Part shown: piece by piece, positions 1 through 64,000 of the stretch
How positions within the stretch are numbered: the stretch's first letter is position 1
Layout of the letters: each line of letters starts with the position of its first letter
DNA from: Rhizophlyctis rosea
Taxonomy: Eukaryota > Chytridiomycota > Chytridiomycetes > Rhizophlyctidales > Rhizophlyctidaceae
DNA: 64,000 nt
Direction of reading: 5' to 3'
Assembly (NCBI GenBank): GCA_027596075.1
Contig: JADGJC010000192.1
Coordinates: 7,638 to 71,637, forward strand
The notes under the pieces: generated by a model
Told to the model about the DNA's origin: nothing
Database searches by the model: none
What the model saw: the letters and a program-made list of their open reading frames with translations, nothing else
Made by a program: the position numbers and the translations under genes

Positions 1-3000
1 GCCCAACCCCCAACTCCTCCATCCCCATCATCCCATACCCACTCCTACCACCCTGCACCCTCCCCTCCCCAACCGGCGGCGAAAGCCCCACCACCCTCCC
101 CCCAAACGCCATCCCCCCCGGAACATCAACCACCCCTCCCACACTACCACCGCTCACATCCCCTCCACCACCCGTCGAATCCCCCGGCGAGGGAGTACCC
201 CCCATCCCCATATCCGCTACGTTGAAAACTCCGGAAGGTGCAGAAAGTATAGCTTCAAGACTGCTGATTTGACCGTCGAGGAATCCGACCATTTCCGAAC
301 TGTCTTGTACCATTTTCTGCGTTACCCAATCCCCGTTTCCGTCTTCGCTGCTCGCCACTCCACTCCCCAACCCACCACCGCCGCCACCAGTCATCCCGAC
401 TTCCGGTGACGACTGTGTATCGAATCGCGTAGAACTAGGCGGTGAATACGTCGTCCCCGAACTACTGTGACCACTCACACTTCCCGTCCTCCCATCACCA
501 CCACCTCCGCTGAAAGACCCACCACCACCGCGTTCCGAGCCCCCACTACTGCCCGAGACGTCGTCGTCAGACATGAGGTTACACATCTCAACACCCTTTG
601 CGGAGAGTGTGTGTTCTAGTAGAGCGTAATACCCAGCCGCGTTTTTGCAACCAGCTTGTAACCCCTTCAAAACACTAAAACATTTCAAAATCCCGCGTCT
701 CGATGCGTCGTATTCCGGGTCGCCGCGCGTGGATCGAAGGAGGGTGGAGACGTATACCGTTCCGGCTGCCAACCCGGCGTACGGCACGGAGGGCATGGTG
801 AAGATTGACGCACGCGGAGGTTTAGAGAAGGTTTGCTGCGGCGACGGACTCGACTTCTCCGACCCGGGACTCTCCTGCGGCTCCCACGCCCCAATACCCC
901 CCGGCGGACTATAGGGAACCCTCCCACTCAACTCGTTCGCAATACCCGTAATCGCGCCCGAAATCGGATCAAAACAATGTTCTTCCAACACCGACTCTCG
1001 CTGTTCAGGTGTCAAACCCGACGAAGACTCCTCAACCTCCTCACCCAAATCCAAAAGGAACAAAATACTCTCCGCGGCAACCGTGTCAGGGACACCGAAC
1101 CCGAAACGTCGAACCATCAAAACCAATAACCAGCACATGGCATGTAAGTAATGTGCCATCGTCATACCCGCCACACCAGGTCGTTCGCGTGGCATATGTA
1201 AACGGGGTGGCAAGCTTTCCTTCCATGCATCTAAATCAGCTAAAAACTTCGTTGCGACGAACATGTTGTTTTCTAGTAGGGGGTTGGAAGGTGACGGGCG
1301 GGCGGCGTTGAGGCATTGAGAGACGCGGCCCATGATGTGGCAGAGGGTGACGTGGTAGTAGAAGTCGGAGAGGATGGGGTCTTGTGGGCGATAGGGTATT
1401 TCGACGTCGTAGTCTTCATCGCGGATGGTGACAGGGCGGCCGTATGAGAGGGAGGTTTGGCGCCCGAGGATGTCTGTGTGCGTTTGAGTGTGGGGTGGGT
1501 GGGTGAGTGGCGTTGCGGATTGGGCGCTGGACACGAAAGGTCGAATGACGGAGTGCACTTACAGATGCAGAACCATGTTACCGCCATGGTCTCCTTCGTA
1601 TTTGCCCCAATCTTCTCGTGATCCAGCTCCGACACGTTGTAGTGCAGACCCAGATCAATCGCTCGACTATGTGCATTCGCTGTTGATTTATGAAAATAGA
1701 GGGACATTAGCTCAACTGCTTTCAACACCACGCCACAACAGGGGAAAGAGCTTGACTAACAGGTCCCCCCCACCCCACCACCTCCCGCCTCAACCCCACC
1801 CATATGCACACAAAAAACCAAGAAAAACTCACCAATCCAAAGACTCGCCCTACTGCTCTTCCCCAACCTCAAATCCTCACAAACAGCAATCAAAAGCAAC
1901 CCCTGCACAACCTCCAACCTCGTCGTCTCAAACAACCGATAATACAACCCTTTAGCCCTATCCAACAACTTCACCGCAAACGCCTCCTTATCCTCAACCC
2001 CAAATGGCTTCAACTCCCCCTCCGTACTACTCATAACCGCCAGCGCCAGAAAAGCACTCAACCGCATATTCAACGGCTCGTCATGCAACTTATGGAACGA
2101 GCTCATGAAGTCGGTGCGGTTGAAGATTGGAAGGAAGGGATGGATATGGGTGAAGTGGTGGTTGATGAGGTGGAAGGCTAGTTCGAGAGAACAGGGGAGG
2201 AAGTCGGAGGGGGGCACGATGTTTGAGGAGGTGTTTAGGAGGGTTATTTTGCGGTCGGAGAGGGTGACGTTTTTTATGCGTTTTGTGATGTAGTCGAGGT
2301 CTTTGGAGATGTCGAAGCCGCAGACTACGGTGCGGCCGTAGAAGATGAAGGGGTGTTCGGGGGCGTTGGTGAAGTTTACTGTTGTTGGTGGGGGAGGGGT
2401 GAGTTATGTGTTTGGGTTGAAGAACGTGTGTTGCTAACATAGCCCTCCCGTCTTCTCCCTAACTCCTTCACTTGCCGCTCGCAACTTCAGACCCACTTTG
2501 AGCGCCATATCTCTTGATGATGACTCTTAAACACCCGGACCCATCCACCACAGTCGTCTTCCCACACCACCCATCACCCATCCGCAATCCACTCTCCCAC
2601 CCCATCGAATCAAGCACACCACGTACATGCAAGAAACTTCAACTCATTCCTCGCACCCCACTGATACGTTGCCAAATCCATCAGCGGATCTGCAGCAGTC
2701 CCGTTTTCCAACGCAGGAAGTGCGGGTATACTGGGATTGACATTGTTCGAAGACATTCCAAGATATCCTTGCACAGGATTTGAGGGCGTTGACCATCTGT
2801 CAGAAGAGCTATTGAACATGTTAGCAACTGGAGGATTGATCAAACCCTTTTCCCACGCTTCCTAAACCAAAGACCCAACCCAGCCCCCAAAGCCATCACC
2901 ATCCTACCCAATTCCGCCCAAGCCAGCCAGCTCCAGCCAGAGCAGCTCAAGACATGATTGATATTAGATAAGATTCAGCCCGATGCAACCGAGTCAGGCC

Positions 3001-3547
3001 GAGATGAAGCGTCCTCCTCCTCCTCCTTTCCTTCCCCACACCCATCTCCACCAAAATCCAACTTCCGACCCCGCCACACAGCACCCCAATTCTTTCCTCC
3101 TCTCCACCGCATCCAACCCGTGCCCACCCGCCCATCGGCCCGCCCGCCCGCCCGCCCACCCACCCACTTCCTGCAACGACGATAACTCACGAAGCAAAAG
3201 TCAAATTCGGAAAATCAATGGATGGCTGGTCTTGTTGAGACTCGGTAGAAATCATATCGGTCAACATTGGAATTCCCATATCCTTCCGTGGCGGCCCTCT
3301 TCTTCTAGATGTTGTTGTAAATGAACATACGTAGCCAGCTTCTGTGCAGCGAGGGCAGGGTGACTGTCCAGAGCATTTTACTCGCCGGGTTCGACAAGCT
3401 ATTTGAGAGTGCAAGTTTAGGCATATACGTGAAGCTTGAAGGTCGAGCTTCGCACAGGTACATACGGTCGCAAGCCCGGGTCACTTTCGTTGCTTTGTTG
3501 CGAGACCTGGCCGTTGATTTGTGAGGGTCCATCGTTGGAGCTTCCAT
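1..3547 (-). CDS. Zn2Cys6 transcription factor with fungal-specific middle domain (3' end outside window)
   Basis: Fungus-specific DNA-binding regulator; target genes unknown. Inferred exons: 3547-3466, 3398-3191, 2808-2627, 2378-1833, 1718-1563 and 1473 to beyond base 1, with matching phases and GTATGT, GTGAGT, GTACGT, GTGAGT and GTAAGT donors; the second intron has a GCTAAC branch site. That gives at least 882 residues. The binuclear cluster is split by intron 1: ACDP joins CRTRRVKCSGQSPCPRC, followed by a basic linker (SRRRGPPRK). The fungal_trans (PF04082) region begins with LINHHFTHIHPFLPIFNR and continues through IDLGLHYN, GRPVTIRDED and YYHVTLCHIMGRVS. The C-terminal tail is Gly/Ser-rich and still open at base 1. 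The cluster and middle domain are seen directly. The start at 3547 is the first ATG in frame with the cluster. Confidence 0.88.
3138..3167. repeat. CCCG/CCCA microsatellite
   Basis: Five to seven tandem 4-bp units (CCCG shading into CCCA). It lies inside the second intron of the Zn2Cys6 gene, so it does not affect the protein model. Confidence 0.8.
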
Positions 3548-3599
3548 TTTGTCAGTCGGTTGCTGTGTGTATGGATCGTCGTGTGAATGGGGGGCTGTA

Positions 3600-6500
3600 G
3601 AAGAGGAATTGCAACGGTGAGAAGTGATTCAAGCTGTGGTGAAGAACCGCAGTGCGTGGGAAGATTGGGGGTGGTGGCGGGGAATGTGAGACTTTAGATG
3701 CCGGTGGACTTTGAGGATAGAGGTATATGCGTGGGAAGGGAAGGGGTGCAGGAGAATGGACAGTCCATAGATAGTGCAGTCAGTCATGAGCCAGGGGTCT
3801 AGGGCTTAATTTGATGAAGGGGGAATGCAGCCTATTGGACGATGAGAAATGCGGAAATGGGTTTCTCCACCTGAATGATGATAATACCGGGGTAGTGGGT
3901 ATATGGGTCCGATGCATCCGATAATATGGATCATTGTGCACGCGCTGGCCTTTGTCATCAAAAATAGACACTACCAGCCACTGCTATCAATGTTATGGTG
4001 ACTGGGCCACTCACATTTTGCGGAGCCCGATTGGCGTTATGACTGCGCCCACCGGGTGGCGATCAATGAATCGTTGACTTCCACGTTGACGCGTACAACG
4101 GTACAAGAGCCAGGGGGCCAAGGCTCGGACGGACGGAGGTTCCGGTTCCACGCAGGACACTCTCCGCTTTGCTCTGCAGGACCTTCACCTGTCATTTTGT
4201 CGCTTTTTCCGTCCAGGCCCATCCCATCTTCCCATTCCCTTCGTCATGGTATGAAGCATTTCCGTGCAGTTCTGTACCTACTTTTGAAGGGACTCGATGA
4301 GCATCATGATACACGTCTCCACGCAAAGTCGGACTAGCAAAACTGGTAAGCTTTGTGAGTTACATAGATAGGTAGGGTGATGCCCATCCACTTCTTTGAA
4401 AGGCGTTGACGACTTTGAGTAGCCTTCGCCGGAAGAATTCATCTCGGGTTGGATATATCACTCATTGATTATTACAACATTGCTCCCAAATTTCTTTGTC
4501 ATAGGATGTAACTGACTACTGTCCGACATCGTTGGTCATATTGATAGGGAAAGAAACACAATGCAAATTCACGATGCTGTTTTGTGTTGTTTGTGGAGGC
4601 GCAAGTGGCGAAACAATCTTTTTTGTGACTACCGGTAGCAACTGAAAAACATTCCAAGGCGGGAAGGCGAAAGTACGACTTGAATGATTTATGGGTTTCC
4701 GATCCTCGCTGGCTGTACATAACCCGACTTACTTCATTTGACTCAATTCGCGATCTTTTTTTGTTATTCGGAAGGACTCTCCTCACACACTTCATCAAAT
4801 GACTAATACCTTCCTTGGACGATGGATAGAGTCGAGATGAGAACGCAAGAATGCTCCAATCTACTCTCACTCCAGTTGTGAACTTGTACAGCAGCTGGTC
4901 TAAACGCCCATAGACAACAAAAACACCTGAATTGAGTGAAACAATCCGCCAACCCTAAGCGCTTTTGCTCGTGGTGCACAGCAGTTTCAAATGGGCACAG
5001 GACACTCTTTTTTCGTTGACATTACTGATTTTGCCGGCCTTCCCACTGAATACTCATGGGTGACTTGGGTGCAAAAAGGATGGGGCATCTACAACATGAT
5101 CATTGGGTTGCGTAAGTGGACTTGGTTGGCATTGACCTAAGTGAGGTAAGAGACTCTACGTTGCCAGTACTCGGTGCAGCAGACTCCGATTGCAATGCCA
5201 TCGTCTCCAAACGATCTCGATTTGTGTATTTCCACAAGTCGTTGTTTTTGAGTTTTTTGTGGATTCCCTGCCGTACTATGTGGGGAAGTATCTTCCTCAT
5301 TGATCATACAAAAAGAAACACCGCGCTAACTCAAACGAGCGGTCTTCATCGTTGTGCACGGTCTGGAAGAAGACCTTTAATCAGCAAATACTGCACATGC
5401 ACATATGGGGATGGTCATCATCTACCATCGCCGGCATACACAGTCTCTATCCTCATCTTCACGATAAGGCCAAAATGGTGTTGACTGGCGAGGCAAGCTG
5501 GAAGTCAATCTACAAAAACCTCACAAAGTGTAGATGGACCACATAGATTTTACGACCAATAACCATCCGTACAGCGATTCGCGTGAAACCACACCCTTTT
5601 TTTGCCCAGTCTTCGTTCTAAGAAAGTTGATACACTCAGCACTGACCACCAACCCAGGAGGGTCTCCGTTTGGTTAGTCATGATGTCGAACTAGACCCTC
5701 ACTCCGAGTGCTCCATGCGGGTGGAGTTAATGATCCGATGAAGCAATTGGTGCATGGCGAAGTCTTCTTTTTGGACGGTCTTTTGTCGCTTGGTGGAATG
5801 TGCTATCACTGCTATCTGCACTCCAATGGGCGAGGTTCGGTATAGCTTGTGGAAAGAGCCTCGAATTGTCAGTAAACTCACTGGTAGCCTGACGATCTTG
5901 GATGCTATCATCGCATGGTGCTGAATCTCTTTACAGAGCTTGTAATCGTGTGAATGCATCAAACCATGCAAATATATAAACAAACCTTTCTGTTGATGTG
6001 GTGCCGTTCAGATGATGGAAAATGGGAGTGGGAGAGACCATCGCAGGAAAGACAGCAGCGAACGGTGTTGGCACCTGTGGTCATATTGCATTCTGAGCCG
6101 TGACCAGCACTCATTCAACGGACTTAGACCCAACCCGCATGGTCGCTTGACAGTCATCTTTCATATCTTCTGGTCGTAGTATCACTCCAGAGGGTGGCAA
6201 TGTGATGCAAGCTCATCCATGAGAGATGTAAGATCGATTGACGAAGGCAGTAGTGGTATGTCCAAAAATCCTCTGCTGAGCCCAACGCTAACAGGTTCTG
6301 CCGGGTCATTGCCTTCATTTAAGTCAATGGAGCAATGACTCGGGTCCCCATCCGGTGTTGCGCATTAATTTCCGGCAATTGTTTCAAATGTCTAAAACAG
6401 AGTCTTCTGTGGCATTCTGCCTTGGGGCGGGATCAAACCTTCCCGCCGGTGTAACCAGAGAGCAATGTCAGTTCATACAATCAAACGAAAAAAATGAACA

Positions 6501-9500
6501 TAACGTGAACAGGTGAAAGAATATGTTGGAGCTGCACCATGAGTGCATCCCCTGGGTGGTGATAACCGATTATCATGACTAGAACATGCCTTTTGATATG
6601 AAGGTATATGAGACGCCGGTCCAGAGTTTGAGGTAGCATTGTTGGTCCAGAATACTCAGAATAACCAAATATTTGAGGCAAGGAGGAAAAATCAGTTCAC
6701 AATTAAATGCTGTGACCACCACATGCGAGTCTCATCATCTGCAAATCTCTACCGTTTGTTTTTTTCAACCTGCTTACTCGCTTTCTTGAATATATCACAT
6801 TACTTGCACTAAGTCGATAGCGTGATGGAAATTTGACGAAAGGAGGCGTAAATGAAGACAAACGCCCTGCGTTATCTACTTCACATGTCCCATTCGATAA
6901 TTCCTGGGATGACAAAGAGTACTTTCCCGAGACATCGCCCTTTTTTTCTACTGCTACTCCTCGGCAGTAGATTTACTGACGACGCAAAAAGAGTAACTCA
7001 CTTGCTCAAAACACAAAAACTCAGTAAGCTTCTACAAAAGCCCATCTGGAGTGCTTTTTCTCCGGGCGACATTGTTGACCGTCGACACTCTCCAATACAT
7101 TGGAGGGAATGGCTCGGAGTAGTTAGATGGATCACAAAAAGAAATCAGGTCCAATCCCTGTTCAATAGCTGCGATTTACGTTTTCAGAACGAGTTGGTGC
7201 GCATCGACAAGTATGACTGATGTCTGTTTTGGAATTTATTGGCTATTGATCTACATACCGTCATAACCAAAACATCGCAAACAGCGATCTTCCCGCTTCC
7301 TCAACATCATTCGACTGGTTTCGCCGTCAGCATCGGTCAAATAGCACCAGTACGAAACGAGGTCGAACACTTGAGTGGCAAAATGCGACGCATCTGGACC
7401 CTGAAAGAACCGTTAGTCTGCCCTTCCGTTCCGCATCTCCTCCCCGCCTCATTCAGAGACTTGACAGTAACCATATCCACATAACATGTAAGCAGAAGCT
7501 TTGAGCTCGAGGCTCAGGTGTCACTCTTTAGTACCCTTCACTGATTCGTCGATATTTGGCCTGCCGAAAAACAAAGCATGGCCCAGTTGGTCGTCTATAA
7601 ACACATGGAGGTCCAACCGCGGGTGTAAGCTAATCCTTGACATTGCTTCCACGGCGCACTATATTGGAATGAGAAAGCATTGATAAGTCAGCCCAACTGG
7701 CATCAACCGGGCATCACCGCTTCATACTTCATGGCAAAAATGTGAATGCTACTACGGACGAATGTATCTGACGATGTCTTCCCAATTCGTCATGCTGCTT
7801 TGAAGCACTGCCCTTGCATTTTTTTTCTATTGAAAATTGGGGATGTTAGCAGGATCCTGGTAATCGCTGAGTGAATATGAAGACACAAGTCAGGATGATG
7901 CTACTAGTAGCCTATAATGCTACTATGCATACAGCATACATCTTGCCTGCTCTTCGCACCTCAAAAAGGGTGAAAAACAAACGAATACAGCACACAAAAC
8001 ATGTCCATCGCACACAAGTGACGCAGCGTTGCACCTTTGGGGGCACGAGGGGAGCTCCTTCACCATCTTCGGCATAGGCCCTAACCACAGACTTCGATGC
8101 TGCTCGTCATAGTATCCGGACACATGGGCGGCCAGTGCGGCCAACCCAAACATCAAAATTTGTAAACTCAGGGAGTCATACAAATGACGAATGCACGGCA
8201 TGTCTGGGGCCACATATTCAGTAGTTTTCAGTGCGTTCTCCCCGCAACGAACGTCCTCTTCTTTGTCTGTTCCACGCAAGTCCAACGGCTTTCCTTTCCC
8301 GTCAAGTCCGTAATTTTACTGATGGGCAAATTCCTCTAATCACCTTACTTCACAAAGCAGCTGTGGGATAGTGTTGATTTCAATGGAATGCTGTATCTGT
8401 TCTTCTGTCCAGAACACGCATTTCATATGTGGTGGCAAAGTCGAATTCTTTTCCCCCCAGGCCCTGCACTTCAATGCGCATAGACTGCCGGGCACGTAAA
8501 TGCCGGGCACGTAAATGTGCCGGGCACGTAAATGCGCATAGACTGCGTAGCGACCGAGCATGAACAAATGACGTTCTTGCGGGTTGACTTACGCGTGAAT
8601 TGTTCTTCCTTGCACCTCCTTCAGTATGCGGGTTGCGACGGAATCAACTCCCTGCAGTTGGAAGAAAGGGGCCAAGAAATACTTATCTTGAGCTGATGAG
8701 CCCAACACCATGCAATTCTTGCTCAGACAGAAATCCTCCTCCAACACGAGGAACGAAATACCTTGGCAGAAGTATGGCCATAACTGCCAACAACGTGATT
8801 GTAACTATTATACTACATCATCACGTGCCATCCTTTGCAGGTGTCGTTTGCCCCGACCCGACTAGGGTTTGGGAACAGGACTGAAGGTCAATTTACCAGT
8901 GACAGTCTCCTCTTGCCAGCTTCAAACCTTTTGAGCACAAAAATCTTCGCCTGCTGACACTTAACTCAGTTACAGCGGCGGGCGCTCTTGTGATGGCCTC
9001 ATCAACAATCCATCTGTCTCCATTGCCAATTGAATCTTCATTCAGAACATTCATCCGGACTAACTAGTATATGTTCAAAGCTCGCTCAATCCACACGCTT
9101 TGTATATTGGTCTGTCTTGAGGGTAATGCCCGAAGCAATACTGACATTCGAAGTGATAAATTATCAAGAGGAGACGACCAAAATTCAAGCATCATGGGCT
9201 TCGCCCACCATCCAATCATATTTGCAAAGAGTGTCCCTCAGAGACCGCAAGTTTGAGTTTTTCTCGGTGAATCCACTTCCGCTTGAGTCTGCTTTTTCAT
9301 AGGAGATGCTTTTGTTGAAGCAAAACCCACCATATCCCAGCACGCGCAATGTACGCCCAGGCAAACTTCCCAACCGGTCACTCCTACATCATCGACACCG
9401 CTCAGCATTGAATATGAAGAATTCATTTTTTTGGGGCAGCACAAACAGGCTGTCGAATCCAAACTCCATTTTTGTAGCACCTTTCATGATTTTTTGCCTG

Positions 9501-11440
9501 AGGGGAAGTACTTTGCCGATGATAATTGCATCGAATGGTAGTCTCAAGACGATGTTTTTCCTCTTGAGTGGGTTCAACGTAGACCCAGCCGCCGCTGCGG
9601 GCGCAAAAGAGATGAACCATTCAGTCTATCATGTACAGCCGCTACCTGAGGTGGCATTGACTGCATTGGGCCTGCTGAGACTTAAGGCCATATTATTGAC
9701 CAGTGCCATGGATCACTGCACCCCCACCGAGCAACTGGTAGACTAGATGGCACAGTTCTTCTTCGTCACCATACTTCAGGAATCAGGTTTTGATTGGCCG
9801 TCGCTTTCGGATTGAAGGCATGCTTGACGCAAAGTTGAGGGTTTACCGGACCGAGTGTAGTGAGTGTTTCGAGCTTTCTGGCCAATGCTGTTCATCTTTT
9901 TCCTCTTTCCCATCATTCATCACGGCCCGGCGGTACGGCAGTGATGGCAAACTATTTTGCTTTGGTGACAAGGTAATCTGGTACTACAGGCGCTATTGAT
10001 GTTGGCTTGACAGAACACAACTGCCATATGCAACACAGATAACATGCATCCAACCTTCATTCAGAAATGGGCATCAACATCACACCACGACAAAGTGGGT
10101 TGTGGCGCATGCGACGCGTTTCGACCCTTTAGAAAAAGACACCCTGAAATACCTTGAGCTACCGGCACCTAATGGGAGCGATAAACCGACCCCCATCACC
10201 ATTGCACCACCACATGTATAACCGTTCGTTACGACGTGCATGCTCAAAAAGTAGCTGGGAAGCATCCTTCAGAGAGTCCAATGCTCAATCATATCTTTTT
10301 TGAGAATCTTGGAAAGTCATCGCAAAATGTCTTTACAATTGCTCGGGCAGTCTGATCTCTCTATCGTGATGTAAGCTTTTGTAATTGCTGTTGAAGACAT
10401 CAATGCCTTATTTTGCCTACATTTCCTTCATACTGGACTTTAGCCTTGTCAAACTTCGTCCGCCACTGCCAGCAACCTGATTTGCAAAGCCGGAAGGCAA
10501 AAAAACAATCAAAATAGAATCGAAGGAACTCGGCAACATGTTCAAAGTGTTCAAGTCAAGCAGGATACTCAGTTTTCTGTTGCATGACATAACGTTTACT
10601 AACTTCTCCTTATTGTCTGAGCAAGTCGATGGACTTTGTTCGTCATCACTTTGCCAGCATCCTGCTCCTATCGTTGTGTCCATCAATGGTATGTGAGTGC
10701 CGGTAGCCCAAGGCCAGATGAAGGAACTGACGAAGGAAAAACTATTCGCAATCGACCCGCACATATCAGGTGCAATGTTTGAAAGCTCTGCCAGGTGCCC
10801 TTCTCTGCCCCAATGATGATCTTTTGTTTGGTAAGCCGTGGCTCGCAGAGCTGATGCACGCAAGATTCGCCGGACTACATTGTTTGGTTTTGTTTACCAC
10901 ACTCGAAGGAAAGGAAGCGAAGAAGAAACGGCATTAATCAGGTCACCAAAAATGCGTGAGAAAATACCAGAAGGCATCTCATATGACGATGAACCGCATG
11001 CTGGCATCACAGAGCCTCTGTCGGACGCAAAGGATTGAACATATTGCATTTGCCTGTCGCAACTCGACAGTGAATAGTATTGGAAAAGAGATAAAAGACA
11101 TCATTTGTACGGAAGCAATGTCATACAGTTTTTTCCGTGACTGCCATAAACAAAAAAAACGTCAAATCACCAAGACAATGGATGATGGATCAGAGTGGAA
11201 ACAGCTCATACATGCATTTGCCACCTGAAAGCTCAACCACGTAACAGTACATCGGAAATTTCTGCTCCGAAACCGGTTATCCGGCAACATGCTAAAGCAA
11301 TGACATGGATAAATTTCCATCCGGGAACCAGCTGATATTTACCCACACTGCAAAAAGGAAGGCAATTCAGAGGAAACGAAGAAGCACGGGCCATGCAGTG
11401 AGCACGACGCCATACGTCGACGGCGTACAGGGTGCCAATG
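3600..11440. other. Gene-poor stretch, no convincing gene
   Basis: Only short scattered open frames (at most about 150 codons) with no recognisable domain, no phase-consistent exon chain and no RNA gene that I can see. The only structured element noticed is the short tandem repeat near 8.5 kb. Decayed mobile-element sequence is possible, but I could not pair any part with another part of the window. Confidence 0.5.
8475..8546. repeat. Short tandem repeat with flanking direct repeats
   Basis: Three copies of a unit of about 15-17 bp (GCCGGGCACGTAAAT core) lie side by side. Both ends carry the same 14-base string TGCGCATAGACTGC (8475-8488 and 8533-8546). The outer repeats frame the inner array, suggesting a slippage or duplication product. 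No gene is nearby. Confidence 0.75.
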
Positions 11441-11458
11441 CAAGCTGTTGATGACTAT

Positions 11459-12329
11459 CTACCTCCTAACCCTCCGAATTCCCACCAAATCCACATTACT
11501 ATACAAACAATAATTCCGCCACTTATTTGGCTTAACATGACTGTACTCTAACTCAAAGTTTGTCGGCTTCAAGTCAAATTCCCTAAATGCCTCCAACAAC
11601 TCTTTTTCCTCTCGCTTTAAAAAGCCAATCAAAAGTTTTGGCATACTGGAGGACGGGAGGAGGAGACGGCAAATGTGCATGACGGCGGCATGGAGGACGG
11701 AGAGGGGGATGTAGAAGAAGGGTGGGTCGAAGATTAGGAGGGAGCATGTTGGCGGTGGGGGTATTTGTGGTGCGGGTGTAGTGGTGCTGGAGCTGGCGGT
11801 GATGGGTGCTTGTGGTAAGGCAGAAGTGAAGTTGGCGGGAGTGAGGTCTTCTGGTCGTCTTAGATCAAAGTATTGGAAGAGGGGCAGGTAGGCGAAGCGG
11901 GTGTCGATGTCCAGTAATGGCATTTCGAGAGTGGAATTGGTATGGGCGATAGCTAGTTGGTGGAATGCCTGTGACGGTTCAGGGTGAGCCAAAAGATATG
12001 CACAATATCATGCACAACATTCTTGCTAAGGGTCTTACCTCCGCTAGCGAAGGAACACATAAACAACAACATCCTTTCTCATTCGCCCCATTTCCGTTTG
12101 CATTGGTTTCTTCTTCCAAGTTGACGGGACCACAAACACCTTCCACCGCCCTCTGCAAACCCTCCACAGTCTTCCGCGTCCAGAAGTATTGCTCCAAATC
12201 ACGGCGCTCGACAAAACCCTCAGCGAACATATTACGTGAACCCCGAAGGCGGATATGGGGCTCTGCTGCTGGTGTTGGGGGTCTGTTCCGGGGTTTCCGG
12301 GTATTCTGATTCGCGGATCGTTTCGGCAT
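11459..12329 (-). CDS. EFM5: Efm5/EEF1AKMT1-like lysine methyltransferase (N6-adenineMlase family, PF10237)
   Basis: Family role: Efm5 and human EEF1AKMT1 methylate a lysine of translation elongation factor EF1A in the cytosol, using S-adenosylmethionine. Two exons, 12329-12039 and 11968-11459, joined in phase 0 by a 70-nt intron (GTAAGA...CACAG), give 266 residues, slightly longer than the human protein of about 214. Family landmarks are in order: LEQYFWTRKTVEGL, CCCLCVPSLAE, DTRFAYLPLFQYFDLRRPE, the catalytic DPPF near residues 178-181, and a WRNYCLYSNVDL C-terminus matching the family's NEFRCYVNYDSG end. A Ser/Thr/Pro insertion sits just before DPPF. An overlapping frame with an ATG at 12477 makes the start uncertain. 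ZCCHC4 shares the DPPF fold, but its zinc fingers are absent. Confidence 0.7.
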
Positions 12330-12509
12330 CGTTACCCTGAGTGCTTGTCACAATAATTGTTGATTGTTGGGGGAACAGATTTGTTTTTGTTTCGATAGGC
12401 CAGATCTTTGCGATACATTCATCAGCTTTTGTACGATTTTCTTCGGTTTGGATTTTGGCCCGTGGTGGAGAAGCCACCCAACCTCAGGGTGCAGTCTCTT
12501 TTGAAACGC

Positions 12510-15270
12510 GTCCGCAAAGCCACCCCCAACTTTTCAGAGTTCCAGAGATTCCAACGTTGAGAGACTCCTAGTCAATACATCGAGGATCGAGAGGATGGCC
12601 TAACTCAATGGGAATCCTAATGTTCAAAACGTCAGGCCACACTTCCCTACTTGAACCACTTGACAACGATGCGTACACCATCTGTTTCGGTGCTCCCAGT
12701 GTCGATACTGCAGAGAGAAGAAAAAAAGAGCAGTGAGTCAATATCTTCGCACTCCCGCAGTCAAGTTCGACACAACCTGCGTATATTGTTCATCAAGATG
12801 AAAATGAATACAGCCATGCCATGCAGTCTCACTCATGTCGACTGAGAACTACAAGCGTGATGTAGCGCTCGAAACCTGATTGAAGTCTTCAATTTAGGAA
12901 ACCAACACCGAAATACCTCAACATTAACCACGCCAAACTCTCGGCAATGGTCCGAGGCTGGACAAAAGAAACAATGATTCCCTTTCGACGGAGAATCTCA
13001 TGCCTGACACGATAGAATATCATCGGCGCTGACATCCCGTGCAACTGACCAGAATATCTTGTTGACTCATCAATTCACCATACTCTAAATTTGTATATTT
13101 GTGATTGCGGATGGGCGGAGCAATCGACCTTTTTGTCCCGAACGTACCTTTGAAGATATGGCTGCGAATGCACGATTCGGACTTGCTACAGCGCCGTGCT
13201 GCCCTAGATATATGACGACATTGGTTTCGAGACATGTGCCGCAGTAAGAAAAACGGATCAAATAGATTGCCCGACTTCGCTGAATGCATATGTTGCCATA
13301 CTTTCCCTTTCTCAATGTGCATGATTTGCTCTAGCTTGCATACGCAGGCCCTGGAGCTGCCGAGCCATACCACATTACAAACCGACCCATCCCTTTTTTG
13401 AAGTCGTCTTGCACTTCTTGCGAATGAAAGGAATCTCTGGGTTGAACAAAAAGACAGCCCAGACATATCAAATGGCACCATCATGCAGTGTTTACAAACA
13501 TGCATAATGATTTAGAATTGCATCGGTGATGGCAGATCATAGCATTCATTAGAGCCTGAGTGCCATCTCACCCACTGGCACGGAGAATCTAAAGAAGTTC
13601 GATTGAATGATGCATTCCCGGAAAACGAGATACGTAGCCACGTCGCCATGCGCCTCCGCATGGTTCTTTGCTCAAGTCTGATGCTCCTTTCCGTTGTCAA
13701 AGCTCCAGAAACCAGGACGGAGTTCCTCGCATACACTTCTTTCATATCTCAAAGTCGGCCCATGATCTCCACTATGTCATTTCATAGGGTAGGTCACTTT
13801 CTCATAAGGCACAATAACCAAGAAAGACTACAACAAATGCAATCATATCATCCCATTACCCGAGTCATTCCGAAGCCTCCGTCAGTAGTGGGCGACCACG
13901 TCAGCAGTTGCTAAAACGTTGTATGTACCCTTGACTGGTCCCAACTTTCTTTTCCACCTGTTGAAGCAAACCTCACTCGGCGTCTTCTAAACCTCACGGA
14001 TGATGAATCCAATGCATGCATTGCCGCAAATGTAAACATTAGCTAGAGACTGAAATAGATGAGTCTCTTGCGTGACCACTCCGTGACTTCTGATTTTTGC
14101 TTCTGCGTTCCCAATTGAGCGCTTCTCTTCACATGAGCGTCAAAAAGAATGCCCGACCTCAACGCGAAAAGACCCCCAGCAGCAAGCAAGAACAGTTGCT
14201 TGTTTGGGAATTGGAACATGTTCATTGCATGTCAATTCGGCACTCGAAATGTATACAATGGAGCTGAGTGAAGGATCGAGATATTTCCAATTAGGTACAA
14301 TAACCATGCAAAAGATATCCAGTTTGATCGCGGACAAAAATTATACGTCCGGCTCGAGGCAATTTTGCACGATACCTGGAAAGGCAGAAAGCATGTCAGA
14401 TGCATCACGTTGTTTGTTTGCAACTTCGCGACAATGGAGACGCTCACGCCCGACACAGCATTGGATCGAGTGATCGATTAAAATAACGGATGGCAAAATT
14501 CTACATGTGATATAATGTTATCGTGATTCGCTCAAACGACAGCTCGATTATTTAGGAGCTGCAACAATTTCTTTTCCGTTCATACTGCTCAGATTGATTT
14601 GAGGAGAATGTCTCAGAGCAAAAATAATGAATACTACACAAGGATTCAACCATGTGTCATTACAATCTCTTCGATTGCGTGACGAGGATGGACTTCAGTC
14701 TGACCATGATTGGGTAAGGCGTCTGGGTGTGTCTCGGATGGTGCATTGGAGGCCTGTGCGCATGTGCTTCCAACTAATAGACCTGAAAGGGTTGAAGCTG
14801 ACACAGGTCTTTCCCGCTGGCACAAATTCAAACAATCATCAAAGAATTCCCGTTCTGTGCTGTGGATTTCACTTTTCCCCCAGTCCACCTTCAACAACTT
14901 GCTGAATCGTTCATCTTTGTCGTGTGCTCAGGCGATTGCTTTTGCGTAGGTAAAGATTGATGAGGTGGATTGTATGCCCAAGTCGAACAATATTTGCATG
15001 CGTATGCCAATCTGTAAGATGTCCTGCTGAAATTGATGAAGTTGTCTGCCGTCCTTGAGAGCTATTACGGACTGCGGAGTTTGCAACAATGACGAAAGAT
15101 TTTGAACGCAATGGAAAAAAAAGCGTTCGGGATGCGCATTGCAGGTCGAATGGCTATGAACTGGAATGTATTCGGGTTCTGGCTGTATGAACTCCTCTGC
15201 AAGGTATGTCTTATTCACCTGCAGCCTCTGTACATACAGTGCATTTGAAAATTTCAAACCCAATGCTCAA
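12510..15270. other. Gene-poor stretch, no convincing gene
   Basis: No domain, exon chain or RNA gene recognised. The longest frame is 161 codons on the minus strand at 13,020-13,505; it has no recognisable motif and is overlapped by other frames of similar length, as expected by chance. Confidence 0.45.
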
Positions 15271-15278
15271 CCTCACCA

Positions 15279-16868
15279 CTACTCCACCCCACCTACACCC
15301 CCTCCCCCCCGCGGCCCCCACCCCCCCCCCAAAACCCCCCCCCAAACACACCAACCCCCACCCCCCCCCCACCCCACAGTCCGCCCCCCAATCCACGCCC
15401 CAAAAGCACTCCACCCACACCCACCCACACCACCCTCTTCCCCCTCCCTCTCACAAACCCCTTTCAACATCTCATACCTCCTCATCATCCACTCATGCCT
15501 CCTCTTCCCATCCTCATCACCTTTTCCCTCCTCAACAACACCTTCAATCCCCCTCCACAACTTCTCCAAACACACCGGACATAGGTACGGCGGTATCCTC
15601 CCATCCTGCGCTATGGAAGAAGTGCCTTGCATCAAGCAAGCGTAGTATACACAATGATCCAATCCGAAAGTGTGGAGGATTTCGTGGGTTAGGGTGCGGA
15701 GGAGGCGGAAGTGGAAGGAGGGGGGTGTGTGGTGTGCGTTGGAGGTTCGTGTTGAGGTGGAGTTGGATGAGCGGTAGGCGGCGACGGCGAGGGATAGGGG
15801 CGTGATGGGATTTGTTGTTATGTCGAGTAGAGCAGGGGTAGTGTATGGTGCGTCTGTTATTCCCCTCTTGCGTTTCTTCCCTTTTGTCTTTTCGTCATCA
15901 TCATAATCATTCTCCTGACCAGTTTGTCTTACGAATTCCCAGCAATGACTAGCAGGCCATTCATGTTGTGCATCTACGTCTTCAGGAGGCTCTACATACC
16001 TCGCGCCGCTCACAACTGCAACGCGGTCGCCACCGTATGCTCGTCCACATATGAACTCGTCGTCGTCGTCTTCAAATAGATCATGCTGTGTCAGGAGGGT
16101 GATTGAGTATGCATCATCTGGGATTGAGGTAAGAAGCCCGTCAATGAGATCAGGCAACTGGAGTTGGTGAGAGTACAGGGAGGAGGCAGGACGGGAGCGG
16201 GTGCGGATTTGTGTGAGGGTTGATGGGGGAGTTAGGAGTGCGATTTTCGGTGTAGAGCGGGATTTAGTGTTTTGATCCCACGAGGTAAAGGATAATGGCG
16301 GAGATAGGAAGTTGACAGGTAATGGGCAAAAGAATGCCGAGAGGTAGTTTTGGATAGTTTCAAGATCGATGGTTGCCGGCTCCTGTGCGACAGAGCTCAC
16401 CTTTGCTTTCTTCACCTGTGATGATTTCTGCTCACGTGGAGGACTCCATCCCGTCATAAAACTCACTTCCTTCCCGATAGTTGGAGGTGGAGCAATATAG
16501 ACTGTCTTCCTTTCCTTCGTCACCTCATTTCGGTTCTTGTCTCGTGTCCAGCTTCTCAGTGATTGTGGAGGGCGTTTACGGTCAAGTGCCAAGTCATCAT
16601 CAGGCAAAGCTAGAGGACCGGGGAATGTGGAGAGAGGTGGCTCGATTGAAGGATCAGACTGGGGCAGATCGGCGTACGATGGTGAGCTCTTAGATGGTGC
16701 TCGACCCGAAGGGAAACGGGCGGCGATCCGCTTTTCGGCTAGCAGACGGACGAAATAGTTGAAGGTTGTTTGATGATGAAAGTCTAGGGCGAGAGTATTA
16801 TGGCGGCAAGGAGCATCGTCGGTTCTGACCATCTTTGCCGAATGATAGTGAAATCGCAAGAAGAACAA
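15279..16868 (-). CDS. Archaemetzincin-type zinc metalloprotease
   Basis: Predicted zinc aminopeptidase/protease of the archaemetzincin (AMZ, peptidase M54) family; substrate unknown. A single uninterrupted frame of 529 codons carries the signature HEILHTFGLDHC at about residues 395-406, then C411-x-M413 and C430-x-x-C433. This is the M54 pattern HExxHxxGxxHC-x4-CxM-(16-17)-CxxC: three zinc-ligand His, catalytic Glu396 and the second four-Cys zinc site. The N-terminal half has family-like stretches (LPDLIDGLLTSIPDDAYSITLLT) and charged insertions (FEDDDDE, KGKKRKRG). The last 50 or so residues are an odd Gly/Trp-rich tail read from a C-rich homopolymeric tract, which could hide a sequencing frameshift. 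A second possible start is at 16832 (MVRTDD). Confidence 0.9.
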   Translation of the reverse strand: MFFLRFHYHSAKMVRTDDAPCRHNTLALDFHHQTTFNYFVRLLAEKRIAARFPSGRAPSKSSPSYADLPQSDPSIEPPLSTFPGPLALPDDDLALDRKRPPQSLRSWTRDKNRNEVTKERKTVYIAPPPTIGKEVSFMTGWSPPREQKSSQVKKAKVSSVAQEPATIDLETIQNYLSAFFCPLPVNFLSPPLSFTSWDQNTKSRSTPKIALLTPPSTLTQIRTRSRPASSLYSHQLQLPDLIDGLLTSIPDDAYSITLLTQHDLFEDDDDEFICGRAYGGDRVAVVSGARYVEPPEDVDAQHEWPASHCWEFVRQTGQENDYDDDEKTKGKKRKRGITDAPYTTPALLDITTNPITPLSLAVAAYRSSNSTSTRTSNAHHTPPSFHFRLLRTLTHEILHTFGLDHCVYYACLMQGTSSIAQDGRIPPYLCPVCLEKLWRGIEGVVEEGKGDEDGKRRHEWMMRRYEMLKGVCEREGEEGGVGGCGWSAFGAWIGGRTVGWGGGGGWCVWGGVLGGGWGPRGGGGVGGVE

Positions 16869-16899
16869 ATTCCAATCCCTCCTTCAAAGTTCAAAGTGG

Positions 16900-19140
16900 C
16901 CTTCTGCTCACGCCAGGTCCAACGTGGCACAACAGTGGCTTGCGGGAGGCGGTGTCGGAGTTGCTGAGGAGCGGACCCTCGCGTTCTTCACACCTTGTCT
17001 TCGCTTTCAATACCACTTCCGTACCAGCGCGTACCTCTTGCAAAGCGTACTATATGATTTGATCCAACACTTCCAAAGTCAGCAGATGACAGAGACTATA
17101 AGTTTCATGAGTACGGCCAGCTCTTGCAACTTCATTCTGCCAAGATTGAGTTTAGCAGGTCGCAAAGTTTGACATCTGGCGTATTGGATAACAAGACAGC
17201 TACCATTTCTCCTGGAAAGCAACTCCTTTGCATATATTCAGCGTCATATCCGTATGTAATCTTGAGAAAGACTGAGCGGCTCCATATATACCTCAGATAT
17301 CCATATTATTTGCAGCTGCAGCGCAAAGGTGCTTGCCCAATGTAGAATTTTCACAACTTCTATCGCAAAAAACAAATCCCTACAAGAAAATTCTCAGTCC
17401 AGCGTTCTTTGTGGACGGCCAAAGTCATCAGCCGGGGACGGTTTGGTTGATGCTTTTGACTCTTTTGTAACTCGACTTCAAGGTTGATTCCAAGACTTCT
17501 CACAATCTAGGTGCAGAAACTGGTGATGCAAAAAAGGTATTGAAAGATCGCTCAAAAACTGGATCGCACACTGCGACGGGCTGTGAACAAGCTCCAACAT
17601 GAAATATTACGCCTTATGACTCTCAAAGTCGAGCACGACGAAGTTGTTATGGTCAGAAGCCAAGGTGGCTGGCCTTTGAGAATCAGCACCCTTGACAAAA
17701 CAAAAAGAGACGCTCACTGAGTTGCAGCGAGATGACCATACCCGCCAATGTGCTGAGGACGTGGATCAATGGACCTTTCATGCGGGTCAAACATGAGAGA
17801 CGACACTACACATGCTTCCTCTACGAACATGATCCAATCACCTCATCTCTCTTTCAGTCTGACCGAAAGGCCCGCCACAATTGCCATATGATCAGAGTGC
17901 ACTGAGTAAAGAAGAGATGAAGGGTGTTTGGAATAGCAACGTCCAATGGACACACCATCTAGCCAGTCATTTCATTCATTCATTCATGACCACATCAAAG
18001 GTAGAAGTGGCACACACGTAAAACGAGAGTCAATGCAACCGCTCGTGACAAATAGGGCAGTGGAGATTCCAACTTCTCCGTTCTCAGGCGGAGGCACGTT
18101 TTCACGCAGTGCAAGCCGACGGCGGAACTGAGCTGTATTGGCCTTCATAACCGCGACATACGTCTTGTTCTGCTTTTTGTGCAGAGATGGATGATTGATA
18201 TTGAGATGTACGACACGGCCGTTTCTCCAAAAAAGAAAATGGTACCACCCCGAATGGACATTGACGAGGGTCATGCTCTCACTTCTCTCCACTGCCTGCC
18301 CAAACCGCAAGCTCTAACTCCCTCTTCATCCATTTGGAAGAGAAAGGCACTCTGCCCACATGCTCAAGATGCACAACACTCTTGCTCGTCGAGTGTTATT
18401 ACCCACAGGGGCAAAAAGAAACGGTGACTCAGAGCGAAAACAATTCGAAAAACATTCAGCGAGTAAAAGCTGCATTGCCGTGCTGTAGACTGATCACATG
18501 CAACTTTCCTTCATCGGATTTGATGATAATGGGAACACGAAGTACTGGGAGTGGCAAGCGTCATCGCATTGGAACACATTCACACCTGCACAACAAATCA
18601 AACACAGATACACTAAAACTGCAAAAATTTCATTCAAACACAAAAAAAACTAACCAAGGTACAAATATTCCCTTTTTACTCCCCCCCCCCCCGACGCACT
18701 TATAGTCCCCCCATATAGTGCCCCCAAAATAGTATTAGTCCCACCAAAAAACTAAAAACCCTAGAGTCCCGGGTATAGAAAAAGAAAAAACTAAGGAAAA
18801 ACGTAATACAAAAGAAAAGAAAAAATAGAAAACTCTAGGTTACGTCCCACATACACACTACACTACTCTCTCCCCAAAAACGAAACAGAAGGTATAGCCG
18901 GTAGAAGAGGACCGGATGGAACGACGTTGTTGTTGTGGTTTTTTTTTCGGTGTTTTTTCGGGTTTTTGATGGCGAGGGTTTCACCAGTAGGAGGGGGATT
19001 CGTCGAGAGCGCTGTAGGAGAGAGGAAAGGAAGAGTGAGTGAGGATGTAATGGAGGAAGGGGATGCTGGGGTAACCACACCGAAGAAGTGATGATGGACA
19101 CCCTACCCCATATGATACATACACGCCGCCCCCCCGAACG
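16900..19140. other. Intergenic, with a possible Zn-cluster relic
   Basis: No intact gene seen. It holds a (CATT)n microsatellite at 17,968-17,987, a possible Zn2Cys6 fragment near 18.3-18.5 kb, a run of C at 18,681-18,692, and an A-rich stretch (18,600-18,840) before the 3' end of the E3 ligase gene. Confidence 0.45.
18288..18480 (+). pseudogene. Possible relic of a Zn2Cys6 cluster
   Basis: One frame reads KGTLPTCSRCTTLLLVECYY, which resembles the second half of a fungal Zn2Cys6 cluster (P-x-C-x2-C-x6-C), with one extra residue before the last Cys. Upstream, in another frame, TACPNRKL followed by a stop could be the remains of the first half. The frames do not join and no middle homology domain follows. 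Chance similarity remains possible. Confidence 0.3.
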
Positions 19141-19150
19141 AAACTGGTGC

Positions 19151-21238
19151 TCACATCTCCTCGATGAAGTCGGACATGCAGGTGTCGCAGCGGATGGTGC
19201 CTTGGACGAGGGTTGTGGTGGTTTCGGACTGGAGGGGAAGAGAAGGTGGTAATTTAGTGACCATGTAATCAGAGGTATGACGTTTACTTATATACAAAGA
19301 GGATGTATAGATATATACCTGACACTGATGACACCAAAACGCCGCCATAGGCGTAGTCCTCATACTCGCCCTCCTCAACGTAGCATGCACCGAACTCCTC
19401 CTCCTCCTGCTGCTCCCCGCACCACCACTCGAAGATCCCACCCCATCCTCCTCCATCCCCACACCCAAACTCGAAGACGAAGACCCCACACCCCCTTCCT
19501 GAATCGCGTGCTGCGTCTGCACAACCTGACTCCCAAGCGTCTCCTCAACCCTCCTCACATCCCTCTCCTGCTCCATCTCAACCTCATCCCCACTCTCCTC
19601 CTCATCGCTCTCCTCCCCGTCCGCAACAGGACTGCTCGTCCGACTGCCGTCTTCCGTCGTTGTAGACGACACCGGGGGGTTGGAGCCGGGAGGTGGGGCC
19701 ATGGGAGCGTTGGGGGGTAGTTGGTCGAGTTCAAGCGTGTTGAGGACCTTGGTGTTGTACCCGAAGCAGGATGCACACTTGTGGTACATGAAGTGGAACT
19801 TGGCGTATGATTTCTTTTCGCAGTCGTTGCAGTATATTTGGTTGATGAGGTTGTCGTATTCGGGGGGCATTTGTTGTTGGGAGAGGGCGAGGTCGATGCG
19901 GCGGAAGTAGCTGGGGTGGGTTGGAAGGAAAAGGAGTTAGTTGTGATGATAAGCGCGCGCGCGCGAGAGAGAGAGAGAGGGGGGGTGACGATAACTTACT
20001 CAGTCATATCCGCCAAACTCTTCAAACAAGTCGGACACTGATAACTCGTCTGAATGTACTCCTGATGACACTTGTAATGTATGCAGTGCCCACACGGCAT
20101 GAAGATGACCGTCGTAGTACTCGTAAACATGTACTCCCCACAAATCGGACAGTCGCTTTCCAAATTCCTCTCAATACACTTATGCCTCCCCTCCAACGAA
20201 ATCGCCATACACACATTGCACTTCTTGCAGTGGAAGTAATCAACCCCCAACCCCTTCCCGATACGACAGATCCCGCAATCGGCACAGTGGTAGATGTTCT
20301 TGCGCGGGTCCGAGTCCCAGAGCTTGCATTCTTTGCAGTAGTAGCGGGCGACGCGTTTGCGGCAAGAGTCGTTGGTGCAGTCTTGGGAGGCCGGTTGGAC
20401 GGTGCCGCAGTACATGCACATCATGGTTGTGATCATGTTTCGGATGATGTTGTGGTCGGAGACTTCGTCGTGGCAGAAGCGGCAGGTGTCCCATTTTCCG
20501 CAGCAGTGGGCTTGGAGCTTTGCGGCGCGTTGGTAGTGTTTGCAGCCGAGGATGCCGAGGCTTGCGTCCTGTGTTGGCAAAGAAAGGGGGAATGAGTCAG
20601 TTTGAGGGACAACGACCGTTGCGAGTCACCACTTGCGATGTGATGGGAGATAACTTACGTGGTACGTCGGTTGCCGGTCCGCATCCGTGACCAAGTCGAA
20701 GTTCGACCGACGGTTCTCGAGCTTGTTCTTTGCTTGGTGCGTGACGCCGCGCTGTTGTTGACGCTGGCTCCACCCGCTTGTCATGAGTTCCTAATAGTTC
20801 GCAAAGGCCGAGAGGGTAAGCATCACACGAACAATCAAACCTAAAACACCCAAGCAAACAACAAACCTGAATCTTCTTCGCCTTATCCGCAGCACCCAAC
20901 GTCGAATCCGTCTGAATCAACATAATCCTCTTCCTCAACTCACTCTGCGCAGCCTCCCTCGCAGCAGCATCATCATCCCCACCATCCTTCTCATCCTCAT
21001 CCCCTTCTTCATCACCCTCACTCTCCTCATCCCAATCAACTTCCTCGTCCATCACCACGTCCTCGTCTTGTTGCGCGCGGTGCGGCGGGTGCGTGGCGTA
21101 CATGAGGTCGGAGGAGGATGAGGCCGCGGATGTTGAGGCGTTCGTGGTTGTTGTTGTTGTTGTGCCGTCGCTTTGTTGCGGGGTCATCATGGCGCCGCTG
21201 AGGGCGCGGAAGAGGAGACGGGCGGCGACGTTGGACAT
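19151..21238 (-). CDS. RCHY1/PIRH2-like CHY-CTCHY-RING E3 ubiquitin ligase with extra C-terminal zinc ribbon
   Basis: Predicted ubiquitin ligase. Five exons (21238-20867, 20790-20659, 20568-20000, 19910-19319, 19228-19151) with consistent phases give 580 residues. The N-terminus is disordered and acidic (WDEESEGDEEGDEDEKDG). A CHY zinc finger (about 177-235) and CTCHY finger (about 246-302) follow, then a RING at 308-349 with CPICGEYMF and CGHCIHYKC, then a zinc ribbon (about 359-415; CNDCEKKSYAKFHFMYHKC) as in RCHY1. This is the RCHY1 order. After a Ser/Glu-rich linker comes a second ribbon, WCHQCQ (550-555) plus CDTCMSDFIEEM (569-580), joined across the last intron. It resembles the N-terminal zinc ribbon of RNF126/RNF115 (PF14369). 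That addition is unusual; the rest is standard. Confidence 0.88.
19951..19981. repeat. (GC)n-(GA)n microsatellite in intron
   Basis: A GC dinucleotide run passes directly into a GA run and a G tract. It lies within the intron (19,999-19,911) between exons 3 and 4 of the E3 ligase gene. Confidence 0.85.
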
Positions 21239-21429
21239 GGAGGGTGTGTTTTCTTTGCGGGTTTTTCGTGTGTGTGGGGGGTTTGGTAGGGAGGTTTTGA
21301 TGGTTGTGTGTATGTGGTGTTGTTTCTGTTGCAGAGCGAATAGGGCTGTATAACTCAATATGGAATAGCTTTGGATCGATTCTTTTCCCGCTTTTACGAG
21401 CAATTGAGTATGAAACGAGTGATGAAAGA

Positions 21430-22620
21430 GGTTGGAGGAGCGGGGGTCCTCAGGGGAGTCCTTTTCAGCTTCGTGAGCGATAGATGATGGCCCAAAAACA
21501 AAAAAAAAGTGGCGAGCAGGCCAGCAATCAACTCAGCCGAAAAACACGCTCTTGTGTGTAATATGATGTGATTCTGGTCCTCTTATGAAAGGGAGGTGCA
21601 AGCGATCGATGACCCTCAATGAAGCATCGTCTCTTGGCTAGTCACATTATGGCGGACTGTCATGGACAATTGAGCCGGATGCAGTCGGGAGCGGCGGGGA
21701 GGTGCGGCAATGCTAGCATCACCTTTTACCGTCTCCCTTATTGCGCCGCCCATTGAGAACGGATGATGGAGGTGTGATCCATCCGCATGTGATTGGCAGC
21801 CAGACTGGCCCCTAGTGGCGTGTCACGTCGGTTTGTTTGGATCAATGCAGAGAGGGTCGCCTGATGATCGGTCGTCATCAGGTCATGATTGCTCACTAGT
21901 ATAAGTTTGTTTACATCAATAGCAAGTGAGGGTCGTCTAGTCGATCGAACCGTGATTCGGGTTCAGGAGGGTGGATAGAACCTTCATAAAGGTTGGGAGG
22001 GGGCTCAATACCCCGCTTGAACAATGTGGACGGTGCCCTTTCGCGAGGGTCCTAGTGAATTTTTGTCAATATTCTCGACCGTCATTCGTCCTTTCGTCAC
22101 GTTGAGGAGCGAGGTGGACTTGATATATTAGGTCGTTCTGGAAGGCAACTGGGTGTTGGTAGATGGATAAACTATGGTTGAGGACTTTGGAGGCAATAGG
22201 ATTAGATGTATTATCGCAAGCGTAGCATCGCAAGAGCTGATCATGCTACCACCCACACATCGAGCTCGAATATACTTGAGATGTATCAACAAAGAAGCAT
22301 TCATGGGCCAAATACAATTGAGGTGTGATTGTGGAACGTATGGGTCGTGAGACGTTTAGCTCACTATGGTGGTATGATGCTCGTTCGATAGTGGATGGTC
22401 CCGATGATGGATGGTGCGCACATAACGAACATAAACTTGGCACAGTGAAACTCAACTGGACATCATTCTCTGCACGCGATCTAGCATGTTTATTTTGATA
22501 CAAGGGAGAAAAGGGGAATGCGAAAACTGCTATAAACAAAGTATGCTACATGGGTGGGGGGTTTCTTGTTCCCTGCCCCGGTACGCAACTAGCCCAACTA
22601 GCCCCGGCTCTTGGGAAGAG
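21430..22620. other. Intergenic region between E3 ligase and C2 gene
   Basis: Upstream side of the E3 ligase gene and downstream side of the C2-domain gene. Only short frames without recognisable features, and no promoter element I can assign with confidence. Confidence 0.5.
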
Positions 22621-22630
22621 GCTGTTGGAC

Positions 22631-23278
22631 TTAGATAGCGCGGATTTGGAGGTGGACCTCGCCGTGGGAGCGGAGGTGGAGGGCGCCGTGGAGCTTGACG
22701 TAGTCTATTGAGTTGGATGGGGGTTGATTGGTGAATGTTGTGGAGATGGAACTTAGATTCAATCTGCTTCGCCGGATACTCCAGCCTTCCCCACATCCAA
22801 TCCACTATGGTGCGCGAAGCGCACATACCAGTCTGCTTCGCAGATGCAATTTCCTGTGCGCTGCGCACACTTGATTGTCTGCTTCGCAGACAGGCAATGC
22901 CATCCATCTCCTGTGCGCTGCGCGCATTCACCAATCTGCTTCGCAGTGCCCCCCAAAATGAAAAATGAACACTAGGCAGTCACCAAACTCACCATCAAAG
23001 ACACCACCGTTGAGGACATCAGTGAGGTCGACGTGGCCCTCACCGATCGCGTCCTTGTCAGCGACGTCCTTGTCGTAGACCTTGATGTAGAGCTTCTTCT
23101 TTCCCTCAGTGTGAAGGGTGAAAGTCTCGTTGAAGACGGGGTTGTTTGAGTTCTTGACGACACCGGTAGCCTGCTTGTGGTCGTCGTTGACCCAGAGTTC
23201 GACGTAGGCGTCGTTTTGGCCGAGGGTCTCCTCGTCCTTGAGGTTCTTGGCGTCGAGGACACGGACTTGGATGGACAT
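22631..23278 (-). CDS. Small single C2-domain protein
   Basis: Single C2 domain of the kind that binds membranes, often in a calcium-dependent way. Two exons, 23278-22993 and 22704-22631, join after one base of a codon (donor GTGAGT, acceptor AATAG) to give 119 residues, nearly all one C2 fold. It runs MSIQVRVLDAKNLKDEE, NDAYVELWV, NPVFNETFTL, KLYIKVYDKDVADKDAIGEG and ends LHLRSHGEVHLQIRAI. Asp residues fall at the usual calcium-loop positions (NDAY, DKDVADKD). There is no signal peptide or membrane segment. The intron is 288 nt, several times longer than others in the window, and holds a hairpin array. A TATA box lies 110 nt upstream of the ATG. Confidence 0.88.
22761..22947. repeat. Array of alternating short hairpins inside the C2 gene intron
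   Basis: Six clear short palindromes and one imperfect one. Type 1 is TCTGCTTCGCAGA (5-7 bp stem, TTC loop) at 22,832-22,844, 22,876-22,892 and 22,935-22,947, with a degenerate copy at 22,761-22,776. Type 2 is GTGCGCGAAGCGCAC at 22,810-22,824 and TGTGCGCTGCGCACA at 22,855-22,869 and 22,912-22,926 (6-bp stems, 3-nt loops). The types alternate, with centres about 21-35 bp apart. All lie between the splice sites of the intron 22,992-22,705. Confidence 0.85.
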
Positions 23279-23387
23279 GGTTGTGGACGGTTTTCGGTTG
23301 TGTGGGTGTGGGAAGTGAGTTTGTGTTGGTTTGTTTGGTTGTGGGAAGTGTAAGATCTTGCAAGATGGCGGACGGGAAGAGGCAGGC

Positions 23388-23395
23388 TATTTATA
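23388..23395 (-). promoter_or_regulatory. TATA box of the C2-domain gene
   Basis: TATAAATA on the minus strand, inside the short palindrome CTATAAATAG, 110 nt upstream of the ATG at 23,278. Sequence and distance suit a core promoter; not tested by expression data. Confidence 0.6.
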
Positions 23396-23528
23396 GTTGT
23401 GGGGCATTTGAGCGTGGGAATGTAAACCTTGTTTGCCCGTTCACGCCATGCCACGATCGTATGTCCGCCACGCACTTTGGGGCATAGTGAGTTGATGCCT
23501 CCTGCCTGCCATTTGGCGGCGCGGATCT

Positions 23529-23540
23529 GATTGGCCAATC
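23529..23540. promoter_or_regulatory. Palindromic CCAAT box
   Basis: The perfect palindrome GATTGGCCAATC contains CCAAT on both strands and lies about 135 bp upstream of the TATA box of the C2-domain gene. This is a typical spacing for a CCAAT (HAP/NF-Y) element. The function is inferred from motif and position only. Confidence 0.45.
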
Positions 23541-23599
23541 AAATTGCGCAGCCGTCCACTTCATTCGCCATATCTGGGCAATAATGAACAGGGACCCGA

Positions 23600-25190
23600 G
23601 CGGGGTGGGAAATGGCCACTGTTGACCCCTGTTACTGGCCTGTGACCCAGAGTGAGGCTCAGACAAGATGGCTGGTTCATAGCAACTTTGCATGAAAGGG
23701 AAGTCGAGGGAAGTCAGTGGAAGACCAGGAGGCCTGGATGGGTGACTTTTGGGGCTGTAGCAACTGGGGGGGTAACACTGTGCTAACAGTCAGTCAGTTG
23801 TAGAGTGATCACAGCGTGGCATGACGTTGTTTCAACCAGGGTGTAGTATCAACAGACCAGGCCCATGGAACATTGGACCCGTCCAGCATCCAGGGTGACG
23901 TGTTCCATATTTGGCACGTGGGCGGGACACATTGGATGGCATTCATTCGCAACTTCCCAAATCGGGTTATATTGTGGCGTGCTGGGGCCAATCGGGGAGC
24001 GAGGCTGAGTTTGGAGGGTCCCAACCAAAAACGCGCGATTCAGGGTCCATAGGGTCCAACACCAACCCTTTGCAGACTTTGAAGACCATGATATTGAAAA
24101 AGCCAACACAGGTCCAGGTTGAAAGTGAAATGCTTACGAAGTCTAAATGCATGATTCGGCGTGCAAGTGATGAGCAAAGAATCGGACGCTTTCTGCAGGT
24201 AGTAGCCAGGGCAGGAAAACCTGTACATGGGTATGTCGCACAGAATGCGTCTGAATAATTACACCTCCTCCCTCAACGCAATCCTGCCGTGCAGCCTGCC
24301 GTGGGGTGTTTTTGCCATTTTTCGCTTCAGATGCTGCTTGCGTTCCTGGGAGCACTTTGCCTCACCCAATTCTCTCATTGTTCCGCGTTCGTGAAACATT
24401 GAAGACAAAAAGTTGTTTGAGATCCTTCGGGGGCCACCATTGACGACCCATCCATTGGTTGCCGACGGAGGCCGCTTGACCACCGTCGCATGCGCGAATT
24501 CACATCAGGATCATTTCAATCCTCAAGGGTGCGCGCCTTGAAAACCAATGAGGCGTCTAAACTCGAAGATTGACAAGGCCGTCCAACATCCAATCAGGCG
24601 GATCACCTGCGAAGCTCATTTCTAGAGATTGGGAAAAAAATGAAACCGCTTAGAAAACCAAGATACAGCTCCCATCAGCCCTGATATTCCCCCGACGTAA
24701 GAAATGGTACTACACCTGATGGTTTGACGTGACCTGCTGTCGATGGTAGGTTCCACTTTGACGTGGACTTGCTGAAAATCACGGGGAGAATGCAAGCTGC
24801 CCATCGTCCAAACACAAGATCATGGTGTTTGAACAATTCCCTAGGACAGTTTAGGCAGGTGCTCTCCCGCAATTTGAATAATTGAATCATGGCTCGTTCG
24901 TCCTCGTCTGGTTTCCTTTGAAAAGTCAAATGCGCGGAGGATTCAACAAAAAAGATTACCACCAAGCTGGTATCACAGATCCGATGGCAGACCCACATGC
25001 TCGGGATCCCACTTTTCTGAATGTGGCAATTGATCAGATTGTAAAAGCATTTCTGCTAGCTCGCGGGATCGCGCAATCGTCATTGCCATCAAGAATTGGC
25101 ATTAATCAAAGGTACCGCCATTTAAATTCACCTATGTTCTTCATGATCAACCTTGACCAGGTGAATGTTCTTCATGATCAACCTTGACCG
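23600..25190. other. Intergenic stretch without recognised gene
   Basis: Short frames only. The right end (25,138-25,190) contains a 31-bp sequence present twice in tandem, just before the left end of repeat copy A. Confidence 0.45.
25138..25190. repeat. 31-bp tandem duplication
   Basis: A 31-bp unit beginning TTCTTCATGATCAACCTTGA occurs nearly twice in direct succession (second copy partial). It sits immediately left of repeat copy A. A different 31-bp unit is duplicated the same way beside repeat copy C at about 36.64 kb. Confidence 0.8.
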
Positions 25191-25199
25191 TGGCTTAGA

Positions 25200-26890
25200 G
25201 GTTTGGATCCTGACCATGATGTGCCCCTTTTTTTTGGCGAATAGTGCAAGTGAAGGCGAGCTCCGTCACGCTACAGCCGACGAGGGTGGATCAAACAACA
25301 ACGATGCTAGGAAAGCGGGAAAAACGAATATCGACCAGCTCATTGAGGATAAGCGGTCCCCTCATCCCACGCAGTTTACGCGTTTCGCCGCTACCTTCTG
25401 TGGCCAGTTCATCCCGACTCTGGATTGAAAAAGATAACGCAAATGCACCAAATTCGATGCGATGCCTGCGTCAGGGTGACAATATGTGCGCATCACCGTC
25501 GCACTCAACATAAGGTCGGGGCGCCCTACCCTACATGGGACGTACACTGAAGGGCTTCTCACACGCCTATCGCTTTTTGCGACGTATATGGCTCGTCTGA
25601 TGCTCAAGTACCTGTGGGCTGCATTACCCAACACCACGTCATAGAAAATCCAACAGCGACCGTGGTTCGCACTTTAAACCTATACAATGAAAGAGATGAC
25701 CGACACCGTCCTAATCCGAATCATACGAGGCAGGTATAGTCGCCGGGGTCGGAATTTGATCTCACCGATGGTTGGTGACCATCCTGCCTGTTTCAACCTA
25801 TGATCAAAAAAGAATGACCACGAAGGAGTTCCTTGGACTGACGGGATGAGGCAAGCCCGCACCTGCCAAATTGGTTGCGTTATCACAATGAATATTGCTG
25901 ATAGCGGTTGGTTCGAACACTCAACGCCAAGCTCTCGCCGTGCCTCGCAACAAGATTTGGCCCCGACACTCGGCCTGGTGATCATACCACGAATTGGACA
26001 CATTCAACATCGTGGATCGGTCCAAGGCGCTCCTCATTCAACCAAGACTTCTTCAACCGTATCACTTTTTGGCCAGCTACGCGTACTCAGTTAGCGGTTA
26101 TGCGTTTGAATATATTCTGACACTTTTGTTCTAACACTTTTGATTCCAATCATCATGGCGATGAGGGTCTAACAGCTTCAAGCCCCCAAAAAGGAAACGC
26201 CCAGAAACTCACAGTCGAGCGACCACCCTCAAGGATCAACTAAGCAATCCGCTCGGTTTGCATACTTCCGCGGACGGTGTTGTGACATGTCAACTCGAAT
26301 ACATGAAACTATCCCATGTGCGTCACTTGGCTGCTATCGCTCTGCGGACATTGTGGCGTCATGAAGTCTCAACAGGAGCAGTGTACGGTATAGTCTCACA
26401 GTTGCTCAACAGCCTTAGTAGTAGTTTGCCGCAAAGGCCGAGTGAATAGGAGTGATCCACAATGCGCAGAATTTCAAACATCGCCTGCCTTCCCTTTCTC
26501 ACACCAAGCGGTCTTGTGGACCTATCGTCGACTTTGAACCTGGTAGTATATGTCTCTTTTGGATCGGGCGGCTATTTGATTGTTGGATTTCGCACGTGCA
26601 ACCGGTTGCGTTCGCAAGTTACCCTTTTCACGGTGGCTAATTGGGGATCATCTGTCCTGTGCTGGCAGTACCTTTCTTTTCACCAGCACGCCCGCTGCTT
26701 GCCTGCACGCGTCTGACGACTCTGGCCTCCTTTAGCACGATCAGCACCTTCAGCAGGTCATAACTACGTCGGCCATGCGAGCTGATGCGAGCTGATGCGG
26801 CTGAGCGGAAATCCTCCTACCCCGATTCAGAATACAATTTCCCCAGTCCTTTTATGGGCGATATACTGAAATGGATTTCATAGAACCGAA
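25200..26890 (+). repeat. Degenerate repeat, copy A (continuous, empty-site form)
   Basis: Aligns by eye, with many substitutions and small gaps, to copy B over about 25,200-26,262 and to copy C over about 26,264-26,890. Shared landmarks with B are ATCACCGTCGCACTCAACA, CACGAATTGGACA/CACGAATTGAACT, CGAGCGACCACC and ATCCGCTCGGTTT. Shared landmarks with C are CTTCCGCGGAC, GGAGTGATCC, GTCACTT and TGGCTAA. Translated pieces of A and B share similar peptides (PRIGHIQ / PRIELIQ), so it may once have been coding. No terminal repeats were found. Confidence 0.75.
26772..26806. repeat. 11-bp tandem repeat
   Basis: The unit GATGCGAGCTG is repeated about two and a half times within the right part of repeat copy A. 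Confidence 0.7.
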
Positions 26891-27749
26891 AACCAACCTG
26901 TGAGCTTGACCTCCTTTCATCAACAGTCATCAGATGCTTCTGATTGCTTTTTTTGGACATGGACAATGTGATGGGTCTCAGACGTCTCAATAGATAGCGC
27001 GCTTACAAGAAGTAAGCATTGAAACCCAATCTTCGGACGGCAATTTTTGGCAGTGATTGCGGTCATTGCTACAATGTTGCATCATTGCGAGGGATCAATT
27101 GGATGTTGACAATGATCGTGTGGGACTTCAGTCCGTCACAACCGAGTGTACATTGATGACAGTCTCGTATGTGAAACGGCGACTTTGGGGCAATAAAAAC
27201 CGTAGCAGATCCCATCGCAGCTCGGAAGACCATCAAGAATTTTCTTGCCAATTCCATTGGTGGGGTAAGAAGACATATTGGTAATACCAATCTTCCAAAG
27301 CTGGGGGCTCCAGAGTTTGCCGGATTTCTAAGCTCTGACCATCGGAGTAGCGAGATGCTCACCATTACTGTAACTACTTCACCGTCGTACTTGAAGCTTC
27401 TGGACCATCAAGTTATCCAACGGACCCGTCATGCGACTTCGTTCAAAATTTCTTATGTTCGACGTATTTTTTCTGAACTAAAGGCACTTCGTCAAACCAT
27501 ATCGGCTGCATTTGAGCTACCGTTTCATTATGAGATGAATCTTTGCGATTGAATAGAACCTCCTGTTTGCAGTCGCTGGCGAATCCCAGTACCCAAGGCA
27601 GTACATTGAAGCAATTTGCCGAGTCAGTCACACTGGCTCCAGTGGTCGATGTTCATGTCATTCTTCATCGCGTTGGTGTCAAGAAGTGGCATGGATCACA
27701 GTATCTTGATCCACATCTTCCTTGTGTGCACTTCAGACTCAACGTCAGC

Positions 27750-28866
27750 CGTTGCTCACATGGTGTCCTCTCCAGTACATCTCTTTTTTTCTGGCGAACG
27801 ATGTTCATGCAGAAAGGTTGAGTCAAGGTCCATTGATACACAATTCAGACGGGGTGAATTGACAACGATAGCAAAAAACCGAAAAAGGAATCTTTACGAA
27901 ATTCGTGGGGACGAGCAGTCCGCTCATTTCACCTACTTTGATGCAACTGCTTTCGCGAACTTGGCGAGTTGTCCCAAATCCGAGTCGGGAAGTGATACCT
28001 ACTTGCGCGCGCGACAGGTAATTCAGTTGTCATGTAGACAGCTGTGTCACGGTGTCCCGTACCAGTGTGACGATATGGACACATCACCGTCGCACTCAAC
28101 ATGTCAATTCAATTAGGGGCATACCCTACATTGGACCGGTGACTGACGGCTTTTCACTCGACTATTGCTTTTTGCGACAAAAGCTTACCGGATGTTAAGT
28201 CGAACATGAGTCGCATTAGTACCCTAAAAACTCAAGTCGAAGAAAGGGCAAAAAGGCTCCAGCAATGCATAGGCTTGATTTGAAGATCAATGAAGGAATT
28301 CAACACTGTCGGATGGTCAAGGCAAGTGCTGTTGCGACACATCAGAATCTCCTCCCACTAATGGCTGTTGACCATGCTGCCTTCTCAGTCCTACGGCGGG
28401 CAAAAAGACAATGACATGATGAGATGTTTGAATACGACAGGATGAGCGCAAAGCCGCATCAGCCGATATGATTTCGACATTGCAATGAGTCGTTGCTGAT
28501 CGCGGCTGGTTCAATTGCTATTCGCCAAGCTTTCAAATTGCTCAACTTCTCTCGCAAAAAGATTTGGCCTCCACGCATGTGTTAATACCACGAATTGAAC
28601 TGATCCAACGTTGTGGATTCGTCCAGTGGGCTCCTCATCCAACCACAACGCTGTTCACAGTGCGACTTTCCCCGTGGACTGTATCACTTTTTGGCCAACT
28701 GCACGCACTCATTTAGCAGTCATGCGTCCGAACATATTCCGACACTTTTGATTTCAGTCATTGTACAGGCCAGTGGCGGTGATGGTCAAACCCCCAAAAT
28801 TGAAGCGCTCCGACACACAACCGAGCGACCACCATCAAGGATCACCTGAGCGATCCGCTCGGTTTC
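27750..28866 (+). repeat. Degenerate repeat, left half (copy B)
   Basis: Homologous to the left two-thirds of copy A and in the same orientation. Similarity is still clear at GAGCGATCCGCTCGGTTT and stops within a few bases, at about 28,866. There the open frame of the SbcD-SbcC fusion takes over. The missing right part of the repeat reappears at about 36,011 as copy C. Confidence 0.75.
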
Positions 28867-31800
28867 CAAATGGATTAGGGACGAACACATTCTTGTCCGA
28901 CCCCGGCATGTTTTCTTCCTTGGAGACTCACTGAACAATCGACGAGGGGACCTTACTGCTCTCCGTGCTTTCAAACAGCTAGTGGACGACCTTGCCGACA
29001 AGAGCTACCCATGTCAGGTACACATCTTGGTCGGCAATCACGACATGCAAACGCTGTACGACCGAGAAATGAGCACACCACCGCTAGTGGCCCATGACGC
29101 AGCCGGAATTTTTGCATACACAAAAGTCCAGAAGGTCTACATTGATGAATTTCCTGTTCTTTTTTTACCGTGGCATGAGAACGCTGAGGAGCTCCTCCCA
29201 CATCCCTCGGAGCATTCCGCCAATGAAGACGCGGCGGAGACAGTTGTCATGGGGCACATCGCTCTGAATGGTGCCCGCTTGACTGGCTGGGACCACGGCG
29301 GGAACGCCCCGGGATCCCACGACAACAGTTCCGTTCTCACCGCAGCGCACTTCACTGCCTTCAAGAAGATGTTTTGTGGCCATTACCACACGTATGCACA
29401 TTACGGTGAGGACAAGAAGGTCACCTACGTCGGAGCAACCGCGATGCAAAACCATGGGGACGCCCACTCTTCTGAACGGGGTTACATCCTCTACAAGCCG
29501 GACACAGGGCATTCCTCCCTGGTGAGGAACCCGTACGCCGTTCATTTCGTAGACATATATTGTCACGATATTCTGTCCGGCGGTCTGGACAATGAGAAGG
29601 TCAAGCACAAGCAGGTTCGCTTGCTTGTCGATGAGAGGACCACCATTCACCAAGAATCACACGCACTTGCAGTGATCAAGCAAGGTGACATCGCCAACGT
29701 AAAGGTAGTCCGCCGACTCCGGCCGCACCATGCTCAGACCGCGCAGGAGCCGAGCGCGGGCGATCGGCCGGTCGAGAATCCGCGGGACTTTCTGCAACGG
29801 CTTTCTTCCCACTTCGTGCGGGATTGCATCCCCGCAGAGCACCAAAGCGAAGCACTCACGTACATCAGCGAAGTCATCAGCAAGGAGGTCCACGAGACAT
29901 CGCGGGAGCTTTTCCGTGCCGATGTGGCCACGGTCCGCGTGGTGAATTTCCTAGGCATCCACGGGAGGAAGACATTCAACTTTGGCAATTTGAAACCCGG
30001 CTTGTGGATGATGCTTGGTGAGAACGGGGCAGGGAAGTCACAAGTGATCGACGCCATATCATGGTGTCTGTACAAGGAGACGTTCCGAGAAGTCTCAAAA
30101 GACGAAGTGAGGAACAACGCAGCATCTTCCGGGGCCGAGTGCTCTGTGACGGTCACTTTTGCAAACCATGTGGTCGTGAGGAGGACGCTGACAACCCTGC
30201 ATGTCACCAAAGCGGATGGCAGTGTCGTGGAGAACGGAAGCATAAAGCACACCCAGCAGGAACTGGAAACGCGGATCCTCAACTGCGATTGGGACACCTT
30301 CAAAAGGAGCATTCTCCTCGACTCCAACGATTTCCTTTCTCTGTTCTCGGGCAGCGACAAGCAGCGGAACATCGTCATCGAACGCCTTCTCGGCATGGAG
30401 GTTCTCAACACCATCTCGAAAACAGTTGAAGAAGACGCTTCCCAGATGTCTGTTGAGCAGGCGAAGCTATCTCCAGATCTGACTCGGCTGCAATTCAAAA
30501 TCGAGTCCCTGGAGGAAAGGCTTCTGAAGGACACACAGGAGGCAGACAGTTTGGAGAAGCAGCTCCGGGAAATTGAATCGACATTGGGTCAAGAAGAAGC
30601 ATTCGCTCTCGCCGACGGAAAGGAACAGACTGCCCTGAAAGGAAGGAAGGATGGTCTCCAAGCGACAGCACAAAGGGTACAAGGAGCCTTCGACGACATG
30701 TTGGGAAGGTTTAATCAAGCTCTTGAGGCTTCCACGACGGCGCGGACACAGGTACTTGCGATCGAATCCTTGCACGATTCCTCGGCGATGGAAAGGGATG
30801 ACTTGACGGGAAGAGTCACCCTGGCACGGGAGACCGTGGAGTTGGCGTTGACGGAGAAGGCTACCGTGAAGGAGGAGCTGCTCAAAGCCGAAAGCACAAC
30901 CGGAAGACTCGCAGAAGAATTGGAAAGGATGGAAGACCTGGGCACGGATCTCAGGAACCGTCACAATGACATTGGGGTTCGACTGGCCGAAGCGAGAGAT
31001 CAAGTGGCACGTCATCGGGATGAGACCCTCCGTTGTATGGGTCAACTTGCACAGGAGGAAAAGTCGGAGCTGGCTTGTGTAATACAGCGTCAGACAGAGC
31101 TTCACCGAGAGCGTACCGAATGGAACCGAAAAGTACGTGAGCAGAAAGCGGCCAGGTTGGAACAAAGGCGGAAGAAGAGGCTCAGTGAGGAAGGTGCAAG
31201 GACTATGGTCGAGAAGTTCCGGAGCGAAGAGAATGAATACCGTAGGCTACTGGATGACTTCAACGCACGACAGCATGAAGCGGCCAAGCTGCAAGAAAAT
31301 CTCCGGCAGCAATCGGAACGCCTCGCCATCCCACGCATCATCGAGAAGGCTCTCTACCATGCGGAAGCCTCCGGTAACCCGAAGACTATCATCGGCATAA
31401 CGGAAGACGTGATTCAGCCCCTCAATGAGATCCACGATGCAATGGGTCGCTCTTGCGCTCCGGCGTCCCTCCCCGAACAAGGCCTCATTGACAGGCTTCA
31501 GGAAAACCTTAACCACATCACCATACAGGGCCCGCCAACAGCAGACAAGCTCTACTCTATTCAAGAAGATGTGCGCTATGCTGAGGCTTTGTGGACCGCA
31601 GCACGGGGGGAACTGGACGACGATGTGGAAGAGGCGGGGGAAACAGCAACCATACAATGGGATATTGAGCTGACTGGGCTGGGCACTCATGCTGACGGTC
31701 TACGAGTGAGGGTTAGTGATATTGAGAGGCGGTACAGACAGGAGCGAGAGACCGAGCAGGGAATGCTCATGTCCTCGTTGCGTTCCTTCTCGGAAGAAGA

Positions 31801-32902
31801 GGATGAGGGGAAGCAGCTCCTCTGTGCTTGGGAAAAGGAGTTCCGCGAACTCAGAAAGTCAGTCCGGGACAGCGGGACGGATAGGGACCACCTAGCCGAA
31901 CACTTGGCGGCTTGTTCTTCCAAAGCCGACGCTGCAGAGGCACAAGAATGGAATCTCCAGGAGCTCCTCCGCTCGGCCGAGAGCCGAATGGTTTCCGACG
32001 AAGAGATACGTCGCTTACGTAATCTTGCAGAAACCATAGGGAGGGAGCTTGCAGACATAAACGGGGTATTCACGTCACTGCGAGCACGCCTCGATGAGAA
32101 CGCCCGGTTGTTGCATGAACTTGACATGGATCTTGAGAACTCCAGGAAGCGCGTGGCAGAGCGCAGGGAAGTCATCGTGCGATTAAAGGGTGAAGGCGAT
32201 CACGCGCGGAAGCTGCTACATGATCTTGGTGATGACATCTCTCGGGGACATTCCGAGAAGGTGGCCCTTACTGAGGAGTCCACCCGGCTGTCTTGCTTAC
32301 TGGAAGAGCTCCAGAAGAAGCATTGTATCAGGCAGATCTGGAAGAATGCTCTGGCCACTACCAACGACACGTCAGCAAGATCAAAGGCGAACTTGCAGCA
32401 AAAGGGGTCCTTCAGGCAACTGTGTCGAAAGGAGCATCTTTCCTTTCTGCAGACGCGGTTCGATGAGGTCCTTGCTCTCCTGAACGACGGCAACCGGGAC
32501 CCAAGGCTTGCCTGCAAACTCTCAGAGAATTTTCAGTTTCACCCGCAAGACGGTCAAGCCGTGGCCTTTAACCAACGAAGCGGCGGAGAGAAGAAACGGA
32601 CTATTCTAGGGCTGCTCTTTACCATCATGGAGACCCTTGTCACACACGGTTCCATGCGACCAATGATCCTGATGGTCGATGAGGTCCTTGAGCAAATCGA
32701 CGAGGCCGGACGGACCAGCGTTCTCCGCTACCTGAAACACTTCACGCAAGAGCACCGGTCACACCGCGTCATTCTCATCACCCATTTGGAAGTTCCCGTA
32801 GCCTGTGCTGGGACTATTCAAGTAACTGCGGAAGGACGATGGCGCCTTCGCAAGTACGAAGCCGTGGCACATGACGGACGCAAGCTGGACTTCGACACTT
32901 GA
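28850..32902 (+). CDS. SbcD-SbcC (Mre11-Rad50-type) fusion: nuclease joined to SMC-like ATPase, 5' incomplete
   Basis: One intronless frame of 1,350 codons. Known families: SbcD/Mre11 cuts DNA ends and hairpins; SbcC/Rad50 is its ATP-driven coiled-coil partner; they are normally separate proteins. Residues 1 to about 260 hold metallophosphoesterase motifs: GD (25-26), GNHD (62-65), GH (135-136) and GHYH (177-180). The ATPase follows: Walker A GENGAGKS (390-397), long Glu/Arg/Leu-rich coiled coil (about 530-825), a less helical middle (about 825-930), second coil (about 985-1180), signature SGGEKKR (1244-1250) and Walker B LMVDE (D1277-E1278). No CxxC zinc hook is visible. The frame opens at 28,850 and its first ATG is only at 29,045, after GNHD. 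The first metal motif (D-x-H) and a proper start are therefore missing or in an unseen exon. Its style suggests transfer from a bacterium or virus (inference). Confidence 0.88.
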   Translation, partial: AIRSVSKWIRDEHILVRPRHVFFLGDSLNNRRGDLTALRAFKQLVDDLADKSYPCQVHILVGNHDMQTLYDREMSTPPLVAHDAAGIFAYTKVQKVYIDEFPVLFLPWHENAEELLPHPSEHSANEDAAETVVMGHIALNGARLTGWDHGGNAPGSHDNSSVLTAAHFTAFKKMFCGHYHTYAHYGEDKKVTYVGATAMQNHGDAHSSERGYILYKPDTGHSSLVRNPYAVHFVDIYCHDILSGGLDNEKVKHKQVRLLVDERTTIHQESHALAVIKQGDIANVKVVRRLRPHHAQTAQEPSAGDRPVENPRDFLQRLSSHFVRDCIPAEHQSEALTYISEVISKEVHETSRELFRADVATVRVVNFLGIHGRKTFNFGNLKPGLWMMLGENGAGKSQVIDAISWCLYKETFREVSKDEVRNNAASSGAECSVTVTFANHVVVRRTLTTLHVTKADGSVVENGSIKHTQQELETRILNCDWDTFKRSILLDSNDFLSLFSGSDKQRNIVIERLLGMEVLNTISKTVEEDASQMSVEQAKLSPDLTRLQFKIESLEERLLKDTQEADSLEKQLREIESTLGQEEAFALADGKEQTALKGRKDGLQATAQRVQGAFDDMLGRFNQALEASTTARTQVLAIESLHDSSAMERDDLTGRVTLARETVELALTEKATVKEELLKAESTTGRLAEELERMEDLGTDLRNRHNDIGVRLAEARDQVARHRDETLRCMGQLAQEEKSELACVIQRQTELHRERTEWNRKVREQKAARLEQRRKKRLSEEGARTMVEKFRSEENEYRRLLDDFNARQHEAAKLQENLRQQSERLAIPRIIEKALYHAEASGNPKTIIGITEDVIQPLNEIHDAMGRSCAPASLPEQGLIDRLQENLNHITIQGPPTADKLYSIQEDVRYAEALWTAARGELDDDVEEAGETATIQWDIELTGLGTHADGLRVRVSDIERRYRQERETEQGMLMSSLRSFSEEEDEGKQLLCAWEKEFRELRKSVRDSGTDRDHLAEHLAACSSKADAAEAQEWNLQELLRSAESRMVSDEEIRRLRNLAETIGRELADINGVFTSLRARLDENARLLHELDMDLENSRKRVAERREVIVRLKGEGDHARKLLHDLGDDISRGHSEKVALTEESTRLSCLLEELQKKHCIRQIWKNALATTNDTSARSKANLQQKGSFRQLCRKEHLSFLQTRFDEVLALLNDGNRDPRLACKLSENFQFHPQDGQAVAFNQRSGGEKKRTILGLLFTIMETLVTHGSMRPMILMVDEVLEQIDEAGRTSVLRYLKHFTQEHRSHRVILITHLEVPVACAGTIQVTAEGRWRLRKYEAVAHDGRKLDFDT

Positions 32903-33129
32903 TGGTGCTTTGTTTTCATTGGTGCAGACGAAGCTTTGGAGAATCGTACCAAAACTTACGAAATCCGTTGTTGTCAAGTCAACAACAACTGAGACACAAT
33001 TCTGACTAGTGCCCTGACCTGACGGACACGTTGCCATACCCAGCAGACTTGTAGTATTGAGATCATTTGAATTCCCATTTTTTGAAAATCTGCACTGCAG
33101 TGGTTTCCAAGTTCTGTAAAGAAAATGTG

Positions 33130-33142
33130 AGTATATATATCC
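33130..33142 (+). promoter_or_regulatory. Possible TATA element of the 33.3 kb gene
   Basis: GTATATATAT lies about 150 nt upstream of the ATG at 33,290. It is the only TATA-like string between the end of the fusion gene and this ATG. Confidence 0.3.
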
Positions 33143-33289
33143 CGTTGAAAGGAACCTGGTGTCTGAATTTCTGTTTGTCGGGAATGGCTAGTTTAGTGGC
33201 AAAGCACCGCCACGTCACACCGCCAAGCCACAACCGGCATATACAGAAACCCCTTTCTCCCCACGACGCTGCTCTGCACTTCCGCAAAA

Positions 33290-34276
33290 ATGTACAACTC
33301 TGTCGTGCCCGTCCCCTCCGCCGCCTTCACTTTTTCCGGAGAACCTATCGAAGTTGGTCGCTTCTACGTCTTCAGCCCCACATCAGCATCCATGAATCGT
33401 TCAACCGATACTGAGAATGACTGGGTGTCATTGGAGGGAGGAGGCAGAATGGTGCTGGTACTCTACAAGAGTGCAACAGATCAGATGGTGACCATTGCAA
33501 AAGTGAGCTGCTACCTTTTGTTGCCGCTTCCCTTTCATCAAACCTAATAATTTGCTTTCCAGGTCACAAGTTTTGGCGGCAGGACTGTGCAGGAAAAATA
33601 TCCAAACTCCCTGTGGCGCCGTCTGACATACATTCCCGTTGGTGACTCTCCTGAAGAACTTCCAGCCTCCGGAACCTTCCTCAATCCAACCTACGCAAAA
33701 TTGGAGACCAGTAACAACACAGCGTTCTCAAGGAATTGCTACGTGTCGGTCGCTTGCTTACCCGTGGTTTCGTCCCGTAATTTACTCAATCTCAGCGCGG
33801 GACGAGTCACTATCAATTCGCAACAGCTAGCGAATCTTCGCGTCCTGCACGCTCATATCATTCAAGAGACCTTCCCACAGCCATTCCTCTTCCCCATGCT
33901 TTCTCCTGCTGCGTGGAACGGTGGTTCATATTCGGGGTCATATCCGGAATCCAATTTCACTGGAGGCTTTGGATCGACTCCTTCTCCTGGGGCCACCAAC
34001 AGAGGCGGGTGGGGGAATGCCAATGCCCAGGCCCAACAAGGGCACGGCTATGGGGCAGGAACTTATCCTCCTGCTGCTGACCGGACGGAAGATTTCGACG
34101 GAGTTGACGACATCATCGAAAACGGTCTTGGTGCTTTTTCGTCTTCCAACCCTTATCCCAATTTGCGCCGAGCAGAGTCGGTTGCAGACGCGGAAGCAAT
34201 GAATGACAACGGGCTTGCCCTACCCGCTCAAATTCTTGGTGAGTCGACATCGCGCAGTGGCGTCACAGATTGTTGA
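33290..34276 (+). CDS. Unknown protein, two or three exons
   Basis: I do not recognise the family. Exon 1 (33,290-33,502) ends at GTGAGC and exon 2 begins at 33,563 after TTTCCAG, in phase 0, giving 308 residues if read to 34,276. A further good donor (GTGAGT at 34,239) and acceptor (CAACAG ending at 34,301) would replace the last residues by LGH with a stop at 34,309 (298 residues). The first half is ordered and beta-rich in appearance (FTFSGEPIEVGRFYVFSP, VSLEGGGRMVLVLYKS). The second half is Gly/Asn/Gln-rich low complexity ending in an acidic stretch (EDFDGVDDIIENGLGAF). There is no signal peptide or membrane segment. Introns mark it as eukaryotic although it lies in the same insert as the nuclease fusion. 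Confidence 0.7.
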
Positions 34277-34692
34277 CCTAATAACCATATCACGACAACA
34301 GGGCATTGAGACGTTCGGAGGACTGCTGCTTTTTAGGGTGGGTTAGGCACGCTGCGTGGGTTCAAGTGCTTGTCAAAATATTATCGTAAGAATATTCGTA
34401 CGAAATTGCGTTATTGTACACTGTTGGTGATCCAGACATGAACAAATAGACTGGGGTGGCAGCAGTCAAAGTGCCCGAAACAAAAGCATTCGTTAAATAG
34501 GATGAGATTGTTTACATGCGGACACACAAAATATTTTGACGGCATTGGTTCCAGAAATTCTGTCCACCACGTACCACCAGTCGCTACTATTTTCCTGCCA
34601 ATCATATAACAATTGGGCATCCTACTTTGGCGTCAACAATTCGACTTGGCCTTTCCATTCCCACATACTGAGAACGAATGTGGCCCACACTC

Positions 34693-34985
34693 TCATAAAA
34701 CTTTGGATGGAAACGTTTTGGTTTGGTCGGGTCGGGTCGAACTGCCTTTGAGTAAGTCTTCCACCCCGGGCGGCGTCCCCTCGTATGTTGGTTCCGCAGA
34801 AAGATGGGCCCGAGTAAAATCGGTCAAATGAATCTGGGGGTGGGATCGCAGGCAGTTGTTGAGGTCAGGGAGAATGCTCGGAAGTAGATTAGGGTTAGGG
34901 TTACTCACGGTGACGCGGATCTCATTGAAGCATGTCCAGGGCATGCCGCGCCACTTCAAGCCCAGCAGTGCCACCTCTGACTCAC
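34693..34985 (-). CDS. Possible small spliced gene (weak)
   Basis: Two stretches on the minus strand join well. One ends in GLKWRGMPWTCFNEIRVT at 34,909, before a GTGAGT donor. The other begins IHLTDFTRAHLSAEP at 34,833, after a CCCCCAG acceptor, and ends at a stop at 34,693. The 75-nt intron begins with telomere-like sequence. No convincing first exon or ATG was found (only a possible acceptor at about 34,986), and a plus-strand frame overlaps upstream. Function unknown. Confidence 0.3.
34889..34903. repeat. Two and a half telomere-like TTAGGG units
   Basis: TTAGGGTTAGGGTTA on the plus strand, 15 bases. It lies inside the putative intron of the weak minus-strand gene, next to its donor site. 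Too short to call a relic telomere with confidence. Confidence 0.5.
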
Positions 34986-35063
34986 CGTTACCTGATGTTT
35001 TTTTGCTTTTCAGTCCGTGCAACAACCCGAACCCTTAAACCCAAACCCAACCCACACTTAGCC

Positions 35064-35240
35064 ATGAACGGAGAAGAATATTCGTACGAAAGTGCTCTCC
35101 CCAAACGCATTCTGAACCTCAAAAATTGGGAAAAGCTCGTCAAAGAGGTCATCATGGTTGAGCCTGATGAAACGCAGCCGGATCTGGACGGAAAGAAGAG
35201 ATACTGGGTTTTGCACTTTGGAACGACGGGAATCACGTAG
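35064..35240 (+). CDS. Small open frame, unknown (weak)
   Basis: A 58-codon frame starting at ATG with a charged, protein-like composition (ILNLKNWEKLVKEV, DLDGKKRYWVLHFGTTG). A plus-strand acceptor-like TTTGCTTTTCAG lies about 45 nt upstream, so it might be a last exon. No family recognised; could be chance. Confidence 0.3.
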   Translation: MNGEEYSYESALPKRILNLKNWEKLVKEVIMVEPDETQPDLDGKKRYWVLHFGTTGIT

Positions 35241-35532
35241 TTCATCCTCATGAGATGTTCCAACTGAGATGCCCACAAAAGGTTGGATAGGCTTTGTGGT
35301 TTGCGGTGGCGTTCAAAATTCTGATTTTCACAAACAATAGCTCATCGAATTCTATGTGGCCCATCTGAAGTATCGCTCATCGCAGTCGGGTTAGGGGAAG
35401 CTACCGCGATTACCACTGCTTTGGGGCCCTCTTGTCATCGCAGCCAAGAGTGCCACTGTATAGAGATTTGTACCTGAATCTATGCCGAGTGGCATTTGTT
35501 CTCATAAGTTCATTACACACATTGGGCTAGAG

Positions 35533-35988
35533 TCAAATCTCCGCATGTTGGTTCAAAAGACCTAGGGCCAAGTCGGTGACCCGAGCACGGAAATCATTAC
35601 GAGATGCGGGTGGACCTTTGTCCTCATCCACCATGATGAAACGCACGACGCTCAACAAGTCAGCCTTGCGGTATAGGGCTACATACGCTTGCTGGTGGTG
35701 CTCGCCGCATTTTTCCGCATACCCCGTCGTTGCCACGCCTACGTCTGTTTGGAAGAGATTACAAACGCCTTTTGCCATCTGCGCCGCTACGTCTCCAGAA
35801 ACGCAGTTCGTTGCCCTAGCCAAGTCCTCATCCACATTCAATTGGTTGACCTTTGCGGCAAGGCTGTACGTCACCACGCCGCCCTCATAATAAGCGGAAG
35901 ATCCACTTCGAGATACGATCTTGCTGCTGACCATCCCGCCCGTCAAAGATTCTGCCACTGCAATCTTTTGTAAGTCTCTTTTGCTCAT
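35533..35988 (-). CDS. CinA C-terminal-domain (PncC-type amidase) protein
   Basis: The family in bacteria hydrolyses nicotinamide mononucleotide to the acid form plus ammonia, in pyridine nucleotide salvage. This 151-residue single-exon protein is one such domain: AVAESLTGGMVSSKIV near the start (family AESCTGG, with Cys replaced by Leu), YYEGGVVTYSLAAKVNQLNV (conserved Tyr-Ser...Lys), VSGDVAAQMAKGV and DVGVATTGYAE. The usual GPxGG stretch after the last motif is replaced by YAEKCGEHHQQ, as I would expect of a eukaryotic subfamily. The ATG at 35,988 is only about 22 nt from the start of repeat copy C, so any promoter must lie in repeat sequence. Enzyme activity is inferred. Confidence 0.8.
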   Translation of the reverse strand: MSKRDLQKIAVAESLTGGMVSSKIVSRSGSSAYYEGGVVTYSLAAKVNQLNVDEDLARATNCVSGDVAAQMAKGVCNLFQTDVGVATTGYAEKCGEHHQQAYVALYRKADLLSVVRFIMVDEDKGPPASRNDFRARVTDLALGLLNQHAEI

Positions 35989-36010
35989 TTTTGTTCAATC
36001 ACTAGACGCC

Positions 36011-36575
36011 CTCTTCCGCGGACAGTGCTATGCGAAGTACATTAGGCTATTCTTGCAAGGTCACTTCTGCTATAGCTCTGCTGATATCGTACCGCAATGA
36101 AGTTTCGACACATTCCGATATATTCTTACCATCGCTCAACAAGGATTAATTGAATCCGCTCCACAAGCTGAGTGGGTGGGAGTGATCCGAATTGTGCAGA
36201 ATTCAAAGTCGCCCGCAATTTCAACGTCGCCCGCATGCATTTCTTTTCAGCCCATGCGGTCTTATGGCTTTCAGATGACTCGAAACTTGGTCGTACAGGT
36301 ACTGTTTGGACTGAAATGTCATTCAACCACTGAATTCAGACGCGCAGCCCTTTTGAATCCGCAAATTGCCCTTTCGTGATGGCTAACTGGTCGTCATCGT
36401 TGAGTGTCTTTGCACGTTCTTTTCCGACAGTGCGCGTCCGCTGCTTTGCCTGCATTCGCCACTCACGGGGCTCCACCGCATCCAGCAGGTTCGGCCAATT
36501 GAGAAATGTGGTTTTCTCCATATTTTCCCGGCCGATTTGATATGCAATGCCTCCAGTGATTTCGTAAAAAATGTA
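36011..36575 (+). repeat. Degenerate repeat, right half (copy C)
   Basis: Homologous to the right third of copy A, in the same orientation, beginning at CTCTTCCGCGGACAGTG. This is the base-level neighbour of the point where copy B stops. Similarity fades at about 36,575. A 31-bp tandem duplication follows at 36,638. Confidence 0.75.
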
Positions 36576-36637
36576 CGTCAAAAACAATAGCAGTAGTGGG
36601 AAGCGAATATATGAATTGATTGAATTCCGCCTGTCAG

Positions 36638-36700
36638 TTCAATCCATACTCACATTGTCCTCCTCATGTTCAATCCATACTCACATTGTCCTCCTCAAGT
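36638..36700. repeat. 31-bp tandem duplication
   Basis: A 31-bp unit beginning GTTCAATCCATACTCACATT occurs twice in direct succession just right of repeat copy C. Confidence 0.85.
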
Positions 36701-36709
36701 TCCTGATTG

Positions 36710-39700
36710 AAAGCGAATCATCTAGAATACTCTAATGCATGCTCTAGTAGGGCGACAATGAATACCAAATCGTCACTTCGTTGGCCTCTTGCCAAACAAC
36801 TCAACTCAACTCAAACAATGGTACATTCGAGGTGCCAAAGACGTCGGTCGAGGTTGAAGTAGACTAGACTGGGCAGCGCATTGCACAGCATAATGTTGTC
36901 TAATGGCACATGTCATCCCAGCCTTTTCTTTTTCGAATCAAATGCAAATGTGTAGCATAGCCATGGCATTTGGCCTTATTCAGGCGGCGTCCGAAATCGT
37001 GATGTGGTCCCGAGAGATTCCATGAGCCCGGATAGGCGCGGATTGGATCTCGAAATTGGCGAGTACACTTCTACACTTCGAGCAAAAGAGAAGAAGTGCC
37101 GTAGAAAATGCCTTTGATCCCAAGTTTGAACTGCTTGATATTGCACACATCAATTGCTGTTTGATCTGCATGATGGGAAACACTGGTAAACACACATACG
37201 TTCCATTCAGGGCTTGATCCGCCTTACGCGTATCCTGGTTAGATTGGTCAGCTCAGCGAAGTCAGCGATAGAACAACATTCAATCGACATAAGTGGTATA
37301 GAACACTTGAATGATCGGCATAGGACATCCCAATCGCAGACGGAGTGAGCATACGGTAATTGCCGTTTTGAACGGGGCCTTTGGTTGGATCCCTCTGATT
37401 CTGCCGAACACGGATAGCTCAGGTTCGATGAACGTAACTAACGTATGTCGCCACGACTCATCGCCCATGATCAGATCGGGCCCCTCAAAAAGCTCTATGA
37501 TGGATCAACCCGGGGAGCTCCCATAAAGGCATTAGGTGGATTTGCCCCTGACATTAATTTGCACGAATATCATAACTCTTTTCCCCCGGAAATTGCGCAA
37601 AAAAGGGTACTCTTTGTTATGTGATTAGCGAAATGGAGTGCTAAATGCCTGTAAGCGCACCCACTTCGGGAAGATGAAATGCTTGCTTACATGCGGGGGT
37701 GCGGGAGTATCTTCAGCTTGTCGCCTAATCAGGAGGTATTCCACTTGGATGATGCCATGCGTGTAGTTCCACGCTCCAACCCTGACTGTATCATTGTAGG
37801 ACAACACTGTTCACAATAGTGCATCTGACTCCTCAAGGCATATCCATTGCAAAGGGAAAAAATGTCGAACGATGAGCTTTCGCTGACAGCCGCCCGCTCG
37901 TTCAGAACATTTCGGACTACCTCTTTGAAAAAAATCACGATGCAGATGGCCGCAAACGGACAAGAAAGGTAGAGACCACCAGTGACACCTGTTTGCCGCT
38001 CAGAAAATGCCATCGTCTTTCCCGTCGCAGTTAGCGCTCAAGCATTTCTTATTCAATGCTAATTGTCACTCAATTTTGCTGAGAACTTTGGTTTCGATGT
38101 CCAACGGTGCATTTCTTTTTGGCCCAATATCTCAATATGTCCCCATCCCCTTGGAGGAGAAAATTGTTGGCCCAGCGGTCCAAATTTTCAACAAATACAC
38201 CTGTGATCAAGTCTTGAACGTCTTCAGAGGTTCAGACCTTTTGGCATTCTATGAAGTCACTGACGTTGCGCTTTTTTCTCCGCACAAGCGGAGATATGAC
38301 AACTTGATGACGGGTTCGTCCCTTTCGGGGTAAGTCACTTGCCTTGAAGGTTTGGAACATGTTGAACGGACCTGCTATTGTGCTACTTCCAAAAAGGAAA
38401 TTGCAGCCTTCAATGGGAAATTACAGCTCAGGAGGACCAACTAGGGTTCACTCACTAGTTTTCTGGTCACAACATTTGAGAATGAGCTATGTTGAGCAAA
38501 CTTGAGCACAGCATCATCGCTGAATATGAGAACCCGCACTTGAGATGTGGTCACGAGCGGGAAAAATTGTAACGCCGTGATCAGGTTGAGGTGAACACAC
38601 CTCACTTTTCATGAGTTGTTCCGGACTTGTCCCCACAGATAGTTCTGATTTTCTTCAAAGCATGTCCGAAGCATCCCGCCTTTTGGCTCACTCGATGGTC
38701 CCAAAGGGAGGCGAGGGTGTTCAAGGGCGAACACAAGGTGGTCAACCGGCTTGCCAATCCGGAGTGTCTCGACGTTCACTGCCAACGCACACACCGGCGG
38801 TGTTAAGAAGGGGTAACACTAATATATGAGGTATTTGCGGAGGTGGTGCCTTTACAAGAGCTTTTTGAGCCACAGTGATTTCAGTTGCGATGAGATATCA
38901 GTGGGCGCGACTACCATCGTAGTTTTCTTAGCCCCCGTTTCGATTAAAAAGAGACTGTTGCCCTTGTCATTATTACACTCTACCGCGAAGGCCATGGGCC
39001 CATCATTGTGACTTCTATCGGTGCGTTTTAGATCGAACCGGGATGATATTGATAACGTACGTTCCACATGAAGGTACTAATTTGGGCACAGCGGCACCTT
39101 CTCATCTTACGGTTGAGTATGTGCAAAAGATCCTAATGTCGAAAATGCTTGACGAGAGTGGCGGTGAAGGAACCGCAAAAAGGATGCAACCGCCGCTCAC
39201 ACTCGATACTGCGAGAGTGACATAGAATCAGCGGTTCGCGCATTGTCGATACTTCGCTCTTATCATCTTGACATCTAATGTCGACTATGCCGATGGCAAA
39301 TTGAACTGCAAACCACTCATTTTATGATCTGTTGCTAGCACATTCTGCTCATGACATTCTGCGTACTAGCTTCAAGCTGCATAGCGGAGCATTCATCTGG
39401 TAGCTGATCTTTTTCCGCCGGTGTGCTCCCATTTTCCCCCACTTTCAGTCCCGTGCCTCTCTATGAAGTTCGACCAACTTCGCCGTGGCAGACAAGTATT
39501 GGGTTCCATGAAAAGTTGTTGGGGCTCTCTGAATCCGCCGATGCACTCATTTGCATATTCCCTGTATAGGCCCATCCTTGTAGCATTATTTTGAGTTGCC
39601 CGAGGGTTAGTGAGCAACCCTGACCGGCCCACCCATAGATCCTACAGCTCAGAAGGAACCAACAGACTTGATCGAGGAGTGTAGAAACTCACGATCGAAT

Positions 39701-40600
39701 AGTCCAAGAGAGATCCCGTGCGCGTGATGAATCTGCCAAAGGATAGTGCATAGCACTTGGAGTTTTCCATTCTTTTTAGTTCTCGATCCCTGGTAAGGCG
39801 ATTGTATGCAAATGTGCTGCAGCTGACGTATTGTGAAATGATTTGACGAAAAATAAGCTGAGCGATCGTACAGAAATGTTATGACACTTCGAGTGATTGC
39901 ACAATCTCCAAGTTCTCCTATGCGGCTTATCACCCTCAAGCATCCTTAGAAGTCTCTAAAGCTGCAAGCACTGCAGAAGTCTACGGCCACGGTTAGGCCC
40001 TATGTTATCAGTGGTCCAATCATTGAAGGAAAGATTACATAAGCAGGTGGGTCCACGATGTTTGGCAGACAATGTGGACGGGATGAGGAGTATGAGGCAA
40101 TGATATGCAACTTCCGAATTGGTGTCCTTGTGTAAAAGGAACATCGGAGTAGTCAACTCAGCATATTTTAAGTTACATGATGCTCGCCAGAAGGTTGTCG
40201 CACTTTCTGGAGGGGTTGGAAGTGATGGGCTCCATTCAACCTTAACTAATCTTGATCATTCAATACTAGCAGTTGCAGGATGGAACAAACATTTTGTCCT
40301 CACCAGTCAACTGGGTCAGCATGAATCTGTTGTGACGTGCAATCATCAAAATGATCACGAATTCAGGTGATGTGAAGAAGGCACGAAGCGGGGGAACACA
40401 CATGCACTGCCACTCTCGTGCGGCTGACATCCGAGCAGTCAGTTTGTCATACATTCCCATAAGAACGGATGCCATCGAGCCCAAAGACTACCTATCCTCA
40501 CAAATTATTCGCGAACAAATTTTCAAGCTTTTCATCAACCAAATTCAAACTTTCTACCATCTGTTACAAACAAAATACTTACGACGCAAATTTAATTCTA
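36710..40600. other. Gene-poor stretch, no convincing gene
   Basis: Scattered frames under 110 codons with no recognisable motifs or exon chains. No RNA gene or repeat with a partner elsewhere in the window was seen. Confidence 0.45.
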
Positions 40601-40639
40601 CATACGAATCTCTCAAATCAACCATCTCCAACGGCAATC

Positions 40640-41170
40640 ATGACCACCCTCGACTGCGCTTTCGTCAACATCAACTTCTACCCTTCCACCCCAAACTGCA
40701 CCCAACCTCTGCCTCCGCTCCCCAGCTGGACAGACCCCACCGCCAGCTTCATGATCTGGCCCAAAACAACCGAAGGTGGCGGCGCAACAGCAACCCTCTA
40801 CAACAACCAAACCTCCACCAACATCACCTACACCGTCAGACCGTTGACCAACGCGGATCTCCGTGTGTGTATTGAACATGAATGCCAATTTGAAGGGTTT
40901 CGGGGCACGTTGCTGAATTTCACGACGCCAATTTGGTCGGAGCCGTTGGCGACCGATTGGCCGGCAGGGGTTAAGACGTATGTTTTGACGCCTGAGTGTC
41001 AGGATTTGGGAGCCGGCAGAGGAAGCGTGAGGATTAGGACTGCGGCTATGATGGATGAACGGTGTCCTAAGGCTAATGTCAAAATTTCTAGCGGAACAAC
41101 TAGAGTCAGCGGCTTGCTGAGTGGTATAATGCTGATATTGGTTGCCACGATCTTATCAGGTTCTTCGTAA
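40640..41170 (+). CDS. Small putative cell-surface protein
   Basis: Family not recognised. The 176-residue single-exon frame has six Cys, several N-glycosylation sequons (NCT, NQT, NIT, NFT) and a hydrophobic C-terminus (SGLLSGIMLILVATILSGSS) like a GPI-anchor signal or tail anchor. The body is Pro/Thr-rich. Against secretion, no N-terminal signal peptide is visible from this ATG, and the in-frame upstream extension to 40,469 (233 residues) is not signal-like either. A short 5' exon carrying the signal could be missing. The chosen start has AATC before the ATG and is the first residue of the ordered, Cys-containing part. Confidence 0.55.
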   Translation: MTTLDCAFVNINFYPSTPNCTQPLPPLPSWTDPTASFMIWPKTTEGGGATATLYNNQTSTNITYTVRPLTNADLRVCIEHECQFEGFRGTLLNFTTPIWSEPLATDWPAGVKTYVLTPECQDLGAGRGSVRIRTAAMMDERCPKANVKISSGTTRVSGLLSGIMLILVATILSGSS

Positions 41171-41179
41171 AGACTTCTT

Positions 41180-42300
41180 GATGTAAACACTTGTCGCCGA
41201 CTATATTTGAGTATCAGATTGGGTCCTATTATCCGTACTTTCTATACATACAGCGTTTAGCTCAGGAACCAGCATACTGAGGGAATGAATCTGCACGTCC
41301 GTAGGCTGTGCTTTTTGCGCTGCAGGCCAAAATTCAAGAGCAGTTGAGCATCAAAAAGAATCCGCAAAACCGGAATCGGGCATGCAATTCCAGAAAGATG
41401 AGGCTCAATAGTGAGAACCTGCAAAATTAAGTTGCGTGCGGGCCGCCAAATCGGTTGCCTTGCCAGCAATTGGAAGGCGCTGAAGCCATCCAAAGCTTCA
41501 ATACGGCACCCGCTACATCACCCGTGAACTTTACAGCAAGCTGCATCGCTGATTCCATTCGGAACATGCGATGCGGCATTGGTAAAAACTTTTGTACGGC
41601 ATATTTGTCCTCCATCAATTTGGGGTCCTGAGCGATGTCTTCGAGCTTTGATTATACTGCTGAAATGTACATGTATGTCATGTGAACACCCCATGCACCC
41701 TAGTATGCTAATCGTGGATAAAAAAGTAGTAGGCGCTATCAACCTAAAATTCTCAAAACAGTGGCATGTTTCTCTGCGAGCCTGGTGGGCAAGACTATTT
41801 TAAGTGTCCAATGTGGCGCAGCCAATCTGTTTGTTATGGCACATCGTATATACCAAGATGAGACAACTCTTGAGTCATGACCAGTCCATTGGCTAGTACG
41901 CACTATTGAACTCCACGCATGCTGCCCAGCGATATCAACTTCGATCAGCATCTCCCGCGTACTGAACAACGAGCGACCAAAGTGCTGTGATCACCACTGG
42001 GAAGAGATGTTAACAACGCTTACATAATCAAGTTCATCCCGGCTCTCAATCGTGTTTCGGAGCTTCTGAGGAGGTGCGATCCACGACCCGCCTCGTATTC
42101 CCGCTCCCCTCCTACAATATAGCTGATGGATTCTGAGAAAAGGCCAGGAGTATCACTTGCGTAATACTTTGATACCGTAGTCATCGACTATCATACTACT
42201 AATCAGTACCATACACTCATCTCGATTCAATCACCCCCGTCCAACCGGATGTGCCGCAAATCCGATTGAGTGCAGTCCACGTACACCTCAGCCATCGCAA
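41180..42300. other. Intergenic between surface protein and oxidase-like gene
   Basis: Nothing recognisable apart from the 5' flank of the oxidase-like gene. Confidence 0.5.
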
Positions 42301-42310
42301 GCAATCCACC

Positions 42311-45300
42311 ATGTCTCTTCGTCGCTCATCACGCCGCTCCTCCCAACTCGCAACAGAATCCCTCGCAACAGGCATCCGTCGCACTCCTCGTGGGAGCAGG
42401 AACAGCAGTGTCAATGAAGATATTGACACCACGCCGGCACGGGCATACCGAGACGCGGCGGCGCACTCAGCTACGGAGGATGATGATGTTATTGTGTACA
42501 GCGGGACACCCGTGAGAGGGCGAGGAAGGAGCAGGGCAAGGGGCAATGGGAGCGCGAGAGGCCGAGCTGCGGGAAGGGGGCGCGGTGGAAGAAGAGCAGC
42601 CGTAGAAAGGAGTGACGAGAGTGAAGGGGAGGCGACAGATGAGAGGGGCGGAGGGAGTGAAGACCAAGAGCAAGAGGAGCAGGATGAAAGCGACAAGGAA
42701 AGCGTGGTGGAAACATTCAAGAAAGGCTTGAGGAGGATTTCGCGGGAGTTGACTCCTACACCGGTCTCTATACCAAAGAAAAGAGGTGGAAGACGGGTGA
42801 CAAAGGTGGTGGAAGAGAAGGAAGAGGAGGAGGAAGAAAGAGTGACCGTAGATGCTGAACTTGACGAGGACTTGGAGCCGCGACGACGGAGCGATGACGA
42901 ACTGGAAGATACAACCGGTCCTACGACAGTGCCATGGAGATGGGAATATGCCGGAGAAATTTACGACCAAATGCGGAACATCACATCCTGCTTCTGGCCG
43001 TTGGCCTTCTTTGTGGGTGCATTGCTAGGTACGTGCATGTCTTCTGTTCGATACCTAAAGATTGAAGGTGGTGGTTGAAGAAGCTAACATTCCATCTTTC
43101 ATATCCGCCAAATATCCCACCACCAGTTTTGGCAATTCTTGCAATCAAAGACAAAGATCTCTTCACTACCTGGCTCACTCCAGAATCCGCCTCCTTCAAC
43201 GCGAGTCGACGTCTCGTCAAACGCCACTTCTCCTCCAACAACCAACAACCACTCCTCCCCCAATCAAAAGGCCAGCCAGCCGCCTACCGCCCTTCAGACA
43301 TCTGGTCCACCACCCCGCACACCGGCACTTACCGCATCGTTGCTCTCTCTCCGCTTTCTCCAACCCAACTGGTCTTAACGCCCAGCAACATCCTCCTCCT
43401 CCTAGCGCGCGCATACGGTCTCCCGAAAATCATTACACCAGCAGAAGAGAAGATTCCCGTGAGCGCGGCGTATCAGTTAGAGAAGCTAGGGCAAGAGGAC
43501 GCGTACAGGATTTTGAGTGTTTCGAGCGAGGTTTGGTGTAGTGGTGGCGGTGTTCTGCCCGACGGGAGGATTGTGAGTGTCGGTGGTTGGGAGGTGAAGG
43601 ATGGGGAGGAGGTTTTGGGGGGTGGAGTGAGAATGTTTGATGGTGGGGAATGGAAGGAGGATGCGAAACATGTGTTTTTGCAGCAGCCTCGTTGGGGTGA
43701 GTTCCTTGCCTTTCAGAGTTCATGTACCACCTTTTTAAGTTCACGGCATTCAAATCACTACAGAATCAACTGTCATCCGCCTGTCAACGGGCGACCTCGC
43801 CATCATTGGAGGCACCCAGAAGCGTAACCCACAACCTTACATTGAGTTCCTACCTCCATCTCCTGACTGCCCCTTCGGCGCTGACTGTCTCATACCCAAC
43901 AAGCTCCTCAAGGAAGTTGATATGGAGGGTGTCCGCTTCCCCTTCGCGCATGTCTTGGCAAGCGGTTGGTTATATGTTCTTTGCATCTTTCTGTACCTCG
44001 GTGGTGACTTCGAAATTAACCGCTTAATTCACCATGTTCCATCTTGGTGCTCAGGTCGCATATTCCTCCTCGGCGGCAAGCAGTCCACAATCCTTGACCC
44101 AAGCAACCGCTTCCTGCCAGTCAAAGAAGGGCAGCATATCCCTCCGATCGGCATCTCGGATGAGGAGTGGGATGGTCCATCGCGGACGTACCCATCAGGC
44201 GGGACGAGCGTGCTATTGCCCCTCAGCAGCAAGAATGGGTGGAAAGCTGAGATTTTAGTTTGTGGTGGTGGTGCAAGGGTGAGTTATTTCGCAAGCATCA
44301 AGAGGGCATGCGATAACATACTGGTGCATTATTCACATATTGACGGATGTTGATATTATTGGCGTACAGTCTCCGGCAATGCCGAAAGTGCTTTCGACGG
44401 CACTCACGTCCTGTGGACGCATCTCACCGGAATTGGACAATCCAGAGTGGGAGTATGATGAGATGCCCAATCCACGGTTGGTGTCTTGACGTCAAACTCC
44501 CAAATGACTGGATGACAACTCTAACTACCCTTTCCCCCCTTCTAGCACGATGGGCACTCCAATCCTTCTCCCCGACCGCAAGCTTCTTCTTGTCAATGGT
44601 GCCCAGAAGGGAACAGCGGGATACAACGCGGCTACGAAGGCGGCATACGAAGCTGTGCTCTACGATATGGACGCCCCGCTGGGAATGAGGTGGAGGGTAC
44701 TAAATGGAACGGACGTTGCAAGGATGTGTAAGTTTTGTCAATGCTAGGCCCGTTTTCGCAATGGGTGTCCCTTGATCTGAGAACCTGATGGAACTCACTA
44801 CGTGTCCTGATTCTTCATCCCTGCAGACCACTCCACAGCCCTCCTCCTCCCATCCGCCGAAGTCCTCCTCGCCGGCTCCTCCCCAAACAAAAACCCAATG
44901 CACCCCGCATACCCCTACCCCTCAAACGAAGCCCGGCTCGAACTCTTCACACCTGCCTACCTCCAAACGGGTCGACCCCGTCCCACCATCATTACTGCAT
45001 CCCTCCGAACTGGACCAATCCCCTACGGTGACATGCTGAAATTCACAGCCACGCTACCCAACCGCCCAAGCGGTAACGCAAAGAGGCAGTTAGGCGTGGT
45101 GTTGGTGGATAATGGGTATTCGACGCATGGACAGGTGATGGGGCAGAGGGTCATTTCGTTGGATGTTGTGGCGGCTGAGAAGCTTGGTGAGGTGTGGAGG
45201 GTGGAGGTTGAGACGCCGCCGAGTGGGGGTGTTGCGCCTGTTGGGTGGTATTTGATGTTTGTGGTTGATGGTGGGGTGCCGAGTGAGGGGGTTTGGGTTA

Positions 45301-45338
45301 AAGTTGGTGAGTGGGGTGGAGCTGGGTGGGCGGCGTGA
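42311..45338 (+). CDS. Membrane-anchored glyoxal/galactose-oxidase-like kelch protein, cofactor Tyr replaced
   Basis: Copper-radical oxidase fold (glyoxal oxidase N-terminal plus DUF1929). Seven exons (42311-43028, 43127-43696, 43764-43964, 44055-44278, 44370-44476, 44546-44727, 44827-45338) join in phase to 837 residues. Residues 1-220 are disordered, first Arg/Gly-rich (RGRGRSRARG, AAGRGRGGRR), then acidic. One membrane helix (FWPLAFFVGALLVLAILAI, about 231-249, split by intron 1) suggests a type II protein with the oxidase domain outside. Family motifs: VWCSGGGVLPDGRIVSVGG (Cys377), DLAIIGGTQ, SCGRISPELDNPEW, ILLPDRKLLLVNGAQKGTAG, Y668-H669 (MYHSTALLLP) and H768 (YSTHGQ). The Tyr that crosslinks to Cys in active enzymes (family RWY) reads as Glu430 here (PRWES, spanning the exon 2/3 junction). 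Activity is therefore doubtful. Confidence 0.87.
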
Positions 45339-45600
45339 TGCGAGATGTTCGAAAGATTTTCCCGCACGGGATGAATCTGGGTAACATTTTTGCACAAGGA
45401 GCAGTTCTCATTCACACTTGCTTTTAATCTCTTCGAATAACTATACAAAACTTCCTCCTGATCATGTTTGGCATATCTCAATGAAAGCTCCAACCCTCAA
45501 AATGATGATGCACGATCATCGTCCAATACTGGGCATTCGCGATAGGGATGTCTCATGTGGCGGATGTGGAAAAAAAAATACCCTCGTACCGGTATGCAAT

Positions 45601-45673
45601 GGTTTCGTCCGGGATCGAACCGGAGACCTCCTGTGTGTTAGACAGGTGTGATAACCAACTACACCACGAAACC
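45601..45673 (-). tRNA. tRNA-Val: tRNA-Val(AAC)
   Basis: A 73-nt cloverleaf on the minus strand. The acceptor stem GGTTTCG pairs with CGAAACC. The D arm follows (GTGTAGTTGGTTATCAC), then anticodon stem CCTGT/ACAGG around loop CTAACAC (anticodon AAC), then T arm CCGGTTCGATCCCGG with the conserved GTTCGAT. No intron. CCA is not encoded, as expected for a nuclear tRNA. It stands alone in a gene-poor stretch. Confidence 0.95.
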
Positions 45674-45699
45674 TTAGTGTTGCACAGACAGTGTTTTTA

Positions 45700-48600
45700 T
45701 CTTATCACTGCTGTGCAAATTGTGAGCAATTGGACCTTCTTAGTGAAAAAAAAGGATAGCGTAGGATGACCATACAATCCGACCCATGATGTCCATGGAC
45801 ATGCTGGGTAGAAAGGTCCATGCTGGTTTTGTGATGACTACAGCGCGCCAAGCACACAGTGTGTTCAGTGCTCCACTGATCCCAGGGAACGCTTGTGGAA
45901 AGTCTTTTTGTTGCATTGCTGATAATACGTGGTTTCACCAAGCAAAGATCAAAAAGGAATCAAGCAGTCATCCCTATCGGCTCATTGACATAGACCCGAT
46001 TGCTCAGGTCATATGATGATTCCGTATGTGGTATAGTTTTTGGGGAACCTGTAGGGCAATCCATCGAGCTGTTAGTAAGCGCATTCTTCAAGGGATGCAT
46101 ACGACGTTTTGATTCAACAAGGGTTCTTTTGTCCTCCGGCTTTTGATGAGTACACGAAGAGCATGTGCAGTTTTGGTGATGCGGATGGAGCGCGCTGGGA
46201 ACTTGGGATGCGATTGTGAGGGATGGAAGAAGAATATTTTTAAGACCAAGATCAAGACATGACCAATTCTTTTTGGGAATTGCGCAGACGGGCGGGACCT
46301 TCAGTTCATTTTCATAATGTGAGCGCACCTCCACAAACCGGTGCAGGACGGTTTTGGTGGTCAACGGGTTTGTGGTGTCCAGAAGCTCCGCCATGTCCGG
46401 TCCGTGAAGCCGTGAGCGTCTCCTCCTCGGACGAAATCCGAAACGAAGTCCAACGTCTCTGGTGACGGAAGTGACAAATTTAAGAAGAAGACACAGACCT
46501 CACTGACATAGCCGGGAGCGAACCTTGTCAACAATAGACATCCGTACATCCAATTCCACCTGCCAAAGTTCGGTCACCGTCGGGAAGTCGAGGGTCGACC
46601 GTTGTTTAATCGCATGCTGTATCATGAACTGTCGTGTCAGATTTCTTCCGCCAATGGAAGTGCTTCACTTTTGGACAGAGGATTGCGTTCTTTGCAATTG
46701 CGACTTGTGAGCAGGTCACCCAGAGGCGTATTGCAAAAGGTGAGCAACATGCCTCTTAGTATGTGTGTTCGATTCTCTTCTTTTCCTTTTTGGTTCATCA
46801 GTCTTCTAGTGATGGAAAATTGATTGAACGCAAAAGAAGACTTGAGCGAGATCTTGTCCAAGGGAGAGATTGCAGAGATGCGATCCATAAGATCCATTCC
46901 GGTGGGGAGCGGTGTTTTAAAGCACACTGAACAACATGATCACGCGATTTTCAGATACAGCATGCAAGCCTTTGATGTAAGTTTGAGATCCAATCCAGTG
47001 GAAAGAGACAAAAAATGATGTGATCCAGGCTCTGTGCATCGCAAGTGGTGTCTCTATGGGAATTACTGACTGTTACCGTGAAGGGGTAACCCTATGCTTT
47101 GCTAGACAACCTTGGCATGTTATCGATGATTCACACATTCTGACCCCCCCCTGAAAGGAAGATCAGTTCAAACCCACACCAAAGATGAAGAATGTTCAAC
47201 ATCCTTTCAGGAGTAAGTTTCGAGGTGATCATTCAATCAGGACTTGAGACTACTCAAACTCTATTCATGATTTTGCATGCAGTCCCTGAAATACTTGCGC
47301 GGGAGTGACTTCTGGTTCAGAACGACGATCACTTCGGGCAAGCATTCTCAGCACCACAGGAGGATTAGGAGGCCTCAAACCGCGAGCTAGGACTTCCGAT
47401 ATATTATCGGTTCAGCTACTCCTTTTTTTTTCACTGGTTGTACCCACCACTCACACGATCGACTGACAAAAAAGAAGCCAAAAACACATCAAGGTAATCG
47501 CAATATACGGCATTTGCATCGTGAATGAATCATGGTCGAGATCTTCCTTGGAATCAAGTCATTTTGGAGGATCGCCACTTGAAACTTGAAATTGAGCATT
47601 TCTTCACGAATGTGTACGCTCATGAATGGATATCCAATAGCAAAAAGCAGTCAACGGCAGCTTCGACGGCAGATTGCACCGCGGAGGGGTTCATTTAAAC
47701 ACTTTTGCACATGGGATGATCCCCAACGAACGTGGCTGACCGTATGATTAATGTAGGAGTCGTTTGCTATATGCATCCTCTGCATGAGGGAATACTTGAT
47801 TCTTGGCGCATGGCACTGGAATTGCTCACAACATCATGTCCCACCGACGTCGGGGCGGCCGAAAACGAGGTCCTTGGTGGTTAGTGTGGTTGGTCGAGTG
47901 GATGTCGTGAGGTATCTGTCCCATGAGCCCCGCTTGTGTGCATCGCACGCTATTGCACAATGCATCACTGGAATTTCGAGGACCTTTCCTTTTTCGGAAA
48001 AGTAGGCCAGAGTAGACCGCCCGACATCAACGCAAGGAACGCAGATGGCGGGTATAATGACAGTGTAAGCAAAATCAAAAACCGGTGATGACCCCCTCCT
48101 GCCTAGGGCGGGCTTTCGACAACAAAGCAAGAAAAACGAGTCCAATCCCGCATCTGGTCGATGGTCCTTCAAATCGCAGCCATTGTAGGAGTGCAATGAA
48201 AGCCATGAAGATGTCGTTTTGGCAACCACCAGTTGCGTGGCTTCCAATACGCCCACCCTTCCCCGGTACATGAATCCAATCATGATGTGAGAATCTTGAA
48301 GATTTATATGACACGCATGTCCGAAAAAGAAGGTCATAAGTATGCCGATACTTGGACAAATAGAAACTAGCAAATGTGTTGCACAGAAATTACAGGAGAT
48401 TGAAATCTAAGGCGCTCATTGGAATCAAGAAAAAGTAAACTTAAAGTTGCCAGCTGACCGAGGGCTGCTGGAACATTGCTCTCTTTCGTCGCCCACTTTA
48501 CTCACTTTTGCCGCACCTGTTCCGAGCGCAGCGCTGCCCCTGGCACCAGTGCCCACCACAGCCAGCATCCTGCCCTCCTATTTCTTGGCTCATCCAATGA

Positions 48601-51600
48601 GCACTCAATCTGCTCAAATGCCGGTGTGCTGACCTGGATCTATATCACTGAGCGCCGTGCACGCCGACAAGCACCATTCGTTTCGAGTTCGTCTTATCCA
48701 CAGCTGTCGTCTTTTTGTTCCACTTAGTTCTCCCACAAAGCACCAGCATTTCGATGACCGATGACGGACGAGCCAAGGGGGCTGACGAACAACTTTCACT
48801 CCTTGATATAATTTCGTGAAGGCAACTCTCCAGCATCTTTTGGTGTACATTCCTGATGAGAACGACCCTATCCCGATGTTTGCTTTTTGCTCCTCTGTTT
48901 GCGACTGGCAAGAAGCATTCAGCGTACAACTGGTCAATGCCACGCCTCAGGCCTGCATTTTAGGTTATCTGCATCATTGGCTGCAAAAAATAAAGGGGCG
49001 CTTGGACGAACCATTACCTTAGAAGTAACCATGAGGTGCATGCTACCCTGCTTTCTAGGATTGGTCCTTATATCTGGCACCCCTCAATAGTAGTATTGTT
49101 CTCGGACAACAGAATGTTCCCGGCATTGTAGATTCCAAAAGGAAAAACCTCGGTCAATCATGTCTTCGAACCTCGGAGGAGGATGTGCCATGTCCATTCG
49201 CGGTGAACTGCACACAATATGTGAAGTACGTGCTTTCAAGGATTCAGCATGCTTTCAGAACCAAGGCGTCAGCAAGTGCCCGTGGCGCCCATTCATATGG
49301 CGGACACATCCAACTGTCATTGATGATCTGCTGATGCCCGTTTGCGTTCAGTCGCCATTCCTTCCCTCGATGCAACTTCCGAGAAGTTTCATTGGGGCAC
49401 AAAAAGAAAGCAATATAAATATCAGGTGCATGAGGAGTGTGAGGACAAAGCAAATTGATCTCACCATACTTTGACCGCTGTCATCGGACGCCATCCTGCT
49501 CAGTGCTTCCGACACACATTGATAAAATTGGGTCTGTATATGACTTCCTAAGAGGGAAAAAACAGAGACACGAAGACGACTTATGTAACTTCAAATATCG
49601 GCATGCCCACATGCCTTCGTATGAACTTTCCATCTGATCCGGCGAATAAAGAGGCATAAGGGCACCCGTGCCTTCTTGTTGCACGTCGCAAGTGATGATA
49701 AGTCAAACGGTCCACACCCTCGCTGACACTGTGGTTGACGAAGTGGCATCCAAGCACAGGTGGAACGAGAGGGCTTTCAGTCAGGTGTGCATAAGCGAAA
49801 ACAGCCAAAAAGTTATAATGAGCTCACGAATTACAAGCGGTGCCGTGAGGTCTCATAGACTTCGCGTCCCACATGATGAGCACACTCGACACGTTCATTG
49901 ATCGCGATTAATTGAGTTGCGTGAACCAGGTAGCTTGCCTGCACGCCTGCAATGAGATGACCCCCCCTTCATATACAGCGGGTTCTCATGCCTTTGATTG
50001 CTCTCAATGGCCGATTCCATCTTGCGAGTGGTTGGGGAATGGACCTTGCTCGTTCGGAAATGTGGCGCAGGAGACGCGTTTGGGATGGCAAAAAAGCACA
50101 ATCGGGGAGATAACTCCGATTACTCCGATTTGAAAGTACTGAACGGCTTTTGATGCCAGTACTTTTCAAGAAGTACTGCGATGGTTGACACCCTATGGTG
50201 TTATACGTAGGAACGCGGGGATACCGGTCTTCCTAGCAACAAGTATGCACGGCTCAGTCTGGAATTGGCAACTACTTCCACTGCTGACGGTATGGCGATC
50301 TAATGCACCAGGTGCACCCATGAGCTCAAATGCTCAGGTATGGGTCTATTTGGAGCATCATCTTGAGTTCTTTTTTATTTCTAGTCCTCATGCAAATGCC
50401 GACTGGGTTGGATGTATTCGACGGACTTCCGATGGTTTGCGGAGTCGTCTGCAGGAGTGACTTTCCTTCCCGTCTTCATTGAAGCAAGTTTCAAACACGT
50501 CGTCTTTGTATTTGGAACCTTGATATACTGTAGCATTTCCCTGCATGTGCGCCGCTGCCTTACCTGGCAATGGAATGAATACTCAGTTGGTGATGCTGCA
50601 ATGTGCCCGTTGAAATATATTTTAACCAGACTTCAATGATTCCGCGATCACAGTGGAGCATTCGGTTTTTTCATGTCTAGCTTTGATGCAAGTTTTGGTA
50701 TGAGGAGGCGATAGAGCGCCTCATGAAGGATTGTTGGCTGATGGTGAAATGAGGATCTTTCCCGCGACTGTCGTGATCATTTGAGATGTGCCCGTCAGAC
50801 CGCCTCGAGAAGGCCGTGGTGACGGTGCCCTCGAAGGGGTATGACGGACTCGGCGCATGTACCAGTCACAAGTGTGGCATTGCTGCCTGTTCCATGCATG
50901 TTACGGATAAAGTTGCATGATGGTTTCCGTCACGAGAAAGTTCCCCTCTGATGACGATATCGATACATTCATCAAAGATAGGTCGAGTGAAGGTCTGTCT
51001 TTGTTTTCGGCCTCGATTCAACTCTACCAGGCCAGATATACAAAAAAAGCAGCAATGTGCAGGTACAAGCAGTTGATCTTCCATTGTGACTGCGTGTATC
51101 AACTGGACATGTGTGGCGAGTCTCATGTGCGGATGGAAAATCTTTTGCTACTATTTTCGAGAAACAAAATGGGTGTGCGGTTGAATTCCTCCAGACTGGA
51201 CTTTGAGCTCATGATACACTCCCCACAATGCAACTTAACAAGTTTCCCAGATGGGTGAGGCAGAAGACTCATGGCGTGATTCACATCATTTTTTCATGAC
51301 TCACTTGCCCGTACTCCCTACCCCATTCCCTCTTGTTTCTTTGTGGACTTTGTGCTTTTCGGACGCCTATAATCTGGCCTCCAATGCCGGATGTGCTGAG
51401 ACGTGAATGGTGCCTGAAAAAGAACCTAGCAAGTATTGTGCAGCAGAGGTGCACACTTCCAAGTCAAGGACGCTCACCTCTGGTCTGGGAAATCTTGCTT
51501 TGATTAGCAACCCATTTTGACATGTTTTGGCGTCATGCAATCATGATTACTGGCATACGAGACTGGAATAGTTGGAGACATCCGGATGAAAAAAGATGCT

Positions 51601-52050
51601 CAACCAGCACGCCCCGGCATTGCCAGTCACCTTTTCAAGTAGAGGACGCAGCTGCTCTGAAGGCATGATGCTATACTCTGGTGAAGTTTTGGTTCATTGC
51701 AGCCCGATCAGACATACTGCCCCATCGCTGATGGACAAAAAGGAGCCGTACTGAAGTCGCCGGAACTTAATGAAAAATTTCCCAATTCCTTCCACCAAGT
51801 ACACGTCCTCAATTGTGAATCGATGCCAAACTTGACCATTCGCATCGCTTGACAATTCTGCATGCAGTATCTGTGACATACAATAGGTATATTTCTGCCA
51901 CAAAATGCTACACACAAAATAGAAACAACATCATAAGTCAATCTCAATGCGTTACAAAAGACTATAACAACATATGTGGGACGCTGCATCTCAAGATGTC
52001 AGAATAGCTGCTCAAATCGGAATCTCACCAAAATAATCCACCAGTCCAAC
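45700..52050. other. Gene-poor stretch after the tRNA, no convincing gene
   Basis: Frames up to 179 codons exist (47,834-48,373 minus; 45,960-46,394 minus; 50,917-51,258 plus), but none shows a known motif, a phase-consistent exon partner or a plausible start context. The 46.2-46.5 kb minus strand has somewhat protein-like pieces in two overlapping frames, which could be an exon I cannot place. Confidence 0.4.
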
Positions 52051-52083
52051 TCACGAAAATGTTTGTTCAGACGGTCATTGCGT

Positions 52084-52905
52084 TTACCCAGCACTTTCAG
52101 CCGCAGCTCTCTCACGCCCTCCCCGCGCAGCACCACCACCCACATCCGCCTCCCTGGCAACCTTATCAAAAGCCTTACAAATTTCCGCCCCAACCACCAC
52201 CGCCCCTAAAGCGCGTTCCCAAAACCCCGCACCTGACCCTGTCATCAGTCGAACTCCCTGTGTTAAGACTGTTCTGTCTACGCCTCCTGGTAAAGGTGAC
52301 GGTGATCGAGGGTCTAAGGAAGATGGAGGTTGGGTGAGGAGGGTGCGAATGAGGTCGAGGAAGACTGCGAGTTGGTGGGAAGCTTCTGGGGAGGATGTCG
52401 AAGCTGTTGAGAGGCGGTCGTAGGTGTAGCGTTTTGTGTCTGTTGAGATGCATTGGATATGAGAAAGGGTTTCATGAGGTTACGACGTCACGACTGATAG
52501 TAATACTTGCCATCGAGAAGCACAGCACTTGCTTCCTGAATGAGTTGAGAGCGACGGGTAGCTTCGCGTATTTCCTCCTCAGTGCCTGTTACCCACTTGT
52601 CTCTGTTGAAACGACGCGTGAGCGACGTGGAAGGAAGCAAAAGGACTCGTGAGAATTCGAAGTTTGTCGTGCTGCTACAAAATTTGAACATATCACCCAC
52701 ACGACACATACGGATGCCACTTTTGATATTGCTGTCTTACTGCCTGCTTTATTACCATCTTTGGCGCGTCGCGAGGGACTTCGAGTATGCTGTAGTAGTC
52801 GGGAGTCGTCATTGTTGTTAGAGCTGATAATTGCCGCAGCTGTAGATTGGCGTGTCGACAACTTGTACCAATTTGAGAATACAATTGGGGTGGTGGGAAG
52901 CTCAA
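52084..52905 (-). CDS. J-domain (DnaJ/Hsp40) co-chaperone, possibly mitochondrial
   Basis: J-domains stimulate Hsp70 ATPase through the HPD motif. Exon 1 (to 52,712) carries DYYSILEVPRDAP and QYQKWHP; exon 2 (52,602-52,511) begins DKW, completing HPD (33-35, counting from the ATG at 52,812) across a GTATGT...CAACAG intron. Exon 2 ends ASAVLLD; exon 3 (52,439-52,084) gives TKRYTYDRL, the expected helix IV. This phase works only with a GC-AG intron, donor G|GCAAGT. Total is 182 residues from 52,812, or 213 from the in-frame ATG at 52,905. The extra 31 residues have Arg and His but no acidic residues, as in a mitochondrial presequence. The C-terminal half is not recognised. The stop follows GG|GTAAAC, which could itself be a donor, so the 3' end is uncertain. 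Confidence 0.8.
52440..52510 (-). other. GC-AG intron of the J-domain gene
   Basis: Donor GCAAGT at 52,510 and acceptor CAACAG ending at 52,440, 71 nt. Using GC keeps the J-domain frame (VLLDD then TKRYTYDRL). The nearest GT donor (GTATTA) shifts the frame into a low-complexity sequence unlike any J-domain. GCAAGT is the preferred form of rare GC donors. Confidence 0.75.
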
Positions 52906-52919
52906 GGAGTGAAGCGGAT

Positions 52920-54030
52920 GAAGTTGAAGAAGGTTATTGATTCATGGGAAGAGGGTTTTGGGTGGGGGAAGCTTTGTTGATGACGTTGACCTGAGTGATG
53001 CATCGTGACTCATGGCTGCTCGATAGGCTGCATCCTGAATGGAGGCACAATGACTGTCCCTCTTTGACTCGCGAAATGAAATTTCATTTGCTTCTGTTCA
53101 TTTGGAGGTCTTGCTCATGGCCCCTATCGATGCACTTGAGAAGCTGCGGCTACTTGATCCAACTTGATCCTGCATCTTGGTTGGCGTCAGAGAACGCAGC
53201 TATATTCAATCGCCTGGGTTATCGTTCCAAGTTGAGGGCATTCTCATTCACATGAAGTTATGTCACATGTGAGGGGGCAAAAAGGGTGCAAAACCCAATG
53301 GTCAATAGACTGCAAGAGACAGTTGGTGACGTTACCTATTGATAGGCACCCGATGTTCCCTCACTCCCCTCTGAGTTTGCATTTGGTAACTGCTCCAAAG
53401 CGCGCGCCGACCACGTCACGAAATTGGCCATGAACGTAATAGGCGTCACCGCGGTCCAACGAATTCGGAGCCACAAGCTGCATGAGCGAGCGGGCAATGC
53501 TGCATCACCAAGCATGAAGCACGTGGGTCAATGCAGCATGCAACACCGCAGGGACCCTCTATCTCCGGGGCACTCATCATTTCAAATATGACGCATGCGG
53601 TGACCTGTCGCGATGACTGATTTCTGCATGCAAAAAATTATTTGCGCGACGGGTTAGACCTCTTATGTTTCTCTGTACTTCATCCGACGCTGTTTTCAAG
53701 AACCCTTGAACGGTCACATTGGGAGCCGGCATCTCTTCAAAACTTCACTCCACCGCTGAACCACTCTTGAACCCTTGTGAACGTCAACACCTAGTTGACC
53801 TCTCGTCCCTCACATCAAGGTCTTAGCCGCGTCTGGTGTCGCCTCTACCACGATTTAGAGCCTGCTCCATCCAACCTCTCGCAACCCCATCTTCCTTTTT
53901 CGCTCGACTCCGCCGACATACCCTGATTGTCCTGTAGATACGGGCTCATCCAGCCCGGCCAACACCTTGCTTGAAGTCACGGTCAGCACTGTGCGCATAT
54001 CCGCTCCAATCTCACAGAACTCAAAAGCCA
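52920..54030. other. Divergent intergenic region between J-protein and calpain-like gene
   Basis: No gene recognised. It should hold the promoters of both divergent genes, but I find no clear TATA element to assign. Confidence 0.5.
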
Positions 54031-54035
54031 TCAAG

Positions 54036-57000
54036 ATGCACCGCCTACATAACCAAAGTAAGTACCCTTGCTTCACCATTCGCTGATTGTCACCGTCTCA
54101 AAAATAACATTTTCCACCAGACTACAAAGACCTCTTCGAATACCACTGCCGCATGCGCACACGTTTCGTTGACGACGTAAGTCCAACCTTGCCATCTTGC
54201 CCATCTCTACACCCCTCATCCTTTTTCTTCAGACATTCCCACCCAACACCACCTCCCTGTTCCCCCAATCTTCTTCCCAACCAACACCAAACATATCATG
54301 GCGCCGCATCTCGGAAACAGTCCAGGCTCCCCGGTTGTTCTCAGCAGACACGGTGAGAGGGGAGATCATACAGGGACCAAGCCTGGCTAAGGAGTGGATT
54401 GCGGCGTCTGTGGCGAGTTTGGTCGTGTTTCCTAGTTTGTTGAATAAGGTCTGTGTGTTGGGCTTCTATGTGTGCGGTCAGAGGTTGGTGGGGGAGGTGA
54501 ATTAGTGAATTCTGAATGTGGTTCAACCCCGCACGCGTGTTATATGATGACACCTTTCTCTGATCTGTTGCCTTTTTGACCCTGGTTCCTAGGTCATACC
54601 AAAACATCACAAACAAGATTGGGTCATTGTTCCGCATCATAGGATGAAAGGTACACAGTATGATGGGTGGCATCGGAGTCCGGATATGCATCCTGGTATG
54701 AAGTGGACGGACGTCTTTTGGTTTTGCCTTTCGCGCATTACTTTTTTTCATCCTTTGATTCTTGCGACTGACCATCTTCCGAACCCAAAAAGGCATCTTC
54801 CGCTTCCGCTTCTACCGCTTCGGGAAATGGGTTGAAGTCGTTGTGGATGATTACTTACCTTGTGGACCGGATGGTGATTGGGCGTGTTCCCGATCAGAAG
54901 GTATGACTGAAACTTGAGCTCGTGCTCCTTTTTTTTCCTTGGCGGCTTTGTCACTTCCCTAAAGATGGGAAAGACAAAAAATGAGACTTTGCGGTAATAA
55001 CTGGAGAGTGGCTGACGCACGCCGTTTCGGTTTTGTGTCCCATTCAGATCCTTCGGAGTTCTGGATAGCCCTTCTTGAAAAGGCCTTTGCAAAGCTCTGC
55101 GGGTCATATGAAGCTTTGATGAATGTCGCGGGGAGCAACGCCTTTGTTGATATTAGTGGTAAGATCATGCGACATTTTGATGAATGCTTCATGGTTCTTG
55201 AAAGCCTTAATTGTCTCTCCCCCCCTTATCATCCTATGCCATCCTTTTTTTTCCCTCCCAAAGGCAACGTCCCAGAAACAATCAACCTCCGCTCCCCAAC
55301 CACCAAACACGAATTCTCAAACACGTCGTTGTACACCTTCATGCAGAAACACGTCAACAAGAAAGATACCCTCATGTCGTGTTGTATCGTTCCTGGAGCC
55401 GAGAATGACGGCGATGCCAGTACGTGCCACCCTCCATGCCCTCAATCTTTTTTCCCGCTCTCATCACTCACCTCACTTCCTCCCTCCCCACAACAGACCT
55501 CCACCCAAGACTAACCTACACCATAACACAAATCTTCACCATCAAGATCCGCATGTCGAATATGCGGCGCCGCACCGTGCAGCTGGTTAAGTTGCGCAGT
55601 CCGTGGGGCGTTGTGAAGTTCCAGGGGGCGTGGAGTTTGTTGAGTGCTGCGGTGCCGAAGAGGGAGATGAGGCGGTTGGGACTTGTGGATGAGGTTGGGG
55701 GGGAGTTTGTTATGAGTTTTGAGGTGAGCGGTTTTGTTGGTGTACTGACAGAAGTGGGGGGTATGGTTGGCCTATGAGGCCAGAGAATGCGGGGAGAAAA
55801 AAAAAAACGGAGATGGTAGTGTTGAGGTATTTGGCATATGTGTCTGGTGAAGAAATCAGGTACACCAAATCACATCACATCCTGATACCTACCTCTCTCC
55901 CATTCAACCGAAAACCAGGACTTCCTCCGCAACTTCACAATCCTAACAATCTGTCGTCTCCACCACACACCCTCCCCGATAACACCCTCCACCCTCCTCT
56001 CCCGCCACACCAAATTCGAATTCCAATCCGCTTGGTCCGTACACGCCAATACCGCCGGCGGATCCCTCAACCACCCCTCAACATTTTGCGCAAACCCGCA
56101 GTTCCTAATTATCGCGGAAGAGACGTGTGAAGTTTTGGTTTCTTTGATGCAGGGGGAGTGTGCTGTTGGTGAGAAGAGTTTTACGGTATTGGAGGAGGAC
56201 ACGACGTTGAGTGAAGAAGATACGTGGAATACCACTATGGGAATCTTTTCACCTACATCCTCATCATACTTCACCCCTCCACCATCTTCCACCCTTGCCC
56301 CACCAGTGGCTCCTCCAACAACGCCATACCACCCAACAGGCCTCGCCCTCCTCCGCATTGAATCGAACCGGAAATATCGCTTACACACACCAGAAGGGTA
56401 CGCTATTCTTCACCAAACTCCTCACACCCCAGCAAGAGATATCTTCACCCGCATCCGTATCCCGGCTAGGGGACGGTACGTGCTTGTGGTATCAACGTTC
56501 TCGCCCGGTATGGAAGGGAAGTTTCTTTTGAGAGCGGTAACGAAACCAAAAGGCGGGGCATGCATAACACCTCTTGTAAAACATCGACCGGTGGAGCATC
56601 GGACAATTCTTCCGAACTTTGGGTCTTTGTCCAGATCTTCCGGGAAGGATGAATGTACCTCCTCAACGGTGTTGGACGTACCTAAACCCCTTTTAGCAAT
56701 GCGGAAGAGCAAGTACCCAATCGGGTGTTTGAAAATTGAGGTTGTGAGTTTACATGATGTGGTGGTCGGGGAGCGGTGGGGGGCTTTGGGGAAGGCTGTG
56801 CCGTATGTTGATGTGGTGTTTTCGGAGTTGGGGGGAAGGGTGTTCAGTACGGGGTTGCCGGTTTCGGATGATGTTGCTGCGGTGTTGAGTGGTGGTGGTG
56901 GTGGTGAGATTAGAGGGTGGAATGGGGAGGGAAAGAAAGGTAGGAAGGGAGTGGTGAGGCAGTCGGTTCCGACAACGACAACGACGACGACAACGACGAC

Positions 57001-57694
57001 AACGATGGCGAGGTTGTCGATGCAAAGTTTTTCCAAGACGCCGTCACCTGTGTTGAAGCCCGTTTTCAAAATCGAGACTGAGGGCGCCACGAAACGCTCC
57101 TCAACAGTCGGCGTTCTGGCCACTCCTACAGTCGCGGCATCAACAAACCGCCTCTCCCACCCCTCCTCATCCTCATCCTCATCAACAACCTCCACCTCCA
57201 CAACATCCTCAACGTCAACACTAACCTCCCCGCCAACAACCACAACATGCAAATTTCACACACAACTTCTCTTCCCTACTCACGATCCCTTTACAGCAAC
57301 AATGACACTAACAGTTCGAAGCCGAATGGCGTTAGTCCCCGTTGGGGACTCGGTGGTGGGGAGTGTGGTGCTTGGTGTGGGGGAGTGGTGTGGTGGGGGG
57401 AGGGAGGGGAGGACGTGGGATGTGCGGGTTGGGGTTGTTGGGGAGGAGAAGGGGGAGGGGGGGAAGGGGAGGGGGGCGGTAGTGGTGGTAGTAGCGTTGG
57501 TAGCAGCAGTGGTAGCAGTATCAACTGTGCGGGTGGGGGTGATGATGCCTGGCGCTGGCTCCGCTATACCTCCTCGACGTACACCATGCTCGGTGGTGGT
57601 GTGGTGGAGAGGAGGGAAGGCATGTGGCTGGCGGCGGAGATCAGATCCGCCCAGAAGTGCGTGGCGGTTTCGGATTTGGCCGTCATCATGGTAG
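54036..57694 (+). CDS. Calpain-like protein lacking the catalytic triad (pseudo-calpain)
   Basis: Cysteine-protease (C2 family) fold, then C2L and C2-like domains. Nine exons (54036-54057, 54121-54176, 54233-54448, 54593-54695, 54793-54900, 55009-55158, 55264-55419, 55497-55723, 55919-57694), all in phase, give 937 residues. Family landmarks: FVDDTFPPN, IIQGPSLAKEWIAAS, LLNKVIPKH, IFRFRFYRFGKWVEVVVDD, EFWIALLEKAFAKLCGSYEAL, LRSPWGVVKFQGAW, EFVMSFEDFLRNF, then WSVHANTAGGSLNHPSTFC (C2L). Active calpains have Cys (DCW), His (GHAY) and Asn (RNPWG). Here these positions read Glu80 (KEW), Leu276 (RLTY) and Ser305 (RSPWG). It is therefore predicted inactive as a protease and may act as a scaffold or regulator (inference). 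The acceptor of exon 6 is weak. The 3' end runs 131 bp into the convergent gene and is uncertain. Confidence 0.85.
56971..57005. repeat. ACG/ACA trinucleotide repeat coding poly-Thr
   Basis: An in-frame ACN run encodes 11 consecutive Thr in the linker of the calpain-like protein. It is read mostly as ACG and ACA codons, so it is likely to vary in length between strains. Confidence 0.8.
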
Positions 57695-60130
57695 GCGGTG
57701 GGGATGTGGAGAGGAGGAAAGGGATGTTGGCGGCTGCGGGGACGAGAGTTGCCCAGAAGGGCATGGCGGGCTCGGGTTTCGTGGCTAATTTCGCGGTGGG
57801 GGGGATGATGACACCTTGGGTTTGGCGGGCGCGGGTAGGGATAGGGAGGCTGGTGTGGATTTTGGTGAAGGGCCTTCCGGGGACGGGATGGGTGGAGTTA
57901 ATCCCCCCACCTGTCATGAGAGGGATGCGGCTTGGGACAGGGATGCGGGATCGGTGGGCGTGGAGGCTATCTGGGATAGGCTTGTGGAGGGTGGGGACGA
58001 GAGTTCGGATTTCGGTGACGAGGGCCTTGGTGGTTGTGGTGGACGTTTCCGTTGCAGTGGAAGGGGTGGTTGGTGGGGATGCGGAGGGAACGGTAGAAGT
58101 CCCGGTGGCACTCTCTCTTTTTGTTATCGTCGGTGCGGGGGAGGAGGTGAACGTATGCGGTGGGGTGCGTGGGTGGGCGGTAGCCGCTAGGGCTCGGAGC
58201 ACGTACCATGCATCTTCAAGAGATGCAGCGGGGTAGTTGGGGTGGGGTTGTGGTCGTGGTGGGATGCTGCGAGGGCTGGGGAGGAAGGTCGGGTGGGGTT
58301 GTGGGAGGGGCGGTGGGGTGTGCCGGCGGCTTGGAGGAAGTGATGAGGATGGAGATGGGGACGGCAATATGGTGCTTGTGGTGGTCGTAGTGCTGTTGTT
58401 GCGAGTGAGTGAAGGTGGCTCGTTGCCGACGGGCGGTGATGATACGGGTTGAGGGGCGGCGGCGGTCGCGAGGGCTTTCAGCAGGGCGTAGGGTTCGTTG
58501 AAGTCGGCGTTGCAGGCGCTTACGACTTGTGCGACAGCGTTATTGGGCGGGTTGGTTGTGGGGTTGAAGGGATGGAGCTTCACGCCGGCGGCGGCTTTCG
58601 GTCGGAATTCCGGGACCGAGTTGGTGGGCGTGGTGTTGAGGGGTGCAGTGGATGTGATGGTGGCGTCGGTGGGGCATGGGATCGTGGTTGTGGTGGGTGA
58701 AGGGAGGCGTTGTGGGTTGTTCTCATGCCCCATTCCGCTTTTAGTTCCCGCAACATAGGCGCGGTGGATGGAGTAGAGGAAGGAGGTGAGACGGGCGAAA
58801 AGAGATTGGTTGCTAGTTGATGGATCGTGGGTGGGGTTCTGCGGGGTGGGTGTGAGGAGTGGGGAGGTGGTGTGGGTGGTTGTAATTTTCGAAGAGGCGA
58901 TGATGGCTTCTTCCGCGGCGGGGGCGACGGATTTGATGAGTACTGTCTTCTCCTCGGTTTCAATAAGCGGTATTGCAATCGCCGGCTGATTCGCCGGCTT
59001 CGTCACCTCCCCTACCTCCCCACCAACCATCGCCGGCAAATTGTTCGCCTTCGGCGGCGTTCGCCCTCCAACCTCAACCCACCTCTTCTCCCCCTTCCTC
59101 GAAATAATCAACCTCGACTCCCTACGCTCAACCCCAACAACCCCCTTCCTTTCCCTCTCTCCCTCCTCAAACGTAAAGACCGTGACATCCCCAATACCCC
59201 CAACCGTCCACCCCCTCCTGCTCAACCTCGCTGTCCGCCCCGCCGTCCCCCGCATTACCCCCCCCCCCCCCACCCCACACAGCCCCCACGACCCAAACCA
59301 AAACGGAAACAAAAAAAAAAANNNNNNNNNNTTCCCCCTCTTACCCCCCACCGCCCCAACACCACTCTCCACCCTCTCCCCATCCAAAATCGTAACAAGA
59401 ACAACATTCTTCTTAACTCTCTTAACACTAACCCGAACCCCCACACCCCCAACCCCCTTCTCTTTTTGTGTTTTTGTGTTTTTTTCGGCGCCTTTTTTTG
59501 TGGTTTTCTGTTTTTTGTTCTCCCCACCTCAGATGCATACATTCCCCAACCACCACCCACACCACCGCCCACCACAGCGGCGCCACCACCGCATCCATCC
59601 GCTTCGCCAAAGTTCGCGAAGTCAGTCGTAGGAGTCACCTGGCGGATGGGTTTGGTGGTGGTGCGCCTGGTGGTGATGGGTGGGTGGGGTTTCGCCGACG
59701 TTGCGGTAGCCTTGAAGGATGTGATGGGAGCGTTGGAGTGGATGGCGGTGCTGCCAGGGCCGCCAATTTCTTCGAGGAAGAGGAGGGATTCGACGATGAT
59801 GGGGTGGGAGGAGAGGTTAAGTACGCGGCGTATGGTGAGGCGTTGGTGGGATGTCGGGCGGGTGGAGGGAGGGAGGGTTGGCGGACCGGTCTTTTCGAAG
59901 ACCGGTATGATACACGATGCCCCCCGGCCTTGCGGCCCGGGCTTGAAGGAGTTGGAGGGAGGGGTATGCGAAGTGTGGATGTGGTCGGCTTCGGCGACGA
60001 ACCCGAGGGTTTCGAGTATGCTGATGCTGTTGCAGGTGGGGATGTTGATGGTGTTGTAGGAGGAGGGGGGAGGAAGGCGGGCGAGGCCGCGGCGAATGAT
60101 GGAGGTGATGAAGGGAGTTGGGGAAGACAT
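57564..60130 (-). CDS. Pro/Thr-rich unknown protein, model broken by assembly gap; N-terminus faintly uS8m-like
   Basis: The minus-strand coding signal runs from ATG at 60,130 to a stop at 57,564, but two frames are needed. The first frame (60,130 to about 59,523) includes IIRRGLARLPPPSS and NSISILETLGFVAEAD, which faintly resembles the N-terminus of mitochondrial ribosomal protein uS8. A possible intron (donor GAG|GTGGGG, acceptor AAAGAG ending near 59,462) would join it to a frame reading VSVKRVKKNVVLVTILDGER. That frame then meets the 10-N gap at 59,322-59,331. Beyond the gap a long Pro/Thr/Ser-rich region contains two copies of a segment of about 30 residues (FWATLVPAAANIPFLLST and FWADLISAASHMPSLLST) and two xxLxALAATA-type pieces. 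It may be two genes fused by the gap. The 3' end overlaps the calpain-like gene convergently. Confidence 0.45.
59322..59331. other. Assembly gap (10 N)
   Basis: Ten undetermined bases right after an A homopolymer, close to a run of C (59,261-59,272). The true length is unknown, so reading frames across it are unreliable. Confidence 0.99.
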
Positions 60131-60199
60131 TTGTTTTTTTTTTGGTGGATTTTTTCGTTTTGTGTATATTTTTTTGGATTTTTATATGTGTTCTTTTGA

Positions 60200-63100
60200 A
60201 GACTATGCGAACGTTACAGCTATTTAGACTTTGGAGCAAGCGTTGAGACACTACTCTGTCTAGGAGGAATGCGAGGGTTGTTAAGAGGTGTTTGTGTTGA
60301 GGGTGGTGATGGAGTTGAAGGAAGAGCGAGGACGGTGAAGGTCGAATTCATCCCTTTTGATGAAGTCCATTCCCACCAATTCCCCATTTCTTCTTCACAT
60401 CCCCAAACGCCATCCTGACGGATCATGAATGGGCAATCTTACAAAAAACCTCACTTCCCAACCTTATGTCAGACCCCAACACCGCACATCGCATATGTAA
60501 ACACCAAGGGTCTCGCACATCTGTCAGATTTGGATCCACTGGATTTTGGACGAATTTGCATTCATGTGTGCATGTTATTTTACTCCCAGCGTCATCATGT
60601 CGTGGTTCGTGGGTCAATCAATGATGATGCACAGAGGCATTTGCCCGAGCGGGGCCAAGGGGTATGATGGTACGTATTTGACAGGTAAATCAACTGTGAT
60701 GACATGATCCAATACTCGGCGATGTACAAGGGTCTTGTCTTGGCACGGATTGCCATTGTATGATGTTTCGGTGGAGGCGGATTTGTGGTGCTGTCGGCTG
60801 CTTACATAATTCGACATGGCTGTTCCGTATGTGGCTTACACCGCCTCCAGCGCGTTAGGGTTCTGTGTATTTTCGTCAGATCGTTTCCAAATCAAGTTTC
60901 AGATCCTTATGCTAAAACGAGCACACCGCATGGTTACAAATCAAGATTTGTAACAGATGCAAAAGCATTCAGTGTGCTCTATATGCTTGCCAGTTGGGAT
61001 GGATATCTCTGGTTCCTTTTTGTTTGTTATTGACGGACTTCCAGCAATACTTCACTACAGAGCCCAAACTGTTCTCTATCAACAAAAAATAAGTGAGATA
61101 AAGCACGGTCGAAAAGCATGGCCACAACCATGTCAATTGCAGGGCATTGCTAAGTCGATTGAAGAAACCGCCTTTTCCAAGGTTGAAGTCTCAGCCTGCC
61201 GTAGTGAGCGTTGGGTAAAGTCCCAATCATCCAACTGACATATCGACTTGATGGCCCGCAGTTGAACCGGCCCGGATTACAAAAAATATTGATGGGTCAA
61301 AGAATCGAAGATGACACATCAGTGACGAGCAGACTGTTCACCACCTCTTGCTTCTAAGTATTCCACTCGCGTTTGTTGTGGGCAGTTGCTTGAGTTTGGT
61401 AAATCTTGCGGAACGGCTAATGCTCATAGTTCATTGGGAATGATGCAAACGCACAATCTAATACGTGCAAGGCATTTCCTTCAAGCTGAGATGAATGCCC
61501 TGGTGTGATCAACCTCGACAATTGAAGCGAACGTCACCAATATACATCAGATGACACTGCTGAGGCATTGGAGGGGCTGATCTCCATGCCGTATTGCTGC
61601 CCGCGGAAGGATAGTTGTGATAATATGTGAGTGAGAATGCGGAAGAACAAGGTGTCCTATCATGCAATGTACGAAATGTCCAGCGCAGGATGGAACACAT
61701 GGCAAGCGGCTGTGTAATGGATGCAAGGGGACGATGGGTCGTTCGAACAGAACCCATCTGAGAGTAGTTGTTTCTGACACGAATTTGAAATCCGTCTTGA
61801 GAGTTCGCTTACCACATTCTCTGACTGAATGTGTCTGTAGATTCCATTCTATACTCAACAGCTGTCTCATTAAAAGCGTTCACGATTTTGGCTCAATTGG
61901 CGCCAGCTTGCTCTTCCCATGATCAAGAAGAAAGTGCAGCAAAAACGTGAACGAAAACTTGAACCATGACCGAAGCGTCTTATGATGTCAATGTGGAGTT
62001 GAAAGTTGATATTTTCGACATGCTGGACGCGCAGGAAACATGCCGACAGAGGCTTGTTGGGACAACCGAAGTAAAAAAAAAGAGATGGCGAGGCTGTATT
62101 ACCAGTATCTCAATACATACTTCCCGTTGTATACGATGCCCTGCCCACATATCAGACGGAATACAATCTAAGGAAATCGACTGGCCCAATATCCAAGCAC
62201 ACCATCAACTGTGGTGTCTTTAGGTGATATGTGGTCTTCAGGTGATATTCCGATGTTACTCTAGGTGTTCAAATCAATTACGGTGCGACCAGTGTAAAGG
62301 AACCCTCGCAAAGTTAGAGATCCCAGGTCGTTGTTCATGCATATTCACTCCGCCTCACTCCAAACGTGGTCAAGCACGAAGCAGCCGTCATGTTTGTACA
62401 GTTTTCTATTTTTTGCATGCTGCGAATCCGCATTGGACAAAAGAGAATATCGCTGTTTATATCGTTGAAAGAGGTTCCCGCTGACAGGAGCGATGACGTC
62501 TTGACGGATAGATGCCACTCATTTGCAAATGCGAACATGACAAAAATTGAACGGACAACCTCCAACTCCAAGTGGTGGCAAAAGAAGATCCCTTGGCATC
62601 ATACGCGTATCAAGGTTTGCTGGGTCTCGGCAAAACTCAACACACCGACTATACCGAAGGAGGTTTTCGAGACCCGCAATTATGAATCTGATTTTTGAAA
62701 TGCAAAGCTCAAATGCGATTCCGTCACCGCCTGGAGTCGTGGGAAATCGTAGGAAACTACGCAACATACAAACTGGACCAACGATGTCAAAATTAGATGT
62801 GAAAGATCGGGTAGGTCACTATCATCAGCTGAATGCAATTTGAATGTCGTTGAAGCTCGTTGCTGCGTCCAGCAATGCATGGTCAACCCAGATCCATTCC
62901 CGCCCTCATCCAGATTGGAGGTGGTGCAAGCCACACACGGCACAGCCATACGCATTACCCAATCAAACGACACCGCCACCATGACGCTCTCTGCTTCACA
63001 TCCCGTGTGACAAATGCCAATATAACACACAGCATGGACGACATCCTTTCGTTGACAATGATAACTCATCTGCAATCTTGAACATATCAAGCCTAAAAGC

Positions 63101-64000
63101 GGCAACAGTGCTGCCAAAATCATCATCGAAAAAAGAGAATTTCCCGGTATCGCGTATCAATTGTCCAATTGGGTCATCAGAAATACCCAGTCGACCGAGT
63201 GGTACAAGGAAATGGCTTCCGATGAGAGAATTTCGTTTGCGATAATCATATTTGAGATGCTATGCCTAGATGTCATCACCATACAAGTCCATTCCGTCCC
63301 TTGAATCATAGATCCCGTGAAGGAAGTGCGCCAAGAAAAAGGCATGCCATAGTATGTGTTCACCAACGAACATCATGTTGGTTTCTTGGTGACTGATCGG
63401 ATATACAAAACATACAAACCCAACTGTCATTCAGTCGTTGGTTTATCTCATTCTTTCTGTCACCTGTGCATCCATTCATTCACCAGTGATTGCATTTGCG
63501 ACCGTGACAGTTCTCATCGATGCTTTGGGAGAATTCCTAGCCGATCCTAGAAGTACGGGAACGATCAAAACTAGCTACAAATTCCCACGGACAAGATCTT
63601 ACCTTCCATCGCTCAATCCGTTGAGGGGGCTGAGAGTGAATCCTTCTTGTATGCTGGTTGATTGCTCCGAATACAAACCCCAATTTCACGTGCCGTACTG
63701 CCAGCTGAATCGTGAGAAAAATGCGAGGTAGCGTTTGTACAGATACTTTTGTTGTATGTTTAATCATGAAATGTGGGACAATGTATCAGCTACTCAAGGT
63801 ATTACATGATTAACGGCTCGAGTCCATTTTTGGCTTCATTACGGAGTTGTCTGCAGGCACAAGGAAGACCTTCAGCAAGTGTGAAGGCATATTTTGATCA
63901 AGCCCGCCATGAGTTACAATGTTTTGGCACACAAGCGTTCAACCCGCGGCGAATCCTTGCAGCGTTGTTGTTATGATACCTGGCTTCATTTTTGGGTGTC
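60200..64000. other. Gene-poor stretch to the window end
   Basis: Only frames of about 110 codons or fewer apart from one of 148 codons at 62,680-63,126 (minus). None has a recognisable motif, and I saw no RNA gene or repeat with a partner elsewhere in the window. Confidence 0.45.

Follow-up and report, generated by a model that had tools for sequence, protein, structure and literature searches.

A single open reading frame from the fungus Rhizophlyctis rosea belongs, with good probability, to the Mre11/Rad50 fusions already described (R555 type): a non-canonical, nuclear gene in which gp47 and gp46 domains of the phage/giant-virus type are joined head to tail, beside ordinary MRE11 and RAD50. 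The frame lies in the window, which is the whole stretch of 64,000 nucleotides that was analysed, and it encodes an Mre11/SbcD/gp47 domain followed by a full Rad50/SbcC/gp46 ATPase (Table 1). When these 4050 bases were shuffled 200 times, no open stretch in any of the six frames was longer than 292 codons, so a frame of 1350 codons is not due to chance. The frame, its coordinates and its motifs were all as the initial annotation had given them, and the single-polypeptide SbcD-SbcC fusion proposed there is borne out by one frame that carries matches to both domains.

Table 1. Features of the fusion frame and of the adjoining repeat, in window positions.
Feature	Position	Strand	Remarks
Repeat copy 1	25472..26262	+	aligns with copy 2 in two blocks, at 82% and 77% identity (ungapped columns)
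Repeat copy 2	28063..28868	+	last 18-19 bases inside fusion frame
Mre11/Rad50 (gp47/gp46-type) fusion frame	28850..32902	+	1350 codons, stop to stop
Mre11 phosphoesterase motifs II-V	28922..29389	+	GD 28922, GNHD 29033, GH 29252, GHYH 29378; motif I absent
C-terminal helix-loop-helix of Mre11 half, residues 311-349	29780..29896	+	by alignment; predicted helices 311-326 and 329-356
Junction, about 6 residues (350-355)	29897..29914	+	between aligned T4 gp47 end and gp46 start
Rad50/SbcC N-terminal ATPase lobe	29915..30574	+	Walker A GENGAGKS at 30017-30040
Coiled-coil arm	30575..32329	+	limits estimated from alignment; no CxxC (no zinc hook)
Rad50/SbcC C-terminal lobe	32330..32899	+	signature SGGEKK 32579, Walker B LMVDE 32669, H-loop ITH 32777

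The Mre11 half has GD at residues 25-26, GNHD at 62, GH at 135, and GHYH at 177; the Rad50 half has GENGAGKS at 390, SGGEKK at 1244, and LMVDE at 1274, so that Walker A, signature, and Walker B are all present on two lobes separated by a coil. The length of the coil is estimated at about 580 residues, and CxxC, the mark of a zinc hook, is absent throughout all 1350 residues. Among PHROG profiles, phrog_100 (SbcD-like) is matched by roughly the first 350 residues (E 5.5e-30 over residues 20-269) and phrog_77 (SbcC-like) by the remainder of the frame (E 2.4e-43). With Pfam, the frame matches AAA_23 (E 8.2e-14) and SMC_N (3.1e-14), and Metallophos at 0.0016, under its cut-off. Searching solved structures by sequence found no relative for the Mre11 half. 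A structure model of residues 1-357 (mean pLDDT 77.9, 57 sequences) had 19 PDB matches at E <= 0.001, each of them an Mre11 or SbcD chain, with TM-scores near 0.5. When the frame is aligned with five phage pairs, residue 349 corresponds to the end of T4 gp47 and residue 356 to the start of gp46; by this alignment, the fusion is two nearly complete proteins joined via about six residues. Strands and helices predicted for residues 211-356 make up a region of the size of a capping domain and helix-loop-helix before the Rad50 part, and a short linker is present. The helix-loop-helix at the C-terminus of the Mre11 half is the Rad50-binding part in relatives.

Fusions of this kind have been published. 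Yoshida, Claverie and Ogata (2011; PMC3175470) reported them, in the available text, from Mimivirus (R555), a Bacillus phage, five bacteria, and six eukaryotes, with moss, slime moulds, a diatom, and green algae among the cellular carriers. The same portion of that paper states that all cellular fusion hosts but one also have the canonical pair, that the linker is short, and that a viral source was proposed; it names no fungal carrier, and among the papers listed by literature searches with or without a fungal term there was no fungal Mre11/Rad50 fusion. A categorically new fusion was therefore rejected as a description of the frame, and the earlier view that the two subunits are separate genes in the familiar bacteria, phages, and eukaryotes is contradicted by the fusions reported in the available text of PMC3175470. 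The fungal frame resembles the R555 type in having an Mre11-like N-terminus and a Rad50-like C-terminus in one chain, with a capping/helix-loop-helix region and a short linker. The length is about 1350 amino acids compared with 1351 for R555, and a long coil is common to both (PMC3175470, as far as its available text goes). The eukaryotic fusions described there share the additional canonical pair and a sporadic presence. The likeness to R555 and to the eukaryotic members is one of description, and the fungal frame differs from them in its host and in having no motif I in the frame. T4-type gp47 and gp46 (PHROG 100 and 77) have the same two domains in the same order and give the best sequence matches, but their genes are separate, with one or two small genes between them in all five phage records, and the phage proteins have a shorter coil and, in all five rows, both DxH and CxxC, which the fungal frame lacks. 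Canonical MRE11/RAD50 and SbcCD share with the fungal fusion the fold of the Mre11 half and the ATPase motifs, but are encoded by separate genes, MRE11 being split into pieces in this genome, and the RAD50 of the host, unlike the fusion, carries a zinc hook.

E. coli SbcD (2e-27) and SbcC (8.1e-58) match phrog_100 and phrog_77 too, so PHROG scores fail to separate the phage from the bacterial type and their E-values were rejected as proof of phage origin. With phmmer, the Mre11 half matched the best phage gp47 at 1.1e-25, T4 gp47 at 7.1e-9, and E. coli SbcD at 2, and it did not match the raw exon frames of the host MRE11. The Rad50 half matched the best phage gp46 at 7.6e-23, E. coli SbcC at 1.2e-9, and T4 gp46 at 3.6e-8, so that E. 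coli SbcC outscores T4 gp46 here. By these phmmer scores the fusion sequence stands closer to the gp47/gp46 pair of phages than to SbcCD of E. coli or to MRE11 of the host. In a library of viral structures, at least nine viral proteins of 969-1389 amino acids are among the 50 matches listed for the Mre11 model, and these are from Yasminevirus, Tupanvirus, Harvfovirus, Terrestrivirus, Pyramimonas orientalis virus, and Listeria phage LMTA-57, with three nameless. Only the Pyramimonas orientalis virus protein is of Rad50/SbcC type by name among these, and it was matched via the Mre11 model alone. Thirty PADLOC families match the frame, all of them ATPases of defence systems (best LmuB, 5.5e-13), which was taken as probable general ATPase likeness. 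Of the acquired phage or giant-virus DNA-end nuclease suggested by the initial annotation, the phage/giant-virus type thus agrees with the phmmer and viral structure matches; the nuclease part is doubtful, because motif I is missing from the frame.

The fusion gene may well have been gained by lateral transfer, and the searches point to no particular donor. A tree of the N-terminal lobe had 33 rows (30 phage gp46, E. coli SbcC, and two fungal copies, with no eukaryotic or giant-virus row); the frame and a second fungal copy on contig C215 paired at 98/94, outside the 30 phage rows and on very long branches, and no donor was indicated. Viral loci (n = 160, the best 80 of two lists, chosen with profiles containing the query) held both genes in 152 cases, in the order gp47-gp46 in 152 of 152 and as separate genes in all, with frames 10 bases or less apart in 49 of the 152. 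Fused genes were found in none of these 160 loci (ORFs of at least 100 amino acids) and in none of nine prokaryote contigs, and no relative was confirmed, whether the scans used only the query or the two fungal copies together. Coverage of 80% of the query was reached in one place in none of the 1163 phage records with a match, and in none of the 156 matched plasmid records. Since no fused relative was retrieved as sequence, no donor can be named.

The genome searched comprises 44.1 Mb in 634 contigs. The canonical MRE11 is present on contig C24, in pieces, one exon frame of which matches solved MRE11 at 3.7e-34. A RAD50-like gene on C290 has the RAD50 hook and two AAA_23 matches, all on the same strand inside a 3-kb stretch; two of its exon frames had no PDB match, so this call rests on the Pfam hook and AAA_23. 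Normal MRE11 and RAD50 genes, which the initial annotation had proposed looking for elsewhere, are thus both found on other contigs, RAD50 with the weaker proof. Two further AAA_23 matches, on C440 and C24, we take from their motifs to be SMC5-like and SMC2-like. IFT46, a flagellar gene, has two separate matches (C4:91086-92047 and C238:14880-15808); these could be duplicates or haplotypes, or the assembly could contain a second organism. Together with a fungal-specific transcription factor domain in the window, IFT46 makes it likely that the host is a flagellated, chytrid-type fungus. The NCLDV capsid (PF04451) was not found in the genome, in a search run without a positive control.

The second fusion copy, at about 45062-46729 on the minus strand of C215, is decayed and is 41% identical to the frame over the N-terminal lobe. 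It keeps the order and the junction of the frame, with helix-loop-helix residues 305-345 leading to Rad50-side residue 346 onward and a frame shift between them. It is hardly credible that two genes were joined through faulty assembly, or that a hidden stop divides the frame into two transcripts, since the C215 copy has this same order and junction and the same architecture is known from other organisms in the available text of PMC3175470.

As it stands, the frame is an incomplete gene: its first ATG is at residue 66, downstream of GD and GNHD, and it has no DxH. Motif I (DxH) of Mre11 supplies two metal ligands. GD, GNH, GH, and GHxH are in the frame and DxH is not; all five phage rows aligned have it. 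In the structure comparison the aligned ranges open at model residue 1-3; the partner is chain residue 22-28 for P. furiosus, M. jannaschii, E. coli, and S. aureus, and residue 30-42 for the T. maritima and eukaryotic Mre11 entries. As the model aligns only from about chain residue 22-28, the first strand with motif I falls outside the frame. DEH at residues 11-13 was placed on motif I by the MAFFT alignment, which is the one used for modelling, but was provisionally set aside as a candidate: its distance to the GD aspartate is 15 residues, compared with 35-40 in the five phage rows, and a weak local tblastn match (E 0.04, one phage) pairs it with the residues directly before the GD strand.

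A DxH scan of 24,000-28,990 on the plus strand gave no motif I exon. A scan for DxHxG/S/A upstream, starting from 10,000, gave four spots, of which 24954 and 28827 have no hydrophobic strand preceding them, while 10754 and 22077 are preceded by hydrophobic residues but lie 7-18 kb from the frame. A splice test from 26,300 to the frame, which allowed one donor pattern and two acceptors, gave 15 compatible ATG exons and DxH in none. A scan with a motif I profile was too narrow, scoring T4 at -26 and the host MRE11 at 5.6, within noise. With no DxH in the frame and no exon in this limited search, the nuclease would be either completed by a further exon elsewhere or inactive.

The 5' boundary of the frame coincides with a repeat. 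Copy 2 ends at frame residue 6-7, near the onset of Mre11 similarity, and the codon preceding the frame is a stop in both copies (TGA at the frame, TAA in copy 1). Only two copies were reported near the frame at 40 bases or more, and DNA and pattern searches of the 44.1 Mb found the repeat in two places only, both upstream of the frame; the DNA search recovered copy 1 at 68-74%. The frame had been placed inside a split repeat, but it begins within the end of the second copy. The copies differ by 23% and 18% in the two blocks (ungapped columns) and by 23 indels, 19 of them frame-breaking; the repeat looks like an old local two-copy duplication with many indels. At the boundary, either a rearrangement removed the gene start or the copied piece ended by chance at an exon edge.

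It is possible, if somewhat unlikely, that the gene is truncated at its 5' end and still in use, the rearrangement that placed repeat copy 2 having removed the first 25 or so codons with motif I and left a nuclease-dead, ATP-driven clamp or tether. This is compatible with the R555-type identity, as it concerns the state of the gene. The position where copy 2 ends, the pairing of model residue 1-3 with chain residue 22-28 or so in most bacterial and archaeal entries, the lack of a DxH exon in the two scans and the splice test, and ATPase motifs that are all intact in a frame that is still open are consistent with it. However, short first exons are easy to miss in a distant relative, and the profile test was insensitive, with T4 itself scoring low; the two DxH spots after hydrophobic residues lie beyond the splice-tested range, and a given direction of repeat copying is needed.

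The frame has no frame-breaking indels in its 4050 bases, compared with about 65 expected on one branch at the drift of the repeat, which points to selection on the frame, assuming that the repeat has adjoined the gene ever since it was copied. It is quite unlikely that the frame is a dead remnant, left by an old viral insertion or a gene duplication and inactivated too recently to have broken. The C215 copy would then be a later stage: it has an inner stop, frame shifts, and SPNGARKS in place of Walker A, and 12.6 kb of sequence there showed neither a phosphoesterase domain nor a C-terminal lobe. The early frame also lacks a start codon. The 1350 codons, however, have no frame shift while the neighbouring repeat copies gained many indels, and codon usage compared with seven neighbouring frames gives r 0.53 in the fusion frame, against 0.35 and -0.07 in the other two.

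The repeat adjoins the gene, as might be expected if the gene supplied the nuclease/ATPase with which a mobile element processes its ends, but such an element is very improbable. The repeat occupies its two places on the same side of the frame, the repeat search gave nothing on C215, the site of the other fusion copy, and no transposase, integrase, or other element gene was found in the 10 window frames scanned with Pfam (of 56 at 150 amino acids or more), eight of which had matches. The undescribed self-processing element raised by the initial annotation accordingly finds no support.

For the favoured reading, a fusion of the R555 type, a mode of action may be proposed from the Mre11-Rad50 head. 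ATP-bound Mre11-Rad50 heads clamp DNA, and hydrolysis supports processive cutting by Mre11, according to the available text of PMC13402864. In the fungal protein, ATP would close the two ATPase lobes onto a DNA end, and hydrolysis would open them, after which the attached Mre11 dimer could cut the DNA; the fusion would fix the subunit ratio at 1:1. The nuclease step would need an N-terminal exon with motif I, and only clamping would be left if there were none. The role may be separate from that of MRN, mitochondrial DNA being one guess; RecA (PF00154), which might accompany a mitochondrial role, was not found in the genome by a search whose control detected 14 of 14. A further proposal, which must be considered rather unlikely, is that a fused viral-type Mre11-Rad50 with neither motif I nor zinc hook has been selected for as a single-chain, nuclease-dead, ATP-driven DNA clamp, in effect a laterally acquired SMC-like tether. 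If motif I is truly missing, a repair nuclease would have turned into a pure ATPase clamp. On the R555-type reading, a fungus joins the scattered cellular organisms whose genomes carry Mre11/Rad50 fusions of the virus type, and the decaying second copy suggests repeated gain or duplication, and loss.

Several other features were observed in the window. A fungal-specific transcription factor domain scores 24.7 bits against a cut-off of 23. A CinA C-terminal domain (Pfam CinA, E 1.7e-29) is encoded at 35533-35994 on the minus strand; the CinA family is best known from bacteria. A long intron-free frame at 15279-16883, also on the minus strand, has an M54 peptidase match (E 1.4e-7). Between 57000 and 60000 the GC content reaches 0.58-0.61, with strong GC skew and repetitive frames, and undetermined letters form a short run near 59.3 kb.
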